58,157 bases of DNA from Rhodospirillaceae bacterium (lineage in GTDB: Bacteria; Pseudomonadota; Alphaproteobacteria; Rhodospirillales; Rhodospirillaceae): contig JAIBCD010000015.1 of NCBI GenBank assembly GCA_019694335.1, forward strand, positions 1-58,157, given 5' to 3'. Under the pieces are notes generated by a model. That model did no database searches. It was given only the letters and a program-made list of their open reading frames with translations, and was not told the DNA's origin. Position numbers and translations under genes: made by a program. Positions within the stretch are counted from its first letter, which is position 1. Each line of letters opens with the position of its first letter. Below are positions 1-58,157 of the stretch, in pieces.

Positions 1-304
1 CCGTGGTCGCCACCAGCAGTTTGTCCCAGCTGAGCGGGATCACATTGGCGGCGCAGATGTAGGGGCTCTCGGCAAGGCCGCGTGGCGTGGCCTGGCGGGT
101 GTCCTCCGGCAGCGGGGCTTCCGGATCGGCCTCGGCGCGCAGCGCGATCTCGGCGGCGAAATCCCGCAGCCAGGCTGGCGGAATGCCCTGGCGATAGACC
201 AGCCACCCGAACACAAACACCGCGATGAAAGTGACGACCGCCCAGGTACCGTTCGAGAGGCGCTGCCTGGTCTCGGGCTGTTTGGCCTCGGGCTGATCGC
301 TCAC
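1..304 (-). CDS. Membrane-anchored hypothetical protein, 3' end outside window
   Basis: I read an open frame from a GTG at 302-304 that runs off the left edge. The GTG overlaps the TGA of the preceding small gene (GTGA at 301-304), so the two are probably translationally coupled. The visible 101 residues have a polar start, one hydrophobic segment at about residues 20-37 (WAVVTFIAVFVFGWLVY) and then a soluble part with a single Cys (YICAANV). That suggests a single-pass inner-membrane protein with its C-terminal domain in the periplasm. I do not recognise the family. It is last in the gatC-gatA-gatB run. Confidence 0.6.
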   Translation of the reverse strand, partial: MSDQPEAKQPETRQRLSNGTWAVVTFIAVFVFGWLVYRQGIPPAWLRDFAAEIALRAEADPEAPLPEDTRQATPRGLAESPYICAANVIPLSWDKLLVATT

Positions 305-450
305 GCGTGCTCCGCCTTCACCACGCCGAGCTCATGGCCGTCCAGGGCGCCAAAGTGGAAACGCCGCCCTTCCGAAAAAGCGAAGATCTCGCGCGTCACT
401 GCACCGCCCGCCTTCTTCACCGACGGCTCCGGGTAATTCTGCCGCGCCAT
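301..450 (-). CDS. Small hypothetical protein (49 aa)
   Basis: Small basic protein beginning MARQNYPEPSVKKAGG. The ATG at 448-450 is preceded by a purine-rich ribosome site (GGGGAGGGG). A longer in-frame start at 510 would overlap gatB and has no such site. It lies 23 bp after gatB in the same direction and its stop overlaps the next gene's GTG, so it looks like part of the gat operon. The sequence reads as a soluble beta-rich fragment (REIFAFSEGRRFHFGALDGHELG). No family recognised. Confidence 0.55.
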   Translation of the reverse strand: MARQNYPEPSVKKAGGAVTREIFAFSEGRRFHFGALDGHELGVVKAEHA

Positions 451-473
451 GGTCCCCTCCCCGCCGCGCCCCG

Positions 474-1931
474 TTATTGCGCGAGCTTTTTCCGCAAGAG
501 CTCGTTGCACATGGCCGGGTTGGCCTTGCCCTGGCTCGCCTTCATCACTTGGCCCACGAACCAGCCCAGCACCTGCTCCTTGCCGGCCTTGAACTGCGCC
601 ACCTTATCGGCGTTAGCGGCCAGCACCTGATCCACCGCCGCCGCGATGGCGCCGGTGTCGGTGATCTGCTTCAGGCCTTTCTCGGCGACGATCGCGTCGG
701 TGTCCTTGCCGGTTTCGACCATGGCCTCGAACGCCTCCTTGGCCTGGCGGCCGGAGATGGTGTTGTCGGCGATCAGGTCGATCAGACGGCCCAGGTTCTT
801 GGCACTCACGGGGCTTTCCGTGATGCCTACACCCTTCTTGTTCAGCACGCCGAACAAGTTGGTGATCACCCAATTGGCGGCCTGCTTGGGATCGCGGCCC
901 TTGGCGACTTCTTCGAAGAACAGCGCGTTCTCCTTCTCCGAGACCAGCACGTCGGCGTCGTAAGCCGTGAGGCCGTATTCCTTCTCGAAGCGCGCCTTCT
1001 TGTCGTCCGGCAGTTCCGGCAAATTCTTCGCGATCTGCGCGACGAACTCCTCCGTCAACTCGACCGGCAGCAGGTCCGGGTCGGGGAAATAGCGGTAGTC
1101 GTGCGCCATTTCCTTGGAGCGCATGGCACGCGTTTCGTTCTGGCCGGGATCGTAGAGGCGCGTTTCCTGGTCGATCTTGCCGCCGCCCTCATACACCTCC
1201 ACATGGCGCCGCGCCTCATGGTCGATCGCCTGCATGACAAAGCGCACGGAGTTGACGTTCTTGATCTCGCAGCGCGTGCGCAGTTCCTTCGATCCCACCG
1301 GACGCACCGACACGTTGGCGTCGCAGCGCATGGAGCCTTCTTCCATGTTGCCGTCGCAGGTGCCGAGGTAACGCAGGATGGCGCGCAGCTTGCGCAGGTA
1401 AGCGCCGGCTTCTTCCGGGCTGCGCATATCGGGCTTGGAGACGATCTCCATCAGCGGCACGCCGGCCCGGTTCAGGTCGACGAACGATTTGGTGGCGTGC
1501 ATGTCGTGCACCAGCTTGCCGGCATCTTGCTCCAGGTGCAGGCGCTCGACGCCGACCGCGCGCGACGTCCCGTCAGGCATGTCGAGGACGATGGTCCCTT
1601 CGCCGACAATGGGTTGGTCGAACTGGCTGATCTGATAACCGAACGGCAGATCTGCGTAGAAGTAATTCTTGCGCGCGAACACGCTGTTGCGATTGACCTT
1701 GGCCTTGAGGCCGAGGCCGGTTTTCACCGCCTGCTCCACCGCGTATTCATTCAACACCGGCAGCATGCCGGGCATGGCCGCGTCCACGAACGACACCTGT
1801 GTGTTCGGCTCCGCGCCGAATTCCGTGGGAGCGCCGGAAAACAGCTTGGCCTTGGACGTGACCTGGGCGTGGACCTCCAGCCCGATCACCACTTCCCAAT
1901 CGCCGGTCTCGCCTTTGATGATGTAACTCAT
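474..1931 (-). CDS. gatB: Asp/Glu-tRNA amidotransferase subunit B
   Basis: GatB of the GatCAB complex, 485 aa, close to the usual length. It phosphorylates the misacylated carboxylate on Glu-tRNA(Gln) or Asp-tRNA(Asn) and transfers ammonia delivered from GatA. The N-terminal catalytic cradle begins [22 protein letters not shown], and the [14 protein letters not shown] and EDAGK-type motifs ([11 protein letters not shown]) follow. The C-terminal tail (about 340-485) is the helical YqeY-like tRNA-binding domain. Its ATG overlaps the gatA stop by 4 bp (ATGA), so the two are co-translated. Presence of gatCAB implies the genome lacks at least one of GlnRS or AsnRS (family knowledge). Confidence 0.97.
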
Positions 1932-3394
1932 AGCGGCGCCAATCCCTTGAAGCCCGCGGCGTCTTCCAGCGACTGGCAGACGCGGAACAGGGTTTCCTCG
2001 TCCCAGCGCTTGGTCAGCACCTGCAGGCCCAGCGGCAGGCCTTCCGCGGTGAGGCCCGCCGGCACCGACGCGGCCGGAATACCGGCCAGCGATGCCGGCA
2101 CCGTGAACACGTCGTTCAGGTACATGGTGATGGTGTCGATCTTGTCGTTGATGCCGAAGGCGGCCGAAGGCGCGGTCGGCGTCAGGATCGCGTCCACCTT
2201 CGCGAACGCCTCGTTGAAGTCGCGCACGATCAGGGCGCGCACCTTCTGCGCCTTGACGTAATAGGCGTCGTAATAGCCCGCGGACAGCACATAGGTGCCG
2301 ATCATGATGCGGCGTTTCACTTCCGCGCCGAAACCCGCCGCGCGGGTCTTGGCGTACATGTCGTCCAGGTTCTTGCCCGGCACACGCAGGCCGAAGCGCA
2401 CGCCGTCATAGCGGGCGAGATTGGACGAGGCCTCCGCCGGCGCCACGATGTAATAGGTCGGCAGCGCGTATTTGGTATGGGGCAGAGAGATATCGACGAT
2501 GGTGGCGCCCGCCTTCTCCAGCCAGTCGATGCCCTTGTTCCACAGCGCGTTGACCTCGGCGTTGAGGCCGTCGGGGCGGTATTCCTTGGGGATGCCGATG
2601 CGCAGGCCCTTCACGCCCTGGCCGAGCACCGCCTCGAAATCCGGCACCGGGAGGTTGGCCGAGGTGGAATCCTTGGGGTCATGGCCGCACATGGCCTTCA
2701 GCATGATGGCGGCATCGCGCACATTGCGGGTGATCGGGCCCGCCTGGTCCAACGAACTCGCGAAGGCCACGACGCCCCAGCGCGAGCAGCGGCCATAGGT
2801 CGGCTTCACGCCCACCAGGCCGCAGAAGCTCGCCGGCTGGCGGATCGAACCGCCGGTGTCGGTGCCGGTGGCGGCCATGCACAGATGCGCCGAGGTCGCC
2901 GCCGCCGAACCGCCCGACGAGCCGCCCGGCACCAGTTCCGCGTTGCGGCCCTTGGGCACCCACGGGTTCTTCACCGCGCCGAAATAGCTGGTGATGTTGG
3001 CGGAGCCCATGGCGAACTCGTCCAGGTTCAGCTTGCCCAGCATGACGGTGCCGGCATCGCGCAGCTTCTGCGACACCGTGCTTTCGTAGGGCGGCGTGAA
3101 GCCTTCCAGGATGTGCGAGGCGGCCGTGGTCTGCACGCCCTCGGTGCAGAACAGATCCTTCATGCCGATGGGAATGCCGTCCATGGCGCGCGCTTCGCCG
3201 GCGGCGATGCGCTTGTCGGAGTCCTTCGCGCGCTCGCGCGCCAGGTCCGCGGTCTCGGTGATATAGGCGTTCAGGTGCCGCGCCCGCTCCATGGCGGAGA
3301 GGTGGGCCTCGGTCAGCTCCAGGGCGCTGAACTCTTTGCGGCGCAGGCGCGACCGGGCTTCGGCGATGGTCAGTGCGGTCAGTTCCGACGACAT
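1928..3394 (-). CDS. gatA: Asp/Glu-tRNA amidotransferase subunit A
   Basis: Glutaminase subunit of GatCAB, 488 aa, amidase-signature family. It hydrolyses glutamine and channels ammonia to GatB. The Ser-cisSer-Lys triad is visible: Lys79 in [10 protein letters not shown], Ser159 in [11 protein letters not shown] and the nucleophile Ser183 in [12 protein letters not shown]. It starts at ATG 3392-3394, five bases after the gatC stop, and its stop overlaps the gatB start. The order gatC-gatA-gatB with near-zero spacing indicates one transcript. Confidence 0.97.
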
Positions 3395-3399
3395 GATGA

Positions 3400-3687
3400 C
3401 TACTCGACCACCTTGGGCACGGTGAAATAGCCGTCCTGGGGTTCGGTTGCGTTCATGAGAACCTGGTCCACGATGCCGCCGTCGGTCACTTGGTCGGCGC
3501 GCAACGTGAGTTTCAGGTCGGTGCCGCCGCTCATGGGGGCGACGCCGTCGGTGTTCACCTCTTTGAGCTGCTCGATCCAGCCCATGATGCCGTTGAGTTG
3601 CCCGGCCCAGGTGGACAGTTCGGCATCGGTGACCTCGATCCGGGCGAGGGTCGCGATCCGGCGGACGGTGGCATTATCGATCGACAT
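3400..3687 (-). CDS. gatC: Asp/Glu-tRNA amidotransferase subunit C
   Basis: Small structural subunit of GatCAB that wraps around GatA and GatB. From ATG 3685-3687 it is 95 aa, the normal family length, and begins with the typical helical region [19 protein letters not shown]. An upstream in-frame start at 3753 would add 22 non-conserved residues and cross into the ruvX promoter region, so I reject it. No strong Shine-Dalgarno sits before the ATG. A TATA-rich palindrome ends 7 bases upstream, so a very short or absent 5' leader is possible. First gene of the gat operon, divergent from ruvX. Confidence 0.92.
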
Positions 3688-3693
3688 GGTGCA

Positions 3694-3705
3694 CTTATAT
3701 ATAAG
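3694..3705. promoter_or_regulatory. AT-rich palindrome between divergent gatC and ruvX
   Basis: CTTATATATAAG is a perfect 12-bp palindrome in a 46-bp divergent intergenic region that is otherwise GC-rich. It gives -10-like TATATA/TATAAG elements on both strands, about 7 bases from the gatC ATG and about 28 bases from the ruvX ATG. Neither side has a convincing -35. I infer a shared bidirectional promoter, though the palindrome could also be an operator. Confidence 0.4.
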
Positions 3706-3733
3706 GTGTGGAGGGGTTGGGTAACATCCCGCT

Positions 3734-4201
3734 ATGGCGGTCTGCAAGGTCAACGAACTGAAGGGGTTTTTGGCCCGGAATCAGGCCATTTTGGGCTTGG
3801 ACCTGGGGTCCAAGACCATCGGCATGGCGCTTTCGGACGTGGGTTACATGGTGGCCACGCCGCTGGCCACGATTCCCCGGAAAAAGTTCTCCGCCGACAT
3901 GGCCACCCTGGAGGTGGTCATGACCAAGCACAACGTAGGCGCGCTGGTGATCGGCCTGCCCGTGCAGATGGACGGCACCGAGGGCCCCCGCGCCCAGGCC
4001 GCCCGGTCGTTTGCCCGGGAAGTACTGGCCCGGCGCGAGATGCCGGTCGCCTTCTGGGACGAACGCCTGTCCACCGCCGCCGTGCAGCGCATGCTGACGG
4101 ATGAAATGGATATGTCCCGCAAGCGCCGGGCCGAGGTCGTGGACAAAGCCGCCGCCGCCTACATCCTGCAAGGCGCCCTCGAGGCGATGCGGAACGCCTA
4201 G
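3734..4201 (+). CDS. ruvX: Putative pre-16S rRNA nuclease / Holliday junction resolvase family (YqgF/RuvX)
   Basis: RNase H-fold protein of 155 aa in the YqgF/RuvX family, implicated in 5' processing of 16S rRNA. Conserved acidic positions are visible: ILGLDLGSKTIGMALSD at the first strand, WDERLSTAAVQRML in the middle and VDKAAAAYILQGAL near the C terminus. The leader contains GGAGGGG, but about 16 bases before the ATG. It diverges from gatC. The annotation as resolvase is by family only; the rRNA role is better supported for relatives. Confidence 0.9.
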   Translation: MAVCKVNELKGFLARNQAILGLDLGSKTIGMALSDVGYMVATPLATIPRKKFSADMATLEVVMTKHNVGALVIGLPVQMDGTEGPRAQAARSFAREVLARREMPVAFWDERLSTAAVQRMLTDEMDMSRKRRAEVVDKAAAAYILQGALEAMRNA

Positions 4202-4210
4202 CCCCAGGGA

Positions 4211-4582
4211 TTATCCAAGGTCCGCCCGGGCCTGCTCCCAGTTCTGGCCGTCGTAAGGCGTGATGTCCAGCGTCCCCAGATCCAGCCCGTCGATACAGCG
4301 CACGTTGACGTCGATCTTGTCCGGGTGCGAGCGCGGTATGTAGAACGGATGCATGCCGCAGGTGGCGCAGAAATGGTGCTTCGCGGTGCCGGTGCCGAAG
4401 GTATAGGTCGACAGCGCCGCCCGGTCGGTGAGCAGTTCGAACCGGTCGGGTTCCACGATCAGGTGCAGGAACCCCTTTTTCGTACAGATCGAGCAGTTGC
4501 AGTCCAGGATGCCCGCAAGGTCGGTGGTGACCCGGAACTTCACCGCCCCGCAATGACAGCCGCCGGTATAGGTTTTTTGCAT
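4211..4582 (-). CDS. GFA/CENP-V-fold zinc protein
   Basis: A 123-aa protein with the zinc-binding cysteine pattern of the glutathione-dependent formaldehyde-activating (GFA) superfamily: [10 protein letters not shown], then [10 protein letters not shown] and [13 protein letters not shown]. Relatives include formaldehyde-glutathione adduct catalysts and many proteins of unknown role, so the substrate is unassigned. I chose ATG 4580-4582 because the family begins a few residues before the first CxC. An upstream start at 4609 adds nine residues that run into a palindromic repeat. Convergent with ruvX, 9 bp apart. Confidence 0.85.
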
Positions 4583-4609
4583 AGACCGCCCCTCAAACGC
4601 CGCTGTCAT

Positions 4610-4628
4610 CCCCGGACTTGATCCGGGG
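4610..4628. repeat. Short intergenic palindrome (CCCCGGA/TCCGGGG)
   Basis: A 7-bp perfect inverted repeat, CCCCGGA-CTTGA-TCCGGGG, preceded by GTCAT. Its layout matches the widespread short palindromic intergenic elements of alphaproteobacteria (general knowledge). A related but broken copy occurs near 57400-57422 (TCCGGGGATTGATCCGGGG), upstream of the permease gene. Confidence 0.55.
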
Positions 4629-4751
4629 TTACCGGGGGGGAGTTATGCCGCAAAATCGAGTCCCTCGGCAGCCCTCCATCGCTGCCGCCCTGGATCCTCG
4701 GGTCTCGCCCCGCTCGCCCAAGGAGGGCGTCACATTTTGTTATACGACCGG

Positions 4752-4780
4752 TTGCCCCACACCGTCCCCGCACCTATAGT
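4752..4780 (+). promoter_or_regulatory. Candidate sigma-70 promoter for pyrB, near-leaderless
   Basis: TTGCCC at 4752-4757 and TATAGT at 4775-4780 are separated by exactly 17 bp. The expected transcription start, about 7 bases downstream, coincides with the pyrB ATG at 4788. No Shine-Dalgarno lies between the -10 and the ATG. This reads as a promoter giving a leaderless mRNA. The competing model is an upstream TTG start at 4737 behind a full AAGGAGG. Confidence 0.45.
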
Positions 4781-4787
4781 CCCGCCC

Positions 4788-5747
4788 ATGCGAGACCCTG
4801 CCTTTCCGCATCGCCATCTCCTCGGCATCGAGGGGCTTACCCCCGCCGAAATCAATCATTTATTGGACCTTTCCGACCGCTACGTGGCCTCCAACCGCGG
4901 GCAGGAAAAGACCAGCGATGTCCTCAAGGGCCGTACCACGGTCAACCTGTTCTTCGAGAACTCGACCCGCACCCGCACCTCGTTCGAGCTGGCCGCCCTG
5001 CGCCTGGGTGCCAATGTCATCAACATGCAGGTGGAAAGCTCCTCGGTCGCCAAGGGCGAGACCCTGATCGACACCGCCGTCACCCTCAACGCCATGCACC
5101 CGGACGTGCTGTGCGTGCGCCACCCGGACTCGGGCGCCGTGAAACTCCTGGCCGACAAGGTCAACTGCGCCGTGGTCAACGGCGGCGACGGCAGCCACGA
5201 ACACCCGACCCAGGCGCTGCTCGACGCGCTCACCATCCGCCGCCGCAAGGGCCGGCTTTCGGGCCTTCTCGTGGCGATTTGCGGCGATGTGCTGCACAGC
5301 CGCGTGGCGCGTTCCAATTTTCTCTTGCTGCTGACCATGGGCGCCCGCGTGCGCATCATCGCGCCGCGCACCCTGATCCCCGCGCAAGTGGACCGCATGG
5401 GCGTCGAGGTGTTCACCGACATGACCGCCGGCCTCAAGGACGTGGACATCGTCATGATGCTGCGCGTCCAGAACGAACGCATGAAGGGTTCGTTCATCCC
5501 CTCGGTGCGCGAATACTTCCGCTTCTTCGGCCTCGACCGCGCCAAGCTCTCGCAGGCCAAGCCCGATGCGCTGATCATGCATCCCGGCCCCATGAACCGC
5601 GGCACCGAGATTGACTCGGACGTCGCCGACGACTTCGAACGCAGTGTGATCCGCGAACAGGTGGAACTGGGCGTCGCCGTGCGCATGGCGGTGCTGGAAG
5701 TCCTCGCCCAAAACAACCGGGCCAGCAATATCGGGAAGGTCGCATGA
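4788..5747 (+). CDS. pyrB: Aspartate carbamoyltransferase, catalytic chain
   Basis: Condenses carbamoyl phosphate with aspartate to form carbamoyl-aspartate, the committed step of pyrimidine synthesis. From ATG 4788 it is 319 aa, the normal size. Carbamoyl-phosphate motif [19 protein letters not shown] and [10 protein letters not shown] (active-site His and Gln), and [10 protein letters not shown] in the C-terminal domain are all present. A TTG at 4737 with AAGGAGG ten bases upstream would add 17 proline-rich residues; I prefer 4788 because family homology starts just after it. Stop overlaps the pyrC start (ATGA), and no pyrI is adjacent, so assembly with the PyrC-like partner is likely. Confidence 0.94.
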
Positions 5748-7081
5748 GCGTCGCGAAACCCGGCCGGATCCTTTACCGCAACGCGCGCATCGTCGACCCC
5801 GCCTCGGGCTATGACGGCCCCGGCGAACTGCTCACCGCCGGCGAGGACATCGCCGATGTCGGCAAAAAGCTGTTCGACAGCGTTCCCGGCGACGTGCAAG
5901 CCGTCGATTGCGATGGCCTGGTGCTGGCGCCCGGCCTGGTCGATATGCGCGTGCAGATCGGCGAACCCGGCGCGGAACATAAGGAATCGCTCCGCAGCGG
6001 CGGCGAAGCGGCGATCGCGGGCGGCGTGACCACCGTGGTCTGCCTGCCCAACACCAACCCCGTCATGGACGACGAAGCCACCTTGGAATTCGTCGCACGT
6101 CGCGCGCGCCAGGCGGCGCTGGCGAAAGTCTATTGCTACGGCGCGGTCACCAAGGGCCTGCAAGGCAAGGAACTGGCGGAGATGGGCCTGCTGGCCGAGG
6201 CCGGCGCGCTGGCCTTCACCGACGCCACCAAGGCGGTGGCCGATGCCCAAGTATTGCGCCGCGCGCTGCAATACGCCGCCACCTTCGGCCTGCTGATCGT
6301 GCAGCACCCGGAAGAACCCACCCTCGCGGGCGGGGTGATGAACTCCGGCGAGATCGCGACTCGCATGGGCCTGTCCGGCATTCCGCGCGAGGCCGAGATC
6401 ATCATGCTGGAACGCGACATGCGCCTGGTGGCCATGACCGGCGGGCGCTACCACGCCGCCCATATCTCCACCTCCGACAGCGTCGCGATCATCGCCAAGG
6501 CCAAGGACGCGGGGCTCAAGGTCACCTGTGACACCGCGCCGTTCTATTTCGCGCTCAACGAACTGGCGGTCGGCGACTACCGCACCTTCGCCAAGCTCTC
6601 GCCCCCCTTGCGCACCGAGGACGACCGCCAGGCCATTGTCGCCGGCCTCAAGTCGGGCGTGATCGACGCCATCGCCTCGGACCACGCGCCCCAGGACGCG
6701 GATTCCAAGCGCCTGCCCTTCCCGCAAGCGGCCTTCGGTGGCAGCGGCCTCGAGACTCTGCTCTCCGTGTCCCTCGACCTGTTCCACAACGGCGAACTCA
6801 GCCTGATCGAGACCTTGCGCCGCCTCACCTCCGCGCCCGCCGATGTGCTGGGCCTCAAGGCCGGGCGCCTCGCCAAAGGCGCGAAAGCCGACCTGGTATT
6901 GTTCGATCCCGACCGCGGCTGGAAAGTGATCGCCGACGCTTTCCACTCCAAGTCCAAGAACTCGCCCTTCGACGGCCGCCCGGTGCAGGGCCAGGTGATG
7001 CGCACCGTCATCGACGGCCGCACGGTGTTCGAACGCAACGACCTGGCGCAGACAGGCGCGAAGCGCGCCGCGCGCCGATGA
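5744..7081 (+). CDS. pyrC: Dihydroorotase-like protein, probably the non-catalytic PyrC' (PyrX) type
   Basis: A 445-aa amidohydrolase-fold protein in the class I dihydroorotase family, co-translated with pyrB and plsY. Several metal ligands of active enzymes are missing. The HxH after the first strand is replaced ([17 protein letters not shown]), the PHH motif reads APFYFAL, and the usual HAPH is SDHAPQD. The fold-defining segments [15 protein letters not shown] and AAHISTSDS are kept. By analogy with the inactive PyrC' chains that hold ATCase together in Pseudomonas, I infer a structural partner of PyrB. An active dihydroorotase should then be encoded elsewhere. Confidence 0.85.
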
Positions 7082-7668
7082 TCGAAGCCCTCGCCGCAGT
7101 ATTGGGCTACCTCCTCGGGTCGATCCCCTTCGGCCTCGTCCTCACCAAAGCCGCCGGCCTCGGCGACATCCGTTCCATCGGCTCCGGCAACATCGGCGCC
7201 ACCAACGTCCTGCGCACCGGCCACAAGGGCCTGGCGCTCGCCACGCTTCTGCTCGACGGCGGCAAGGGCGCGGTGGCGGTGCTGCTGGCGCGCTGGCTGA
7301 TCGGTGAGGAAAGCGCATATCTAATCGCCGGCGTCGCCGCCGTGCTCGGCCACAACTTCCCGGTCTGGCTCAAGTTCAAGGGCGGCAAAGGTGTCGCCAC
7401 CACCTTGGGCACCATGCTGGCGGTAGCGCCCTATGTCGGTCTCGCCGCTTGCCTCACTTGGCTCGGCGTGGCGCTGCTCTTCCGCTATTCGTCGCTTGCC
7501 GCCCTGATTGCGCTGGCCGTGGCGCCGCTTTACGCCGAACTGATGGTGCACGACCACTGGGTAGCGCTGGCGTTCCTGGCGCTCGCCGTCCTGGGCTGGA
7601 TCCGCCACCGCGCCAACCTCGCCCGCCTCAAGCGCGGCGAGGAACCGAAAATCGGGGCGAAGAAATGA
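7078..7668 (+). CDS. plsY: Acyl-phosphate:glycerol-3-phosphate acyltransferase
   Basis: PlsY transfers an acyl group from acyl-phosphate to glycerol-3-phosphate, the first step of phospholipid synthesis, in the inner membrane. The 196-aa protein has the usual five hydrophobic helices and the three conserved motifs: LGSIPFGL plus [12 protein letters not shown] near the N terminus, [11 protein letters not shown], and [21 protein letters not shown]. Start and stop both overlap neighbours by 4 bp (ATGA), giving a coupled pyrB-pyrC-plsY run. In many alphaproteobacteria dprA comes next; here about 1.8 kb of other genes intervene. Confidence 0.95.
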
Positions 7669-8234
7669 GCCGGCCCCGGACCAGCGGGGTGAGAACTCTC
7701 GCGCTGGTACTGTGTCTCGGGTGTGCGTCCGCCAGTGCTGCCGATCAAATCCTGACGCCTGACGGATTGGACCCCGTGAAGATCGGCATGACGGTAGAGC
7801 AGGCCGAGCAAGCCCTTGGCGCCAAGCTGGCCCCGCTCGATACAGCAGACGGCTATTCCACGGAAGCCTGCTGGGAAACGCAACGCCTCGGCGACCCTGA
7901 CCCAGCGATCCTCTACATGATCCGGCATGGCGAGATCGTGCGCATCGATATCACCAGATACGAACAGAAACCGTATTGGACGGACGAAAACATACCAGCG
8001 ATCGCCTCCGAAAAAGGCGTCCATATCCGCGACCCCGATGTGAAAGCCGCCAAGGCCCACGGAACGGCGACCATTTCTTCAAATCCCTTCGGCAAGCGAC
8101 CTGATGATTACTACGCGACCATCTTTACACAGGACAAACAGCGCGGCGTTGTCTTCGAGATATGGGACCACTACGTCTACAGAATGCGCGCTGGTTTAGC
8201 GGACGCCATTCAGCTGCCTGAAGGTTGCCCATGA
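7665..8234 (+). CDS. Secreted hypothetical protein, tandem paralogue 1
   Basis: A 189-aa protein whose ATG (7665-7667) overlaps the plsY stop. It has a signal-peptide-like start ([19 protein letters not shown]); the LGC could be a lipobox but the signal also ends in an ASA-type cleavage site. The mature part opens with [20 protein letters not shown] and has paired cysteines (EACWETQRL and the terminal LPEGCP). The next gene repeats the same plan (ILTPxGLxPVxIGMT, SCWQTYRLG, SEGCS), so they arose by duplication. Third-codon positions are clearly less GC-biased than in plsY or dprA, suggesting transfer. Function unknown. Confidence 0.8.
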
Positions 8235-8776
8235 CCGCCTCGAACCGCCTCCAAACTGTGGCGTTTATCCTTAGTCTTGTTTCGGCATCCGCTGACGCCG
8301 CCGCCGAACGCATCTTGACGCCCGAAGGATTGGGGCCCGTGCGCATCGGAATGACCGTGAGGCAGGCAGAGGAAGCTTTGCAAATAAAACTCAAACCGTT
8401 CGATCCGACGTACGGCGATTCAAAAGAGTCATGCTGGCAGACCTATCGCCTCGGTGAGACCGATCCCGACGTAGTCTATATGGTCTGGTATGGAAGAATT
8501 GTGCGCGTAGCGGTCCATGGCGATGACAAAACACCGATCGTCACCGACAAAGGAATCCGTATTGGCGACACCGACGCGCGCGTGAAGGAAGTTTACGGAC
8601 CAAGCCTGAAAGTCGAAGTGGACCCCCAGGCCAACACTGAGGAGGAAGGCTCTGACCTGACCGCCTTCACGAAAAACAAGCGCCGGGGAATCACCTACGA
8701 AACGTTCGATCGAAAAGTGGTGAATTTTCGGGCGGGTCTGCCGAAAGCCACTCTTCTGTCGGAAGGCTGCTCATAA
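8231..8776 (+). CDS. Secreted hypothetical protein, tandem paralogue 2
   Basis: A 181-aa protein starting at ATG 8231-8233, overlapping the previous stop by 4 bp. Signal peptide at residues 1-25 (TVAFILSLVSASADAAA), then the shared opening ILTPEGLGPVRIGMTVRQAE. Two conserved Cys (KESCWQTYRLG, terminal LSEGCS) probably form a disulfide in the periplasm. It ends 17 bp from the convergent MepA-like gene. One speculative role is protection against that enzyme; nothing in the sequence proves it. Confidence 0.8.
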   Translation: MTASNRLQTVAFILSLVSASADAAAERILTPEGLGPVRIGMTVRQAEEALQIKLKPFDPTYGDSKESCWQTYRLGETDPDVVYMVWYGRIVRVAVHGDDKTPIVTDKGIRIGDTDARVKEVYGPSLKVEVDPQANTEEEGSDLTAFTKNKRRGITYETFDRKVVNFRAGLPKATLLSEGCS

Positions 8777-8793
8777 AGGTTGAGCTTTTGCCA

Positions 8794-9411
8794 TTATGGA
8801 AGCTTTATCCTGACGTGAAGATGATCATCGTGATCTCGACACCGTTCCACCCCTTTGACCTTGGGGTCGTTAAAGCAAATTTTCTCCACGCGGCCTGTTT
8901 TTAGGAACATGTAAACCAGCCGCTGTGTCGCTTCTCTGTCGTAGGCCGGATTGGTGTCGTAATTGGTGCCGCCCACCTGCTTTCCGTCCTTGCGCACCGG
9001 GCGAATATCAATCCCAACCCCGTCTCCATGTTCCTTGTGGCGATCATAGGGCTTCCCAGTCTTCAGGCTGATATTGCCCACACCGAACGGCGGTTTACCG
9101 GTCTCGTCACGCCACCGCTTCGCAACGTCCTCGATGACCTCGATAGCTTCAGGCAGCGCCCATTGTGCCTCGCCCTCTATGGGGGTGCCGTAATTATAAT
9201 ACCCCGCACTTGAGTCACCCGGTCGCAGTTGCCGCAATTGCTTGAATCTCGCGACACGTCGCTGATGCGCTTCGGTGACATCTGATGCAGTACCGGAACT
9301 ACCGTTCGCCGCCTCCGTCCATTCGCCGCTGTCGTCGCCGTGGCCTTTGGGGACGCGCGGCTGTAAGGGGTTATATCCGCTCCGGACCGTGGTACCTTTG
9401 GGTAAGCTCAT
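8794..9411 (-). CDS. MepA-like (M74/LAS) murein endopeptidase with N-terminal SGEWT motif
   Basis: A 205-aa protein from ATG 9409-9411, with CAGGAG about nine bases upstream. Residues after about 70 match the zinc DD-endopeptidase fold of MepA: YDRHKEHGDGVGIDIRP gives the H-x6-D pair, and HDDHLHVRI the closing HxH. Such enzymes cut D,D crosslinks in peptidoglycan. There is no signal peptide. The N terminus is polar and probably disordered, with PRVPKGHGDDSGEWTEA, a motif shared with the 3D-domain protein at 42406-42864. AT content is higher than in dprA. Family assignment good; delivery route unknown. Confidence 0.75.
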   Translation of the reverse strand: MSLPKGTTVRSGYNPLQPRVPKGHGDDSGEWTEAANGSSGTASDVTEAHQRRVARFKQLRQLRPGDSSAGYYNYGTPIEGEAQWALPEAIEVIEDVAKRWRDETGKPPFGVGNISLKTGKPYDRHKEHGDGVGIDIRPVRKDGKQVGGTNYDTNPAYDREATQRLVYMFLKTGRVEKICFNDPKVKGVERCRDHDDHLHVRIKLP

Positions 9412-9523
9412 GGTTGACCGCTCCTGTTTCGGTTCAGCCAGGATATCCCTCGTCTCGCGTGCGCGGCATCGCGCTGAACGAGGAAAGCAAGTATGGCGTG
9501 CAGAGTAGGGAATTCCTGTTTCG

Positions 9524-10621
9524 ATGAAGCATGAAGACCTCATCGACCTGATCAGGCTGACCCGCACCGATGGCGTCGGGCCTAAGTCCATCCGCGCGGC
9601 GCTCGACCGGTTCGGCGCGATCTCCGAAGCCATCGCCCAATGGCACCAGTGGAGCCGTGGGCGCGCGCTGGTCTCCATCCCCACCGCCGAAGCCGAATTC
9701 GTGGCTGCCTCAAAACTCGGCTTCACCTATCTCGGCTGGGACGATCCGCTCTATCCTGAACCGCTCCGCGCCATCGAGGACGCGCCGCCGGTGTTGGTGG
9801 TGAAGGGCAGCACATCCGTCCTCGCCAAACCCATGATCGCCATGGTCGGCGCCCGCAACGCCACTCTCAACGGCAAGCGGTTCGCCAAGCTGCTGGCGCA
9901 TGATCTCGCCAAGGCGGGCGCGGTGGTCATCTCCGGCATGGCGCGCGGGATCGACGGCGCGGCGCATGAAGGTGCCTTGGCGGCGCGTGGGGAGACCGTC
10001 GCGGTCCTGGCCGGCGGCACCGATGTGGTCTACCCGCCCGAACACCGCGACCTTTATGAGCGCATCGCCGCCGCCGGAGCCGTGATCTCGGAAATGCCAC
10101 CAGGCACCCAGCCGCAAGCCGCCCTGTTCCCGCGCCGCAACCGCATCATCTCCGGGGCCAGCCAAGCCGTGGCGGTGGTCGAGGCCACCTTGAAGTCGGG
10201 CTCCCTGATCACCGCCCGCATGGCCGCCGACCAGGGCCGGGAGGTGTTTGCCGTGCCCGGATCACCCCTCGACCCCCGGGCTCAGGGCCCCAACGGCCTG
10301 ATTCGCGACGGGGCCACCCTGATCCAGTCCGCCGGGGACGTCTTGGCTGCTTTACCTTCGTTAACACGCGATTTTTTGAAGTCGCCCCCGCAAAGCGCAC
10401 AACCCATTGAAATCCCTAAGTCCATCCCTAGGTCAGCGGTACGGCGCGCGGTTGAGGCCGCCCTGTCATCCACCCCTGCACCGGTTGACGAACTGGTCCG
10501 CCAGTGCCAAGTGTCGCCCGCCGTTTTGGCCGAGGTTCTGCTCGAATTGGAGCTGGCCGGAAGGCTGGAAAGGCTCCCGGGAAACCGGGTCGCACTGTTA
10601 TCCGATACCGGAAGAATTTGA
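9524..10621 (+). CDS. dprA: DNA-processing protein A
   Basis: DprA loads RecA on incoming single-stranded DNA during natural transformation and is widely conserved even in non-competent species. The 365-aa protein has an N-terminal HhH/SAM-like region (RTDGVGPKSIRAALDRFG), a Rossmann core at about residues 75-290 (GARNATLNGKRFA, SGMARGIDGAAHEGAL, AVLAGGTDVVYPPEH, FPRRNRIISGAS, SGSLITARMA) and a C-terminal winged helix (about 310-360). It starts 112 bp after the MepA-like gene's start (divergent). Followed by topA in the same direction. Confidence 0.95.
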   Translation: MKHEDLIDLIRLTRTDGVGPKSIRAALDRFGAISEAIAQWHQWSRGRALVSIPTAEAEFVAASKLGFTYLGWDDPLYPEPLRAIEDAPPVLVVKGSTSVLAKPMIAMVGARNATLNGKRFAKLLAHDLAKAGAVVISGMARGIDGAAHEGALAARGETVAVLAGGTDVVYPPEHRDLYERIAAAGAVISEMPPGTQPQAALFPRRNRIISGASQAVAVVEATLKSGSLITARMAADQGREVFAVPGSPLDPRAQGPNGLIRDGATLIQSAGDVLAALPSLTRDFLKSPPQSAQPIEIPKSIPRSAVRRAVEAALSSTPAPVDELVRQCQVSPAVLAEVLLELELAGRLERLPGNRVALLSDTGRI

Positions 10622-10742
10622 ATTTCTTAACTTTTCCGCGCTAACAGCCAGAATTCACGCTCCCTAAAACCGACCCCGGCGGCCGTCATCGGCTGGCGCC
10701 AAGGGGCTACGGACGGAGCAGGCGGACAAAGGAACTAAGCCT

Positions 10743-13577
10743 ATGCAGGTCGTTATTGTTGAGTCTCCGGCCAAGGCCAAGACCATCAACAAGTACCTAG
10801 GCGCCGATTACAAGGTGATCGCCTCCTACGGGCATATCCGTGACCTGCCCCCCAAGGACGGCTCCGTCCGCCCGGACGAGAACTTCGCCATGGACTGGGA
10901 GGTCGATAGCGGCTCCCAGAAACACCTCAAGGAAATCATTTCGTCCCTCAAGGGCGCCGACGGCCTGATCCTGGCCACCGACCCGGACCGCGAGGGCGAG
11001 GCCATCAGCTGGCACGTGCTGGACGAGCTGCGCAGCCACAAGGCGCTCGACGGCAAGAAGGTGAAGCGCGTCACTTTCAACGCCATCACCAAGAACGCCG
11101 TGCTGGACGCCATGGCGAACCCGCGCGACCTCGACATTCCGCTGGTGGACGCCTACCTCGCCCGCCGCGCGCTCGACTACCTGGTGGGCTTCACCCTGTC
11201 GCCGGTGCTGTGGCGCAAGCTGCCGGGCTCCAAGTCCGCCGGCCGCGTGCAGTCGGTTGCGCTGCGCATGATCTGCGATCGCGAATTGGAGATCGAGAAG
11301 TTCAAGGCCGAGGAATACTGGACTGTCGGCGCCGAAATGGCGACGCAGGCAAAAGAAGGCTTCGGCGCGCGTCTTACCCACTTCGAAGGCAAGAAGCTCG
11401 ACAAGTTCGACCTGAACGACGAAGCCAAGGCCACCCGCGCCGCCGCCGCCGTGCGTTCCGGTTCCTTCACCGTCACCGCGGTGGAGAAAAAGACCAAGCA
11501 GCGCCGGCCATATGCTCCCTTTACGACATCCACGCTGCAACAGGATGCGTCTCGCCGCCTTTATTTCTCCGCGCGCCAGACCATGGACCTCGCGCAGAAA
11601 CTCTATGAGGGCGTCGAGATCGATGGCGAGACCACAGGCCTGATCACCTATATGCGTACCGACGGCGTGCAGATGGACCAGGACGCCATCCACGCGGTGC
11701 GCGGCCTAGTCGCCGACCGCTACGGTAAGAAATACGTGCCGGAGCAGTTCCGCATCTACAAGTCCAAGGCCAAGAACGCACAGGAAGCCCACGAAGCCAT
11801 CCGCCCCACCGATATCCGCCGCACGCCGGAAATCGTGGCGAAATACGTGAGCGCCGATCAGCTGAAGCTCTATGAGCTGATCTGGAAGCGCACCATGGCC
11901 AGCCAGATGGAATCCGCCATCGTCGATGGCGTGTCGGTGACCGCTTCGACCCCGGACGGCCGGACGCAAGTGCGCGCCAACGGCTCGACCATCGTGTTCA
12001 AGGGCTACCTGGAAGTTTATGACGACACCCCGGCGCCCACTTCAAAAGAAAGTGTGGCGAAAGAGGCCAAGAAGGACGACGGCAAAGACCCGACTGGCGA
12101 CGAGGAGGACGAAAGCCTCGGCCGCCTGCTGCCGGCGATGACCGAAGGCCAGAAACTCGATGTCGTCAGCGTCCTGCCGGAACAGCATTTCACCCAGCCG
12201 CCGCCGCGCTTCTCGGAAGCCAGCCTGGTGAAGGCGCTGGAAGAAAAAGGCATCGGCCGCCCCTCCACCTACGCCTCTATCATCCAGGTGCTGCAGGACC
12301 GCAAGTATGTGCGCATGGATGGCCGCCGCTTCATCCCGGAAGACCGCGGCCGCGTGGTGATCGCGTTCCTGGAAAGCTTTTTCCTGCGCTACGTCGAATA
12401 CAACTTCACCGCCGACCTCGAGAACCAGCTGGACGAGATCTCGTCCGGCAACCTTGATTGGAAGCAGGTGCTGGCCGATTTCTGGCGCGACTTCGCCGCC
12501 GCCATCGACGGCACCAAGGATCTGACCCGCACCGCGGTGATCGACGCCCTGGACGAACTGCTGGAGCCGCACCTGTTCCCGGTGCGCGCCGACGGCACCA
12601 ACCCGCGCGTCTGCCCGGCCTGCACCGACGGCCGCATCGGCCTGAAGTTCGGCAAGTTCGGCTCGTTCATCGGCTGCTCGCGCTACCCCGAGTGCCGCTA
12701 CACCCGGCCCTTGGGCACGCCGGACGGCGCCAACGGGCAATTCGTGCTCGATGGGCCGAAGGATTTGGGCGCCGATCCCGTCTCCGGATTGAAGGTCACG
12801 CTGCGCGTCGGCCCCTATGGTCCTTACGTCCAGCTTGGCGGCGAGGAAGTCGCTCCCGCCCCGCCTGCGCCCAAAGTCGAGGCTGACGCCGGCGAAGTGG
12901 ACCCCAAGGCCAAGAAGAAAAAGAAGAAAGCCGCGCCCAAGGACAAACCCAAGCGCATGTCGCTGCCCAAGGGCACCGATCCCAACGACGTGGATCTCGC
13001 CAAGGCGCTGAAGCTGCTGGCGCTGCCGCGCGAGATCGGCCCCGACCCCGAGACCGGCGACATGATCCTGGCGGGCATCGGCCGTTTCGGGCCGTACCTG
13101 AAGGTCGGTTCACGCTACCAGTCGCTGCCCAAGGACGACGATGTCCTGGAGATCGGCCTCAACCGCGCCGTCGTGGTGCTGATCGAAGGCAAGGAGCGCC
13201 AGGGCAAGCGCGCCGGCGGTGGTTCCGCCAAGACCTTGGGCGAACATCCCGAGGATAAGAAACCCGTGACCTTGCGCTCGGGCCGTTTCGGCCCATATGT
13301 CCAGCACGGCCAGCTCCGCGCCACGCTGACGCGCGACCTGGAACCGGATACCGTGACCCTGGATGCCGCCGTCGCCCTGCTCGCGGCCAAGGCCGCCAAG
13401 GGCGCCGCCCCGGCCAAAGGCAAAAAGGCCGCTGCCGAGGCAGCGCCCCCTGCCCCCAAGGCCAAGAAATCGACTTCGGCCAAAGCGGTAAAATCGCCGA
13501 AGGCTAAGACAGACCCGGCTGTCAAAACCCCCAAACCCAAAGCGGGCGCCCGCGTGCCCCGCAAAGCTGCTGAATAA
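10743..13577 (+). CDS. topA: DNA topoisomerase I
   Basis: Type IA topoisomerase that relaxes negative supercoils, 944 aa. The Toprim domain opens MQVVIVESPAKAKTINKYLG and has ATDPDREGEAISWH. The catalytic Tyr is in LITYMRTDG at about residue 303. One zinc-ribbon unit (CPACTDGRIGLKFGKFGSFI) lies near residue 624. Three glycine-rich C-terminal repeats follow (VGPYGPYVQLG, IGRFGPYLKVG, SGRFGPYVQHG), then a Lys/Ala/Pro tail of about 70 residues. ATG 10743 has AAGGAAC eight bases upstream. An acidic insert (DDGKDPTGDEEDESLG) sits mid-protein. Confidence 0.97.
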   Translation: MQVVIVESPAKAKTINKYLGADYKVIASYGHIRDLPPKDGSVRPDENFAMDWEVDSGSQKHLKEIISSLKGADGLILATDPDREGEAISWHVLDELRSHKALDGKKVKRVTFNAITKNAVLDAMANPRDLDIPLVDAYLARRALDYLVGFTLSPVLWRKLPGSKSAGRVQSVALRMICDRELEIEKFKAEEYWTVGAEMATQAKEGFGARLTHFEGKKLDKFDLNDEAKATRAAAAVRSGSFTVTAVEKKTKQRRPYAPFTTSTLQQDASRRLYFSARQTMDLAQKLYEGVEIDGETTGLITYMRTDGVQMDQDAIHAVRGLVADRYGKKYVPEQFRIYKSKAKNAQEAHEAIRPTDIRRTPEIVAKYVSADQLKLYELIWKRTMASQMESAIVDGVSVTASTPDGRTQVRANGSTIVFKGYLEVYDDTPAPTSKESVAKEAKKDDGKDPTGDEEDESLGRLLPAMTEGQKLDVVSVLPEQHFTQPPPRFSEASLVKALEEKGIGRPSTYASIIQVLQDRKYVRMDGRRFIPEDRGRVVIAFLESFFLRYVEYNFTADLENQLDEISSGNLDWKQVLADFWRDFAAAIDGTKDLTRTAVIDALDELLEPHLFPVRADGTNPRVCPACTDGRIGLKFGKFGSFIGCSRYPECRYTRPLGTPDGANGQFVLDGPKDLGADPVSGLKVTLRVGPYGPYVQLGGEEVAPAPPAPKVEADAGEVDPKAKKKKKKAAPKDKPKRMSLPKGTDPNDVDLAKALKLLALPREIGPDPETGDMILAGIGRFGPYLKVGSRYQSLPKDDDVLEIGLNRAVVVLIEGKERQGKRAGGGSAKTLGEHPEDKKPVTLRSGRFGPYVQHGQLRATLTRDLEPDTVTLDAAVALLAAKAAKGAAPAKGKKAAAEAAPPAPKAKKSTSAKAVKSPKAKTDPAVKTPKPKAGARVPRKAAE

Positions 13578-13588
13578 AGAAGACACCT

Positions 13589-15886
13589 ATTAAGAAGAAA
13601 AACACTTCGGTTCCTTCGCGGGACCAGATCCTCGCCTTCATCCGCGAGTCAAAGACCCAAGTCGATAAACGCGAAATCGCGCGCGCCTTCGGAATCCGGG
13701 GCGCGGACAAGATCAAGCTCAAAGCCATCCTGAAAGACCTCGCCCTCACGGGCGAGGTGGAACGCGGCGACAAAAAACGCGTGGGCATTGGCGTGTTGCC
13801 GCCAGTCACGGTCATCGACATCACCCACGCCGACAAGGACGGCGACCTGTTCGCCAAGCCCGCCGAGTGGACCTCCGACGCCGCGCCACCGAAAATCCTG
13901 GTGCTGCTGCCGAAACGGGGCGGCCCCAAGCGCGGACGCGAACGGCCGCTGACCGTGGGCGTGGGCGACCGCGTGCTCGCGCGCCTGGCGCCCGCCGGCG
14001 ACGACACCTACGAGGCCCGGCCCATGAAACGCCTGGCCGCAGCGCCCCAGAGCATGATCGGGGTGTTCGAGGCCGCCAAGGACGGCGGCGGATACCTGCG
14101 TCCGGTCGATAAACGCATCCGCGACACTGTCGCCATCCCCGCCAAGGACACGCTGGGCGCCAAGCAGGGCGACCTGCTGTCCGTGCAGGTCACCGACCAG
14201 CCGCGCCACGGACCATGGCGGGCCAAGGTCACCGAACGCCTCGGCCGCATCGACACGCCCAAGCACCTCTCGCTGATCGCGATCCACGCCCACGGCTTGC
14301 CCCATGTGTTCAGCGACGACGCGCAAGCCCAGGCGAAAAACGCCAAAGCCGCGACGCTCGGCAACCGCGACGACTTGCGCAACATCCCGCTGGTCACCAT
14401 TGACGGCGAGGACGCCCGCGACTTCGACGACGCGGTGTTCGCCGAACCGGACACCGACCCCAAGAACCCCGGCGGCTGGCATATCCTAGTCGCCATCGCC
14501 GACGTCGCCTGGTACGTGCGCACCGGCGACGCCCTGGACCGCGACGCCTATGCGCGCGGCAACTCGGTCTATTTCCCCGACCGCGTGGTGCCGATGCTGC
14601 CGGAGGAACTCTCCAACGGCTGGTGCTCGCTGAAACCTCACGAGGACCGGCCCTGCCTCGCCGCCCATATGTGGCTCGACAAGCACGGCAAGGTGTTCCG
14701 CCACCAGATCATCCGCGGCCTGATGCGCTCGGCCGCGCGCCTGACCTACGACCAGGTGCAGAAGGCCAAGGACGGCCACACCGACGAGGTCACCGGCCCG
14801 CTGATGAAGGATGTGATCGAGCCGCTGTACGGCGCCTACCGGGCGCTGGACGAGGCCCGCTCCAAGCGCGGCACGCTGGAACTCGACATCACCGAACGCA
14901 AGATCATCGTCGACCACGACGGCCATATCACCGGCGTGGTGCCGCGCGCGCGCTACGACTCCCACAAGCTGATCGAGGAATTCATGATCGCCGCCAACGT
15001 CGCGGCGGCGGAAACCCTGGCGGCCTCGGCGTATCCCGCCGTCTACCGCATCCACGACCGGCCCGATCCGGAACGCGTGGACGCCCTGCGCGAGGCCCTC
15101 GGCACCCTCAACATCGCCGTGCCCAAGGCCGACGCCCTCAAGCCGCAGGATTTCAATAAAATCCTCGGCCAGGTGCGCGAGACCCCGAACGAAAACCTGG
15201 TCAACACCCTGGTCCTGCGCACCCAGTCCCAGGCGATCTACAGCAAGGACAACATCGGCCACTTCGGGCTGGGCCTGCGCAAATACGTTCACTTCACCTC
15301 GCCTATCCGGCGCTACTCGGACCTGCTGGTGCACCGCGCCCTGATCGCGGCGAAAAAGCTGGGCGAAGGCGGCTGGTCCGCGAACCACGACCCCAACCTC
15401 GACCCGATCACCGAGCATATCTCGGCCACCGAGCGCCGCGCGGCGATGGCGGAACGCCAGACCGTGGACCGCTTCACCGCCGCCTTCCTCGCCACCAAGA
15501 CCGGCGCCGTGTTCCGGGGCCGCATCTCGGGCGTGTCGCGGTTCGGGGTGTTCGTGAACCTGGAAGCCACCGGCGCCGACGGCATCCTGCCCATGCGCGG
15601 GCTCCCGCAGGACTTCTATGACCTGGACGAGCGCAACCATCTATTGGTCGGGCGCCGCCATGGCCTGACCCTTCGCACCGGCGATATCGTCGATGTGCGC
15701 TTGCGGGAAACCGACGACGTGGCGGGCAGTATTGTTTTTGAATATGTGGATCGCGCGGATAATATAAAGCGTCCTGGGGAGGATGACCGAGAAGGCAGAG
15801 GCGGGGGCCGGCCACCTCGACATAACTCCAAGGGCAAGAATTTTTCCCACTCTAAGGGACACCCTCGGAAACATCGCCGCAGATGA
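13589..15886 (+). CDS. rnr: Ribonuclease R, start codon apparently non-AUG
   Basis: 3'-5' exoribonuclease of the RNB family. The first ATG/GTG/TTG in frame is GTG 13757, but homology clearly begins earlier: from 13589 the frame reads IKKKNTSVPSRDQILAFIRE, then an intact winged-helix (VDKREIARAFGIRGADKIKL). A stop lies in frame at 13571-13573. Only ATA (13574), ATT (13589) or other rare starts are available; I chose ATT because AGAAGA lies just upstream. The RNB signature DARDFDDAVFAE, an S1 domain (FRGRISGVSRFGVFVNLEATG) and a basic tail follow. Length is then 765 aa. The stop overlaps the next gene (ATGA). Confidence 0.9.
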   Translation: MKKKNTSVPSRDQILAFIRESKTQVDKREIARAFGIRGADKIKLKAILKDLALTGEVERGDKKRVGIGVLPPVTVIDITHADKDGDLFAKPAEWTSDAAPPKILVLLPKRGGPKRGRERPLTVGVGDRVLARLAPAGDDTYEARPMKRLAAAPQSMIGVFEAAKDGGGYLRPVDKRIRDTVAIPAKDTLGAKQGDLLSVQVTDQPRHGPWRAKVTERLGRIDTPKHLSLIAIHAHGLPHVFSDDAQAQAKNAKAATLGNRDDLRNIPLVTIDGEDARDFDDAVFAEPDTDPKNPGGWHILVAIADVAWYVRTGDALDRDAYARGNSVYFPDRVVPMLPEELSNGWCSLKPHEDRPCLAAHMWLDKHGKVFRHQIIRGLMRSAARLTYDQVQKAKDGHTDEVTGPLMKDVIEPLYGAYRALDEARSKRGTLELDITERKIIVDHDGHITGVVPRARYDSHKLIEEFMIAANVAAAETLAASAYPAVYRIHDRPDPERVDALREALGTLNIAVPKADALKPQDFNKILGQVRETPNENLVNTLVLRTQSQAIYSKDNIGHFGLGLRKYVHFTSPIRRYSDLLVHRALIAAKKLGEGGWSANHDPNLDPITEHISATERRAAMAERQTVDRFTAAFLATKTGAVFRGRISGVSRFGVFVNLEATGADGILPMRGLPQDFYDLDERNHLLVGRRHGLTLRTGDIVDVRLRETDDVAGSIVFEYVDRADNIKRPGEDDREGRGGGRPPRHNSKGKNFSHSKGHPRKHRRR

Positions 15887-17520
15887 AGCCCCTCGCCAGG
15901 TATGCCGTCACCACCGCCGCGCTTTTGAGCCTCGCCGCCTGCGCCGGCGGCGAGAGCACGCGCCGCATCTCCACCGACAGCCGCCGCCTTCAGCCCGTGA
16001 TCATGGACGGTCTCAACCTGACCGCCATGAACCAGGTGTTCGTGAAAGGCTTCTCCGAGATCAAGGACCGGATGATCGACGATCCGGACATGGACAAGGT
16101 GATCGCCGAAGGCCTGACCGGGTTCAGCAAGATCGACCCCGAAATCGTGGTGGCGGTCGAGAGCGGCCACATCAAGATCCGCCGCGAGCACGACGACGGC
16201 ATCCCACCGGTGACCCTTGGCGACGTGCCGGTGGTCACCGGCGGCGCCGCGCGCAGCACGATCCCGGGCTGGAGCCGCGCGGTGCTCACCGCCATCATCG
16301 CCGCGCGCCAGTCCTCGCCGCTCTTGCATGCCGCGGAGGCCGAGGATTTCTACACCGTGGTGTTCCAGGCGGCGATCGCCAAGCTCGACCCCTATTCCCA
16401 TTACTCCAACCGCCGCGACGCGGTGCGGACCCGTCTTGTCAGAGATGGCATCATCGGCCTCGGCATCCGCATGGTGGCCGTGGACGAGGGCGCGCAGATC
16501 CAGGCCATCGTCGGCGACGGCCCCGGCGAGAAGGCCGGCCTCGAGATCAACGACATCATCACCGCCGCCGACGGCCGCAAGCTGGCGAAGGTGCCGTTCG
16601 CGGAGCTGCGCCGCATCCTCGACGGCTCCAAGGACACCATGGTCAGCCTGACCGTCAAACGGGCGGGCGTCGAGGAGCCGATCACCGTCCTCGCCCAGCG
16701 CGAGCTGATCGTGCCCGATACGGTCACCTACAAGAACCTGGACGGCGTCGCCGAGCTCAAGATCCGCAGCTTCAACCAGCGCACCGCCGCCGCGGTTGAA
16801 CGCGCGGTCGAAGCCGTGCGCGCCGAGGAAATGCAAAATAAAGCTGGCGGCAAGCTCAAGGGCATCATCCTCGATTTCCGCAGCGACCCGGGCGGGCTGC
16901 TCGACCAGGCGGTGGAGATGTCCGACCTGTTCCTGAGCGAAGGCTCGATCATCTCCCTCGATGGCCGCCATCCCGGCGCCAAGCAGTATTACGCGGCCTC
17001 GGGCCAGGACATCGCGCCGGGCGTTCCGATCGCGATTGTCGTCGATGGCCGTACCGCCTCGGCGGCCGAGATCGTCACCGCCGCGCTCCAGGACCAGGGC
17101 CGCGCCGTGGTGGTCGGCACCGGCACCCTGGGCAAAGGCTCGGTGCAGACGGTCGTGCGCCTGCCCAACGGCGGCGAGATGGGCCTGACCTGGGCCCACG
17201 CCACCACGCCGCGCGGCGCCGCGCTCAACGGCCTCGGTATCCTGCCCGATGTCTGCCTCGCCGGCCTGCCCGGTCCGACCCTGGACCAGGCGCTGGGTTT
17301 CATCGCGGCGGGCACCAACCCCACCGCCGAAGCCCGCCACCGCTGGAAACTGCCCAAGGACGATCCGCAAACCCACGCCGCCTTGCGCGCGCTGTGCCCG
17401 GCCGAAGCCCACCTCGACCGCGACATCGACACCGACGTCGCCCGCAAGCTCCTGGCCGAGCCCAAACTCTACGCCAAGCTCTCCACGCCCGAGGGCCCGC
17501 AGACCGCCAGCAAGCCGTAG
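15883..17520 (+). CDS. S41 C-terminal processing peptidase, lipoprotein
   Basis: A 545-aa periplasmic protease anchored as a lipoprotein: signal peptide with lipobox SLAAC, Cys20. A PDZ domain lies at about residues 180-275 (GLGIRMVAV, GDGPGEKAGLEINDIITAADG). The S41 catalytic core follows with Ser393 in DGRTASAAEI and Lys418 in GTLGKGSVQT, the Ser-Lys dyad of the family. Relatives trim tails of periplasmic substrates such as murein hydrolases or photosystem proteins; the substrate here is unknown. Its ATG overlaps the rnr stop. Confidence 0.9.
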   Translation: MKPLARYAVTTAALLSLAACAGGESTRRISTDSRRLQPVIMDGLNLTAMNQVFVKGFSEIKDRMIDDPDMDKVIAEGLTGFSKIDPEIVVAVESGHIKIRREHDDGIPPVTLGDVPVVTGGAARSTIPGWSRAVLTAIIAARQSSPLLHAAEAEDFYTVVFQAAIAKLDPYSHYSNRRDAVRTRLVRDGIIGLGIRMVAVDEGAQIQAIVGDGPGEKAGLEINDIITAADGRKLAKVPFAELRRILDGSKDTMVSLTVKRAGVEEPITVLAQRELIVPDTVTYKNLDGVAELKIRSFNQRTAAAVERAVEAVRAEEMQNKAGGKLKGIILDFRSDPGGLLDQAVEMSDLFLSEGSIISLDGRHPGAKQYYAASGQDIAPGVPIAIVVDGRTASAAEIVTAALQDQGRAVVVGTGTLGKGSVQTVVRLPNGGEMGLTWAHATTPRGAALNGLGILPDVCLAGLPGPTLDQALGFIAAGTNPTAEARHRWKLPKDDPQTHAALRALCPAEAHLDRDIDTDVARKLLAEPKLYAKLSTPEGPQTASKP

Positions 17521-17533
17521 CCAGCCCGGCGGC

Positions 17534-19777
17534 TCACGACCCGGACGGATTGGTCGGCACCGTCGTCGGGATCGCCGGGAAGGTGCACACCGTGCTCATG
17601 TCGGTGATCACGCCGACCTTGGTGTTGTTGAGCAGGTGCTGGATATAGCCGATGAATTGGTTCTGCACCGTGACGATGTAGTGCATCACCGACGCGCTGG
17701 GCGTGATGTTGGCGGCCGCCTCGATGGCCGATATCGCCACCATCACCTGGCCGTTGGCGGGGATCGACCCCGACGTGTATGTCCCGAGGGTCGCGCCGGT
17801 CGCCGCGTCGGCGATGTTGAGCAACACCGGCGCCGCGGCCGCGCTGGTGTTGTAGGCCACGATGGAACTGGGATACCCGGCGGCGCCCAGGGTCGAGGCG
17901 TGCACGTTGACGGCCCGCGTCAGGATCGGCGCGGTGCCGGAATCGCAGGTCGACAGATTGGTGAGCGTGCCGTCGCCGGGCTTCCACAGGACATGCTGGA
18001 ACGTGCCGTTGAATTGCGCCCGCATGGTGACCGAATACATCGTCGGCTTGGCGCCGAAGGCCGACAGCGCGCCCTCGAGAGTGGCGATGGCGTACTGCGG
18101 CGCGGTTCCGGGCGCGATGCTGGGGCTGGTCCACTGGCCGAGCGCCACGCCGCTGGCATAGTCCGACAGGGTCACGGTCACCGTGCCCGCGGCGCCGCTG
18201 GCATTGTAGAAACGCAGGAACGACTGGTAGGTGCCGGATGCGGTCGAGAACACCCCAGCCTGGCGCAGGACGCCGGTGGTGTTGCGGGTGAAGGTGCCGG
18301 TCACGGCCTTGTCGGCGTTCATGGTGAGCGAACAGGTGCTCGCCGTGCCGGTGCAAGCGCCGCCCCAGCCGATGAAGCTCGATCCGGCCTCGGCGGTGGC
18401 GGTCAGGGTGACCACCGTGCCGTCGGTATAGGTTGTCTGCGCCGGGTTGGCGACGACCGCGCCGGCGCCGCCGCCGGCCGTGGTCACCGCCAGGCTGTAG
18501 CTATTGACGGCGTTGAAGGTCACGGTCACCGACCGGGCGGTGCTCATGGTGACGGTACAGGTCGCCCCGGTGCCGGTGCAGGCGCCGCCCCAGCCGGCGA
18601 AGACCGAGCCGCTGGCCGGCGTGGGCGTCAGGACCACCACCGTGCCGGGCGAATAAGTGGTCGCGAACGGGTTCGCCCCCACCGTGCCGCTTCCGGTGCC
18701 GGCATAGACCACGGTCAGGTCATAGGTCAAGGTGCTGTTGAAGGTCGCGGTCACCGTCGTGTTGGCGGTCATGGTGACCGTGCAGGTGAGCGCCGTGCCG
18801 GTGCAGCCGCCGCCCGACCAGCTTGCCAGGGCCGAGCCGCTCCCCGGCGCCGCGGTCACGGTCACCACCGTGCCGGCCGGGTAGGCCGAGGCGATCGGAT
18901 TGACGCTCAGAGCTCCGGTACCGGTTCCAGCGGTTTTAGTTGTCAACGCATAGGTACTGGCGCGCACGAAGGTCGCGGACACCGTCGTGTTGGCGGTTAT
19001 GGTGACCGTGCAGGTGGTGCTGGTCGTGCTGGCGCAAGGACCGCTCCAGGCGGAGAACTGCGAGCCGCTGGCCGCGTTCGCGGTCAGGGTGACGACATTG
19101 CCATAGGAATAGGTCGTCTGCTGCGGGCTGACGGCGATTGTTCCGGTTCCCGCGCCGGTCGTGCTCGCCGTCAGCGTATAGGCCACAGCCGGACTGGCGA
19201 TCGCCGTCACGATCGGGATGGTCTCGAAGGTCTGGCTGGCATTGCTGGCGTTATAGATCGACCCCTTCAGGCTGACCGACGATTGGTACACGGAAAGGCC
19301 GCTGCCGTTGCTGTAGGAGACGTTGGTGACCTGGAACGCGACCGTGCCGTTGGTTGTGACCGCGCAGCCTTCGAAGATCAGCCTGACCTGCACCACCGTG
19401 GTGGTCTGGCAGGTCATTCCGGCGATGGCCGGCGTGGTGCTCGTGGAGAAACTGGCGGCGCCGCTGATATCGATCGCGATGCTGATGCGCGTCGATGGCG
19501 TGTAGGCATTGCCGGTGGTGAGCGTGAACGATTGCGGACCGAGCACGACCGCATCCGCCGCCGCCTGAGCACCGGTCAGGACGGTGGCGGGAACCGTCAC
19601 CGCACTCAGAGTGCCGATGGTCGCCGCATAACCCAAGGCCGGCCACAGGATCACGAGCGCGAGCAGCACCGCACGCACGGCAACCGTCAGCCGCCGCCCA
19701 CGGAAAAATGCCGGCCCGCCGCGAAACGTCACCTTTGCCCCCGTCGCACCAAAAATCTGGTTGGAACGGTGTAACAC
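17534..19777 (-). CDS. Secreted protein with four InlB-like repeats and a paired C-terminal module
   Basis: A 747-aa exported protein; signal peptide at about residues 30-52 (VAVRAVLLALVILWPALGYA). The GTG at 19777 is the farthest start; an internal GTG at 19732 is equally plausible. Residues 55-195 form a beta-rich head. Four tandem repeats of about 72 residues (about 200-492) follow the plan G-x-G-T-x-x-x-NP...TVVTLTA...GWGGACTG...TCTVTM...VTATF, each with a cysteine pair, matching divergent InlB B-repeat-like domains. Residues about 505-745 hold two copies of a module also found at 28056-31367 and 53919-56831 (FLRFYNASGAAGTVTV...; GYIQHLL...MSTVC). Likely adhesin-like or structural; convergent with the S41 gene. 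Confidence 0.8.
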   Translation of the reverse strand: MLHRSNQIFGATGAKVTFRGGPAFFRGRRLTVAVRAVLLALVILWPALGYAATIGTLSAVTVPATVLTGAQAAADAVVLGPQSFTLTTGNAYTPSTRISIAIDISGAASFSTSTTPAIAGMTCQTTTVVQVRLIFEGCAVTTNGTVAFQVTNVSYSNGSGLSVYQSSVSLKGSIYNASNASQTFETIPIVTAIASPAVAYTLTASTTGAGTGTIAVSPQQTTYSYGNVVTLTANAASGSQFSAWSGPCASTTSTTCTVTITANTTVSATFVRASTYALTTKTAGTGTGALSVNPIASAYPAGTVVTVTAAPGSGSALASWSGGGCTGTALTCTVTMTANTTVTATFNSTLTYDLTVVYAGTGSGTVGANPFATTYSPGTVVVLTPTPASGSVFAGWGGACTGTGATCTVTMSTARSVTVTFNAVNSYSLAVTTAGGGAGAVVANPAQTTYTDGTVVTLTATAEAGSSFIGWGGACTGTASTCSLTMNADKAVTGTFTRNTTGVLRQAGVFSTASGTYQSFLRFYNASGAAGTVTVTLSDYASGVALGQWTSPSIAPGTAPQYAIATLEGALSAFGAKPTMYSVTMRAQFNGTFQHVLWKPGDGTLTNLSTCDSGTAPILTRAVNVHASTLGAAGYPSSIVAYNTSAAAAPVLLNIADAATGATLGTYTSGSIPANGQVMVAISAIEAAANITPSASVMHYIVTVQNQFIGYIQHLLNNTKVGVITDMSTVCTFPAIPTTVPTNPSGS

Positions 19778-19861
19778 AATCGCAGGTATATTGAAGAGGA
19801 GGTAAGATTATAGTGTCGCGGACGGCTGAGTAACAAGCTCCGCGGCGAGAGTGAGAGCGAC

Positions 19862-20416
19862 ATGAAATCGCGCTTCCTGCCCCTCCTCATACTATCCCTA
19901 GCAGCGCACGCCGCGCTTGCTGCCGACAAGAGGGCCTCCGACAAAGAGAAAGTCACCTGGTTGCTCTCGCAGAACGCGGGGAAATCCTGGTGCGCCTATG
20001 CCGACGGCGAGGAGTACCGGCGCGCGGTCGGCGTGCGGCAGCCGGCCGAAACCGCGCGTGTCATCACCTTCATGGGCGATGTCCTCGAACTGGAATACCA
20101 GATCACGCCGCTCACGGGCGATTGGGTGGTCATGGACAAGTACGGCTACACCGACGCCAAATTGAGTCTCCGCCGCACCAATCTGTTGCTCACCGAAGGC
20201 CTCGAGATCGTGCAGGAGACCACCATCGCCGGCGCGGCGGCGGCGCCCTTGCGCGTGGTCAGCGCGAAGACCCTCGACGGCGAGAAAACCACGCGCGCGC
20301 CGCGCGCATATCCCGACGTGCCGGTACGCGCCGCGTGGACAGCGTTTCCGTTCCTCGATGTCGCAAGAAAAATGGAGGCCGCCGGCGTGCCCGAGTTATG
20401 TGAAAAGGTGAACTAG
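19862..20416 (+). CDS. Secreted hypothetical protein
   Basis: A 184-aa protein with a clear signal peptide (FLPLLILSLAAHAALA). The mature part contains CAYADGEEYRRAVG and ends PELCEKVN, giving two Cys that could pair. It diverges from the repeat protein at 17534-19777. No family recognised and no catalytic motif seen. Confidence 0.7.
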   Translation: MKSRFLPLLILSLAAHAALAADKRASDKEKVTWLLSQNAGKSWCAYADGEEYRRAVGVRQPAETARVITFMGDVLELEYQITPLTGDWVVMDKYGYTDAKLSLRRTNLLLTEGLEIVQETTIAGAAAAPLRVVSAKTLDGEKTTRAPRAYPDVPVRAAWTAFPFLDVARKMEAAGVPELCEKVN

Positions 20417-20765
20417 TTTCCGGCGCCCCATCCACGGACGCGCGAGCGGCCGCCCTGAGCAGGCGATGACGCCCGGCCCCGCCCGGCACGGACCCGGGCA
20501 AGAGCCAGCCCGAGGCCGCGGTTCGCGCCGGCGATCCGCAAGGTTTCGGCCCACGCGGTCCGGCGAGTCCCGCGCACCGGGCCACGGCGGCGCGCACACC
20601 TTTCCATGAAATCTTGGGCGTCATGCCCTCCCCAATCGCTTCAAGACCTTACGCTGCCGCAACGCGGGGCTTGAGACGGCCGTGGGGGTGGCCCTGGAGC
20701 CCGCACCTCGGATAATCTCCCCACCTTCCCCTCCCACCCGGCTTCCTTTCCTAAAGGACACCCCC
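20417..20765. other. Non-coding gap, no recognised element
   Basis: A 349-bp stretch that is very GC-rich in its first half. Short minus-strand frames here have arginine/proline/alanine composition typical of random GC-rich DNA. Near the end, TTTCCTAAAGGACAC carries the probable ribosome site (AAAGGA) of cysK. I see no clear promoter, riboswitch or terminator. Confidence 0.5.
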
Positions 20766-21812
20766 ATGGCCCGTTTCGACAACATCACCCAGACCATCGG
20801 CCGCACCCCGGCAATCAAGATCAACCGGCTCGCGCCCAAGACCGTGAATCTCTGGGTCAAGATGGAAGCCTTCAATCCGCTGGGCTCGGTGAAAGACCGC
20901 CTGGCGCTGGGTATCATCGAGGCCGCCGAAGCCTCGGGCGAACTCAAGCCCGGCATGACGGTGGTGGAAGCCACCTCGGGCAACACCGGGATCGGCCTGG
21001 CGATGGTGTGCGCCCAGCGCGGCTATCCCCTGGTGATCACCATGGCGGAATCCTTCTCGATCGAGCGCCGGCGCCTGATGCGCTTCCTCGGCGCGAAGGT
21101 CGTGATCACCCCGGCCGCGCTGCGCGCCACGGGCATGGTCGAGAAGGCCAAGGAACTCGCCAAGACCCACGGCTGGTTCTACGCCCGCCAGTTCGAGAAT
21201 CCGGCCAACCCCGCGATCCACGCACGCACCACCGCGCGCGAGATCGTCGAGGACTTCAAGGATAAACCCTTGGACTACTGGGTGACCGGCTACGGCACCG
21301 GCGGCACGCTCCAGGGCGTCGGCAAGGTGCTGCGCAAGGAAAGTCCCAAGACCAAGATCATCGTGTGCGAACCGGAAACCGCCGCGCTGCTCTCCAGCCA
21401 GCAGCCGCAGGAGCGCAACAGTGACGGCTCGCCCGCCAAGGGCCATCCCGCCTGGACGCCGCATCCCATGCAGGGCTGGACGCCGGATTTCATCCCGCAA
21501 GTGACCGAGGACGCGGTCAAGCTCGGCGTCATCGACCGCCTGTTCAAGATCCCGGGCCCCGAAGCCATGAAGTACAGCCGCGAACTGGCGCAGAAGGAAG
21601 GCATCTTCGTCGGCATCACCTCGGGCGCCACCTTCGCGGGCGCGCTCAGGGTCGCGGCGGAAGCGCCGGCCGGGTCCAACATCCTGTGCATGCTGCCCGA
21701 CACCGGCGAGCGCTACCTCTCGACGCCGCTGTTCGAGAGCACCTCGCCCGACATGAACGAGGAAGAGACCGCGATCCTGAAGTCCACGCCTTACGGCGTG
21801 CCGGCGGCGTAA
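20766..21812 (+). CDS. cysK: Cysteine synthase A
   Basis: PLP enzyme that makes cysteine from O-acetylserine and sulfide. The PLP lysine is in NPLGSVKDRLAL, the substrate loop in EATSGNTGIGLA and the phosphate-binding loop in GTGGTLQGVGK. At 348 aa it is about 30 residues longer than the shortest CysK forms, owing to an insert near residue 220 (QQPQERNSDGSPAKG) that ends GWTPDFIP, as in some alphaproteobacterial relatives. ATG 20766 has AAAGGA upstream. The next gene starts 10 bp downstream and is probably co-transcribed. Confidence 0.93.
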   Translation: MARFDNITQTIGRTPAIKINRLAPKTVNLWVKMEAFNPLGSVKDRLALGIIEAAEASGELKPGMTVVEATSGNTGIGLAMVCAQRGYPLVITMAESFSIERRRLMRFLGAKVVITPAALRATGMVEKAKELAKTHGWFYARQFENPANPAIHARTTAREIVEDFKDKPLDYWVTGYGTGGTLQGVGKVLRKESPKTKIIVCEPETAALLSSQQPQERNSDGSPAKGHPAWTPHPMQGWTPDFIPQVTEDAVKLGVIDRLFKIPGPEAMKYSRELAQKEGIFVGITSGATFAGALRVAAEAPAGSNILCMLPDTGERYLSTPLFESTSPDMNEEETAILKSTPYGVPAA

Positions 21813-21822
21813 ACCTCCGCCC

Positions 21823-23148
21823 GTGGACCCGATTGTCTATCTGCCGATCGAGATCAAGTACCGGGAACTGCCGTCGCGGCTGATGATCGCCGCCCATCTG
21901 CTCGGCATGGGCTACGCGGTCGCGCTCGGCAGCCACTGGGACTTGATCAACCCGCCCAACCAGGCGGCGTTGCCGCGCGGCCTGTTCCTGATGAAATCGC
22001 TGAACCGCCTGCAGGGCAACGCCATGGCCATGCTGCGCGGCAACGGGCATATGATCGCCGCCACCGACGAAGAGGTGCTGCAATTCGTCGACGACAGCGG
22101 CTACATGACCGCCTTCTCCGAGAGGGCCGCCGACAACCTGGACCTGTTCTTCGCCCAGAGCGAAGCCCACCGCCAAGCGGTGGAGCGCCGCTATCCGAAG
22201 CTCGCGGGCAAGGTTCAGGTCACGGGCAATGTCCGCATCGACCTGATGTCACCCGAGAACCGCGCGCTGTTCGAGGCCATCGACGGCCGCGTGGCACCCC
22301 TCAAGCCCTATATCCTGTTCAACACCAACTACGGCTCGGCCAACAGCGTCTGGGCGGACACCAACCGCACCACCGCCATGGCCGAGGCCACCGGCACCTT
22401 CGACGGCCCCGACCGCGCGCAGAAGATAAAGGAATACCAGGGCATCCTCGACTGGGAGGCCAGCAACAGCCGCGCCATGGTGGCGCTGATCCAGTGGGTG
22501 GTGAACAACGCGAAGGGCCTGAACTTCGTGCTCAGGCCGCACCCGGCCGAACGCCCGAAATACTGGGAGCAGGTTCTGGCCCCCGTGCCGCGCGCGCATA
22601 TCATCGCCCGCTCCGATCCGCACCCCTGGATCATGGGCGCCGAGTTGGTGGTCCATACCGGCTGCACCACCGGGCTCGAAACCACGCTGCTCGGCAAACC
22701 CGCGGTGAACCTGCTGCCCACCGCCCATCCCAATTGCCGCCAGATCCTCGATTTGGTGAACCCAACCTTCCGCACCTGGGAGGAGGCCGCGCAGGCGATC
22801 GCGCAGTACTTCGGCGCGCGCCAGGGCCCTATCGCCACGCACGGCGACCAGGCGGCCGCCGCGCTGGCCACGCACCTGCCGGGCTACCGCGACAACGCCG
22901 CCGCGCGACTGATCGCGCAAGGCCTCGCCGCCACGCTCGCGGCCAACGGCGCACCGGCCGGGGCCCCGCTCACCTGGCGCGGAACGTTCCGCGCGGTGGA
23001 GCTCAACGACCTCCAACGCGACAAATACTCCGCCACGACCGACGAGGTCCGCGCGGGCCTGGTAAAAGCCATGGGCGCGGCTGGAATACCCACCCAGGTT
23101 CGCCTGGCGACGCTCGGCGAAGGCCAGTTCCTGGCGATACCGAACTAA
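21823..23148 (+). CDS. Surface carbohydrate biosynthesis protein, paralogue 1
   Basis: A 441-aa protein resembling the surface carbohydrate biosynthesis family with a GT-B-like fold. It starts with GTG (VDPIVYLPIEIKYRELPSRL). Hallmarks shared by all three copies in this window: YLPIEIK.RELPSRL, ATDEEVL, GN.R.DL, PYILFNTNYG, RPHPAERPKYW, RSDPHPWI and HTGCTTGLE, which looks like a nucleotide-sugar or acceptor-binding loop. It probably contributes to capsule or O-polysaccharide assembly in the cytoplasm; donor and acceptor unknown. Follows cysK by 10 bp. Confidence 0.8.
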   Translation: MDPIVYLPIEIKYRELPSRLMIAAHLLGMGYAVALGSHWDLINPPNQAALPRGLFLMKSLNRLQGNAMAMLRGNGHMIAATDEEVLQFVDDSGYMTAFSERAADNLDLFFAQSEAHRQAVERRYPKLAGKVQVTGNVRIDLMSPENRALFEAIDGRVAPLKPYILFNTNYGSANSVWADTNRTTAMAEATGTFDGPDRAQKIKEYQGILDWEASNSRAMVALIQWVVNNAKGLNFVLRPHPAERPKYWEQVLAPVPRAHIIARSDPHPWIMGAELVVHTGCTTGLETTLLGKPAVNLLPTAHPNCRQILDLVNPTFRTWEEAAQAIAQYFGARQGPIATHGDQAAAALATHLPGYRDNAAARLIAQGLAATLAANGAPAGAPLTWRGTFRAVELNDLQRDKYSATTDEVRAGLVKAMGAAGIPTQVRLATLGEGQFLAIPN

Positions 23149-23234
23149 TCGCGCTGGTATTTCAGCCACACCACCAGCAGGAAGACCGCCCGCGCGGCGG
23201 CGGTGGGCCCGATCGGGACCGGGGCGTTATGCAT
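23145..23234 (-). CDS. Possible 29-aa membrane peptide
   Basis: Candidate small gene with ATG at 23232-23234 behind GGGGAGGGGG. It encodes a peptide with one hydrophobic helix and a basic end (ARAVFLLVVWLKYQRD). The strong ribosome-site-like sequence and amphipathic pattern are the only support, and the stop overlaps the end of the upstream carbohydrate gene on the other strand. It may be chance. Confidence 0.3.
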   Translation of the reverse strand: MHNAPVPIGPTAAARAVFLLVVWLKYQRD

Positions 23235-23308
23235 CCCCCTCCCCGACCCGCGCGGAAAACCCGTAATTTCAGTGTAATACCAATGGATTGAGGCCACGTC
23301 CCCGCGCC

Positions 23309-23336
23309 TTGACAGGGTTTTTTCCCGGTGTATTGT
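23309..23336 (+). promoter_or_regulatory. Sigma-70-type promoter for rpmG
   Basis: TTGACA at 23309-23314 and TATTGT at 23331-23336, spacer 16 bp, with a T-rich spacer in a GC-rich context. This predicts a transcript start near 23343 and a leader of about 48 bases for rpmG, as expected for a highly expressed ribosomal protein gene. Confidence 0.65.
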
Positions 23337-23390
23337 GCGCGGCTTCGCGAAGGGGTGTCCCTCCGCCAACGGAATTCAGTGAGTTAAGCC

Positions 23391-23564
23391 ATGGCCAAAC
23401 CCGCCACTATCCAGATCAAGTTGGAGAGCACCGCCGGTACCGGTTACTACTACGTGACCAAGAAGAACCCGCGCAGCCCCAACACCACCGAGAAGCTGGT
23501 GTTCAAGAAGTACGATCCGATCGCGCGCAAGCACGTCGAATTCAAGGAAGGCAAGATCAAGTAA
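23391..23564 (+). CDS. rpmG: Ribosomal protein bL33
   Basis: A 57-aa large-subunit protein, full length, [20 protein letters not shown] through [11 protein letters not shown]. It lacks the zinc-binding CxxC pairs, so it is the zinc-independent (C-) form. It has its own promoter and terminator, sitting as an independent unit between two surface-carbohydrate paralogues. In many alphaproteobacteria rpmG lies near rnr and divK, so its position is conserved even though the neighbours are not. Confidence 0.96.
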
Positions 23565-23584
23565 GATCGCCTCCTTCGGATCTG

Positions 23585-23613
23585 AAAGCCCGCCCTCACC
23601 GGCGGGCTTTTTT
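23585..23613 (+). terminator. Rho-independent terminator of rpmG
   Basis: GCCCGCC-CTCACC-GGCGGGC hairpin preceded by AAA and followed by TTTTTT, 21 bases after the rpmG stop. A canonical strong terminator. Confidence 0.85.
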
Positions 23614-23646
23614 ATTGCCGGCCTTCCGCCGCGTAGTCCTCTTATT

Positions 23647-23673
23647 GCCGGCCTTCTACCGGCGGGCTTTTTC
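23647..23673 (+). terminator. Second terminator-like hairpin after rpmG
   Basis: GCCGG-CCTTCTA-CCGGC followed by GGGCTTTTTC. The sequence TTATTGCCGGCCTTC occurs twice (about 23612 and 23643), so this element looks like a local partial duplication of the first terminator region. It lies about 27 bases before the next start codon. Confidence 0.4.
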
Positions 23674-23699
23674 ATTTTTGGTCGCTATACTCCAAGCAC

Positions 23700-25028
23700 A
23701 TGAACCCCATCGCCTATCTGCCGATCGAGATCCAGGTGCGCGAGTTGCCGTCGCGCCTGTTGATCGCCGCGCACCTCTTGGGCGCGGGCTACGCCGTGGT
23801 GATCGGCAGCCACTGGTCGCTGGTCACCGGCGCCAATCAGGCCGCGCTGCCGGCGGGGGCCTATCTGTTCAAGACCGTCAATCGCATCCAGGGCGACGCC
23901 ATGACGCTCGCGCGCGCCAACGGGCATCTGCCGATGGCGACCGACGAGGAAGTCCTGATCTTCACCGAAGACAGCGGCTATACCGGCGCGTTCTCGGACG
24001 TGGCGGCTGAGGCCTGCCAGCTGTTCTTCGCCCAAAGTCCGGCGCACCAGGACGCGGTCACGCGGAAATTCCCGCATCTCGCGGGGAAAATCCGCGTCAC
24101 CGGCAATCCACGCGTCGACCTGCTGCTGCCGCAGAACCGCGCCGCCTTCGATACCGCCGACGCGCGTGTCGCGGACGCGCAGCCGTACATTCTGTTCAAC
24201 ACCAATTACGCCAACATCAACAGCATCTGGAACGACAGCCACGGCATCGCCGCGGCGGCGCAGGCGTCCGGGGCCTTCGATGGGCCCGACCGCGAGGCCA
24301 AGATCGCCATGTTCAACGCCATCACCGAGTGGGAGCGCGTCAATTTCCACGCCATGACCACGCTGATGGACTGGGCGGTGCGCAACATCACGGGCCTGAA
24401 GGTCGTGGTGCGGCCACACCCGGTGGAACGGCATCGCCATTGGGAGAAGATGCTGGCGAATGTCCCCAATGCGCAGGTCATCTTGCGCTCCGACCCGCAC
24501 CCCTGGATCACGGGATCGAAGCTTGTCGTCCACACCGGCTGCACCACCGGGCTCGAGGCGGCGCTGCTCGGCGCCCCCGCGCTCAACCTGATGCCGGGTG
24601 ATTTTCCCGCCAGCGGCACCATCCTGGGTGCGGTCAACCCCACCTTCCGCCGGTGGGAAGACGCGGCCCAGGCCATCACCGATTACTTCACCAAAGCCTC
24701 GGGCCCCCTCACCGGCCACGAGGCGCGGACCGCGGCGGCGCTTCAGGCGCATCTGCCCACGTACCGCGACAACGCCGCTGCCCGCTTGATCGCGGCCGCG
24801 ATCGCCGACACCCTGCGCGCCAACGGCGCCGCGCCCGGGGCCTTCGATTTCACGCTCAAGAGCCCGCTGGTGGAAAAGCCCGCGCACGAGCTGCGCAAGC
24901 AGAAGTACGACGCCGGCGCGGAAGAGATCCAGAGCGGTCTGGGCAAGGCCGCGATGCTGGCGGGCGTTATGCTGCAGGCAAGTTTTGAAAATCTCGGCGC
25001 CGGCCTTTTCCTGGTCAAACCACAGTAG
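23700..25028 (+). CDS. Surface carbohydrate biosynthesis protein, paralogue 2
   Basis: A 442-aa paralogue of the preceding carbohydrate gene, with the same ordered motifs: YLPIEIQVRELPSRLLIAAH, ATDEEVLIF, GNPRVDLLLP, PYILFNTNYAN, RPHPVERHRHW, RSDPHPWI, HTGCTTGLEAALL. It begins at ATG 23700. There is no Shine-Dalgarno, and a TATACT at 23686-23691 lies only eight bases upstream, so a leaderless transcript is possible. The C-terminal region (KYDAGAEEIQSGLGKA) is less conserved than the core. Confidence 0.8.
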   Translation: MNPIAYLPIEIQVRELPSRLLIAAHLLGAGYAVVIGSHWSLVTGANQAALPAGAYLFKTVNRIQGDAMTLARANGHLPMATDEEVLIFTEDSGYTGAFSDVAAEACQLFFAQSPAHQDAVTRKFPHLAGKIRVTGNPRVDLLLPQNRAAFDTADARVADAQPYILFNTNYANINSIWNDSHGIAAAAQASGAFDGPDREAKIAMFNAITEWERVNFHAMTTLMDWAVRNITGLKVVVRPHPVERHRHWEKMLANVPNAQVILRSDPHPWITGSKLVVHTGCTTGLEAALLGAPALNLMPGDFPASGTILGAVNPTFRRWEDAAQAITDYFTKASGPLTGHEARTAAALQAHLPTYRDNAAARLIAAAIADTLRANGAAPGAFDFTLKSPLVEKPAHELRKQKYDAGAEEIQSGLGKAAMLAGVMLQASFENLGAGLFLVKPQ

Positions 25029-25097
25029 TCAAGCTCCCGCGGCTTGCTCCGGTCCGGTGAACCTGGGATAACGGAAGCGCAGCCGCCAGGAGAGCCC

Positions 25098-26432
25098 GTG
25101 GAGCCCATCGTCTACCTGCCCGTGGAGGTCAAGTACCGCGAATTGCCCTCGCGCCTTCTGATCGCCGCCCATGTGCTCAAGGCCGGCTACAGCGTGGTGA
25201 TCGGCAACCACTGGGCCGTCACGCATCCCGACAATCTCGCGGTGCTGCCGCAGGGCCTGTTCGTGTTCAAGACGGTCAACCGTCTGCAGGGCAACATCAT
25301 GAACATGGCCCGCCATCACACCCACGCGGTGGCGGCCACCGACGAAGAAGTCCTGGTCTACACCGAATCCCCCGGCTACATGCTGGCGTTCTCGGAGAAC
25401 GCCGCGCAGGCGGTCGAACTGTTCTTCGCCCAAAACGAGATCCATCGCGAGTCCGTGGAAGCCACCTACCCGCACCTGAAGGGCAAGGTGAAAGTGGTCG
25501 GCAACGCGCGCGTCGATCTGCTCACGCCCAAGAACCGCGTCGCCTTCGAAGCCCATGACGACCGGGTAGCGCCGCTGCGGCCCTATATCCTGTTCAACAC
25601 CAACTACAGCAGCACCAACAGCGTCTGGGGCAACGACCACGGCCGCCTCCTCAACATCGCCGCCGCGACCGGCATGTTCGACGGCGAAGACAAGATGAAG
25701 AAGTACAACGACTACAAGGCGTTCCTGGCCTGGGAGCAAGGCAACTTCCGCGCCATGAGCGAACTCATGCTGTGGACCATCGTCAATGTGCGCGGGCTCA
25801 ACCTGGTCTTGCGCCCGCATCCCGCCGAGCGGCCGGAATACTGGCAAAGCATCACCAAGGCCGGCGCCCACGTGCACGTGATCCCGCGCTCCGATCCGCA
25901 TCCCTGGATCACCGCCGCGAAACTGGTGGTCCATACCGGCTGCACCACCGGGCTCGAGGCCGCGCTGCTCGACAAGCCGGCGCTGAACATACAGCCCGTC
26001 GATCATCCCATCAGCACCCAGATCGTGAAGACCGCCAACGCCACCGTCCGCACCGTGCAGGAGGCCGCGGACGCGATCACGGACTTCCTGTCCACGCGCT
26101 CCGGACCGATCGCCACGCATGGCGAGAAGACCGCCGCGGCCCTGGCCGGCCACCTGCCCGGCTACCGCGACGAAGCCGCCGCGCGGCTGATCGCCGAAGC
26201 GCTGGTCGCGGATCTGAAGGCGCGCGGCGCGGAACCCAAGCGCAACTACGCCATGCAGTGGCGCGGACGCTTCACGCCGATCGAACGGGACCAGTTCCAG
26301 AAGGACAAATACATGGTGACCGGCACCGAGATGCGCCGCGCCTTCCGCCACGCGGCCGAAACCGCCGGCATCGACGTGAAGACGCGCCTGAGCGAAATCG
26401 GCGAAGGCTTGTTTATGGTGACGCCGGCGTAA
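25098..26432 (+). CDS. Surface carbohydrate biosynthesis protein, paralogue 3
   Basis: Third copy of the family, 444 aa from GTG 25098 (VEPIVYLPVEVKYRELPSRL), with AGGAGA four bases before the start. A farther TTG at 25044 adds 18 residues without homology. All family motifs are intact: ATDEEVLVYTE, GNARVDLLTP, PYILFNTNYSS, RPHPAERPEYW, RSDPHPWI and HTGCTTGLE. It is closer to copy 1 in several segments (both end with a GEG motif, SEIGEGLFMVTPA here). Three similar but non-identical copies suggest different sugar substrates or successive steps. Confidence 0.8.
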   Translation: MEPIVYLPVEVKYRELPSRLLIAAHVLKAGYSVVIGNHWAVTHPDNLAVLPQGLFVFKTVNRLQGNIMNMARHHTHAVAATDEEVLVYTESPGYMLAFSENAAQAVELFFAQNEIHRESVEATYPHLKGKVKVVGNARVDLLTPKNRVAFEAHDDRVAPLRPYILFNTNYSSTNSVWGNDHGRLLNIAAATGMFDGEDKMKKYNDYKAFLAWEQGNFRAMSELMLWTIVNVRGLNLVLRPHPAERPEYWQSITKAGAHVHVIPRSDPHPWITAAKLVVHTGCTTGLEAALLDKPALNIQPVDHPISTQIVKTANATVRTVQEAADAITDFLSTRSGPIATHGEKTAAALAGHLPGYRDEAAARLIAEALVADLKARGAEPKRNYAMQWRGRFTPIERDQFQKDKYMVTGTEMRRAFRHAAETAGIDVKTRLSEIGEGLFMVTPA

Positions 26433-26440
26433 GACTACGC

Positions 26441-26507
26441 GGCGGCACCCTGTTCGAGGAAGCGCGAGACCGTCTGCAAAAAACTCGCGACGGAGATGGG
26501 CTTTGCG
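26441..26507. repeat. Direct repeat copy 1 of the divK 3' end
   Basis: 67 bp identical, apart from one T/C difference, to 26557-26623, which is the 3' coding end of divK. This copy lies outside the gene, between the third carbohydrate gene and the divK terminator. It is a recent partial duplication; it contains no start of its own in the divK frame. Confidence 0.85.
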
Positions 26508-26528
26508 TCACGCCGAAGGCGTGCGAAC

Positions 26529-26549
26529 AAAAACTGCAGCAAGCGCTGC
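26529..26549 (-). terminator. Rho-independent terminator of divK
   Basis: On the minus strand GCAGC-GCTT-GCTGC is followed by AGTTTTTG, directly after the divK stop. It lies between the two copies of the 67-bp repeat. Confidence 0.65.
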
Positions 26550-26550
26550 T

Positions 26551-26931
26551 TTAGGCGGCGGCACCCTGCTCGAGGAAGCGCGAGACCGTCTGCAAAAAAC
26601 TCGCGACGGAGATGGGCTTTGCGATATAGCCGTCGCAGCCGCCATTGCGGATTTTCTGCTCGTCGCCCTTCATGGCGAAGGCGGTCACCGCCACGACCGG
26701 GATCGCGCGCAGATCGTCATCGGCCTTGAGCATCTTGGTGATCTCAAGGCCCGAGATCTCCGGCAACTGAATGTCCATCAGGATCAGGTCGGGGCGGTTC
26801 TGGCGGGTGATCTCGACCACCGAACGGCCGTCCTTCACCTGCAATGTGGAATAGCCATGAGCCTGCAACAGGTCGTTGAACAGCTTCATGTTCAACTCGT
26901 TGTCCTCCACGATCAGAATGGTCTTGGACAT
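26551..26931 (-). CDS. divK: Single-domain response regulator DivK
   Basis: A 126-aa stand-alone receiver, nearly identical in layout to Caulobacter DivK, the regulator that acts through DivJ/PleC/DivL/CckA to control CtrA and polarity. Acidic pair at Glu9-Asp10 ([18 protein letters not shown]), phospho-acceptor Asp53 in [15 protein letters not shown], Thr in [13 protein letters not shown] and Lys in YIAKPISV. The usual partner pleD is not adjacent; purU follows upstream instead. The last 67 bp of the gene are duplicated downstream. Confidence 0.95.
26557..26623. repeat. Direct repeat copy 2 (inside divK)
   Basis: The copy within the divK coding region of the 67-bp repeat also found at 26441-26507, offset 116 bp, one mismatch. 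Confidence 0.85.
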
Positions 26932-27053
26932 CGGGCCGTCTACCCCAATCGCGAAACCCCGCGCGTTTCACGGGATAGTTTCGACTACTACCCACAATAT
27001 AACAAGGACTAATGCCCAACAAGCCGTAGGGGTTGCCCTTACGTGCCGAAAAA

Positions 27054-27902
27054 TTAACGGAAAACCACGGTTTTACGGCCGTTCAGCAGTACCCGGCGCT
27101 CGGCGTGGTACTTGACGGCGCGGGCCAGCACCATGTTCTCCAGGTCGCGGCCGGTGGCCACGAGGTCGGCCACGGACTGGGTGTGGTCGACGCGCTCGAC
27201 CGCCTGCTCGATGATCGGGCCCTCGTCGAGGTCCGCGGTCACATAGTGCGCCGTGGCGCCGATGATCTTCACGCCGCGCTCATAGGCCTGCTGGTAGGGC
27301 TTGGCGCCCATGAAGCTCGGCAAGAATGAATGGTGGATGTTGATGCAGCGCCCGGCGAGATGAGCCGAGGCCTCGGGGCTGAGCACTTGCATGTAGCGCG
27401 CCAGCACCACGAAATCGGCGGCGGTGTCGGCCGCGATCTTCAGCCACTTTTCTTCCTGCTGCCGCTTGGTGTCGGCGGTGATCGGCAGGTAGTGGAACGG
27501 GATCTTGTGCCATTCCACCAGGGCCCGGAAATCCTCGTGATTCGAGAACACGCCGGCGATGTCGATATGCATCTGCCCGGCCTGCCAGCGGTGCAGCAGG
27601 TCGTTGAGGCAGTGGCCCATCTTGGACACCGCGATCAGCACCCTGGGCTTCTTGGCCGCCGGCACCACGCTCCAGTCCATCTTGAATTGCCCGGCGATCG
27701 CCTTGAAGCCATCGACGATGGCCTCGACCGGCAGGCTTTCCGGCTGGCGCGTGAACACCGCGCGCATGAAGAAGCGGCCGGTGGCCGGGTCGCCGTACTG
27801 GAAGCTCTCGTCGATGAAGCATTTGCGGTCGCGCAGGTACGAGGCGACCTCGGCGACGATGCCGGTGGCGTCCGGGCAGGAAATGGTCAGGATGTATTTC
27901 AT
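27054..27902 (-). CDS. purU: Formyltetrahydrofolate deformylase
   Basis: PurU hydrolyses 10-formyl-THF to formate and THF, balancing one-carbon pools. From ATG 27900-27902 it is 282 aa. An N-terminal ACT domain (YILTISCPDATGIVAEVASYL) is followed by the formyltransferase-like catalytic domain with VFSNHEDFRALVEWH, the NIHHSFLPSFMGAKPYQQA loop and the catalytic Asp in ATAHYVTADLDEGPII. A start at 27938 adds 12 residues lacking homology. It is transcribed towards divK, 122 bp away. Confidence 0.93.
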   Translation of the reverse strand: MKYILTISCPDATGIVAEVASYLRDRKCFIDESFQYGDPATGRFFMRAVFTRQPESLPVEAIVDGFKAIAGQFKMDWSVVPAAKKPRVLIAVSKMGHCLNDLLHRWQAGQMHIDIAGVFSNHEDFRALVEWHKIPFHYLPITADTKRQQEEKWLKIAADTAADFVVLARYMQVLSPEASAHLAGRCINIHHSFLPSFMGAKPYQQAYERGVKIIGATAHYVTADLDEGPIIEQAVERVDHTQSVADLVATGRDLENMVLARAVKYHAERRVLLNGRKTVVFR

Positions 27903-28055
27903 ATATATTCCGGGGCGCTCATCTTTCCCGGGCGGCATTACCGGATTTGAGGCCGAAATGCCAGCGCCGGATAGGTCCGCCGCGACCGTTTAACCTGCTG
28001 ATTCCCACGGAATCCTTATATTCGCAGGGTGCGCTCCGTATTAAAATTTCAGCCA

Positions 28056-31000
28056 ATGCGCGCATCCCCCCTCCTGACCGCGACCCTGCTCGGCCTGGCC
28101 TGCCCGGCACTGGCGGCGCCGCGCGACTTTGGCCTTTTGCCGGCGTCCGGGGTGGTCACCTTCCACAATACTTCGGAGACCGCCGGCGCGGCCGCCGTGC
28201 AGGTGCACGGGCCCCAAGGCACCACCACCTGGCGCGCCACCGTGCCGGGCCACGGCTACGCCGCCGTCGAGGTCGGCACGATCGCCCCCGGTGCCCAACT
28301 CAATGTCGCGGTGGACGCGGGCTTCACCGGCTACGCTCAACCCTTGATGCGCGATCCCGCCAGCGGCGTGATCGTCAACCGCAGCGCCTGCGTCACCGAC
28401 GGCGTCGCCGCGCTGCATACCGCCGCCGGGGTCAAGGCCACCGCCGAGAGTATCCTGCGCTTCGAGAGTTTTGGCGCGGGCGTGCAGACGCCGGTGATGT
28501 CGGTCTACGACGCGAACGGCATCTTCCTCGGCACCTGGCGCGCGCCCATGGTGGGCCCCAACGCAAGCGTGGTGGCGAGCGGCGCCGATCTCGCGGCGGC
28601 GCTGGCGACCTCCGCCACGCAGTTCACCATCAGCCTGTCGCCCGCGTTCCAGGGACGGCTCGTGCATCAGCAGGCCTCGGCGCGCGGACCCGCCGACCTC
28701 ACCGCCAAATGCGCGATTGGGCCGGAGCCGGCCAAAGCCGCCGCCGCGCCCGCGACGCCGCCCATCGAACGCCCCGCGATCGAGGGTATCCTGCTGCGCG
28801 ATGACGATGGGCTTGGCTACAATCTGCAAGGCACCAAGTGGGGCGATCCGGCCCTCGGCACCCCCGCCACCGTGCCCTACAGCTTCTTCGACCCCGCCAA
28901 CGGCCCGAGCTTCCTGCAGCCCAACGGCTTCCCCTACGTCGATACCGCCATGCCGGCGCGCGTCCGCGCCACCGTGCGTCAGGCGATTCACCTGTGGGAG
29001 CAGGCCGCCAACATCAGCTATGTCGAGACCAACGACCGGGAGTCCAAGCTCCGCGTCGGATACGGCTACTGGAATTCGCAAGGTGTCGCCGCCGGCAGCT
29101 TCCCGTGCGACGCCTGTACGAATACGGGCCGCGCCATCGTCACCTTCGCGCGCGAGGCGTTCGTCGGCACCCGGCGTGGGGAAAACCTGCTGCTGGATAT
29201 CGCCGCGCATGAGTTCGGCCACACCGTCGGCCTCAACCACGACCTGGTGCGATCCTCGATCATGGGCTTCGGCCAACGCGCGCTCTCGCCCGTGCAGCTC
29301 AAGGGTTTGGCCGAAGGCGACATCGCCGGCGCCCGCGCCCTTTACGGCGCCAACCCCAACCCGCAAAAGGTGATCGAGGACGACATCGAGGGCGGCGAGT
29401 TCACCGACGCGATGCTGACTTCGGCCGCGCCGTTCAACGGCCGCATCGAGACCGCGGGCGACGAGGACTGGTTCGTGGTGCCGCTGATCCCCGGCAACGA
29501 TTACGTGTTCACGGTCGAAGCTCCCTCCGCTCAAGCGGGCGAATTCTCCCCGCTCACGGCTCCCAGGCTGGAATTGCGCACCACCGAGCTGTCGGCCTGC
29601 TGCGGCTGGTCGAACTTGCTGCTCAGCAGCACCGGAACCGAAGGCAGCGCGTCGGTCGCCTTCACGCCGGCTTATCCCGGCTACTACTGGCTGGCGGTGA
29701 AGGGCGCTTCGGAAACCGCGACCGGGCGCTACCAGGTATCCATGCAGGAAGCCGTGCATCCGCCGGCGGTCGTGTACTCCTACACCGAAGGCGGCGGCGA
29801 TTTCCCGGGCTCGCTCGAGACCAGCGGCCGCCTCTCCCTGGCCAATGGCGTCGGTTACGACACGTCCGCCAGCCTGGTGGCGCAGATGAACCAGCCCGGC
29901 GACGTGGACTGGTTCCGCTTCGAGGCCGAGGCCGGCAAGGCCTATACCTTCACGGTCACCGGCAGCCACAGCTACGCCGCCGACAAATTCCTCGACCACG
30001 CGCGCCTGATCCTGCGCGACGACACCGGCAAGGAGATCGCCCGCGACGATCTCAGCGGTCCCAGCGGCACGCCGCTGCTCACCTACACCGCCACCGATGC
30101 GCGCATGCTGATCCTCGATGTGCAGTCCTACGACCGCAGCGTCGGCGGCTACACCCTGGCGGTGAACGCCGCGCCCATCGGCGGCGCGCAGATCGCCGAG
30201 ACTCAATTCAACCAGGCGGGCGACCTGCCCGCGTCCCTCGCCTCGCCCGCGTCCATCGGCGCCGGCCAGACCTTCAAGGGGACCATCGGCGCGGCGGGCG
30301 ACACCGACTGGCTACGCTTCCGCGCCCAGTTGAACCATATCTACATGGTCACGCTCAAAGGCGTGGACGGCGGCGGCGGCACGCTCCCGGACCCGGTGCT
30401 GCGCCTGCGCGGCCCCCAAGGCCAGCTCTACGGCGTGCGCGACGACACCGCCGGTACCCGCGACAGTGCTCTATACCTCTACCAGATCTACGACCAGGAC
30501 CTGTGGCTGGAGGCGGCGGGCTTCGGCAACCGGACCGGCACCTACACCCTGGAGGTGACCGAGGTGCCCAAGGCCAGCACCAACTATGTCACCTACAACC
30601 CCGAATACGCGCCGCTGACCGGCGACATCGCTTCGCTGCCGCTCAACGGCTCCACGCCCGCGCTGTTGTTCCCGGGCGCCGACGGCAACGGCTACCGCGC
30701 GTTCCTCACCGCCGGGCAGCTTTACCGCGTCACCGTTCCGGCACGCGACGCGGGCGGGTTCACCGATGTGAACCTGCAGCTGCGCGATCCCGACGGCAAC
30801 CTGGTGGGCGAAGGCAACGGCATGGCCGGCGCCGCTGCCAATGTTGTCGCGCGCGCCGCCGTCACCGGGATGTATCTGGTGCAGGTGCGCCCCGCCACCG
30901 TGGAAGCCAGCGGCACCTATGCGCTGGAACTCAGCCTGGAAGACCCGCGCAACATCGCCGACGCCGCCACGACCGATCTTTCCCCCAATACCCTGTACTT

Positions 31001-31367
31001 CCGCAAAGGGCCGACACTCACGCCCGGCAACACCATCACCGCCCAGCTGGAGAACCGCGACGACCGCGACGTGTTCCTGATCCAGATCCCGCCCAACACC
31101 TGGTACAAAATCTCCGCCGGCGTTCCGGCGGGCTCCACCGCCACATCGCCGCCCAAGCTCTACACCCCGGGCCTCGAGAACGTCTCGGGCGCACAGCTCG
31201 CGGCGCGGCCCAACGGCGAACTCGACACATCCAATATGTACGTGCGCACGCCGGGCACCCAGCCGTTCAAGATCGTGCTCTACAACGACCGCGACCCCGC
31301 ACCGTTCGGCGACGGCCTCTACACCCTCACCATGCGCGCGGAGAACCCGGCCGGCACCGCGCCCTGA
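28056..31367 (+). CDS. Secreted matrixin-like metalloprotease with PPC-type repeats
   Basis: A 1103-aa protein from ATG 28056 with a signal peptide (LLTATLLGLACPALA). Residues about 25-222 hold two copies of a module ending in a lone Cys (NRSACVTD; DLTAKCAI), shared with 17534-19777 and 53919-56831. A metzincin domain at about 240-430 has HEFGHTVGLNH (385-395) and a Met-turn SSIMGFG. About five beta-sandwich repeats resembling bacterial pre-peptidase C-terminal (PPC) domains follow (GDEDWFVVPL, GDVDWFRFEAEAGKAYTFTV, GDTDWLRFRAQ, GNGYRAFLTAGQLYRVTV, DRDVFLIQIPPNTWYKI). Probably an extracellular protease. An upstream GTG (28029) is less likely because it precedes the signal peptide. Confidence 0.85.
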   Translation: MRASPLLTATLLGLACPALAAPRDFGLLPASGVVTFHNTSETAGAAAVQVHGPQGTTTWRATVPGHGYAAVEVGTIAPGAQLNVAVDAGFTGYAQPLMRDPASGVIVNRSACVTDGVAALHTAAGVKATAESILRFESFGAGVQTPVMSVYDANGIFLGTWRAPMVGPNASVVASGADLAAALATSATQFTISLSPAFQGRLVHQQASARGPADLTAKCAIGPEPAKAAAAPATPPIERPAIEGILLRDDDGLGYNLQGTKWGDPALGTPATVPYSFFDPANGPSFLQPNGFPYVDTAMPARVRATVRQAIHLWEQAANISYVETNDRESKLRVGYGYWNSQGVAAGSFPCDACTNTGRAIVTFAREAFVGTRRGENLLLDIAAHEFGHTVGLNHDLVRSSIMGFGQRALSPVQLKGLAEGDIAGARALYGANPNPQKVIEDDIEGGEFTDAMLTSAAPFNGRIETAGDEDWFVVPLIPGNDYVFTVEAPSAQAGEFSPLTAPRLELRTTELSACCGWSNLLLSSTGTEGSASVAFTPAYPGYYWLAVKGASETATGRYQVSMQEAVHPPAVVYSYTEGGGDFPGSLETSGRLSLANGVGYDTSASLVAQMNQPGDVDWFRFEAEAGKAYTFTVTGSHSYAADKFLDHARLILRDDTGKEIARDDLSGPSGTPLLTYTATDARMLILDVQSYDRSVGGYTLAVNAAPIGGAQIAETQFNQAGDLPASLASPASIGAGQTFKGTIGAAGDTDWLRFRAQLNHIYMVTLKGVDGGGGTLPDPVLRLRGPQGQLYGVRDDTAGTRDSALYLYQIYDQDLWLEAAGFGNRTGTYTLEVTEVPKASTNYVTYNPEYAPLTGDIASLPLNGSTPALLFPGADGNGYRAFLTAGQLYRVTVPARDAGGFTDVNLQLRDPDGNLVGEGNGMAGAAANVVARAAVTGMYLVQVRPATVEASGTYALELSLEDPRNIADAATTDLSPNTLYFRKGPTLTPGNTITAQLENRDDRDVFLIQIPPNTWYKISAGVPAGSTATSPPKLYTPGLENVSGAQLAARPNGELDTSNMYVRTPGTQPFKIVLYNDRDPAPFGDGLYTLTMRAENPAGTAP

Positions 31368-31424
31368 CCCCTCGGTCAAGGCGATGAAATTGTTAAACGG
31401 CTTCACAATTCACAACTCGGGATT

Positions 31425-31444
31425 AAAGCTGCTTAAGCAGCTTT
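31425..31444. promoter_or_regulatory. 20-bp perfect palindrome upstream of receiver-like gene
   Basis: AAAGCTGCTTAAGCAGCTTT reads the same on both strands. It lies 58 bp after the metalloprotease stop and about 85 bp before the next ATG. No T-tract follows, so a dyad operator fits better than a terminator. It contains TTAA-N6-TTAA when the flanking T is included, one base short of the CtrA spacing. Confidence 0.45.
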
Positions 31445-31528
31445 CCACCCTTGCGGCGTGGGCCGCACTATAACATCTGCCTACAATGCTTTAGCAGACC
31501 GCAAGAAAATGCGGCGCGGGGGATTGTT

Positions 31529-32101
31529 ATGGCCGTTGGCAGAACCAACGACTACCTGAGTCCGTTCAAGATCCTGGTGGCCGAGCCCAACGACTTGATG
31601 TGCAGGGTCACGCGCCAGCTGCTCATGATGCTGGGCGCGCGGCGGCTGATCACCGTCAGCGACAGCGAAACCGCCAAAGCCTATCTCAGGCAGGGCGACA
31701 TCGATTTCATCCTGTCCGAGTGGTACCTCTACACCTCGGACGGCGTCGATCTGGTGCGCTGGCTGCGGTCCCAGAACAGCGATATCCGCTTCACACCGTT
31801 CATCATGGTCACGTCGCAGACGCGCATGCAGAACGTGCTGATGGCGCGCAACCTGGGCATCACGGAGTTCGTGGCCAAGCCGTTCTCGGCGAACTCCCTG
31901 TTTACCCGCATCAAGGAAGTGATCGAACGCCCGCGCCCGTTCGTGAGTTCGCGGAAATACTTCGGCCCCGACCGCCGCCGCCGCGCCAAGCCCACCGACG
32001 AAGGCGGCGACCGCCGCAAGAAGGAAGCCCTTCTGATCGACGGCCGCTCGCTCAACCAGGACCAGATCGACAGACTGGTCGCGGGCGACGTGATCCGGTA
32101 A
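31529..32101 (+). CDS. Receiver-domain protein with Glu at the phospho-acceptor site
   Basis: A 190-aa CheY-like protein from ATG 31529. The fold is clear: KILVAEPNDLMCRVTRQLL, FILSEWYL, FIMVTSQTRMQNVL, FVAKPFSANSL. Position 64, where CheY has the phosphorylated Asp, is Glu. The conserved Lys117 and Thr/Ser remain, but the N-terminal acidic pair is only partly kept (EPND). A basic C-terminal tail (YFGPDRRRRAKP) is present and could bind nucleic acid or partners. I infer constitutive or phosphorylation-independent signalling. No kinase gene is adjacent. Confidence 0.85.
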   Translation: MAVGRTNDYLSPFKILVAEPNDLMCRVTRQLLMMLGARRLITVSDSETAKAYLRQGDIDFILSEWYLYTSDGVDLVRWLRSQNSDIRFTPFIMVTSQTRMQNVLMARNLGITEFVAKPFSANSLFTRIKEVIERPRPFVSSRKYFGPDRRRRAKPTDEGGDRRKKEALLIDGRSLNQDQIDRLVAGDVIR

Positions 32102-32110
32102 CCGCTTGCG

Positions 32111-32132
32111 CCGGGAACGATTTCCCGGTTTG
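32111..32132 (+). terminator. Terminator-like hairpin after receiver gene
   Basis: CCGGGAA-CGAT-TTCCCGG followed by a short TTT, ten bases after the stop. The weak T-run makes efficiency uncertain. Confidence 0.5.
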
Positions 32133-32228
32133 CGGGCGGCTAGCCCTTGAATTGGCGGGTGCACCGGCCGCGGCCTTCACCCCGATGACGCCGGCAGCTA
32201 CAATCGTGTCCCTCAAGGGAGATCCGCG

Positions 32229-33092
32229 ATGAACAGGCATCCGCTCAGCCGGCGGCGGTTCGCATGCGCGGCCGCGAGCCTCGCGGTGCCGGTTGCCCGC
32301 GCCCGCGCGGGCGAAGCGCCCAAGATGCATACCGTCACGTTTCCGGACGGCACCACCGTTCCGGCCATCGGCCAGGGGTCGTGGCATCTTGGCCAGGGGC
32401 GTCATCCGCGCGCCGCCGAGGAAGAGGCCCTGCGCACCGGCATCGCGCTGGGCATGACCGTGATCGACACCGCCGAGAACTACGGCGACGGCGCCTCGGA
32501 ACAGTTCATCGGCCGCGCGGTCGAGGGGTGGCGGGACAAGGTGTTCCTGGTCACCAAGGTCGAACCCGAGAACACGGCGGGCGACGGCATCGCGCGCGCC
32601 TGCCGGGCGAGCCTCGGCCGCCTGCGCACCGACTATCTCGACCTCTACCTGCTGCATGCGCCGGTGGCCGTCAGCAGTTTCCGCGGCGTCGTGGCCAAAT
32701 TCGAGGAATTGCGCGAAAGCGGCAAAATCCGCCGCTGGGGCGTATCCAACTTCGACGTCCGCCAGATGGAGGCGCTGTTCCGCGTCCCGGGCGGCGACCG
32801 CTGCGCCACCAACCAGGTCGGCTACAACCTCAGGAACCGCGCCATCGAGAAGGACCTGCTGCCGTGGTGCACCGCGCGTAAAGTGCCGGTGATGGCCTAT
32901 TCACCGCTCGCGACCGGCAACAGTGCCGTGGTGCGCGACCCCGACCTCGCGAAGATCGGCGCCGGGCGCGGCGCCTCGGCGGCGGCGATCGCGCTGGCCT
33001 GGGTGGTGCGCGGCGGCAACGTGATCGCGATCCCGGAATCCGGGTCGCCCGAACACGTCAAGGAGAACGCCGCCGCGCTTACGATCTGGTGA
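32229..33092 (+). CDS. Tat-exported aldo/keto reductase
   Basis: A 287-aa NADPH-type aldo/keto reductase. The start has a twin-arginine signal (SRRRFACAAASLAVPVARARA). The catalytic Asp/Tyr motif is VIDTAENYGDGASEQFIG, with Lys in VFLVTKVEP, His in YLLHAPV and the cofactor region AIPESGSPEHVKENAAAL. The protein stops at LTIW, roughly 15 residues before the usual family end, and its last 14 bases overlap the convergent LytTR gene. The end may be a natural shortening. Substrate unknown; a folded, cofactor-loaded periplasmic oxidoreductase is inferred. Confidence 0.88.
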   Translation: MNRHPLSRRRFACAAASLAVPVARARAGEAPKMHTVTFPDGTTVPAIGQGSWHLGQGRHPRAAEEEALRTGIALGMTVIDTAENYGDGASEQFIGRAVEGWRDKVFLVTKVEPENTAGDGIARACRASLGRLRTDYLDLYLLHAPVAVSSFRGVVAKFEELRESGKIRRWGVSNFDVRQMEALFRVPGGDRCATNQVGYNLRNRAIEKDLLPWCTARKVPVMAYSPLATGNSAVVRDPDLAKIGAGRGASAAAIALAWVVRGGNVIAIPESGSPEHVKENAAALTIW

Positions 33093-33453
33093 CCTCGCGC
33101 TGCTGCACGCGCACGCGGCTCAGGTCGCCGCGGAACCGCCGGCTTGTGCACAAGCGTTGCCCGTTGCGCAGGCGCAGTTCGGCCTTGCCCTTTTCCAGCG
33201 GCCGGATGCCGGCGATTTCAGCGATATTCACGGCCCGCGACCGGTGGATGCGGATGAACCGGTCCTCGCCGAGCCCGGCCAGCAGATCGCTCAGGCTGCG
33301 GTGATAGAAGTAGTCGCGTTCGCGGGTGAAGATACGCACGTAATTGCCGTCCGCCTCCAGCCAGACGATCTGATCCCAGTTGACCGGGCGCGTCATGTCC
33401 CCGATCGAGATCAGGAGCGTGTCGGTCTTCGGTACGGGTGCGACCAATGTCAT
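33079..33453 (-). CDS. LytTR-domain DNA-binding regulator without receiver
   Basis: A 124-aa protein consisting mostly of a LytTR DNA-binding domain: WDQIVWLEADGNYVRIFT, RDYFYHRSLSDLLAGL, DRFIRIHRSRAVNI and the basic end NGQRLCTSRRFRGDLSRV. It lacks a receiver domain and a membrane segment. Two ATGs are close together; 33453 has GGAGG seven bases upstream, 33459 has it immediately adjacent, so I chose 33453. It is the last gene of the export operon and probably regulates it or is co-produced with it. Confidence 0.85.
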   Translation of the reverse strand: MTLVAPVPKTDTLLISIGDMTRPVNWDQIVWLEADGNYVRIFTRERDYFYHRSLSDLLAGLGEDRFIRIHRSRAVNIAEIAGIRPLEKGKAELRLRNGQRLCTSRRFRGDLSRVRVQQREVTRS

Positions 33454-33467
33454 TGCCATCCCTCCGG

Positions 33468-34619
33468 TTAGCGCATCTGCAAGGCAGCCGCGACCGGCAG
33501 GCGCGCGGCGCGGATCGCGGGGAACAGGGCGGCCAGCACGCCGACGCCAAGCGTGGCGGCAAGGCTGGCGGCCGCCAGTTTCGCGGGCACGGCAAGATTG
33601 AAGTTCCCGCCCATGTACCAGACGTTGTCGCAAGCCAGCCAGGCGATGAAAATGCCGCCGACCGCGCCGATGGCCGCGAGGATCACCGCCTCGGCGATCA
33701 CCGAGGCGATCACCGCGCCAGTCCCGAAGCCGAGCGCGCGCAAGGTCGCGATCTCGAGCACCCGCCGGCTGACCGCGGCATACATCATGTTGGCGGAAGC
33801 GAAGATCACGCCCAGGCCGATGATGCCGCCGACCACGAAGCCGATCACCTGGTAGAAGTGGTATTGCGGACCCTCGAACCGTTCCCAGTAGTCCGGCTCG
33901 CGCTCGGCCGTGACTTGCAGGGTCGGGTCGGCCCCCAACGCCGCCTTGAACGCCGCGAACGCGTCCGCGTTCTCCAGGCGCACCACCACGCTGTTGTAGC
34001 TGGTCTTGCGGAAGGTGGTCATCAGGGTGTCGATGTCGCCGTACAGCCGCCACTCGCAGCGGCCGCCACAGGCGAACACGCCGACCACGGTCCACTGCCC
34101 GTCCGGCAGGCGCACCTTGTCGCCGATGTTCATGTTCATGAGCGTCTCGTGCGGTCCTTTCCCCACGATCAATTCGCGCAGGCCCGGCTGGAACATGCGC
34201 CCCTCGACGATCTTGTACGCAGGGCGCAGATCCATGACGCCGACGTTGACGCCGCGCACGGCGAAGCCGCGCTCGCGGTTGGTCTCGCGGATATTCACCG
34301 GAATGTTGCCGACGATCTCGGTGGTCATGATCGGCTTGCCGTCCGCCCCGCGCTTGACGCCGGGCAAATCCCCGATCTTCAAGGCTGCGGCGCGCGAAAT
34401 GCTGCTTTGATTTTCGTTGGGCGCGCTGGCGGACAGCACCATCGCGCGGTCCGGGCTTTTCATTTGCGCCTGGCTGCCCATGAACCCCGCGGCCACCGAC
34501 AGGATCGAAGTGGTGATGCCCGCCAGGGCCAGGATCGCCACGACCACGACGGCGCTGGCGACAATTCTGCCGCGCATGGCGGAAAGATTCATGGCGATGA
34601 CGGCGAACGCGGCTTGCAT
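33468..34619 (-). CDS. ABC exporter permease (MacB/FtsX type), second subunit
   Basis: A 383-aa inner-membrane protein: one N-terminal helix (GRIVASAVVVVAILALAG), a large periplasmic domain, then three C-terminal helices (VIGFVVGGIIGLGVIFASANMM; AVILAAIGAVGGIFIAWLA; LGVGVLAALFPA). SRRVLEIATLRALGFGTGAV is the characteristic cytoplasmic loop contacting the ATPase. It starts 5 bp after the first permease. Two different permease subunits suggest a heterodimeric exporter. Confidence 0.88.
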   Translation of the reverse strand: MQAAFAVIAMNLSAMRGRIVASAVVVVAILALAGITTSILSVAAGFMGSQAQMKSPDRAMVLSASAPNENQSSISRAAALKIGDLPGVKRGADGKPIMTTEIVGNIPVNIRETNRERGFAVRGVNVGVMDLRPAYKIVEGRMFQPGLRELIVGKGPHETLMNMNIGDKVRLPDGQWTVVGVFACGGRCEWRLYGDIDTLMTTFRKTSYNSVVVRLENADAFAAFKAALGADPTLQVTAEREPDYWERFEGPQYHFYQVIGFVVGGIIGLGVIFASANMMYAAVSRRVLEIATLRALGFGTGAVIASVIAEAVILAAIGAVGGIFIAWLACDNVWYMGGNFNLAVPAKLAAASLAATLGVGVLAALFPAIRAARLPVAAALQMR

Positions 34620-34624
34620 GGGAG

Positions 34625-35779
34625 TCACCGTTTGATGAGGGCGTCGACGATCTGCAGGCGGTTGACGCGCATGGCGGGGATCGCGGCGGCGATCAACGCG
34701 ACCACCACGGCGGTCACGGCGCCGTAGACGAACACGAAACCCGGGACGTTGAAGAAGATCGGCGGCCCCGGCAGCTTGCCCTGCATGCGCGGGGAGATGA
34801 TGGCCGCCGCCGCGAGCCCTGCGGCGGCGGCCAGCTCGCACTGGAGAAGCGATTCGGCGACGATGATCGCCAATACCCCGCGATCATCGAAGCCCAGCGT
34901 TTTCATCACCGCGAATTCGTTGAGCCGTTCGTCGGCCGACTGCACCAGGGTCGTGGCGGTCAGCAGCAACAGCACGCCCAGCACGGCGGTGACGATGCCG
35001 TTGATGATCAGCTTGACGTCGCCAAGCGACGCCAAGGCGGATTCGAAATTGGCCCGGTCGACGCCGGACCGCGTGGCGACACCCGAATTCGTGAAGGTAT
35101 CGTCGATCGCCCGCGCGGCCTGCAAGGCCTTGTCGGCGTCGGCGACATGGACCGCGATCTGCTGGACCACGTTGCGAGGTTCGGCGCGGGCTTCGTTGAT
35201 GTAGTCGTAGTTTCCGAAGGCCAGGGGGAAAACGCCGGGCGTTTCCTTGCGGTCCAGGAAGCCGACCACCTCGAAGTCCCAGTCCTGGTTGCCGTCCTTT
35301 TGCTTTGTGTCGGTGGAATGGACGCTGTAGTGGTCACCCAGCTTGAGACCGCCGAGGTGGATGGCCATCCACGGGCTGATCAGCACGCCATTGGGCTTGG
35401 CGTGGAGCGCCGCGAGGGCTTCCGGCTTCACGTCGACGTCGGAGTAGCCCTCGAAAATATTGGCGCTGGCGCCGCCCACGAAAGCGAAGGTCTTGGGATC
35501 GCGGTAGTACCCACCGACGAAGGTCTGGTAGCTGACGTCGGTGACCCCGTCCATCTTCCGGATCTGCGCGGCGTAGGACACCGGCAGCGCCTGGGGGAAG
35601 AACCGGGCCTGGACGAAGATGCGGTTCCCTTGCGCGTTGGCAACGATGTTGTCGAAGCCTGCATCGATGCTCCGCAAAAGGCCGAACAGCATGAAGGCGA
35701 ACACCAGGGACAGCATGGTGAACGAGGTCCGCACCGGCTTGCGCCACAGCCCGGCCCAGATCAGCGGGAGGAATTTCAT
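34625..35779 (-). CDS. ABC exporter permease (MacB/FtsX type), first subunit
   Basis: A 384-aa protein with the same plan as the next gene: N-terminal helix (TSFTMLSLVFAFMLFGLL), periplasmic domain of about 220 residues and three C-terminal helices, with the coupling loop DERLNEFAVMKTLGFDDRGV. Its ATG overlaps the ATPase stop by 4 bp. Part of a tripartite-style export system with the adaptor upstream. Substrate is not evident; members of this class export peptides, lipoproteins, macrolides or siderophores. Confidence 0.88.
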   Translation of the reverse strand: MKFLPLIWAGLWRKPVRTSFTMLSLVFAFMLFGLLRSIDAGFDNIVANAQGNRIFVQARFFPQALPVSYAAQIRKMDGVTDVSYQTFVGGYYRDPKTFAFVGGASANIFEGYSDVDVKPEALAALHAKPNGVLISPWMAIHLGGLKLGDHYSVHSTDTKQKDGNQDWDFEVVGFLDRKETPGVFPLAFGNYDYINEARAEPRNVVQQIAVHVADADKALQAARAIDDTFTNSGVATRSGVDRANFESALASLGDVKLIINGIVTAVLGVLLLLTATTLVQSADERLNEFAVMKTLGFDDRGVLAIIVAESLLQCELAAAAGLAAAAIISPRMQGKLPGPPIFFNVPGFVFVYGAVTAVVVALIAAAIPAMRVNRLQIVDALIKR

Positions 35780-36474
35780 GCCGCACCCCGGGCCGCTTCG
35801 GCTTCAACGAGCTGGCCTTTGTCGACATGCAGGGTGCGGGTCGCGAACGCGGCGGCCTTGGGATCGTGCGTGACCATGATGATGGTCTTGCCCTGCTCCC
35901 GGTTCAAGATCTGCAGCAGCTGGAGGATCTCCTCGGCGGTGTTGCGATCCAGGTCGCCGGTGGGTTCGTCGCATACCAGCAGCTTGGGGTCGGCGATCAG
36001 CGCCCGGGCTATCGCCACGCGTTGCTGCTGGCCGCCCGAGAGTTCCGTCGGCTTGTGCTTGGCGCGTTCGGCCAGGCCGACGAGGGCGAGCGCCGCCGCC
36101 ACGTTCCGCCTGCGCTGGGCGCCCGAGAGATTGGTGAGCAGCAGCGGCAGTTCGACGTTCTTCTCGGCGGTCAGCATCGGCATCAGGTTGTAGAACTGGA
36201 AAATGAACCCGACGTTATGCGCGCGCCAGCGGGCGAGCTGACTGCCGCTCAGGGTATCGATGCGCTGACCGGAGACGATCACCTCGCCCTCGGTCGGGCG
36301 GTCGATGCCGCCGACCAGGTTGAGCATGGTGGTCTTGCCGGAGCCCGACGGCCCCATCAGCGCCAGGAATTCGCCTTCGGGAATGTCGAGGTTCAGTCCA
36401 CGCAGAACCTCCACCTGCTGCTTACCGCGGGTATAGCGCTTGACGATGTTGCGTAAGGATACGAGCGCGGCCAT
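35776..36474 (-). CDS. ABC exporter ATPase (MacB/LolD type)
   Basis: A 232-aa nucleotide-binding protein. Walker A GPSGSGKTTMLN, Q-loop FIFQFYNLMPMLTAEKNVELP, signature LSGGQQQRVAIARAL, Walker B LLVCDEPTGDLD and His-loop IIMVTHDPKAA are all intact. It powers the two downstream permeases. It sits 24 bp after the adaptor gene. Confidence 0.95.
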   Translation of the reverse strand: MAALVSLRNIVKRYTRGKQQVEVLRGLNLDIPEGEFLALMGPSGSGKTTMLNLVGGIDRPTEGEVIVSGQRIDTLSGSQLARWRAHNVGFIFQFYNLMPMLTAEKNVELPLLLTNLSGAQRRRNVAAALALVGLAERAKHKPTELSGGQQQRVAIARALIADPKLLVCDEPTGDLDRNTAEEILQLLQILNREQGKTIIMVTHDPKAAAFATRTLHVDKGQLVEAEAARGAA

Positions 36475-36498
36475 GGTGCCTCCCCGATTGAACGTGAA

Positions 36499-37749
36499 TT
36501 ACTGGAGAATGATTTTCGTGCCGTCTTGAAGCTTGGAGAGATCGCCGACCGCGATCCTGTCGCCCGCAGAGAGGCCCGACAGGACCACCTGTCCGTCCGG
36601 CCCGCGCCCGCCCAGCGTGACCACGCGGCGCGCGACCGCCTTGTCCTTGATGATGAACACCACGCCCGTATCGCCCGTGCCTTGCACGGCTTCGGCGGGA
36701 ACCACCACGCCGGTTGGCGCCGGCGCATTGGGCGTTGTACCGCCTTCTTCCAGGAACGAAACGCGCGCGCCCATCTCCGGCACCACGCGTTCGTCTTTTT
36801 CCTTGAACGCGACGCGCACCTTCACGGTGGCCTTGGCACGGTCGGCGGTGGGGATCACGGCGATGATCGCGCCCGGGATCGCCCAGTCGGGATAGGCGTT
36901 GAGCCGGATGGTCGCGGGCTGATTCGCATGCACGCGGCTGATGAAATTCTCGCTGACGTCGACCTCGACCTCGAGGCTGTCCATGTCGACCACGGTACCG
37001 ATGCCGGTGCGGGTGAAGCCGCCGCCCGCCGACACCGGCGATACCATCTCGCCCGGTTGCGCGGCCTTCACGGTGACCACGCCGGAGAACGGCGCGCGGA
37101 CCGAGGTGTCGTCCTCGACGCGCGCGGCCACCCGATAGGCCGCCTGGGCGACGCCGAGACCGGCCTCTGCGACATCGCGTCCCGAGCGCGCGGCATCGAA
37201 TGCGGCGCGCGACTGGTCGAGCCCGCCGGCCGAAACCCAACCCTTCTGGGCGAGCGAAATGTTGCGTTCGTGGATCGGGCGGATGTTGTCGAAGGCGGAC
37301 CGCGCCGCGTCGAAGGCCGCCTCGGCCTGCGCGAGCTGCGCCTTGGCCTGCGCGAGGGCGGCGAGCGCGTTGGAGTCGTCGAGACGCGCCATCACCTGGC
37401 CCTTCTCGACCCGCTGGCCTTCCTCGATCAGCACTTCGCGGACTTTGCCGGTGATCTTGGCGGACACCGTGGCCTGGATGCGGGCGACCACGTAACCCGA
37501 AGCGTCGAGCAGCGAAGCCCCCACGCCGCCGGTGGTAACGACCCGCCTGGCGGTCGCGGCCTGGACCGGAACCACCGCCGGCCCCGCCAGCACAACCCAG
37601 GCCCCCAAGCCGAGCACCGCGAGCATCCCCGCGCCGCCGGCCCACCATAGCCAGGACTTGCGCGCGGACGGCCCTTCGGTCCGATCGATCTTCAACTGGC
37701 CCAACAGCGAGGCCTGATGATTGGCCGCCTGATTCGGGTGATGATTCAT
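36499..37749 (-). CDS. Periplasmic adaptor (membrane fusion) protein
   Basis: A 416-aa adaptor from ATG 37747-37749: an N-terminal membrane anchor (WLWWAGGAGMLAVLGLGAWVVLAG), lipoyl/barrel-sandwich halves (SGYVVARIQATVSAKITGKV; DDTSVRAPFSGVVTVKAAQPGEMV), an alpha-hairpin of Ala-rich coiled coil between them (about 130-210) and a beta-barrel plus membrane-proximal domain. It would connect the ABC exporter to an outer-membrane channel, though no TolC-like gene is next to it. First gene of the five-gene operon. A farther start (37923) overlaps the upstream small gene and is rejected. Confidence 0.9.
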   Translation of the reverse strand: MNHHPNQAANHQASLLGQLKIDRTEGPSARKSWLWWAGGAGMLAVLGLGAWVVLAGPAVVPVQAATARRVVTTGGVGASLLDASGYVVARIQATVSAKITGKVREVLIEEGQRVEKGQVMARLDDSNALAALAQAKAQLAQAEAAFDAARSAFDNIRPIHERNISLAQKGWVSAGGLDQSRAAFDAARSGRDVAEAGLGVAQAAYRVAARVEDDTSVRAPFSGVVTVKAAQPGEMVSPVSAGGGFTRTGIGTVVDMDSLEVEVDVSENFISRVHANQPATIRLNAYPDWAIPGAIIAVIPTADRAKATVKVRVAFKEKDERVVPEMGARVSFLEEGGTTPNAPAPTGVVVPAEAVQGTGDTGVVFIIKDKAVARRVVTLGGRGPDGQVVLSGLSAGDRIAVGDLSKLQDGTKIILQ

Positions 37750-37786
37750 GTGGGGGGTGCCCTCGCCTTTGGCGATTACCGACCAC

Positions 37787-38203
37787 CTACCCGGGCACAC
37801 CCACGAGGAACGTCCATAGGGACGTGAAGATGGCGACGAACACGAACAGCATGACCACGTTGGTTGCCGCCCCCGACAGGAAGAACCCGGTCTGGGACTC
37901 GACCTGCGCCACCTGTTCGGCAAACGCCTCGGAACGTTCGCGGTACCGGGCGGCGGCCGGAGTCCGGCGGCGCCGGGCTCTCAGGCGGCTCTCCTGACCG
38001 GCCGCTGCCCGCCGGAACACCTCGGTCCTGAGCTTGCCCCAACTGGCGAAGCCGTACTCGCGCGCGACGGCGAGTTGCGCGTCGGCCAGGCGGGCCTCCG
38101 GTGCGGAGACGCGCATTTCGTCCAGGCGCACTTTGGCCTGTTTACGCAGGTGATCGAGGTGAGGACGATATGGAAGCGTGCGCTTCCCGGCGAAGATGAT
38201 CAT
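37787..38203 (-). CDS. Small protein with LRKQAK/REYGFASW motif and C-terminal helix
   Basis: A 138-aa protein. The N-terminal half has HLDHLRKQAK and ADAQLAVAREYGFASWGKL, a helical motif I know from the start of many ankyrin-type and uncharacterised bacterial proteins. The C-terminal third is a single membrane helix (ATNVVMLFVFVAIFTSLWTFLVG). No catalytic motif. It sits 37 bp before the adaptor, same direction, so it may be co-expressed and help organise the export complex. Confidence 0.7.
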   Translation of the reverse strand: MIIFAGKRTLPYRPHLDHLRKQAKVRLDEMRVSAPEARLADAQLAVAREYGFASWGKLRTEVFRRAAAGQESRLRARRRRTPAAARYRERSEAFAEQVAQVESQTGFFLSGAATNVVMLFVFVAIFTSLWTFLVGVPG

Positions 38204-38403
38204 GGCAATACCTACTTCCCGAGCGCCCGGGGTCCGCGATCACGGGCAGGAAGTCAGGCTTGACCTAACGATCTCTATGACGAGTGGGCTATGCCCTTCG
38301 CGCGGACAGCGGGCCTCTCGGAAGGCAAGGGAAGCATATGCCCAGGTCGCGACGGCAGGCAATACAAATGTAAGCGGCCGGCTCGGGAAGCCGGGTTCTA
38401 AAA

Positions 38404-38625
38404 TTATCTTCCGCGATCAGCGCCGGGCGGACCGACGGCGGCGTTCCTGAACACCGGATGCGGCAGTTGCAGGCTGGCGGGCCGGCTGATCATGTTCTTG
38501 AACCGATAAGAGACGCCGCTGAAGTCGAACGGCTCATGGCTGCGGTAGGCGCGCTTGATGATCTCCACCCATTCCGGCGCCTGGTCGTAGGGCGCGGCCG
38601 GAGTATCGTCGGGTTTCACCGCCAA
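38404..38625 (-). pseudogene. Fragment of a luciferase-like flavin monooxygenase
   Basis: About 70 residues matching the middle of LLM-class monooxygenases: APEWVEIIKRAYRSHEPFDF, then SGVSYRFKNMISRPASLQ and PHPVFRNAAVGPPGA. The family normally needs about 300-400 residues, with the flavin-binding N terminus upstream and the rest of the barrel after NAGxSPAG. Neither exists here: the VWA gene begins at 38700 on the other strand and the downstream side is non-coding. I read it as a gene remnant. The preceding 200 bp (38204-38403) hold no gene that I recognise. Confidence 0.6.
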
Positions 38626-38699
38626 AGCCGCCTTTTGGCCTTCCCCGGAAGCCGCCCGCGACCCTAAACTTGTCCAATATCCGCGCCGCTGTTGGACTC

Positions 38700-39788
38700 A
38701 TGAGTTTCATCTGGCTCACCGCCTTGTGGTCGCTCGCCGCCCTGCCCCTGATGGTGCTGGGTTATGTGATGCTGCTGCGCCGGCAGAAACGCGCCGCGGT
38801 GCGCTATCCCAATCTGGCCCTGGTGAAGGGAGCCATGGGCGCGGCACGCTGGCGCCGCCATGTCCCGCCGGTGCTGTTCTTCCTGGCGGTGGCGGTGATC
38901 CTGCTGGCGGCCGCGCGGCCCCAGGCGTTCGTCACCCTGCCCTCGCAGCGCTCCACCCTGGTGCTGGCCATGGACGTCTCGGGCAGCATGCAGGCCCAGG
39001 ACGTGGCGCCCAATCGCATCACCGCCGCGCAAGCCGCCGCCAAGGCCTTCGTCGAACAGCAGCCACCCGACGTGCGCCTCGGCCTCGTGGCCTATGCGGG
39101 CGCGGCCATGCTGGTGCAGCCGCCGACCTTCGAGCGCACCGAGATCCTCGCCGCCATCGCCCGCTTCACCACCCAGCGCGGCACCAATATCGGCGGCGGC
39201 CTGCTGACCTCGCTGGAAGCCCTGTTCCCCGACGCCGACTTCTCCGACCTGCAGCGCGGCCGGGATTTCCGCGACCGCGGCTCTTACGGCATCAACGCCT
39301 TGAATTCCCCGCGCGGCCCTCTGGGCGGCGCACCGCTCGGTTCCGCGCCCGCGCCGGAAAAGAAGGAAGCATTCGTCCCCGTGGCGCCGGGTTCGTACAA
39401 AAACGCCGCGATCATCCTCATGACCGACGGCCAGGCCACCACCGGCCCCAACCCGGTCGAGGCCGCCCGGCGCGCGGCCCAGCGCGGCGTGCGCGTGTAC
39501 ACCGTGGGCTTCGGTTCGCCCAACGGCACGCTCACCACCTTCGACGGCTTCTCCATGCGCGTGCAATTGGATGAAGAGGTGCTGAAGGAAATCGCCGACA
39601 TCACGCGCGGCGCCTACTTCCGCGCCGAGACCGCGGCGGAACTGACCAAGGTGTATCAGTCGCTGAACGCCCAGACGGTGCTGGAAACCACCCGCACCGA
39701 GATCACCGCCCTGTTCGCGGCGGGCGCCGCCGCGCTCCTGCTCGTGGCCGGCGTGCTGTCGTTCCTGTGGTTCGGACGGATGTTCTGA
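38700..39788 (+). CDS. Membrane-anchored VWA-domain protein (BatA-like)
   Basis: A 362-aa protein with two N-terminal helices (LTALWSLAALPLMVLGYVML; PPVLFFLAVAVILLAAA), a von Willebrand A domain and a C-terminal helix (LFAAGAAALLLVAGVLSFLWF). The metal site is complete: DVSGSM at 92-97, TQRGTNIGGGL and LMTDGQATTG. An insertion rich in Gly/Pro sits at about 190-230. BatA-like proteins usually occur with MoxR ATPases; none is adjacent. Start ATG 38700 preferred to TTG-type starts upstream because helix 1 begins at once. Confidence 0.88.
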   Translation: MSFIWLTALWSLAALPLMVLGYVMLLRRQKRAAVRYPNLALVKGAMGAARWRRHVPPVLFFLAVAVILLAAARPQAFVTLPSQRSTLVLAMDVSGSMQAQDVAPNRITAAQAAAKAFVEQQPPDVRLGLVAYAGAAMLVQPPTFERTEILAAIARFTTQRGTNIGGGLLTSLEALFPDADFSDLQRGRDFRDRGSYGINALNSPRGPLGGAPLGSAPAPEKKEAFVPVAPGSYKNAAIILMTDGQATTGPNPVEAARRAAQRGVRVYTVGFGSPNGTLTTFDGFSMRVQLDEEVLKEIADITRGAYFRAETAAELTKVYQSLNAQTVLETTRTEITALFAAGAAALLLVAGVLSFLWFGRMF

Positions 39789-39798
39789 AAACCGCAAT

Positions 39799-39829
39799 GG
39801 CGCAGCCTCGAGGCCGCGCCATTTTTCTT
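39799..39829 (+). terminator. Rho-independent terminator of the VWA gene
   Basis: GGCGCAGCC-TCGA-GGCCGCGCC hairpin with one mismatch, followed by ATTTTTCTTT, ten bases after the stop. Confidence 0.75.
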
Positions 39830-39831
39830 TG

Positions 39832-39917
39832 TATATGACGCGGAGCGTCGGGCGCGGCCCCGAGGCAACACCATTTTCCCTATATGTGACGCGGAGCGTC
39901 GGGCGCGGCCCCGAGGC
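39832..39917. repeat. Two direct repeats of 35-37 bp with internal dyads
   Basis: TATATGACGCGGAGCGTC... at 39832-39866 recurs at 39881-39917 with a two-base insertion (TATATGTGACGC). Each copy has a GACGC-GGA-GCGTC dyad and a GGGCGCGGCCCCGAGGC segment; the second extends to a strong hairpin (GGCGCGGCC-CCGA-GGCCGCGCC). The tail GAGGCCGCGCCA also matches the terminator stem at 39810-39821, so the region grew by duplication of the terminator. Confidence 0.75.
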
Positions 39918-39951
39918 CGCGCCACGTCTCCTGTATCGCGCCGGTAGCCGC

Positions 39952-40443
39952 TTAGGTCGGCAGCGGGCCTTGCAGCTGCACGTCGAACCCGTCCGGATCC
40001 TTGATGTGGAAGCTGCGGGTATGGCCGCCCAGGTCTTCGCGCGGGCTCAGGCCGCGCCGGTTGAGCTCGGCCTCGACCTTTTTGTCATCCCACGGCTTCA
40101 ACGTGTAGCAGATGTGATCGACAAACGGCTTGTTGTCGGGCTGGCGGGTCTTGCGGGCGAGGAGAATGCTATCGCCGAAATGGAGATAGCATTGCTTGCC
40201 GTCGTCGTTGGTGACTTTCATGTTGAGCAGATCGACATAGAAGTCGCGGGTGCGCGCGTAGTCGGCGACGCCGTAGGAAATGTGATTGATGTTCACCGCA
40301 TTCATCTTGTAGCCCTCGGCGCCCAGCACCGGCGGCGCGGCGGCGGAACCGACAGCCGCGACCGCGAGCGTCTTGATAAGCGTGCGGCGGCTCATCTTCC
40401 CGGCTTCGTACTGCTCGAACAGATTCGCGATCACTTGTTCCAT
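39952..40443 (-). CDS. VOC (glyoxalase-fold) protein with Tat-like signal
   Basis: A 163-aa protein from ATG 40441-40443 with AGGGAG upstream. The start is MEQVIANLFEQYEAGKMSRR followed by a hydrophobic stretch (TLIKTLAVAAVGSAAA), a twin-arginine-like export signal. The mature part is a vicinal oxygen chelate domain: VNINHISYGVADYARTRDFY, VDHICYTL and HTRSFHIKDPDGFDVQLQ, with metal-type His and Glu/Asp positions partly kept. Substrate unknown. Confidence 0.82.
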   Translation of the reverse strand: MEQVIANLFEQYEAGKMSRRTLIKTLAVAAVGSAAAPPVLGAEGYKMNAVNINHISYGVADYARTRDFYVDLLNMKVTNDDGKQCYLHFGDSILLARKTRQPDNKPFVDHICYTLKPWDDKKVEAELNRRGLSPREDLGGHTRSFHIKDPDGFDVQLQGPLPT

Positions 40444-40606
40444 GTATCTCACTCCCTGTGTTTGCCAGCACCCGAACGCGGGCGCCCCGCGCGATTTAAC
40501 CACGGCGCGGGGGGTGAGGTGAGCATTAGATGAACCACGCCACGTTAGGTTCCCGAAAGGAAACCTTTCATGCCGCGTGACATCAATCGGACATATACGG
40601 GTGCTA

Positions 40607-40620
40607 TTGATCCCGATCAA
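40607..40620. promoter_or_regulatory. FNR/FixK/Anr-type operator
   Basis: TTGATCCCGATCAA matches the TTGAT-N4-ATCAA consensus for FNR-family regulators exactly. It is centred 64 bp upstream of the ATG at 40678. A possible -10 (TTTAAC, 40648-40653) would place the box near -46, close to a class II activator position. It lies between divergent genes but is nearer to the plus-strand one. Confidence 0.55.
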
Positions 40621-40677
40621 CGCGCGGACATACCGCGCGCCGTTCACTTTAACCGGGCCCATCACGCGGAGGATGAC

Positions 40678-40971
40678 ATGAGCAAAGCGAGAAAACTATC
40701 AGTGGTTGCATGCTGGGCGATGGCCGCGCTGGTAACGGCGAACATGGCATGGGCCGCGGCTGATCCCGCGCCCGCCGCCCCCATGCAGGTCACGGGGAAA
40801 GTCCATGCCGTCGATGTCGTCAATCAGGTCATCAAGATGGACGGCGGCCAGTACTATGTGGTGCCGGCCTCGATCAACTTGGCGGATATCAAGGAAGGCG
40901 ACCAGTTGGTCCTGAGCGGCGAGAAGGACGCGACCGGCAAGCTTCAGGTAAAGACCGTCACGAAGAAATAA
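40678..40971 (+). CDS. Small secreted protein (DUF1344-like)
   Basis: A 97-aa protein from ATG 40678 with GGAGGA upstream. Signal peptide (VACWAMAALVTANMAWA), a short Ala/Pro linker, then a small beta domain: MQVTGKVHAVDVVNQVIKMD, YYVVPASINLADIKEGDQLV, TGKLQVKTVTKK. The pattern resembles DUF1344-type periplasmic proteins. It may be oxygen-regulated through the FNR-type box upstream. Its 3' end overlaps the convergent gene by 14 bp. Confidence 0.75.
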   Translation: MSKARKLSVVACWAMAALVTANMAWAAADPAPAAPMQVTGKVHAVDVVNQVIKMDGGQYYVVPASINLADIKEGDQLVLSGEKDATGKLQVKTVTKK

Positions 40972-41485
40972 CCGGCTTACCCTCGTCCCACCAGCCGAAG
41001 AAGGCGTGGGTGATCGCCACGCCCAGGCCGCGCACGCACTGGGCTTCGTCCTCGGTCTCCGGGCCCCGGTCCATCATGTTCCAGGCGGCCCAGGCGCCGA
41101 TGGAATCCGACGTGACAAAGCGCGGATTGTGACCCTTGGCGGTCAAGGCTTCGAAGCTGCGGCCGAAGAACTCCTTGCAGTCGTCGAACGCCGCGAGCGC
41201 ATTGGCGTTGAGCTCCAGGAGGTGTTCGGTGACGCGCCCCATGAGCTTGGTTTCGCGCGCGCGGCCGACGCCAAGGTTCTCCAGGCGCGCCGCCGCGATG
41301 TACACCGCGGCGATCGTGAACACGATCTGCCACCAGGTCTCGTCTTCCGGCGTCGCGATAAACTGGGCCAGGAAGGGGTATTTGGCCAGGGCCGCCTCGC
41401 GCGCCGGCTTGGCCATCCCCTTGGCGGTCGCGACGAGGATATCCGCCCGCAGCATGAGCGGGTCTTCTTTTTCGGTGTCGTTCAT
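40958..41485 (-). CDS. Hypothetical cytosolic protein
   Basis: A 175-aa protein from ATG 41483-41485, largely helical and without signal peptide or membrane segment. It contains WWQIVFTIAAVYIAAARLENLG, FDDCKEFFGRSFEAL and IGAWAAWNMM. Family not recognised. GC usage is like the core chromosome, so it marks the left border of the AT-richer island that follows. Confidence 0.7.
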   Translation of the reverse strand: MNDTEKEDPLMLRADILVATAKGMAKPAREAALAKYPFLAQFIATPEDETWWQIVFTIAAVYIAAARLENLGVGRARETKLMGRVTEHLLELNANALAAFDDCKEFFGRSFEALTAKGHNPRFVTSDSIGAWAAWNMMDRGPETEDEAQCVRGLGVAITHAFFGWWDEGKPVISS

Positions 41486-41526
41486 CCCGGCAGTATCTAG
41501 CCCCGGGCTCCGGGACGCAAAATATT

Positions 41527-41724
41527 TCAAGCCCTGCCGATCAGCAATTGAACCGCAGTTCGATCCGGCCCCACACCTCTGATCTTAAGAATGGCGCTGA
41601 GCAATCGATAGGCGGCGGTGAGCATGCGTTCAGGGCCTTCACCGCCGATGCGGATATCGAAAATATGAAGTAGCCGGCCCTGTTCGGCTGGTTGCACCGG
41701 GACACCACTTTCGTGGCAGATCAA
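41527..41724 (-). pseudogene. Possible gene remnant adjoining repeat site 1
   Basis: A 65-codon frame starting within repeat site 1 (its first residues, ICHESGVPV, are repeat sequence). The remainder (FDIRIGGEGPERMLTAAYRL and LSAILKIRGVGPDRTAVQLL) has helix-like composition and could be the 3' end of a truncated gene. Recognised by no family; may be chance. Confidence 0.25.
41694..41724. repeat. Island repeat site 1 (partial)
   Basis: GCACCGGGACACCACTTTCG and continuation matching the central part of sites 2 and 4, including the CCAC-TTTC-GTGG hairpin (41705-41716) and AGATCAA. The palindrome on the left and the tRNA-end-like core are missing; a degenerate ATGGAAGT follows. The start codon of the next gene lies at its edge. 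Confidence 0.7.
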
Positions 41725-41726
41725 TA

Positions 41727-42069
41727 ATGGAAGTCTACGACGTCAACGAACCCGGCATGTTCGCCATCGAATTCGATAGTGCCGTAGGCCGACCCTTCGT
41801 GATCCGGGCTGTGGAGGCGATTCCAGACGCCCGCATCACTGAACTTGGACAGGTTCGGTTTGCCAAGTTCCTTGGGACTTTTTTACGCACGCGAAGAACT
41901 GATCTGCGACTTCAAAATCGGCGAAGATATATTTCGCGCGTTCGAGCCATTTGGCGACAGCAACGTGTACTGGATCCGTCAGATGAATGGCGAGCCGAGA
42001 TCGCCGCATCTCACCCGAATTCGGGAGCACCTTGCGGCAGGTGAAGCACACTGGTGTCGTTTTGACTGA
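41727..42069 (+). pseudogene. Small hypothetical gene, frameshifted at a T6 run
   Basis: Frame 1 from ATG 41727 reads MEVYDVNEPGMFAIEF and onward to VRFAKFLGTF. After a run of six T (41879-41884) the sensible sequence continues in another frame: YAREELICDFKIGEDIF, FEPFGDSNVYWIRQMNGE, stop at 42067-42069. Removing one T restores a single protein of about 113 aa. UUUUUUA is a -1 slippery sequence, but the required shift is +1, so programmed frameshifting is unlikely. It is a decayed gene or a base-call error. Function unknown. Confidence 0.6.
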
Positions 42070-42125
42070 TGGCGATCAATTCCGCTTCGGAATTACATCC
42101 CGATTGAAATCGCGGACGAATTTCC

Positions 42126-42303
42126 AGGTGCGACAGATCATTTAGCCGCACCTGAGACACCACTTTCGTGGAAGATCAAACGCTTATGGGAAGTAGCGCC
42201 CGGGGCCGGGCACCTGGACGCTAGAGATTGCAATGACTTACGGCAGAGTGAGACAAAATACTTTCCCGTGATCTACCGGGATTTCCCGCCGATTTGTCGC
42301 ACC
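42126..42303. repeat. Island repeat site 2 (most complete)
   Basis: Left palindrome AGGTGCG...CGCACCT (42126-42153), CCAC-TTTC-GTGG hairpin (42160-42171), AAGATCAA, then CGCTTATGGGAAGTAGCGCC plus CGGGGCCGGG (42181-42210), a 37-bp spacer, and a right imperfect palindrome GTGAGACAAAAT...ATTTGTCGCAC (42249-42302). The gap 42070-42405 is otherwise without genes; the last 100 bp are the leader of the 3D-domain gene. Confidence 0.75.
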
Positions 42304-42405
42304 GCGATTTCACGTCATCTTCTCAATACTGGTTCTGAGCGGGTCAATCACGGGCTCCGAATACGTATGCTCCCAGCGTCTCTAACGCTGAGGACATAAC
42401 TTCAC

Positions 42406-42864
42406 ATGAGCGACAACCGGGGCAAACCCGCCAGGGCCGGACACGATGTTTCCAACGAACCGCGTATTCCGGCAGGTAATGGACGGGAAAGCGGCGAGTG
42501 GACGGACGAAGCAGGATTGTCGCGAGGCGCGAAGGCAATCCTCCGACAGAACTGCCCGAAAGGCTACACGGTCGTATCGATGAACGTTACGGCCTACACC
42601 AGCGGCCCAGAAAGTACCGGAAAAAGACCGGGTGACCCGCAGTATGGGATCACGAAGAGTGGAGCTATAGCGGACCCAGGGACACTTGCGGCTCCACCCG
42701 GGTTGATGGGCCACAGAATGTATGTGCCGGGTTACGGTTGGGGTACAGTGCAAGACATAGGCGGAGCCATAAAGGGCAACCATCTCGACGTGTGGTTCGA
42801 GAAAGTAGAGGACGCCCGGAAGTGGGGGCGCCAAAACCTTGATGTGGTCGTTTGCAAAAAGTAG
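42406..42864 (+). CDS. 3D-domain peptidoglycan-active protein with N-terminal SGEWT motif
   Basis: A 152-aa protein from ATG 42406. Residues about 60-150 form a 3D (MltA C-terminal/Rpf-type) domain: VTAYTSGPESTGKRPGDPQ, GITKSGAIADPGTLAAPP, YVPGYGWGTVQDIGGAIKGN and HLDVWF contain the three conserved Asp residues. Such domains occur in lytic transglycosylases and cell-wall remodelling proteins. No signal peptide. Residues 19-36 (EPRIPAGNGRESGEWTDE) repeat the motif seen at the N terminus of the MepA-like protein at 8794-9411. The next gene overlaps its 3' end. Confidence 0.75.
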   Translation: MSDNRGKPARAGHDVSNEPRIPAGNGRESGEWTDEAGLSRGAKAILRQNCPKGYTVVSMNVTAYTSGPESTGKRPGDPQYGITKSGAIADPGTLAAPPGLMGHRMYVPGYGWGTVQDIGGAIKGNHLDVWFEKVEDARKWGRQNLDVVVCKK

Positions 42865-43600
42865 GCGTGTGGCGAGGCGCCGTTTCTTCGTCGCACTCAT
42901 CTTCGCCACCGGAGTTGTCACGGGCCCCGTACGTGGTGAAGACGCCGGGGCGCCGACCGGCATCTTCAGCGCCGCCGCCACATCCTTATCGCGCGCGTAT
43001 GTCGATCATCTAACCGTCATTGCGCCATCTCCGGACGGTCGTTCGCGATTAGTCATTCGTGCGGAAAGACAGAGCTATGTTCTCCGCGTCGAGGGGCGGA
43101 TTGGATCATTGAAGGTGCCCCTCGCCTATGGACCCAATACTGAAGTCCTGTGGTCGCCGGATTCGATGGCGTTCCTGATAACAGAGAACGATGGCGGGCT
43201 GATGGGATCGTATCTGCTGACGGTGGTTGGGCAAGTGAACGGCCATCTGACTGTTCGGCATCTTTCCAAACTCGTGGCGACGAAGTTTGGTCATCCTGTG
43301 CGTTGTTTTGAACCTGAATCCCCAAATGTCGTCGGGCTGACCTGGCTAGGGTCCTCGCGTGAGCTGGTCGCGGTCGCGGAGATCGTGCCGCATAGCAACT
43401 GCGACAGCATGGGAACTTTCACCGCTTATAGCGTCGATCCATGGCGCTCGCGTGTTCTAAATACCTTTACGCAGGCAGAGGCTAAAGAACGTTTCGGTTC
43501 TCTCATGGGACCGCGGCTATTGAATGCATCCGACGCGTGCGGCAAAGAACCTGAGGCCTGCTACATCCCGCAATTGCATCCCGATCTCAAACCGCACTGA
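42842..43600 (+). CDS. Secreted hypothetical protein, possible partner of the 3D-domain protein
   Basis: A protein of 252 aa from ATG 42842, overlapping the previous stop by 23 bp; a GTG at 42869 is an alternative. Signal peptide (ARRRFFVALIFATGVVTGPVRG). The mature region has beta-strand-rich segments resembling part of a beta-propeller (TVIAPSPDGRSRLVIRAERQ; TEVLWSPDSMAFLITENDGG) and four Cys towards the end. The overlap shows co-translation with a peptidoglycan-type enzyme; an immunity or chaperone role is an untested inference. Confidence 0.72.
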   Translation: MWSFAKSRRVARRRFFVALIFATGVVTGPVRGEDAGAPTGIFSAAATSLSRAYVDHLTVIAPSPDGRSRLVIRAERQSYVLRVEGRIGSLKVPLAYGPNTEVLWSPDSMAFLITENDGGLMGSYLLTVVGQVNGHLTVRHLSKLVATKFGHPVRCFEPESPNVVGLTWLGSSRELVAVAEIVPHSNCDSMGTFTAYSVDPWRSRVLNTFTQAEAKERFGSLMGPRLLNASDACGKEPEACYIPQLHPDLKPH

Positions 43601-43611
43601 GACAACGCGAA

Positions 43612-43739
43612 ATCGCTTATGGGAAGATGGTGCCCGGGGCCGGGGGTAGTGCAAGTACGGCAAATCAAGGGGTTAGCCCTGAGGTGCGACAAAATAACGT
43701 CCCGTATTGTCCCCTATTAAGAGGGCGTTTTGTCGCACC
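43612..43739. repeat. Island repeat site 3
   Basis: ATCGCTTATGGGAAGATGGT plus GCCCGGGGCCGGG (43612-43644), a 38-bp spacer, then a perfect 12-bp inverted repeat GGTGCGACAAAA (43683-43694) / TTTTGTCGCACC (43728-43739). The spacer length matches site 2. The CCAC hairpin part is absent here. Confidence 0.75.
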
Positions 43740-43761
43740 CTAGTCCACCAGACCGTCGCGG

Positions 43762-44229
43762 CTATTTTCGGGCCGGAACGTTCAACGTAATAATCCCAAA
43801 CTTTCCACCGTTCTCTTTCTCAAACCAGATTTCGCCGTTCCCCACCATCACGCCCTGATAATTGGCGAAAAGGCATTGGGGTTCCTGAGCAATGACAGCG
43901 TGTTTGAGTTCAGGAGTAACGATTGCCGGGTATCGTTTTAGTAGATCGGCTGAATTGGAAATGGTCTTTGGTTCGCTTGTCCCGGAAACGGCAACAGGGT
44001 ACCGAACCAGCAAGGCAAATGCCTCTTTGTCGTCATCGGCGACGATACTTCGCAGTGTTGCGAAAAAGGCCCTGGCCTCTGATGCAAACTGGACACCGCG
44101 TGCGTCTTCAACGGTGTTACCCTTGCACGAACCAATCTCATTCGCTCCACAAACAGGAGCGTAAAATAAAGCCGAGAGAAACGCGGCTAGTGAATTGCGC
44201 CGCGTTAACTGTGAAGACATTGACTTCAT
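43762..44229 (-). CDS. Small secreted protein, NTF2-like appearance
   Basis: A 155-aa protein from ATG 44227-44229, overlapping the upstream stop by 4 bp. Signal peptide (RRNSLAAFLSALFYAPVCGA). The body resembles a widespread periplasmic domain: ARAFFATLRSIVADDDKEAF, LLVRYPVAVSG, LLKRYPAIVTPELKHAV, NYQGVMVGNGEIWFEKENGG. I know this pattern from uncharacterised NTF2-like secreted proteins but cannot give a function. Second gene of a two-gene unit in module 3. Confidence 0.72.
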   Translation of the reverse strand: MKSMSSQLTRRNSLAAFLSALFYAPVCGANEIGSCKGNTVEDARGVQFASEARAFFATLRSIVADDDKEAFALLVRYPVAVSGTSEPKTISNSADLLKRYPAIVTPELKHAVIAQEPQCLFANYQGVMVGNGEIWFEKENGGKFGIITLNVPARK

Positions 44230-44753
44230 TTTAACGTCGGATGCGGGCGAAGTTGGCCACTCTGGAAAGACCCTTGCCATCCAGCGGCGCTCTTAAGCTG
44301 TCCGTTCACAAAAACAAATTTCACTGTAGATCGCCGTTGCTTCTTCGTGTCGTCGAACTGCACCGAGACTTCTCGTGTGCCACAAGGATCGATCTGCATT
44401 GGAACGTTGTTCCACTCCAAAAAACTGTAGGCGTCGGCTTCCATCATTTCCGACAACTTCCGAACACTATCTAAGCCGGCCCCTAACGGTCGCCCAACGT
44501 CACCACCGCCAAGACTCGCAGTCACATCGGGAGCAACGATTCGAGGAAGCTGACTGTCGGTTTTCCAGTCTTGGCTGGATGCCCGCCGTACAATTTCGAT
44601 GGCACGCTTGCCGAGTACGAGGTGCAGCTTATCCATCGTCGTGACCTGAGAAATATCACATGTAACATCCTCAGCAGCAAAGGCGGGGGCCACAACGCTT
44701 CCAAGAACCAGCATCGTCGAACCAAAATAGAGTGCACGCAGATTAATTTTCAT
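44226..44753 (-). CDS. Secreted hypothetical protein
   Basis: A 175-aa protein from ATG 44751-44753. Signal peptide (LRALYFGSTMLVLGSVVAPAFA). Two Cys (DVTCDISQ; IDPCGTREVSV) may pair. Contains ALGKRAIEIV-like helix (VLGKRAIEIVRRASSQDW) and a beta-rich end (STVKFVFVNGQLKSAAGWQG). Low GC with many AT-ending codons. Translationally coupled to the next gene. No family recognised. Confidence 0.7.
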   Translation of the reverse strand: MKINLRALYFGSTMLVLGSVVAPAFAAEDVTCDISQVTTMDKLHLVLGKRAIEIVRRASSQDWKTDSQLPRIVAPDVTASLGGGDVGRPLGAGLDSVRKLSEMMEADAYSFLEWNNVPMQIDPCGTREVSVQFDDTKKQRRSTVKFVFVNGQLKSAAGWQGSFQSGQLRPHPTLK

Positions 44754-44928
44754 ATCGAATACGCCCCCATTTGGTTTTATGCGTAAAATGTTGGCATCGA
44801 ATTGAGACAAAAATCTGACCGCCACCGTCGCAAAGTGTGACAATTCGACTCCGCTCCACAATATGAAGCACATCGCGTGTAGCCTTTAGCATTGCGGTGT
44901 TAGTCATGTAGGTATGCGCCGGAACAGA

Positions 44929-45356
44929 TCATCTAATAGCGGCGGGCGCGACGCCCCAATCGCTACACTCTGAGAGATTTATGTATTCCGCCCCTGGCTC
45001 CGGGACAAAATGCTCCAACTTGCCTTCAATCGTAATATTGGTGCGGTCGTGCGCCCGCAGTAGCTTTGCGAACTGCCTCCCGTCGAACACTGCGATGCAT
45101 TTTTCCATGCAGGATCATCCATCGAAATATCGGGTTGACTGACACGTTCGAGAGCGGAGCGGTCTGCCCACAGGTTTCTGCTCTCGAAGCCAAATCGCAG
45201 ATAACCCCGCACTCGTACTACCGCCCCCACAGCCTGCTCTCTATGAGCTAGCAGTTCATCGACTGTGTACGACTTAATTGCGTCGCGGTCTGATGCACAT
45301 GACGTCAGGACAAGGGCAGCCGCGAGTGCTGCAGCGACTAGTCTAGTACTAAGCAT
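44929..45356 (-). pseudogene. Lipoprotein gene, frameshifted at an A5 run
   Basis: Starts MLSTRLVAAALAAALVLTSC, a signal with lipobox LTSC, followed by SYTVDELLAHREQAVGAVVR, VRGYLRFGFESRNLWADR. After TGGAAAAAT (A run 45100-45104) the original frame gives a Ser-rich tail, while the alternate frame continues sensibly as CIAVFDGRQFAKLLRAHDRT, NITIEGKLEHFVPEPGAEYI, NLSECSDWGV to a TGA at 44929-44931. One missing A would restore a protein of about 140 aa. Either decay or an assembly indel. Confidence 0.6.
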
Positions 45357-45365
45357 CGCCCAACC

Positions 45366-45587
45366 TCATTTGGTGTCCAACGGAAGCTCCCGCCGCGAAC
45401 GCCAAAGCCAGTAGACAATGATTCCGACACACAAAAGCGCGAGCGTTGTTCCTCCATAGAGGAAGTCGTCAGCCGTTTTTGCACCACCGCGCATCCGGGC
45501 GGCAAGGTAGGCCCCTGGCACAAGTATAATGATCGTCGGGAGGGCGTTCCTCAGCGCGTATCGTATGTGATGCTTCTTGAAGCTCAC
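45366..45587 (-). CDS. Small two-helix membrane protein
   Basis: About 73 aa from a GTG at 45585-45587 that has GAGG nine bases upstream. Two hydrophobic helices: ALPTIIILVPGAYLAA and TTLALLCVGIIVYWLW, with a basic end (RSRRELP). An in-frame TTG at 45662 would lengthen it; frames beyond that read through repeat site 4. Ends 9 bp before the lipoprotein gene and is probably co-transcribed with it. Confidence 0.5.
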   Translation of the reverse strand: MSFKKHHIRYALRNALPTIIILVPGAYLAARMRGGAKTADDFLYGGTTLALLCVGIIVYWLWRSRRELPLDTK

Positions 45588-45680
45588 CGCTTTGGGCCTC
45601 GTTGCTAACCTGCTCGCCGGAATAGCGATGTGATCCAGCTTCTGAATTGCACTATTGAGCAATCTCAGCAGGTTGCCGAC

Positions 45681-45775
45681 GGTGCGACAAATGAAATCCG
45701 GCGCATTTTGTCGCACCCGGAATACCACTTTCGTGGAAGATCAATCGCTTATGGGAGGTGGTGCCCGGGGCCGGG
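45681..45775. repeat. Island repeat site 4, right border
   Basis: Palindrome GGTGCGACAAAT (45681-45692) / ATTTTGTCGCACC (45705-45717), hairpin CCAC-TTTC-GTGG (45725-45736), AAGATCA, ATCGCTTATGGGAGGTGGTG plus CCCGGGGCCGGG ending at 45775. Reverse-complemented, the core ends CCGGC-CCCGGGC-A-CCA, the layout of a tRNA T-stem, acceptor strand, discriminator and CCA. The msrA stop lies 10 bp further on. Confidence 0.75.
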
Positions 45776-45784
45776 AGACACCCC

Positions 45785-46495
45785 CTATTTCTTCTTCGGA
45801 TACACCAGCGCCGGATCGGCGGTGTAGAGCGTGGGGTACATCTGCGCCAGGGCCTCGACCTTGGGGATGTCGTTGTAGGCGATGTACGGCTCGCGCGGAT
45901 GCAGGGTCAGGTAATCCTGGTGGTAGCGCTCGGCGGGGTAGAACGCCTTGTTCATCTCGACCTTGGTGACGATCGCGGCCTTGTAGACCCGCGCCTGGTT
46001 CAGCTGCGCGATATAGGCCTTCACCACCCCGGCCTGGTCATCGTTGGCCGGGAACACCGCCGAGCGGTACTGCGTGCCGGTGTCCGGGCCCTGCCGGTTG
46101 AGCTGGGTCGGGTCATGGGCGACGGAGAAATAGATCTGCAGGAGCTTGCCGAGCGAAACCTGCTTGGGGTCGTAGGTAATTTTCACCGATTCCGCGTGGC
46201 CGGTGTTGCCGCCGCTGACTTTCTCGTAGTCCGCCGTGGACGACATGCCGCCGGCGTAGCCGGAAACCGCCTGGCTGACGCCCTTCACGCGCTGGAACAC
46301 GCCCTGCACGCCCCAGAAGCAGCCGCCCGCGAGCACGATTGTTTCGCTGGTGGTCTCGCTGGCGGTTTCGCTGGCCACCGCGCCTTTGGCCTGGTCGACG
46401 GCCGGCTCGGGGATGTTCGTGAACTCCTCGGCCGAAACAGGACCGGACAACAATGCCGCCAGGGCGACGGAGGCATAGACGTTACGCGGGGTCAT
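45785..46495 (-). CDS. msrA: Peptide-methionine (S)-S-oxide reductase, exported
   Basis: MsrA of 236 aa from ATG 46493-46495. It repairs oxidised methionine in proteins; the signal peptide (SVALAALLSGPVSA) places it in the periplasm. Catalytic Cys59 is in LAGGCFWGVQGVF, with GYAGG, YEKVSGGNTGHAE and YFSVAHDPTQLNRQGPD typical of the family. A short Ser/Glu/Thr-rich linker (ASETASETTSET) precedes the domain. Resolving reductant partners are not adjacent. It immediately follows the island. Confidence 0.94.
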   Translation of the reverse strand: MTPRNVYASVALAALLSGPVSAEEFTNIPEPAVDQAKGAVASETASETTSETIVLAGGCFWGVQGVFQRVKGVSQAVSGYAGGMSSTADYEKVSGGNTGHAESVKITYDPKQVSLGKLLQIYFSVAHDPTQLNRQGPDTGTQYRSAVFPANDDQAGVVKAYIAQLNQARVYKAAIVTKVEMNKAFYPAERYHQDYLTLHPREPYIAYNDIPKVEALAQMYPTLYTADPALVYPKKK

Positions 46496-46524
46496 GAAGA
46501 GCTCCCTCAACCGGGAGCGAAAGC

Positions 46525-46611
46525 CTACGCCGGGGCGCCGCCGTCGATAAAGTGGATTTCGAAGGCGCGGCCGTCGATCGCGCCCTTTTGACGGATCGGC
46601 CGGCCAGGCAT
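46525..46611 (-). CDS. Possible 28-aa protein coupled to the GNAT gene
   Basis: A short frame (MPGRPIRQKGAIDGRAFEIH, then FIDGGAPA) whose ATG sits two bases beyond the GNAT stop codon, as in re-initiation arrangements. No ribosome site of its own. No family recognised; could be chance. Confidence 0.25.
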   Translation of the reverse strand: MPGRPIRQKGAIDGRAFEIHFIDGGAPA

Positions 46612-46612
46612 G

Positions 46613-47329
46613 CTACCCCCGTTTTCCGGGCGCCGCCCGCAGGGACGCCAGCGATTGTTTCTGCCGCCCCTGGCCGTCGAAATTCTCCGGCGCCAGCCAG
46701 GCTTCGAACGCGGCGCGCAACACCGGCCACTCCTTGTCCGTGACCGCATACCAGGCGGTGTCGCGGGAGCGGCCCTTGTAGATCACCGCCTGGGCGAAGA
46801 AGCCTTCGAACCGGAATCCATAACGCTCGGCCGCGCGGCGCGAGCCCGCGTGCAGCGCGTCGCATTTCCATTCGTGGCGGCGATAACCCAACTCATCGAA
46901 CGCGCGGCGCATCATCAGGTAGACCGCCTCGGTCGCCGCCGGCGTGCGCTGCAGGCGCGGCGCATACATGATCGCGCCCACCTCGATCACGCCGTTGGCG
47001 GGATCGATCCGCATATGCGCGAGCGACCCCACAGGTTCATTGCCCACCAGCACGGCGAAGTGCCAGGGATCGTCGAGGGCGGCGTTCTCCCGCGCCCAGG
47101 CGATGTAGGCGGCCTCGGTATCGAACGGCCCGCGCGGCAGGTAGGTCCAGTCGCGCCAGTCGGGGGCTTCACGGTAGGCCGCGTAGAGCGCGCGCGCATG
47201 CCGGTCCGGGTCGAGTTTCTCCAGCCGGCAAGTGCGGCCCAGCATCGGCGTCTCGGGCGGCCTGGGCCTGGGCGCCCAGCCGGTGACATTTTCGCCGATG
47301 GGCTGGCCGAATTCGTTGTGTCGCGTCAT
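46613..47329 (-). CDS. GNAT-family acetyltransferase (RimJ/RimL-like)
   Basis: A 238-aa N-acetyltransferase. N-terminal PRPRPPETPMLGRTCRLEKL is followed by the RimL-like core: FAVLVGNEPVGSLAHMRID, GVIEVGAIMYAPRLQRTPAA (acetyl-CoA site), RAFDELGYRRHEWKCDALHA, SRRAAERYGFRFEGFFAQAV. The variant of this family with the ATEAVYLMM segment usually modifies small amines or protein N termini; substrate unknown. Divergent from the acylase gene, about 56 bp apart. Confidence 0.88.
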   Translation of the reverse strand: MTRHNEFGQPIGENVTGWAPRPRPPETPMLGRTCRLEKLDPDRHARALYAAYREAPDWRDWTYLPRGPFDTEAAYIAWARENAALDDPWHFAVLVGNEPVGSLAHMRIDPANGVIEVGAIMYAPRLQRTPAATEAVYLMMRRAFDELGYRRHEWKCDALHAGSRRAAERYGFRFEGFFAQAVIYKGRSRDTAWYAVTDKEWPVLRAAFEAWLAPENFDGQGRQKQSLASLRAAPGKRG

Positions 47330-47385
47330 TGATCGGACCCCTTCCTCATGCTGAAGTATACGGGCGTCAGGGGGAGGACAAGGCC

Positions 47386-49833
47386 ATGGGTATCCGAGGA
47401 CTTGGAATTTCTAGGCTTGGAATTTTTGTGGGCGCGTTGCTTTTATGGTCGCCCGCGCCTTTAGGGTCACGGGCACAGGCCGCCGAGACGCTGAACGCCG
47501 CCGGCCTCCAGCAGCCGGTCGAGATCATCAAGGACCGGTTCGGCGTCTCGCATATCTACGCGAAGTCCGAGGCCGACCTGTTCTTCGCCCAAGGCTACAA
47601 CGTGGCGCGCGACCGGCTGTTCCAGCTGGAGATGTGGCGCCGCCAGGCCACCGGCACCATGGCCGAGGTGCTCGGCCCCAAGGCCATCAAGCGCGATCTC
47701 GGCAATCGACTATTTATGTATCGGGGCGACCTGACCAAGGAACTGAACTGGTACCACCCGCGCGGGAGCGCAATCATCGGCGCCTTCGTCGCGGGCATCA
47801 ACGTCTATGTCGCCGAGACCCGCGCCAACCCGGCGCTGCTCACGCCCGAGTTCAAGATGCTGAACCTCCAGCCCGGCGACTGGACGCCGGCGGTGGTGAT
47901 CTCTCGTTTCAACGGCCTGCTCGGCAATGTCTCGTCCGAAATCAACATGGCGCTGGCGGTGAAGACCCTGGGCACGGAGCGGGTGAAAGACCTGCACTAT
48001 TTCCAGCCGGACAATCCCGAACTTGCCATCGATCCCGCCATCGACACGTCGCTGCTCTCGCCCAAGATCCTGGAAGTGTTCCAGGCGTTCCGCACCACTT
48101 TGCGCTTCGCGCCCGAGGATCTCGCGCCCGAATACCGCAACCCGAAGCAGGTGAAGGAGATCGAACAGGCCGCCACGGAATTGGGCGACATGCCCTCGCC
48201 GCTCGACCTCAGCACGCGGCGCCAGGATATCGGCAGCAACAACTGGGTGGTGTCGGGCAAGCTGACCATGAGCGGCTTCCCCATGCTGATGAACGACCCG
48301 CACCGCAACCAGCAGGCGCCGTCCTTGCGCTATTGGGTGCACCTCGTCGCCCCGGGCTGGGATGTGATCGGCGGCGGCGAGCCGCCGCTCCCCGGCATTT
48401 CCATCGGCCATAACCAGGCAGGCGCCTGGGGCCTGACCATCTTCGGCACCGACAGCGACGACCTGTATGTCTACGACACCAACCCCGCCAACCCGGGCCA
48501 ATACAAATACAAAGGCGGCTGGGAGGCGATGAAGGAAATCGCCGACGCGATCCCGGTCAAAGGCGCGGCGGCCGAAAAGGTGACCCTGAAATTCACCCGC
48601 CACGGCCCGGTGGTTTACGAGGATGCCGTTCATCACAAGGCCTATGCCGTGCGCGCGGCGTGGCTGGAGACCGGCGCCGCGCCGTACCTCGCCTCCTTGC
48701 GCATGGACCAGGCCACCACCTGGGAGGAATTCGTCGAGGCCTGTTCCTACAGCCGCATCCCGGCCGAGAACATGATCTGGGCCGACCGCAAGGGGAACAT
48801 CGGCTACCAGGCGGTGGCGATCTCGCCGCGCCGCCCGAACTGGAGCGGCCTGGTGCCGGTGCCCGGCGACGGGCGCTACGAGTGGAACGGCTACCTGCCG
48901 ATCAAGGATCTGCCGCACGTCGCCAACCCCGAGCAGGGCTTCTACAACACCTCGAACGAATACCAGTTGCCGCGCGGCTATCCGTTCATGGATGCGGTGC
49001 CTTACACCTGGGCCGATCCGTTCCGCTCGCAGAGCGTCCGGGAGGTCTTGAGTTCGGGCCGCAAGTTCGCGGTCGCGGACATGATCCAGTTGCAGAACAA
49101 CGAGCTGTCGATCCCGGCGCGCAGCTTGGTGCCGCTGCTGCGCGATCTCGACATCCCGAACCCGGTCTCACGCAAGGGCGCCGACCGGCTGCTGCACTGG
49201 GACTTCAAGTTGGAGCGCGATTCTGTCGAGGCCGGGCTGTACGAGATGTTCCAGCGCCGCCTGATGGACAACGCCCGCGATGCTGTAGTGCCGCAGGCCG
49301 CGCGCGCCTACACCGGCATGCCGCCCATGACCCGCATCATCGCCTGGATGCAGGCGCCCGACGGTCGCTTCGGCGCCGATCCGGTGGCGGGGCGCAATGC
49401 CCTGCTGGTCGCGAGCCTCGACCAGGCAACGGCGGAACTGACCAAGCGCCTCGGCCCCGATATGGAGAAATGGACCCTAGGCAGCTATCACCACGCCAAG
49501 ATCCTCAGCCCGTTCTCGAACGCCGTGACGCCGGAGCTGGCGGCCAAATACGATGTCGGCCCCCTGCCGCGCGGCGGCGACAGCTACACCATCACCGCCA
49601 CCGGCGGCGGCGACGACCAGCTCTCGGGCGGCTCGTTCAAGATCGTCATGGACACCGAGAACTGGGACAATTCCGTCGGCCTCAACAATCCCGGCCAGTC
49701 GGGCGACATCAATGCCCCACACTATCGCGATTTGTTCCAGCTCTGGGCCAAGGGCAAGTATTTCCCGATCTTCTATTCGCGCATGAAGGTGGAGAGCGTG
49801 GCGGAAAAGACCTTCACCTTGACGCCGAAATGA
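47386..49833 (+). CDS. Penicillin-acylase-family Ntn hydrolase
   Basis: An 815-aa exported amidohydrolase. Signal peptide to about residue 32 (IFVGALLLWSPAPLGSRAQA). The alpha chain is followed by a spacer and the autocatalytic junction RRQDIGSNNWVVSG; Ser284 would become the N-terminal nucleophile of the beta chain. MLMNDPHRNQQAP and the oxyanion region are typical. Members act on beta-lactam side chains, acyl-homoserine lactones or other N-acyl amides, so quorum quenching is possible but not shown. ATG 47386 has GGGGAGG upstream. Confidence 0.92.
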   Translation: MGIRGLGISRLGIFVGALLLWSPAPLGSRAQAAETLNAAGLQQPVEIIKDRFGVSHIYAKSEADLFFAQGYNVARDRLFQLEMWRRQATGTMAEVLGPKAIKRDLGNRLFMYRGDLTKELNWYHPRGSAIIGAFVAGINVYVAETRANPALLTPEFKMLNLQPGDWTPAVVISRFNGLLGNVSSEINMALAVKTLGTERVKDLHYFQPDNPELAIDPAIDTSLLSPKILEVFQAFRTTLRFAPEDLAPEYRNPKQVKEIEQAATELGDMPSPLDLSTRRQDIGSNNWVVSGKLTMSGFPMLMNDPHRNQQAPSLRYWVHLVAPGWDVIGGGEPPLPGISIGHNQAGAWGLTIFGTDSDDLYVYDTNPANPGQYKYKGGWEAMKEIADAIPVKGAAAEKVTLKFTRHGPVVYEDAVHHKAYAVRAAWLETGAAPYLASLRMDQATTWEEFVEACSYSRIPAENMIWADRKGNIGYQAVAISPRRPNWSGLVPVPGDGRYEWNGYLPIKDLPHVANPEQGFYNTSNEYQLPRGYPFMDAVPYTWADPFRSQSVREVLSSGRKFAVADMIQLQNNELSIPARSLVPLLRDLDIPNPVSRKGADRLLHWDFKLERDSVEAGLYEMFQRRLMDNARDAVVPQAARAYTGMPPMTRIIAWMQAPDGRFGADPVAGRNALLVASLDQATAELTKRLGPDMEKWTLGSYHHAKILSPFSNAVTPELAAKYDVGPLPRGGDSYTITATGGGDDQLSGGSFKIVMDTENWDNSVGLNNPGQSGDINAPHYRDLFQLWAKGKYFPIFYSRMKVESVAEKTFTLTPK

Positions 49834-49907
49834 ACGGGCACCACATGAAACTTCTCCCCGCGCCCGCCGCTCCTCGGAAAAATCATATCCGGCACATTTG
49901 TCCGAAC

Positions 49908-50693
49908 TTACCGCTCCACCGGCGCCGGCATGCGAACGTCGGGGTGCTGGCCGGTCCAGTCGGCTTTGCCGGGGACGCGGCCGGTGCCGGGGAGCGATAA
50001 TCCGCCCGGTCCCGCGCCGATCACGAATCCCAGCAGGTTCACTTCCAGGCCTTCCTTGGCGGCGATCATGAAACCGAGCACGCCGCCGAGCGACAGCTGC
50101 ACGCCTGTGCCGCTCGGCGCAGCGGCGACCACCTTCCAGCCGGTGTAGTCCTTGCCGATGGCGTTGCCCGGCAACGCCAGGTGCAGCTCGGGGATCTCGC
50201 GCGCGACATGGGCGATGAAGGTGTTGCTGTTGGGGCCCGGCCAGGCGGTGTAGCGGTCGGGATAAGGATAGCGTTCGACCACCGCCGGCAGCCGGGCGAT
50301 GATCTTCTCGGCATCCTCGCCGCGGATGTCCTGGAGCAACTTGGGCGCTGAGCCGTACCACTCGCGGTCCGGCGTTTCGGTGTCGGAGATGCGGATCGCC
50401 TGCTTGCTATATTCCACGCCGAAGCCCACCACTTCGTAACGGCGATAGGTGGACGCGCCCTTGGGCTTCACGGCGATCCAGCAGTGGTCGGCGAAATTGC
50501 CGCGCCAGCCCCAGGCCTTGGCGGCATAGGCCTGCACCACCGCAGGCTCAAAGTCCTTCGGCGCAGGCGCCCAGCCCACCGGCCGCGAACTCGCGGTGCG
50601 CCAATCACCCGACGCACCGAACGCCGCGCGCAAAGCCGGCCCGGCGAGCGCGGCGGCAACGGCGGCGGCGATCACGGGTCTGGCGAATTTCAT
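49908..50693 (-). CDS. DUF3750-like exported protein
   Basis: A 261-aa protein from ATG 50691-50693, two bases after the hydratase stop. Signal peptide (VIAAAVAAALAGPAL). Core motifs: AVVQAYAAKAWGWRGNFADH, CWIAVKPKGASTYRRYEVVG, YTAWPGPNSNTFIAHVAREI and LGFMIAAKEGLEVNLLGFVI, the conserved parts of DUF3750 proteins. Activity unknown. Third gene of a CoA-transferase/hydratase operon by position, though its link to that pathway is unclear. Confidence 0.82.
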   Translation of the reverse strand: MKFARPVIAAAVAAALAGPALRAAFGASGDWRTASSRPVGWAPAPKDFEPAVVQAYAAKAWGWRGNFADHCWIAVKPKGASTYRRYEVVGFGVEYSKQAIRISDTETPDREWYGSAPKLLQDIRGEDAEKIIARLPAVVERYPYPDRYTAWPGPNSNTFIAHVAREIPELHLALPGNAIGKDYTGWKVVAAAPSGTGVQLSLGGVLGFMIAAKEGLEVNLLGFVIGAGPGGLSLPGTGRVPGKADWTGQHPDVRMPAPVER

Positions 50694-50695
50694 GT

Positions 50696-51511
50696 TCACC
50701 ACTGAGCCTGGGCCATCATGGCGATGGGACCACCGTCGCGCGCGGTCCACAACATCAGGGCCTCACCCTCGCGCTTCGCATGCAACGTGAACGGCGTGTT
50801 GGCGAACAAGGGCGACTGGCCGCGGAAGGAAAACCGCTTGGGCGGCGTGCCGGCGATCTCGGCGGCGAAGTGCAGCAGGAGCGTCGCCTGCAAGGGGCCA
50901 TGCACCACCAGGTCGGGATAACCCTCCTCCTGGGTGACATACGGATAGTCGTAATGGATGCGATGGCCGTTGAAGGTCAGTGCCGAATACCGAAATAGCA
51001 GAAGCGGCGTGGGGTCGATGCGTTTGGTCTTTTCGCCCTGCGGCGCCGGTTCCTGCGCCTTGGCCGTGCCATCCACGCCGCGATAGACGATATTGTGGCG
51101 TTCCTCGACCGCGCGGCGGCCGTTCGCGGTGACGATGTGATCCACATCGACAAAGCACAAAGTACCGGTACGGCCGTGCTTGATGTTCACATCGACGATC
51201 CGCGATGTGCGCTGGATCGCATCGCCCACCTTGAGGTCATCATGGAACGTCACCGCGCCGCCCGCCCACATGCGCCGGGGCAAGGGCACCGGCGGCAGGA
51301 AACCGCCGCGCCGGGGATGGCCGTCGGCGCCGACCTGATCCAGCGGCACGGCGGGCACCGCGAGACAGAGATGGATCAGGCGCGGCACGCCCTCGCCCGC
51401 GAGCCCCACCGTCGCGCGGAATTTCTCCACCAGTCCGGCGGTGAGCACATCGGAGGTTTGCTCCTCGCGCCCGATCCAGGTCTTGAAATGATCGAGGTCC
51501 AGCTCAGCCAC
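50696..51511 (-). CDS. MaoC/hotdog-fold acyl-CoA hydratase (mesaconyl- or itaconyl-CoA hydratase-like)
   Basis: A 271-aa protein starting at GTG 51511 (VAELDLDHFKTWIGREEQTS), which overlaps the CoA-transferase stop by 8 bp. N-terminal FAS1-like dehydratase half and C-terminal MaoC half: RRMWAGGAVTFHDDLKVGDA, FVDVDHIVTANGR, RYSALTFNGHRIHYDYPYVT and VVHGPLQATLLLHF. The NGHRIHYD segment is the hydratase-2-type catalytic motif. Pairing with a class III CoA-transferase recalls the mesaconate (Mct/Meh) and itaconate (Ict/Ich) gene pairs. Confidence 0.85.
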   Translation of the reverse strand: MAELDLDHFKTWIGREEQTSDVLTAGLVEKFRATVGLAGEGVPRLIHLCLAVPAVPLDQVGADGHPRRGGFLPPVPLPRRMWAGGAVTFHDDLKVGDAIQRTSRIVDVNIKHGRTGTLCFVDVDHIVTANGRRAVEERHNIVYRGVDGTAKAQEPAPQGEKTKRIDPTPLLLFRYSALTFNGHRIHYDYPYVTQEEGYPDLVVHGPLQATLLLHFAAEIAGTPPKRFSFRGQSPLFANTPFTLHAKREGEALMLWTARDGGPIAMMAQAQW

Positions 51512-52613
51512 GGCGTTCTCCGATCCCGGGCACCGGCCCGTAACTGCGTTCCGCGCCCACCACCCGCGGGCCGGGCGCCGGATAAGACACCGGGCCATTA
51601 GGCGTCCCGACCGTGATGCGCCGGAGATGCGGGTGCGCCGCCAGCGCGGCCATGTCGTTGACGGCGGCGAAGGCGATATCGGCCTCGCTCAACACTGTCT
51701 CGGCGTCGCGCGCATCGCGCGCGGCGAAGGCCTGGGCCACCATGCCGTCGGTGTCGGGGCGGTTCCGGACGCGCGCGACATTGGTGGCGAAGCGCGGATC
51801 GGTGGCCGCGCCCGGGTTGTTCAGGAACACCGCCGCCAGCCGGGCCCACTCACGGTCGCTCTGGATCGAGATCAGGATGCTTTTGCCGTCCCTGCACTTG
51901 AACACGCCGTAAGGCGCGATCGAGGGATGCGCGAGGCCGAGGCGCTTGGGCGATTTGCCGCCTTCATGGTTCAGCAGCGGCACCGTCAGCCAGTCGGCCA
52001 TCACATCGAACATGGAGATGCGGATATCGGCGCCCGCGCCCGTTGTCCCGCGCGCGATCAACGCCTCGAGGATCGCGGCGTGGGCGGCGGCGCCGGTGGC
52101 GACATCGACGATCGACACCCCCACCCGCGCCGGTTCGCCGGCGCTGCCGGTGATGGACGCGAGGCCGGACTCCGCCTGGATCAACAGGTCATAGGCCTTG
52201 CGCGCCGCCAGCGGCCCTTCGTCGCCGTAGCCCGAGATGGAACAGCAGATCAGGCGCGGGTGCTTCCCCCGTAATTCCTCCGGCCCCACGCCCAGGCGCG
52301 CCGCCGCGCCGGGCTTGAGGTTCTGGATGAATACGTCGGCCCCCGCCACCAGCGCCGCCAGCCGGGCTTTGCCTTCGGCGGTGGCGGCGTCCACCACCAC
52401 CGACTCCTTGCCGCGGTTGAGCCAGACGAAATAGCTGCTCTGTCCGCGCGCGACATCATCGTAACCGCGCGCGAAATCGCCTTCGGGGCGCTCGATCTTG
52501 ATGACGCGCGCGCCCGCGTCCGCCAGCCGCGCGCTGCAATAGGGCGCGGCCACCGCCTGCTCCAGGGCCACCACCGTCAGGCCCGCCAGGGGGCTTTTGA
52601 GGCTCGGTTCCAT
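51504..52613 (-). CDS. Class III (CaiB/BaiF) CoA-transferase
   Basis: A 369-aa protein from ATG 52611-52613 (MEPSLKSPLAGLTVVALEQA); an ATG at 52628 is also possible. Family features: AAPYCSARLADAGARVIKIE, GDFARGYDDVARGQSSYFVW, NRGKESVVVD, ADVFIQNLKPGAAARLG and YDLLIQAESGL, which carries the catalytic Asp. It exchanges CoA between an acyl-CoA and a carboxylate. With the overlapping hydratase it suggests a short dicarboxylate pathway; no lyase gene is next to it. Confidence 0.9.
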   Translation of the reverse strand: MEPSLKSPLAGLTVVALEQAVAAPYCSARLADAGARVIKIERPEGDFARGYDDVARGQSSYFVWLNRGKESVVVDAATAEGKARLAALVAGADVFIQNLKPGAAARLGVGPEELRGKHPRLICCSISGYGDEGPLAARKAYDLLIQAESGLASITGSAGEPARVGVSIVDVATGAAAHAAILEALIARGTTGAGADIRISMFDVMADWLTVPLLNHEGGKSPKRLGLAHPSIAPYGVFKCRDGKSILISIQSDREWARLAAVFLNNPGAATDPRFATNVARVRNRPDTDGMVAQAFAARDARDAETVLSEADIAFAAVNDMAALAAHPHLRRITVGTPNGPVSYPAPGPRVVGAERSYGPVPGIGERRG

Positions 52614-52674
52614 GCGGCGACTTTGCATGACAGGTCCACTGCCCCGCAATTAAAATGCATGCGAGACTGGCGCG

Positions 52675-53415
52675 ATGACGGAGCAAAGCTGGATCGGGAA
52701 GCCGTTGGACATGGGCTCGGACCTTCGGGCCGAGACCGCCAATGCGCGCCATCTCTCCATGATCCTCGCCGATACCCGCGCCCCCCGCCGCGCCAGCGCC
52801 GCCGCGCAATATGCACACGACCTGTTGGACCGCACCCTGGCCGCGCATGTGGCGGGGCCGGTCGCTTGCGCCAAGGGCTGCAACCTGTGCTGCCACACCT
52901 TCGTCAGCGCCACGATCCCGGAGATTTTCCGGCTGGCGGAACAGGTGCGCGACACAGCGCCCATCCTCACCGCCGCGCGCGAAGCCCGCGCCATCGGGCA
53001 GGCGCGGCGCTTCACCGCCCGCGTTTCCTGCCCGTTGCTTCAAAACGGTCTCTGCGGCGGCTATGACGGCCGCCCCCTCGCCTGCCGCACCATGCTGTCG
53101 CGCTCGCTCGCGGCCTGCACGGCGTATTTCCCCATCAACGGTTCCGGCGCGCTCGACTACGCCCCCGGCGCGCGCGAGGCCCGGGGCCGGGTGGAGATGA
53201 TCCTGCTGGCCGCGCTCGCGCTGGCGGGTCTTCCCGGAACCCATGTCGAGATGATCCAGGGCCTGGCGGTCGCGCTCACCGAACCCGACGCCGAACGCCG
53301 CTGGCTTAACGGTGAAGATGTGTTCGCGGGCGTGGAAAACGACAGCGGCGACGCGAACGGCGACCTCGCCACCTGGGTGCCGATTTTGATGTCCTTGGCA
53401 CAAAGGGCCTGGTGA
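52675..53415 (+). CDS. YkgJ-type cysteine-cluster protein
   Basis: A 246-aa protein with the zinc/iron-chelating cysteine pattern of the YkgJ family: CAKGCNLCCHTFVSATIPE, then CPLLQNGLCGGYDGRPLACR. Relatives may act in metal handling or modification; function is not established. It diverges from the CoA-transferase; AATTAAAAT in the 61-bp gap is the only promoter-like sequence. Confidence 0.85.
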   Translation: MTEQSWIGKPLDMGSDLRAETANARHLSMILADTRAPRRASAAAQYAHDLLDRTLAAHVAGPVACAKGCNLCCHTFVSATIPEIFRLAEQVRDTAPILTAAREARAIGQARRFTARVSCPLLQNGLCGGYDGRPLACRTMLSRSLAACTAYFPINGSGALDYAPGAREARGRVEMILLAALALAGLPGTHVEMIQGLAVALTEPDAERRWLNGEDVFAGVENDSGDANGDLATWVPILMSLAQRAW

Positions 53416-53468
53416 ATGCGACCCCTCCGCACGGCGCCGATCCTGGCGGCGCAAGCGCGCGGGAACCC

Positions 53469-53831
53469 CTAACCGCGGTTTTTCGCCTTGGCCTTTTTCG
53501 CGGTTTTCGCGGGCAGGCTTTCCACGAAATCCAGGCCCAGGCCGATCCAACGCACGAGGTCGCGCTTGGCCTTGAGCCCCGCCGGCGCCACGTAGACGAA
53601 CCCTTTCAAAGGCCGTCCGGTGAAATCCATCGGCCGGGCGTGACGCCGGCTCAAGACCTCTTCGTACCGGTCCGGGCCGACGCGCAACATGAAGTTCTCG
53701 CGGGCGATGCCGCAGCACATGTGGCCGCGCACCATGAAGCACAAGCCGCCGAACATCTTCTTCTCGGTGACGTCGTTGCGCACGGCCAGGACTTCGCGCA
53801 TCCGCGACGCCAGTTCGACATCGAAAGCCAT
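53469..53831 (-). CDS. TfoX N-terminal-domain protein
   Basis: A 120-aa protein from ATG 53829-53831, limited to the TfoX/Sxy N-terminal fold: VTEKKMFGGLCFMVRGHMCC, ENFMLRVGPDRYEEVLSRR, MDFTGRPLKGFVYV, ending in a Lys-rich tail. The C-terminal helix-hairpin part of competence regulators is missing, so it is one of the short members whose role is unknown. A start at 53897 would add 22 atypical residues. Confidence 0.87.
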   Translation of the reverse strand: MAFDVELASRMREVLAVRNDVTEKKMFGGLCFMVRGHMCCGIARENFMLRVGPDRYEEVLSRRHARPMDFTGRPLKGFVYVAPAGLKAKRDLVRWIGLGLDFVESLPAKTAKKAKAKNRG

Positions 53832-53918
53832 GAACCCGCCCTCACAAAAGCCCCGGAGCGATATTCCCGGCACCCGGGCGGGAAAGACAAGGGGCAATCG
53901 GCCGATTATGATCGCGCC

Positions 53919-56831
53919 ATGGGGACGCGGGGCAATCCGTGGCGGCGGCTTAGACAGCTGATCTGGCTGCTCGCCTTGATTCCGGCGGCGTTGCCCGCGC
54001 TGGCGCAGATCGAACCCTTCGAGGCCGACGACACCGCCATTCCGCGTTTACCTGTTTCACGTGAAACATCGCGCCCGGAAAAACCCGCGGCGCTCCCTTC
54101 CCGCCCTTTGCGCCTGTTGCTCGGCTACACGCCCAAGGCGCTGACCGACATGCCCGACATCCACACCGTGGCGGCGCAGATCGTCAGCCAGATCAACCTG
54201 ACCCTCGCGAATTCCAACGTCGCCCTCACGGTCGAGCTCGCCGGCATGGACCGGGTCGATTACACCGAGGCCGCCGACGAGACCTCGGGCTCCATGCTCA
54301 ACGCCGTGACCACGGGCACAGGCGACTTCACGCGCCTCGCCGCCCTGCGCCAGGTGGTGAAGGCCGACCTGGTGATGGTCATGGCGCACTGGGTCTATGA
54401 CAACAACTGCGGGCGCGGCTGGCAGCTCGATGCACTCGACAACGGCGCGACCTCGCTGGCCGAAGCGGCGCGGTTCGGGATCAGCGTCCTCTCCACCGAC
54501 ACGTCCAACTGCGCCACCGTGCGCTCCGCACCCCACGAGATCGGCCATAACCTGGGCGCGGCCCACGACCGCTATGTCACGCCGGGCGCCGCGCCCGGTC
54601 CCGCCAGCTACAACTACGGCTATGTCGACGCGGCGGCGCGCGTGCGCGACATGATGGCCTATGCCAATGAATGCACGGCGCAGGGCCTGCGCTGCGTCCG
54701 GCTGTTCATCTACGCCGACCCCGACATCATGTACAACGGCCGGCCCTTGGGCGTGCCGGTCGCGAGCCCCAAAGCCGCGGCGGCGGCGCGGCGCATCCGC
54801 GAGATCGCGCCTTACGTGGTGCAGTTCCGCGACACGCTGCGGGGCACCGCCAACATGCTGGCGGTGACCACCACCGGCCAGGGCACGGTGGCCGGCCCGG
54901 CCATCGACTGCGGCCCGTCATGCAGCGCCGAATATGCTGAAAGCGCGAGCGTCACGCTCAGCGCGCGGCCCGCCGCCGGTTGGCGGTTCGCCGGCTGGGG
55001 CGGTGCCTGCGCGGGGCTCACCTGCACCGTCGCCATGAATGGCGGCAAAGCGGTGAGCGCCGCCTTCATCCCCGCGCTGCATCTCGGCGGCATCGGGGCG
55101 GCGTCGGTGCTGCGCTTCGCCAATACCGGCGCCGCGGCGGGGCGTGTGGCGGTGAACCTCACCAATCCCGTCACCGGCGCGGACCTCGGCCGCTGGACCA
55201 GTCCCGCGATTGCGCCCAACGCATCGCGGGATTTCACCACCGCCGAAATCACCAGGAACATCGTCCCCGGCACGGCACTGCCCGCGACCTACGCGGTCAC
55301 GGTCGAGCCGGAATTCCAGGGCACGGTGCAGCACATATCATCCCGCGCCAACCTCTCCACCTGCGACGCCGGCGTCACCGGCGACCCCGAACATCTCTCC
55401 CAGGTCACCGCATCCTCGACCGTCGTGGTCGCGCAAAGCGTGCGCGGCAACGACGCCGTCGATTCCGGCGCCCATGACGCCGCCAGCGCCACCTTCGGCG
55501 TATTCGACGCCCGCGACGGCACGCGCCTCGGCGCTTACACGACGCCCGTGATCCCGCGCAACGGCCAACTGATGATCCCAGCCGCGGACATCGAGCGCGG
55601 CCTCGCGGTCCGCGCCCCCGCCTACAATATCGCGGTGGAAGGCGCCTTCAGCGGCTACCTCCAGCATCTCGCGATCAATGCCGGCGTGGTGGCGGACATG
55701 ACCACCGCCTGCGCCTTCACGGCGCCCGCGCCGGTCTTCGACACCAACGCACTGATTCAACCGGGGCCGGTGTTTTCGGACGGCGCCGGCGGGCAATCCT
55801 ACCTGCGCTTCTTCAACACCGGCACAGCGGCGGGCACGGTCAACGTCACGCTGGCCAATCCCATGACCGGCGTGCTGCTCGGCCAGTGGACCAGCCCCGC
55901 CATCGCCCCCAACGCCGCGCGCCAGTTCCCACTTTCCGAGATCGAGGCCGCGCTGCCCGGCCCACGCTCCGCCACGTATACCGCATTGGTGCAAACCCAG
56001 ATCGCCGGCACGCTGCAGCATGTTCTCTGGCGCGCGGACGGCACCTTGGTCAACGCCAGCACCTGCGACGTGGGTGTCGGCGCGAACGCCACCCAGGTCG
56101 CCAACGTGCATGCGCCGCTGATCGCCGGTTACGCCAGTTCCCTGGTGCTCACCAACACCGGCGCGACCGCGAGCGCGACGCTCGGGCTCTACGACGCCGC
56201 CACCGGCCAGCGGCGCGGGAGCTACGTCACCGCGCCCGTGCCCGGCGGCGGGCAACTGACATTGCCCATGACGCAAATCCTGGCGTCCTTGAGTTCGCCT
56301 GGGAATTTTCCGGGCGCGGTGCTGCATTACGTGGTGAAGATCGAGAACACCTTCCCCGGGTTCATCCAGCACCTGGTCACCAGCGCCGCCACCGGCGTGG
56401 TCACCGACCTCACCGCCGCCTGCACCCTGCCGGTGCCCAGCATCCGCTATGAAATGTGCGATCCCGCCAGCCCGTGCGCGCTCAGCCCCGGCGCGAATGT
56501 CGCGGGCCAGCTCAAATCGCAGTACCTCACCGACAATTATCGCGTCACCCTGGCGGCGGGACGCACGGTCACCATCGAGATCAAGGGCCGGGATTCCGGC
56601 GCCGGCACCCTGTTCGCGCCACGCCTGGTGATCTACGGCGCCGACCCCGCGACGCCCTTGGCAAACGTCACCACCGGTGGCGCGGGCCGCGACGTGCGGT
56701 ACCAATTCTCCCCACCCGCCAGCGGGATCTACACCCTCGTCGTGAGCGCGCGCGAATCCGGCTACTCCACCGAGGACGATTTCCAGGTCATCAACCCGAC
56801 CATGGGAACCTACCGGATTTCGGTGAACTGA
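53919..56831 (+). CDS. Secreted metzincin protease with InlB-like domain and paired modules
   Basis: A 970-aa protein from ATG 53919. Signal peptide (LIWLLALIPAALPALAQ). Metzincin domain at about 62-310 with HEIGHNLGAAHDRY (206-219), the reprolysin-like HExxHxxGxxHD form, preceded by a Cys-containing loop. One InlB-like repeat at about 310-385 (GRFAGWGGACAGLTC-type). Then four copies of the shared module in A-B-A-B order (VLRFANTGAAAG...NLSTCDAG; MTTACAF; YLRFFNTGTAAGT...NASTCDVG; DLTAACTL) and a C-terminal PPC-like domain (about 845-970). A parS-like site lies in codons 45-50. Probably extracellular proteolysis or surface binding. Confidence 0.85.
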   Translation: MGTRGNPWRRLRQLIWLLALIPAALPALAQIEPFEADDTAIPRLPVSRETSRPEKPAALPSRPLRLLLGYTPKALTDMPDIHTVAAQIVSQINLTLANSNVALTVELAGMDRVDYTEAADETSGSMLNAVTTGTGDFTRLAALRQVVKADLVMVMAHWVYDNNCGRGWQLDALDNGATSLAEAARFGISVLSTDTSNCATVRSAPHEIGHNLGAAHDRYVTPGAAPGPASYNYGYVDAAARVRDMMAYANECTAQGLRCVRLFIYADPDIMYNGRPLGVPVASPKAAAAARRIREIAPYVVQFRDTLRGTANMLAVTTTGQGTVAGPAIDCGPSCSAEYAESASVTLSARPAAGWRFAGWGGACAGLTCTVAMNGGKAVSAAFIPALHLGGIGAASVLRFANTGAAAGRVAVNLTNPVTGADLGRWTSPAIAPNASRDFTTAEITRNIVPGTALPATYAVTVEPEFQGTVQHISSRANLSTCDAGVTGDPEHLSQVTASSTVVVAQSVRGNDAVDSGAHDAASATFGVFDARDGTRLGAYTTPVIPRNGQLMIPAADIERGLAVRAPAYNIAVEGAFSGYLQHLAINAGVVADMTTACAFTAPAPVFDTNALIQPGPVFSDGAGGQSYLRFFNTGTAAGTVNVTLANPMTGVLLGQWTSPAIAPNAARQFPLSEIEAALPGPRSATYTALVQTQIAGTLQHVLWRADGTLVNASTCDVGVGANATQVANVHAPLIAGYASSLVLTNTGATASATLGLYDAATGQRRGSYVTAPVPGGGQLTLPMTQILASLSSPGNFPGAVLHYVVKIENTFPGFIQHLVTSAATGVVTDLTAACTLPVPSIRYEMCDPASPCALSPGANVAGQLKSQYLTDNYRVTLAAGRTVTIEIKGRDSGAGTLFAPRLVIYGADPATPLANVTTGGAGRDVRYQFSPPASGIYTLVVSARESGYSTEDDFQVINPTMGTYRISVN
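54053..54068. other. parS-like ParB binding site inside the metzincin gene
   Basis: TGTTTCACGTGAAACA is a perfect 16-bp palindrome matching the bacterial parS consensus (TGTTNCACGTGNAACA) at every position. It overlaps codons 45-50 of the protease. The codons CGT TTA CCT GTT TCA CGT GAA ACA are AT-ending or rare here, in a gene that otherwise favours GC-ending codons, so the DNA sequence itself seems conserved. No parA or parB is in the window. Confidence 0.8.
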
Positions 56832-56980
56832 CTGCCGTTTCGCCAGCGGATTGATGGATTGGGCCTCGGGCGTACCGGAGAGGTGGTCTCCCGGCACGGT
56901 CGGATAGCCATTCCCATGGAAGCCTCCCTTCAAAATGTTCTTGTTTTGTTCTTTTTGCGCGCGTACAGTCGGCGGTCCCA

Positions 56981-57022
56981 TCAACACGAGGAACTCAACA
57001 CGAGGAACTCAAGGCGAGGAAC
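56981..57022 (+). repeat. Three tandem 14-bp repeats containing GAGGA
   Basis: TCAACACGAGGAAC occurs twice in tandem (56981-56994, 56995-57008) followed by TCAAGGCGAGGAAC (57009-57022). Each unit carries a Shine-Dalgarno-like GAGGA. The last lies just before GGAGGG and the ATG at 57035. The rest of the 203-bp gap (56832-57034) shows only a T-rich stretch (TTGTTTTGTTCTTTTT). Confidence 0.8.
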
Positions 57023-57034
57023 GGAGGGCGGGAC

Positions 57035-57292
57035 ATGGCGGCGAGCGCGGGCGAATGGGTGCGGCAGATCGTGGCGGCGTCAAGCCACGAGCCGATGACC
57101 ACGGAAGCGATCTGGAAGGCCCTGGATAAATACGCGGGCGCGGGGCCGAATACGCTCGCGCGCATCCAGGCGGTGCTCGAGCACATCGACAACCAGCTGA
57201 TCGAACGCAACGATGGCCCGGCCATGCGCGGCCTGTGGGCGGCGGTCGCGGATTACCTGGAGAAAGTGCAGGAAGGTTTGGCGGCGGCCTGA
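57035..57292 (+). CDS. Small hypothetical protein (85 aa)
   Basis: An 85-aa, mainly helical cytosolic protein: GEWVRQIVAASSHEPMTTEA, IWKALDKYAGAGPNTLARIQ, VLEHIDNQLIERNDG and a C-terminal helix. GGAGGG precedes the ATG. It has no signal peptide or known motif; length and pattern suggest a helical-bundle regulator or partner protein, which is only a guess. Confidence 0.65.
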   Translation: MAASAGEWVRQIVAASSHEPMTTEAIWKALDKYAGAGPNTLARIQAVLEHIDNQLIERNDGPAMRGLWAAVADYLEKVQEGLAAA

Positions 57293-57306
57293 CCCTGTCC
57301 GTGTCA

Positions 57307-57327
57307 TTGCCCGCTTTATGCGGGCAA
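57307..57327. repeat. Short intergenic palindrome (TTGCCCGC/GCGGGCAA)
   Basis: An 8-bp perfect inverted repeat TTGCCCGC-TTTAT-GCGGGCAA preceded by GTCA, in the gap between the small gene and the permease. It has the form of the GTCATTGCCCG-type palindromes common between genes in rhizobia and relatives (general knowledge). No T-tract follows, so it is not a typical terminator. Confidence 0.55.
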
Positions 57328-57428
57328 CACGGAAAGAGAACCTCCACACGTCATCGTGTCCTCTCCGCCATAGACGCGCCCCCGCTGTCCTCTAAGATCG
57401 TCTCCGGGGATTGATCCGGGGTGATGCG

Positions 57429-58157
57429 ATGGCCGAAGCGGGCGGCAAGACGGCACTGATCCGCGCCATCACGCCGTTCGGCGCGTCGCTGCTGATCCTC
57501 AACGGCATGATGGGCGCGGGCATCTTCGCGCTGCCGGCCACGGTCTCGGCCATGACCGGCATGTTCACGCCCTGGCTGTTCGTGATCGTGGCGGCGATGT
57601 TCATCACCATCGCGCTCACCTTCGCCGAACTCGCCAGCTACTTCCGCGCCTCGGGCGGGCCGGTGCTCTATACCTCCACCGCCTTCGGCCCCGGCGCCGG
57701 GTTCATCACCGGCTGGATCCTGTGGCTGGGCCGCGTCGCGGGCATCGCCGCCAACATGAGCGTGCTGGCGCTCTACGCCGGCGCGATCTGGCCGGTGGTG
57801 GCGGACGGCGTGGGCCGCACGATCATGATCGTCATCACCTGCGTGACGCTCACCGCCGCCAACGTGGTGGGGGTGAAGGAAGGTGTGCGCACCGTGGCGG
57901 TTTTCACGGTGCTGAAGGTCGCGCCGATCGTGGTCCTGCTGGTGCTCGGCATTCCCCATTACGGATGGGAGGTCATCGCGCCCTCCACCATTCCGCCGTT
58001 CGACAGCATCGGCGGCGCCGCGTTGCTGCTCATGTACGCCTTCGTCGGTTTCGAGACCGCGCTGGTGCCGGCCGCCGAGACCGAGAACCCCAAGCGCGCC
58101 CTGCCCCGCGCGCTGGTCTACACCATGCTCGCCACCGGCCTGCTCTACTGGGCGATC
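57429..58157 (+). CDS. APC-superfamily amino-acid permease, 3' end outside window
   Basis: Open frame of 243 codons from ATG 57429 to the right edge: MAEAGGKTALIRAITPFGAS, LLILNGMMGAGIFALPATVS, then further hydrophobic helices (FVIVAAMFITIALTFAEL; GPGAGFITGWILWLGRVAGI; FTVLKVAPIVVLLVLGI; LLLMYAFVGFETALVPAAET). GAGIFALPA is the helix-1 unwound substrate site and FVGFETALVPAAE that of helix 6 in APC transporters. Probably imports or exchanges an amino acid; specificity unknown. No good ribosome site; an overlapping ATG at 57424 is out of frame. Confidence 0.88.
   Translation, partial: MAEAGGKTALIRAITPFGASLLILNGMMGAGIFALPATVSAMTGMFTPWLFVIVAAMFITIALTFAELASYFRASGGPVLYTSTAFGPGAGFITGWILWLGRVAGIAANMSVLALYAGAIWPVVADGVGRTIMIVITCVTLTAANVVGVKEGVRTVAVFTVLKVAPIVVLLVLGIPHYGWEVIAPSTIPPFDSIGGAALLLMYAFVGFETALVPAAETENPKRALPRALVYTMLATGLLYWAI

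Follow-up and report, generated by a model that had tools for sequence, protein, structure and literature searches.

A putative array of non-autonomous gene cassettes with tRNA-Phe 3'-end cores and attP-like ends beside msrA in a Rhodospirillaceae genome

Why should a composite repeat with a core like the 3' end of a tRNA recur beside msrA, where no tRNA gene lies? The window (the whole stretch of DNA analysed here, 58,157 nucleotides from an uncultured bacterium) contains such a repeat at four sites, and a first-pass annotation had proposed either a site-specific insertion that recurred or a mobile repeat of tRNA origin. This proposal is supported by a match of the core to tRNA-Phe, by rows of repeat units 3' of tRNA genes in related genomes, and by empty and occupied versions of an insertion site. 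With a probability of roughly 0.65, and judging from sequence comparisons, we regard the window as holding a short, partly decayed array of non-autonomous cassettes, which would be moved in trans by site-specific recombination and pile up by accretion.

The composite repeat is real and stands far above chance, but each of its four sites carries just part of its components, and not all of the ordered parts that the annotation had assigned to every site. A DNA search of the bacterium's own genome (G000) with the 95-bp unit at 45681 recovered 42139-42210 (E 4.9e-18), 43611-43644 (E 3.4e-7) and 41697-41725 (E 3.2e-4). Units were scored with two covariance models: R1 for right units (core and right arm) and R2 for left units; the R1 scores of the right units at 43624 and 42190 (91.9 and 85.7 bits) and the R2 scores of the left units at 45681 and 42127 (83.6 and 79.7 bits) are those of sequences that sit in the models' seeds. 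The left part is complete at 42127 and 45681 only. The site annotated at 41694 retains CCACTTTCGTGG and the IHF-like AGATCAAT and has neither a core nor a clear palindrome; it reads as a vestige of an older cassette's left end (41682-41753, forward strand; R2 45.9 bits; repeat family D3).

The middle left end, like all repeat parts on the forward strand, consists of inverted repeat A (GGTGCGACAGATCATTTAGCCGCACC, 42127-42152) at 42 bp from the core, an IHF-like site ATCAAACGCTTA (42175-42186; consensus ATCAANNNNTTR) between the two, and a diverged tRNA-Phe 3'-end core (TAGCGCCCGGGGCCGGG, 42194-42210), which had been annotated as TGGTGCCC and whose actual letters are TAGCGCCC. The right unit at 42190-42306 continues from this core through a spacer, with an IHF-like site that has one mismatch, to inverted repeat B (42248-42303). 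It opens a cassette of 1.4 kb from core to core (42211-43627; GC 57.0% vs 65.2% in the window) with two forward genes: one with a 3D domain (PF06725, E 5.3e-12; 42406-42864) and one ORF of 253 aa without a Pfam family at E 0.01 (42839-43600). The next site, annotated at 43612, has a truncated left end and an intact tRNA-Phe core (43609-43643, core 43628-43643; R2 29.1 bits) and lacks the first palindrome, the CCAC hairpin and AGATCAA; to the right of this core lie an IHF-like site ATCAAGGGGTTA (43664-43675) and repeat B (43683-43739), together forming the right unit at 43624-43742. Thus the second palindrome follows two of the cores, lying 38 bp from the 16-nt core at 42194 and 40 bp from that at 43628, and does not occur at all four sites.

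The second cassette measures 2.1 kb from core to core (43644-45758; GC 52.7%) and holds four reverse-strand ORFs without a Pfam family at E 0.01 (43762-44280, 44226-44873, 44979-45356 and 45366-45728), the last of which overlaps repeat A. The description of the genes between sites as short and secreted applies only to some ORFs, in which signal-like starts were judged by eye. The right-hand left end comprises repeat A (45681-45717), again 42 bp from the core, an IHF-like site ATCAATCGCTTA (45740-45751) and a tRNA-Phe core (45759-45775), which forms the outer end of the array, 10 bp away from the msrA stop codon and with no tRNA beyond it. Of 18 congeners, 12 have a homologue of the flanking msrA (PF01625; 45785-46510, reverse strand) at 55% identity or more, and 2 have one of the gene on the other side (190 aa; 40958-41530, reverse strand). 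The inverted repeat GTGNGACA-N5..60-TGTCNCAC occurs three times in the window, each time inside the array, and not once in the 18 comparison loci (251,652 bp). An inverted copy of GGGCACCA lies within some cassette ends. An Rfam scan of the window gave no family at gathering scores.

The genome's own tRNA-Phe(GAA) (C91:29146-29221) ends CCGGCCCCGGGCACCA, and the core TGGTGCCCGGGGCCGG is this 3' end in reverse complement; the tRNA-like layout read from the core alone was therefore correct, and the search proposed for a tRNA with this 3' end succeeded. Apart from this tRNA, no core stands in the genome without the other parts; the scatter of cores without palindromes that would have spoken against a mobile repeat was not seen. 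The contig with this tRNA terminates exactly at its CCA. Across related genomes the core changes with the tRNA: TGGTGCCCGGGG for Phe, TGGTGCCCAGGA for Leu and TGGTGGGCGCACCA for Lys, and in one genome (G003) the Leu core reads TGGTGCCCGGAAGAGG at both the tRNA and the unit. As in integrative elements, the tRNA 3' end recurs as a direct repeat at the distal boundary of the insert. The array in the window is ectopic, beside msrA: no tRNA gene lies in the window, and it is msrA that adjoins the outer core, so the array would have reached a secondary site or moved after its assembly; this position counts against the proposed reading.

The units read like a lambda-type attP: a tRNA core, IHF-like sites (the AGATCAA part is one of these) and, roughly 40 bp away on each side, an inverted repeat. 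ATCAANNNNTTR is present in 24 of 50 right units (mean of shuffled sequences 0.06) and its relaxed form in 33 of 50 (0.41), while TCAANNNNTTR occurs in 14 of 41 left ends (0.19). Because the core and the IHF-like site are part of R1 itself, its matches are biased towards having both. The strict form WATCAANNNNTTR, given for IHF sites of lambda-type attP (PMC7581858), is found in only 15 of the 50 right units. Three of 7 islands that have other integrases also show, by eye, IHF-like motifs next to the tRNA end, and such motifs are therefore not special to the cassettes. In repeat B, pairing is kept in 90.4% of cells and the covariation score is 0.144, neither of which was reached by any of 500 shuffles; against this, the number of pairs changed on both sides (3 of 8) was reached by 36 of 500.

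The search for the unit in relatives, which the annotation had recommended, revealed units arranged in rows 3' of tRNA genes. R1 matched in 27 of the 118 genomes searched, our own included and with a few of the weakest matches being bare tRNA ends, and right units were found in 13 of the 19 genomes of the window's genus; the array-bearing genomes are assemblies in many contigs. Outside the window, the same genome has two weaker right units (C17:8527-8633, 43.1 bits; C111:13956-14070, 27.6 bits). At the 12 loci with a tRNA and separate right units, all 20 units lie 3' of tRNA-Phe, -Leu or -Lys in one orientation, a count that leaves out four rows (tRNA ends or weak). A further 28 unit-bearing loci, including the window, have no tRNA on the stretch examined, which counts against the model; two of them (L197 and L205) have one farther along the contig, and their two units agree in side and orientation. 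All three tRNA genes are used within one genus. A strict pattern of core and left flank had no match in the genome contigs database. The right-arm pattern matched seven stretches there, four from the window's genus and three from Pseudomonas, the latter all of one kind of place, lacking the core and counted as chance; in viral contigs it had no match. Several internal left ends lack repeat A (at 43628 in the window, and at 6101 and 9783 in G015), which counts against the accretion model.

Sites were compared at the gap between tRNA-Leu and rnd, among 26 distinct loci searched: it is empty (80–145 bp) in eight genomes and 4.65–11.2 kb long in seven. In four of these seven (L226, L230, L233 and L234) R1 shows no clear right unit, and the tRNA-Leu site of the window's own genome is empty; both observations count against the model. 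Empty sites and variable cargo, which the annotation had suggested looking for, thus exist at tRNA-Leu–rnd in relatives. An empty msrA site was sought and none was found, the DNA downstream of msrA differing among relatives. As in additive islands, successive insertions lengthen a variable island, although the comparison is between species and not between strains.

The intervals between units are short (median 2.1 kb, n=25; 21 of 25 at 0.8-3.7 kb), and their GC content is below that of the locus in 24 of the 25. Similar cargo occurs in several species. In G008 and G017 a cyclophilin gene occupies different positions with respect to the units. The evidence from shared cargo is weakened by the fact that, between G001 and G008, the cyclophilin gene is no more alike than some flanking stretches (82%), and the excess identity of shared cargo is uneven.

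The absence of a recombinase from the window, already noted in the annotation, was confirmed for tyrosine recombinases with a profile of the genus's integrases (30 rows, including L061, whose translation came from the wrong strand). Against 57 loci this profile gave no clear match in 55 and one more marginal match in L178. No tyrosine recombinase was thus found within the cassettes, where a tycheposon would have it; the integrases lie in separate islands, and in relatives these islands have a layout similar to that of the cassettes, with inverted repeats that the array palindromes resemble. One candidate integrase family (L224 family) has homologues in 10 of 148 genomes and no member in G000 at E 1e-25. 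At 8 of its 11 loci the tRNA 3' end faces the gene, and an exact inverted repeat of at least 8 bp lies in 6 of these 8 tRNA–integrase gaps vs 1 of 7 control gaps; the cassettes' own motif GTCGCAC occurs in two of the eight (G007-Leu and G015-Lys, both of the window's genus) and in none of the controls. A candidate integrase and a right unit share a contig in two genomes (G092:C31, G124:C50). Against the link count the lack of a family member in G000 at that threshold, G010, which has the integrase and no right unit, G121, whose only right unit scores 18.5 bits, the different repeats of the islands in G002 and G043, and the imperfect one in G137.

Two other movers were set aside. XerD- and XerC-like proteins are among the five tyrosine recombinases found in G000, as the two that score highest against the integron-integrase model, and by likeness occur in five other genomes; on the stretches (up to about 1.5 kb) surrounding 30 integrase matches, R1 gave nothing but one 14-bit match. 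An integrase on contig C17, about 7 kb from the right unit at 8527, is not taken as a helper because its neighbour reads, by eye, like the end of a tmRNA, and because it is not of the L224 family.

In the mechanism that we propose, a cassette would be a small integrative element without a recombinase, bounded by repeat A, an IHF-like site and the tRNA core at one end and by the tRNA core, an IHF-like site and repeat B at the other. The excised circle would then carry a lambda-type attP in the order repeat A, IHF site, tRNA 3'-end core, IHF site, repeat B. An integrase of the candidate family, supplied in trans by an island, could bind the repeats as arm sites and recombine the core with either the 3' end of a tRNA or a core already in place; the core would be rebuilt at each insertion, and therefore the array would grow by accretion. 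This reading draws on what is legible in the DNA: the parts and their spacing, the match between core and tRNA, the orientation of units, empty and occupied sites, similar cargo and similar integrase islands.

The same observations can have other explanations. On the one hand, the cassettes might be remnants: full integrase islands would have entered the same tRNA sites serially, lost the integrase and most genes, and left cis-mobilizable elements. Such a route is described for CIMEs (PMC5704250), 15 of 31 Dehalococcoides ssrA islands have no integration module (PMC3146451), integrase islands with similar ends do exist here, and several left ends are missing or truncated. We nevertheless judge this history rather unlikely given the short intervals, the differently placed cyclophilin gene and the near-complete lack of clear integrase matches in the 57 loci scanned. 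On the other hand, another enzyme, such as a casposase (Cas1) or a hairpin-guided HUH transposase, might have duplicated the 16 bp at tRNA 3' ends: short direct repeats at tRNA ends and end-proximal hairpins are features of casposons and IS200/IS605 elements. The similar architecture next to tyrosine integrases at tRNA ends makes this very improbable. Cassette arrays with palindromic ends, mixed cargo and low GC also recall integrons, in which a folded single-stranded site with palindromes would be the substrate of the integrase; this idea was already disfavoured and retains hardly any credence, because none of the five G000 tyrosine recombinases reaches the integron-integrase cut-off (TIGR02249; best 130.7 vs 265 bits) and the common core is a tRNA end flanked by IHF-like sites. 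That the palindromes, some of which lie between gene ends, are transcription terminators or REP-like repeats with an incidental tRNA likeness is a negligible prospect, already disfavoured for arrays at tRNA genes, in view of a core identical to the genome's tRNA, its change with the tRNA, the fixed geometry and the empty and occupied sites.

Cassettes moved in trans, as we prefer to read the array, have close counterparts, and both tRNA-anchored cassettes and integrase-less accreted elements are already in print. In the additive flexible islands of 'Ca. Methylopumilus' (fGI-2, PMC10872708) and 'Ca. Actinomarinales' (PMC7771536, where cassette exchange between genera is reported), genes are likewise added at tRNA genes, with tRNA-end direct repeats and variable cargo. 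The descriptions of these aquatic bacteria that we cite recognise cassettes by the repeated tRNA fragment only, whereas the present ones also have IHF-like sites, two inverted repeats and a link to integrase islands. CIMEs and tandem accretion (PMC5704250; the Dehalococcoides ssrA islands, PMC3146451) provide a further parallel, in which elements that have att ends but lack an integrase are stacked next to ones that possess it, all at a single RNA gene; here, too, both att ends are kept and no integrase or transfer gene was seen, with Pfam scans of 41 of 78 predicted cassette ORFs, although the ends are incomplete in several cassettes, and the differences lie in the small modules, the three tRNA genes used in one genus and the conserved end palindromes. 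Tycheposons likewise carry cargo at tRNA genes and are moved by tyrosine recombinases (PMC10872708, PMC11389934); they differ in their size, given as 4-200 kbp, and the present cassettes yielded no tyrosine recombinase. CALINs, integron cassette arrays without an integrase, similarly depend on a recombinase made elsewhere (PMC11389934); here the site is instead a tRNA 3' end with IHF-like sites, and the candidate recombinases are of the Phage_integrase family, no integron-integrase model matching at cut-off. With lambda-type attP the units share the core, IHF sites and outer arm sites (PMC7581858), but here the outer sites are inverted repeats in near-mirror placement, each about 40 bp away from the core, to which an integrase would presumably bind.

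These tagged gene packets suggest an integron-like collecting of genes, for which the cutting enzyme may be borrowed from larger mobile islands. More tentatively, and at somewhat less than even odds, they may represent a distinct class of integrase-less cassettes, a tRNA-anchored analogue of integrons with a complete lambda-type attP and two mirror-placed, co-evolving arm palindromes; integrases from visiting islands would mobilise these cassettes in trans, and exchange would take place from one tRNA site to another and across genera of the order. The fuller anatomy of the attachment site and the candidate integrase family make cassette movement directly testable, and the sequence model can find such arrays in other genomes. 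If this reading is true, a second system for collecting gene cassettes would stand beside integrons.

The composite repeat that a first-pass annotation had described at four sites of the window's array (41694..45775) is real, but the four sites are not equal, as their parts differ from one to the next. Complete left ends, composed of inverted repeat A, an IHF-like site and the core (a 16-base copy of a tRNA 3' end), lie at 42127 and 45681; at 43628 a core with its right arm follows a truncated left end, and 41694 is a vestige without a core. The second palindrome is present in the right arms behind two of the window's cores. In a DNA search against its own genome, the 95-bp unit at 45681 matched 42139-42210 at 86% (E 4.9e-18), 43611-43644 at 94% and 41697-41725 at 90%. 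Three copies of the pattern GTGNGACA..TGTCNCAC lie in the window, all of them inside the array, and none in 251,652 bp of 18 comparison loci. The array is bordered by a gene of 190 aa on one side and by msrA on the other, and only 10 bp separate the stop of msrA from the outer core; msrA homologues of at least 55% identity are found in 12 of 18 congeners. Outside the window, the same genome holds two weaker right units, at C17:8527-8633 (43.1 bits, locus L194) and C111:13956-14070 (27.6 bits, L195).

The suspected likeness of the core to a tRNA 3' end turned out to be an identity: the sole full 16-base match outside the window in our DNA searches (C91:29206-29221) constitutes the final 16 bases of the genome's tRNA-Phe(GAA). 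This contig ends exactly at the CCA, which is consistent with, though no proof of, variable DNA behind tRNA-Phe. The core sequence varies with the adjoining tRNA, be it tRNA-Phe, tRNA-Leu(CAG) or tRNA-Lys(CTT), and further cores match the ends of tRNA-Met (L196, L197) and tRNA-Glu (L200). Some left ends additionally contain the tRNA end in inverted form (GGGCACCA), roughly 100 bp inward of the core (L031 near 11194 and near 3905; L032 near 9950). By eye, seven tRNA-Leu loci (L188, L190, L230, L233, L237, L238, L239) show an additional palindromic-looking stretch adjoining the tRNA core, e.g. AGTTTTTGTAAGCTCG...CTAACAAAAACT in L238, located between core and IHF-like site where such a site is seen.

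A covariance model of the right unit (R1), built from 13 sequences and covering core, right arm and palindrome, was matched 57 times, in 27 of the 118 genomes searched (the window's genome among them); a few of the lowest-scoring matches are bare tRNA ends. Within the window's genus 13 of 19 genomes have matches, and further ones come from other genera and families of the order. The earlier idea of repeated site-specific insertion or of a tRNA-derived mobile repeat agrees with these relatives, which carry the unit in rows at tRNA-Phe, tRNA-Leu(CAG) and tRNA-Lys(CTT): in genome G015 (L031), four right units at 1751, 4014, 6097 and 9779 form a row that abuts directly on an intact tRNA-Phe at 11298. 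Where a locus shows a tRNA as well as separate right units (12 loci), every right unit (20/20; four rows, either weak or themselves tRNA ends, are not counted) lies on the tRNA 3' side in one orientation. The fetched stretches of 28 further unit-bearing loci, the window among them, contain no tRNA; in two (L197, L205) a tRNA in the same arrangement was found further on in the contig, and in several others the contig breaks off shortly beyond the unit. The array-bearing genomes are assemblies in many contigs. The public records of L142 and L143, titled Candidatus Marinimicrobia, and of L140, titled Rhodospirillaceae, share one genus, and their titles look inconsistent.

Empty counterparts of occupied sites, as the first-pass annotation had proposed to look for, exist at tRNA-Leu, which is followed 3' by an RNase D-like gene (rnd) and a kpsF-like gene (names read from translations). 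Among 26 distinct tRNA-Leu loci searched, 15 contain both tRNA and rnd, one of the two lying off the piece in the other 11. The gap between them measures 80-145 bp in eight genomes (G000, the window's own, G012, G013, G024, G026, G035, G043 and G056) versus 4.65-11.2 kb in seven (G003, G006, G010, G011, G016, G017 and G020). An IHF-like arm lies directly beside rnd in three of the seven occupied loci (G003, G016 and G017), in G017 together with a decayed core. R1 found no clear right unit in four of the seven (L226, L230, L233, L234), so that their fillings may be older or of a different type.

The AGATCAA part of the repeat opens ATCAANNNNTTR, which forms the core of the IHF consensus (given as WATCAANNNNTTR in PMC7581858). 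All sequences of the seed alignment have the same CA and TT at this site, with four variable letters between them. Among 50 right units (18 of 68 rows were dropped as too short), the strict form is found in 15, ATCAANNNNTTR in 24 (shuffled mean 0.06) and the relaxed form in 33 (shuffled mean 0.41), counts which are inflated because R1 contains the site and which are not independent of the R1 matches. Of 41 left ends, 14 contain TCAANNNNTTR (shuffled mean 0.19). By eye, the motif is also present, reversed, in three of seven control islands with other integrases; in L060, L065 and L070, with other integrases at tRNA-Gly and tRNA-Lys, such an opposite-orientation motif (TAAGTCATTGA) adjoins the tRNA end. 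The right palindrome keeps its pairing though its letters vary: 90.4% of cells are paired and the covariation score is 0.144, neither value being reached in 500 shuffles, and three of eight pairs have changed on both sides (reached by 36 of 500 shuffles). It begins 37-40 bp from the core (four units); on the other side, 42-43 bp separate the core from the end of the left palindrome (five left ends). The attachment site is therefore nearly symmetrical about its core: repeat – IHF – core – IHF – repeat.

Most likely, an island integrase inserts the cassettes (intervals between cores in which no recombinase gene was found) in trans and thereby stacks them, a reading for which we infer binding, excision and transfer from sequence. 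From a cassette circle of the order repeat A – IHF – core – IHF – repeat B, this integrase would pair the core with one of two partners, the 3' end of the tRNA or a core that the array already contains. Insertion would restore the tRNA end, and its repetition would stack cassettes in one orientation, the newest presumably nearest the tRNA.

An integrase profile from 30 matches of six genomes (one row mistranslated) detected clear integrases in two of 57 array and tRNA loci, namely L100, at a tRNA-Phe without further units in G008, and L194, about 7 kb from the right unit of C17 in the window's genome; L178 is marginal. Twenty further tRNA-Leu loci yielded two, one of which (L224, in G007) ends about 100 bp from tRNA-Leu. 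Its homologues (11 matches in 10 of 148 genomes) face a tRNA 3' end in eight of 11 loci (Leu, Glu, Met, Met, Asp, Leu, Ser, Lys). Exact inverted repeats of at least 8 bp occupy six of these eight tRNA–integrase gaps (shuffle frequencies 0 to 0.08) versus one of seven gaps of control integrases beside tRNAs; their distance from the core is 39-46 bp in five cases and 69 bp in the sixth, G007. GTCGCAC, the cassettes' own motif, is within the inverted repeat of the tRNA-Leu island of G007 and the tRNA-Lys island of G015 (incomplete, at a contig end), both of the window's genus; in the third island of this genus with a tRNA (G002, tRNA-Asp) the repeat is different. Family integrase and right unit share a contig in two cases. 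One (G092:C31) is an island at tRNA-Met, some 16.5 kb long, that carries an MmeI-type restriction gene and a Mob-like match falling just short of the cut-off. The other (G124:C50, L276), a small integrase island, measures about 7.6 kb, carries a prohead protease–capsid fusion gene and has GTGGGACA at both ends; its contig stops in an apparent tRNA end (by eye), and the island recalls a phage satellite. These islands are the best candidate helpers for the cassettes. No right unit was found in integrase-bearing G010, and no L224 homologue in the window's genome at E 1e-25.

The 25 measured intervals, which include the window's first (without left core), span 0.2 to 12.3 kb (median 2.1 kb), and 24 have a GC content below that of their locus. 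Pfam was applied to 41 of the 78 ORFs predicted in intervals. Many were without a family, and no above-cut-off match was to a recombinase or transposase domain; identified cargo comprises a BLUF sensor, SulP transporter, methyltransferase, HigB/HigA-like pair (Gp49, HTH_37), Sel1 repeats, Nif11 peptide with radical SAM and 2OG oxygenase, cyclophilin, FAD oxidase, 3D domain and HlyD-type proteins. At the tRNA-Phe of G002, one interval (L212 9473-15100) unites a Nif11 precursor-like gene, radical SAM enzyme and 2OG oxygenase, likely a peptide natural-product cluster. Like cargo is found again in several species. A rhodanese-like gene at units or tRNA-Phe is 90-91% identical among G015, G016 and G018 (G015/G016 flanking DNA 69-72%), and a toxin-antitoxin-like pair is 80% identical between G007 and G055, of a different genus, versus 67% over 414 bp at the tRNA. 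For a cyclophilin gene, identity is 87% in the G008/G017 pair (flanks about 69-79%) and 86% in G001/G017 (about 67-75%). The G001/G008 pair has only 82%, a level that flanking stretches attain too. A G011 cassette matches the 3D-domain region of the window at 70% over 308 bp. Transfer would be the simplest reading of the rhodanese-like and the other first-listed cases, with selection on single genes as an alternative.

The position of the window's array, away from a tRNA, is unusual. Comparable is G011:C19, where a cassette has TGGTGCCCGGGGACGG at both ends and no flanking tRNA on the fetched piece; both may be secondary integrations or later rearrangements.

We found no description of the cassette attachment architecture or of these arrays in our searches of an open-licence library. 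Reports exist of additive islands in 'Ca. Methylopumilus' whose marker is a repeat of the final 20 bp of tRNA-Lys (PMC10872708), of gene cassettes inserted at tRNAs in 'Ca. Actinomarinales' (PMC7771536), and of tandem ssrA islands, 15 of 31 without an integration module, in Dehalococcoides (PMC3146451); CIME accretion is described in a review (PMC5704250). Additive islands anchored at tRNAs and accretion without an own integrase are thus already known, and what our sequence comparison adds to them is, apparently, the attachment architecture.
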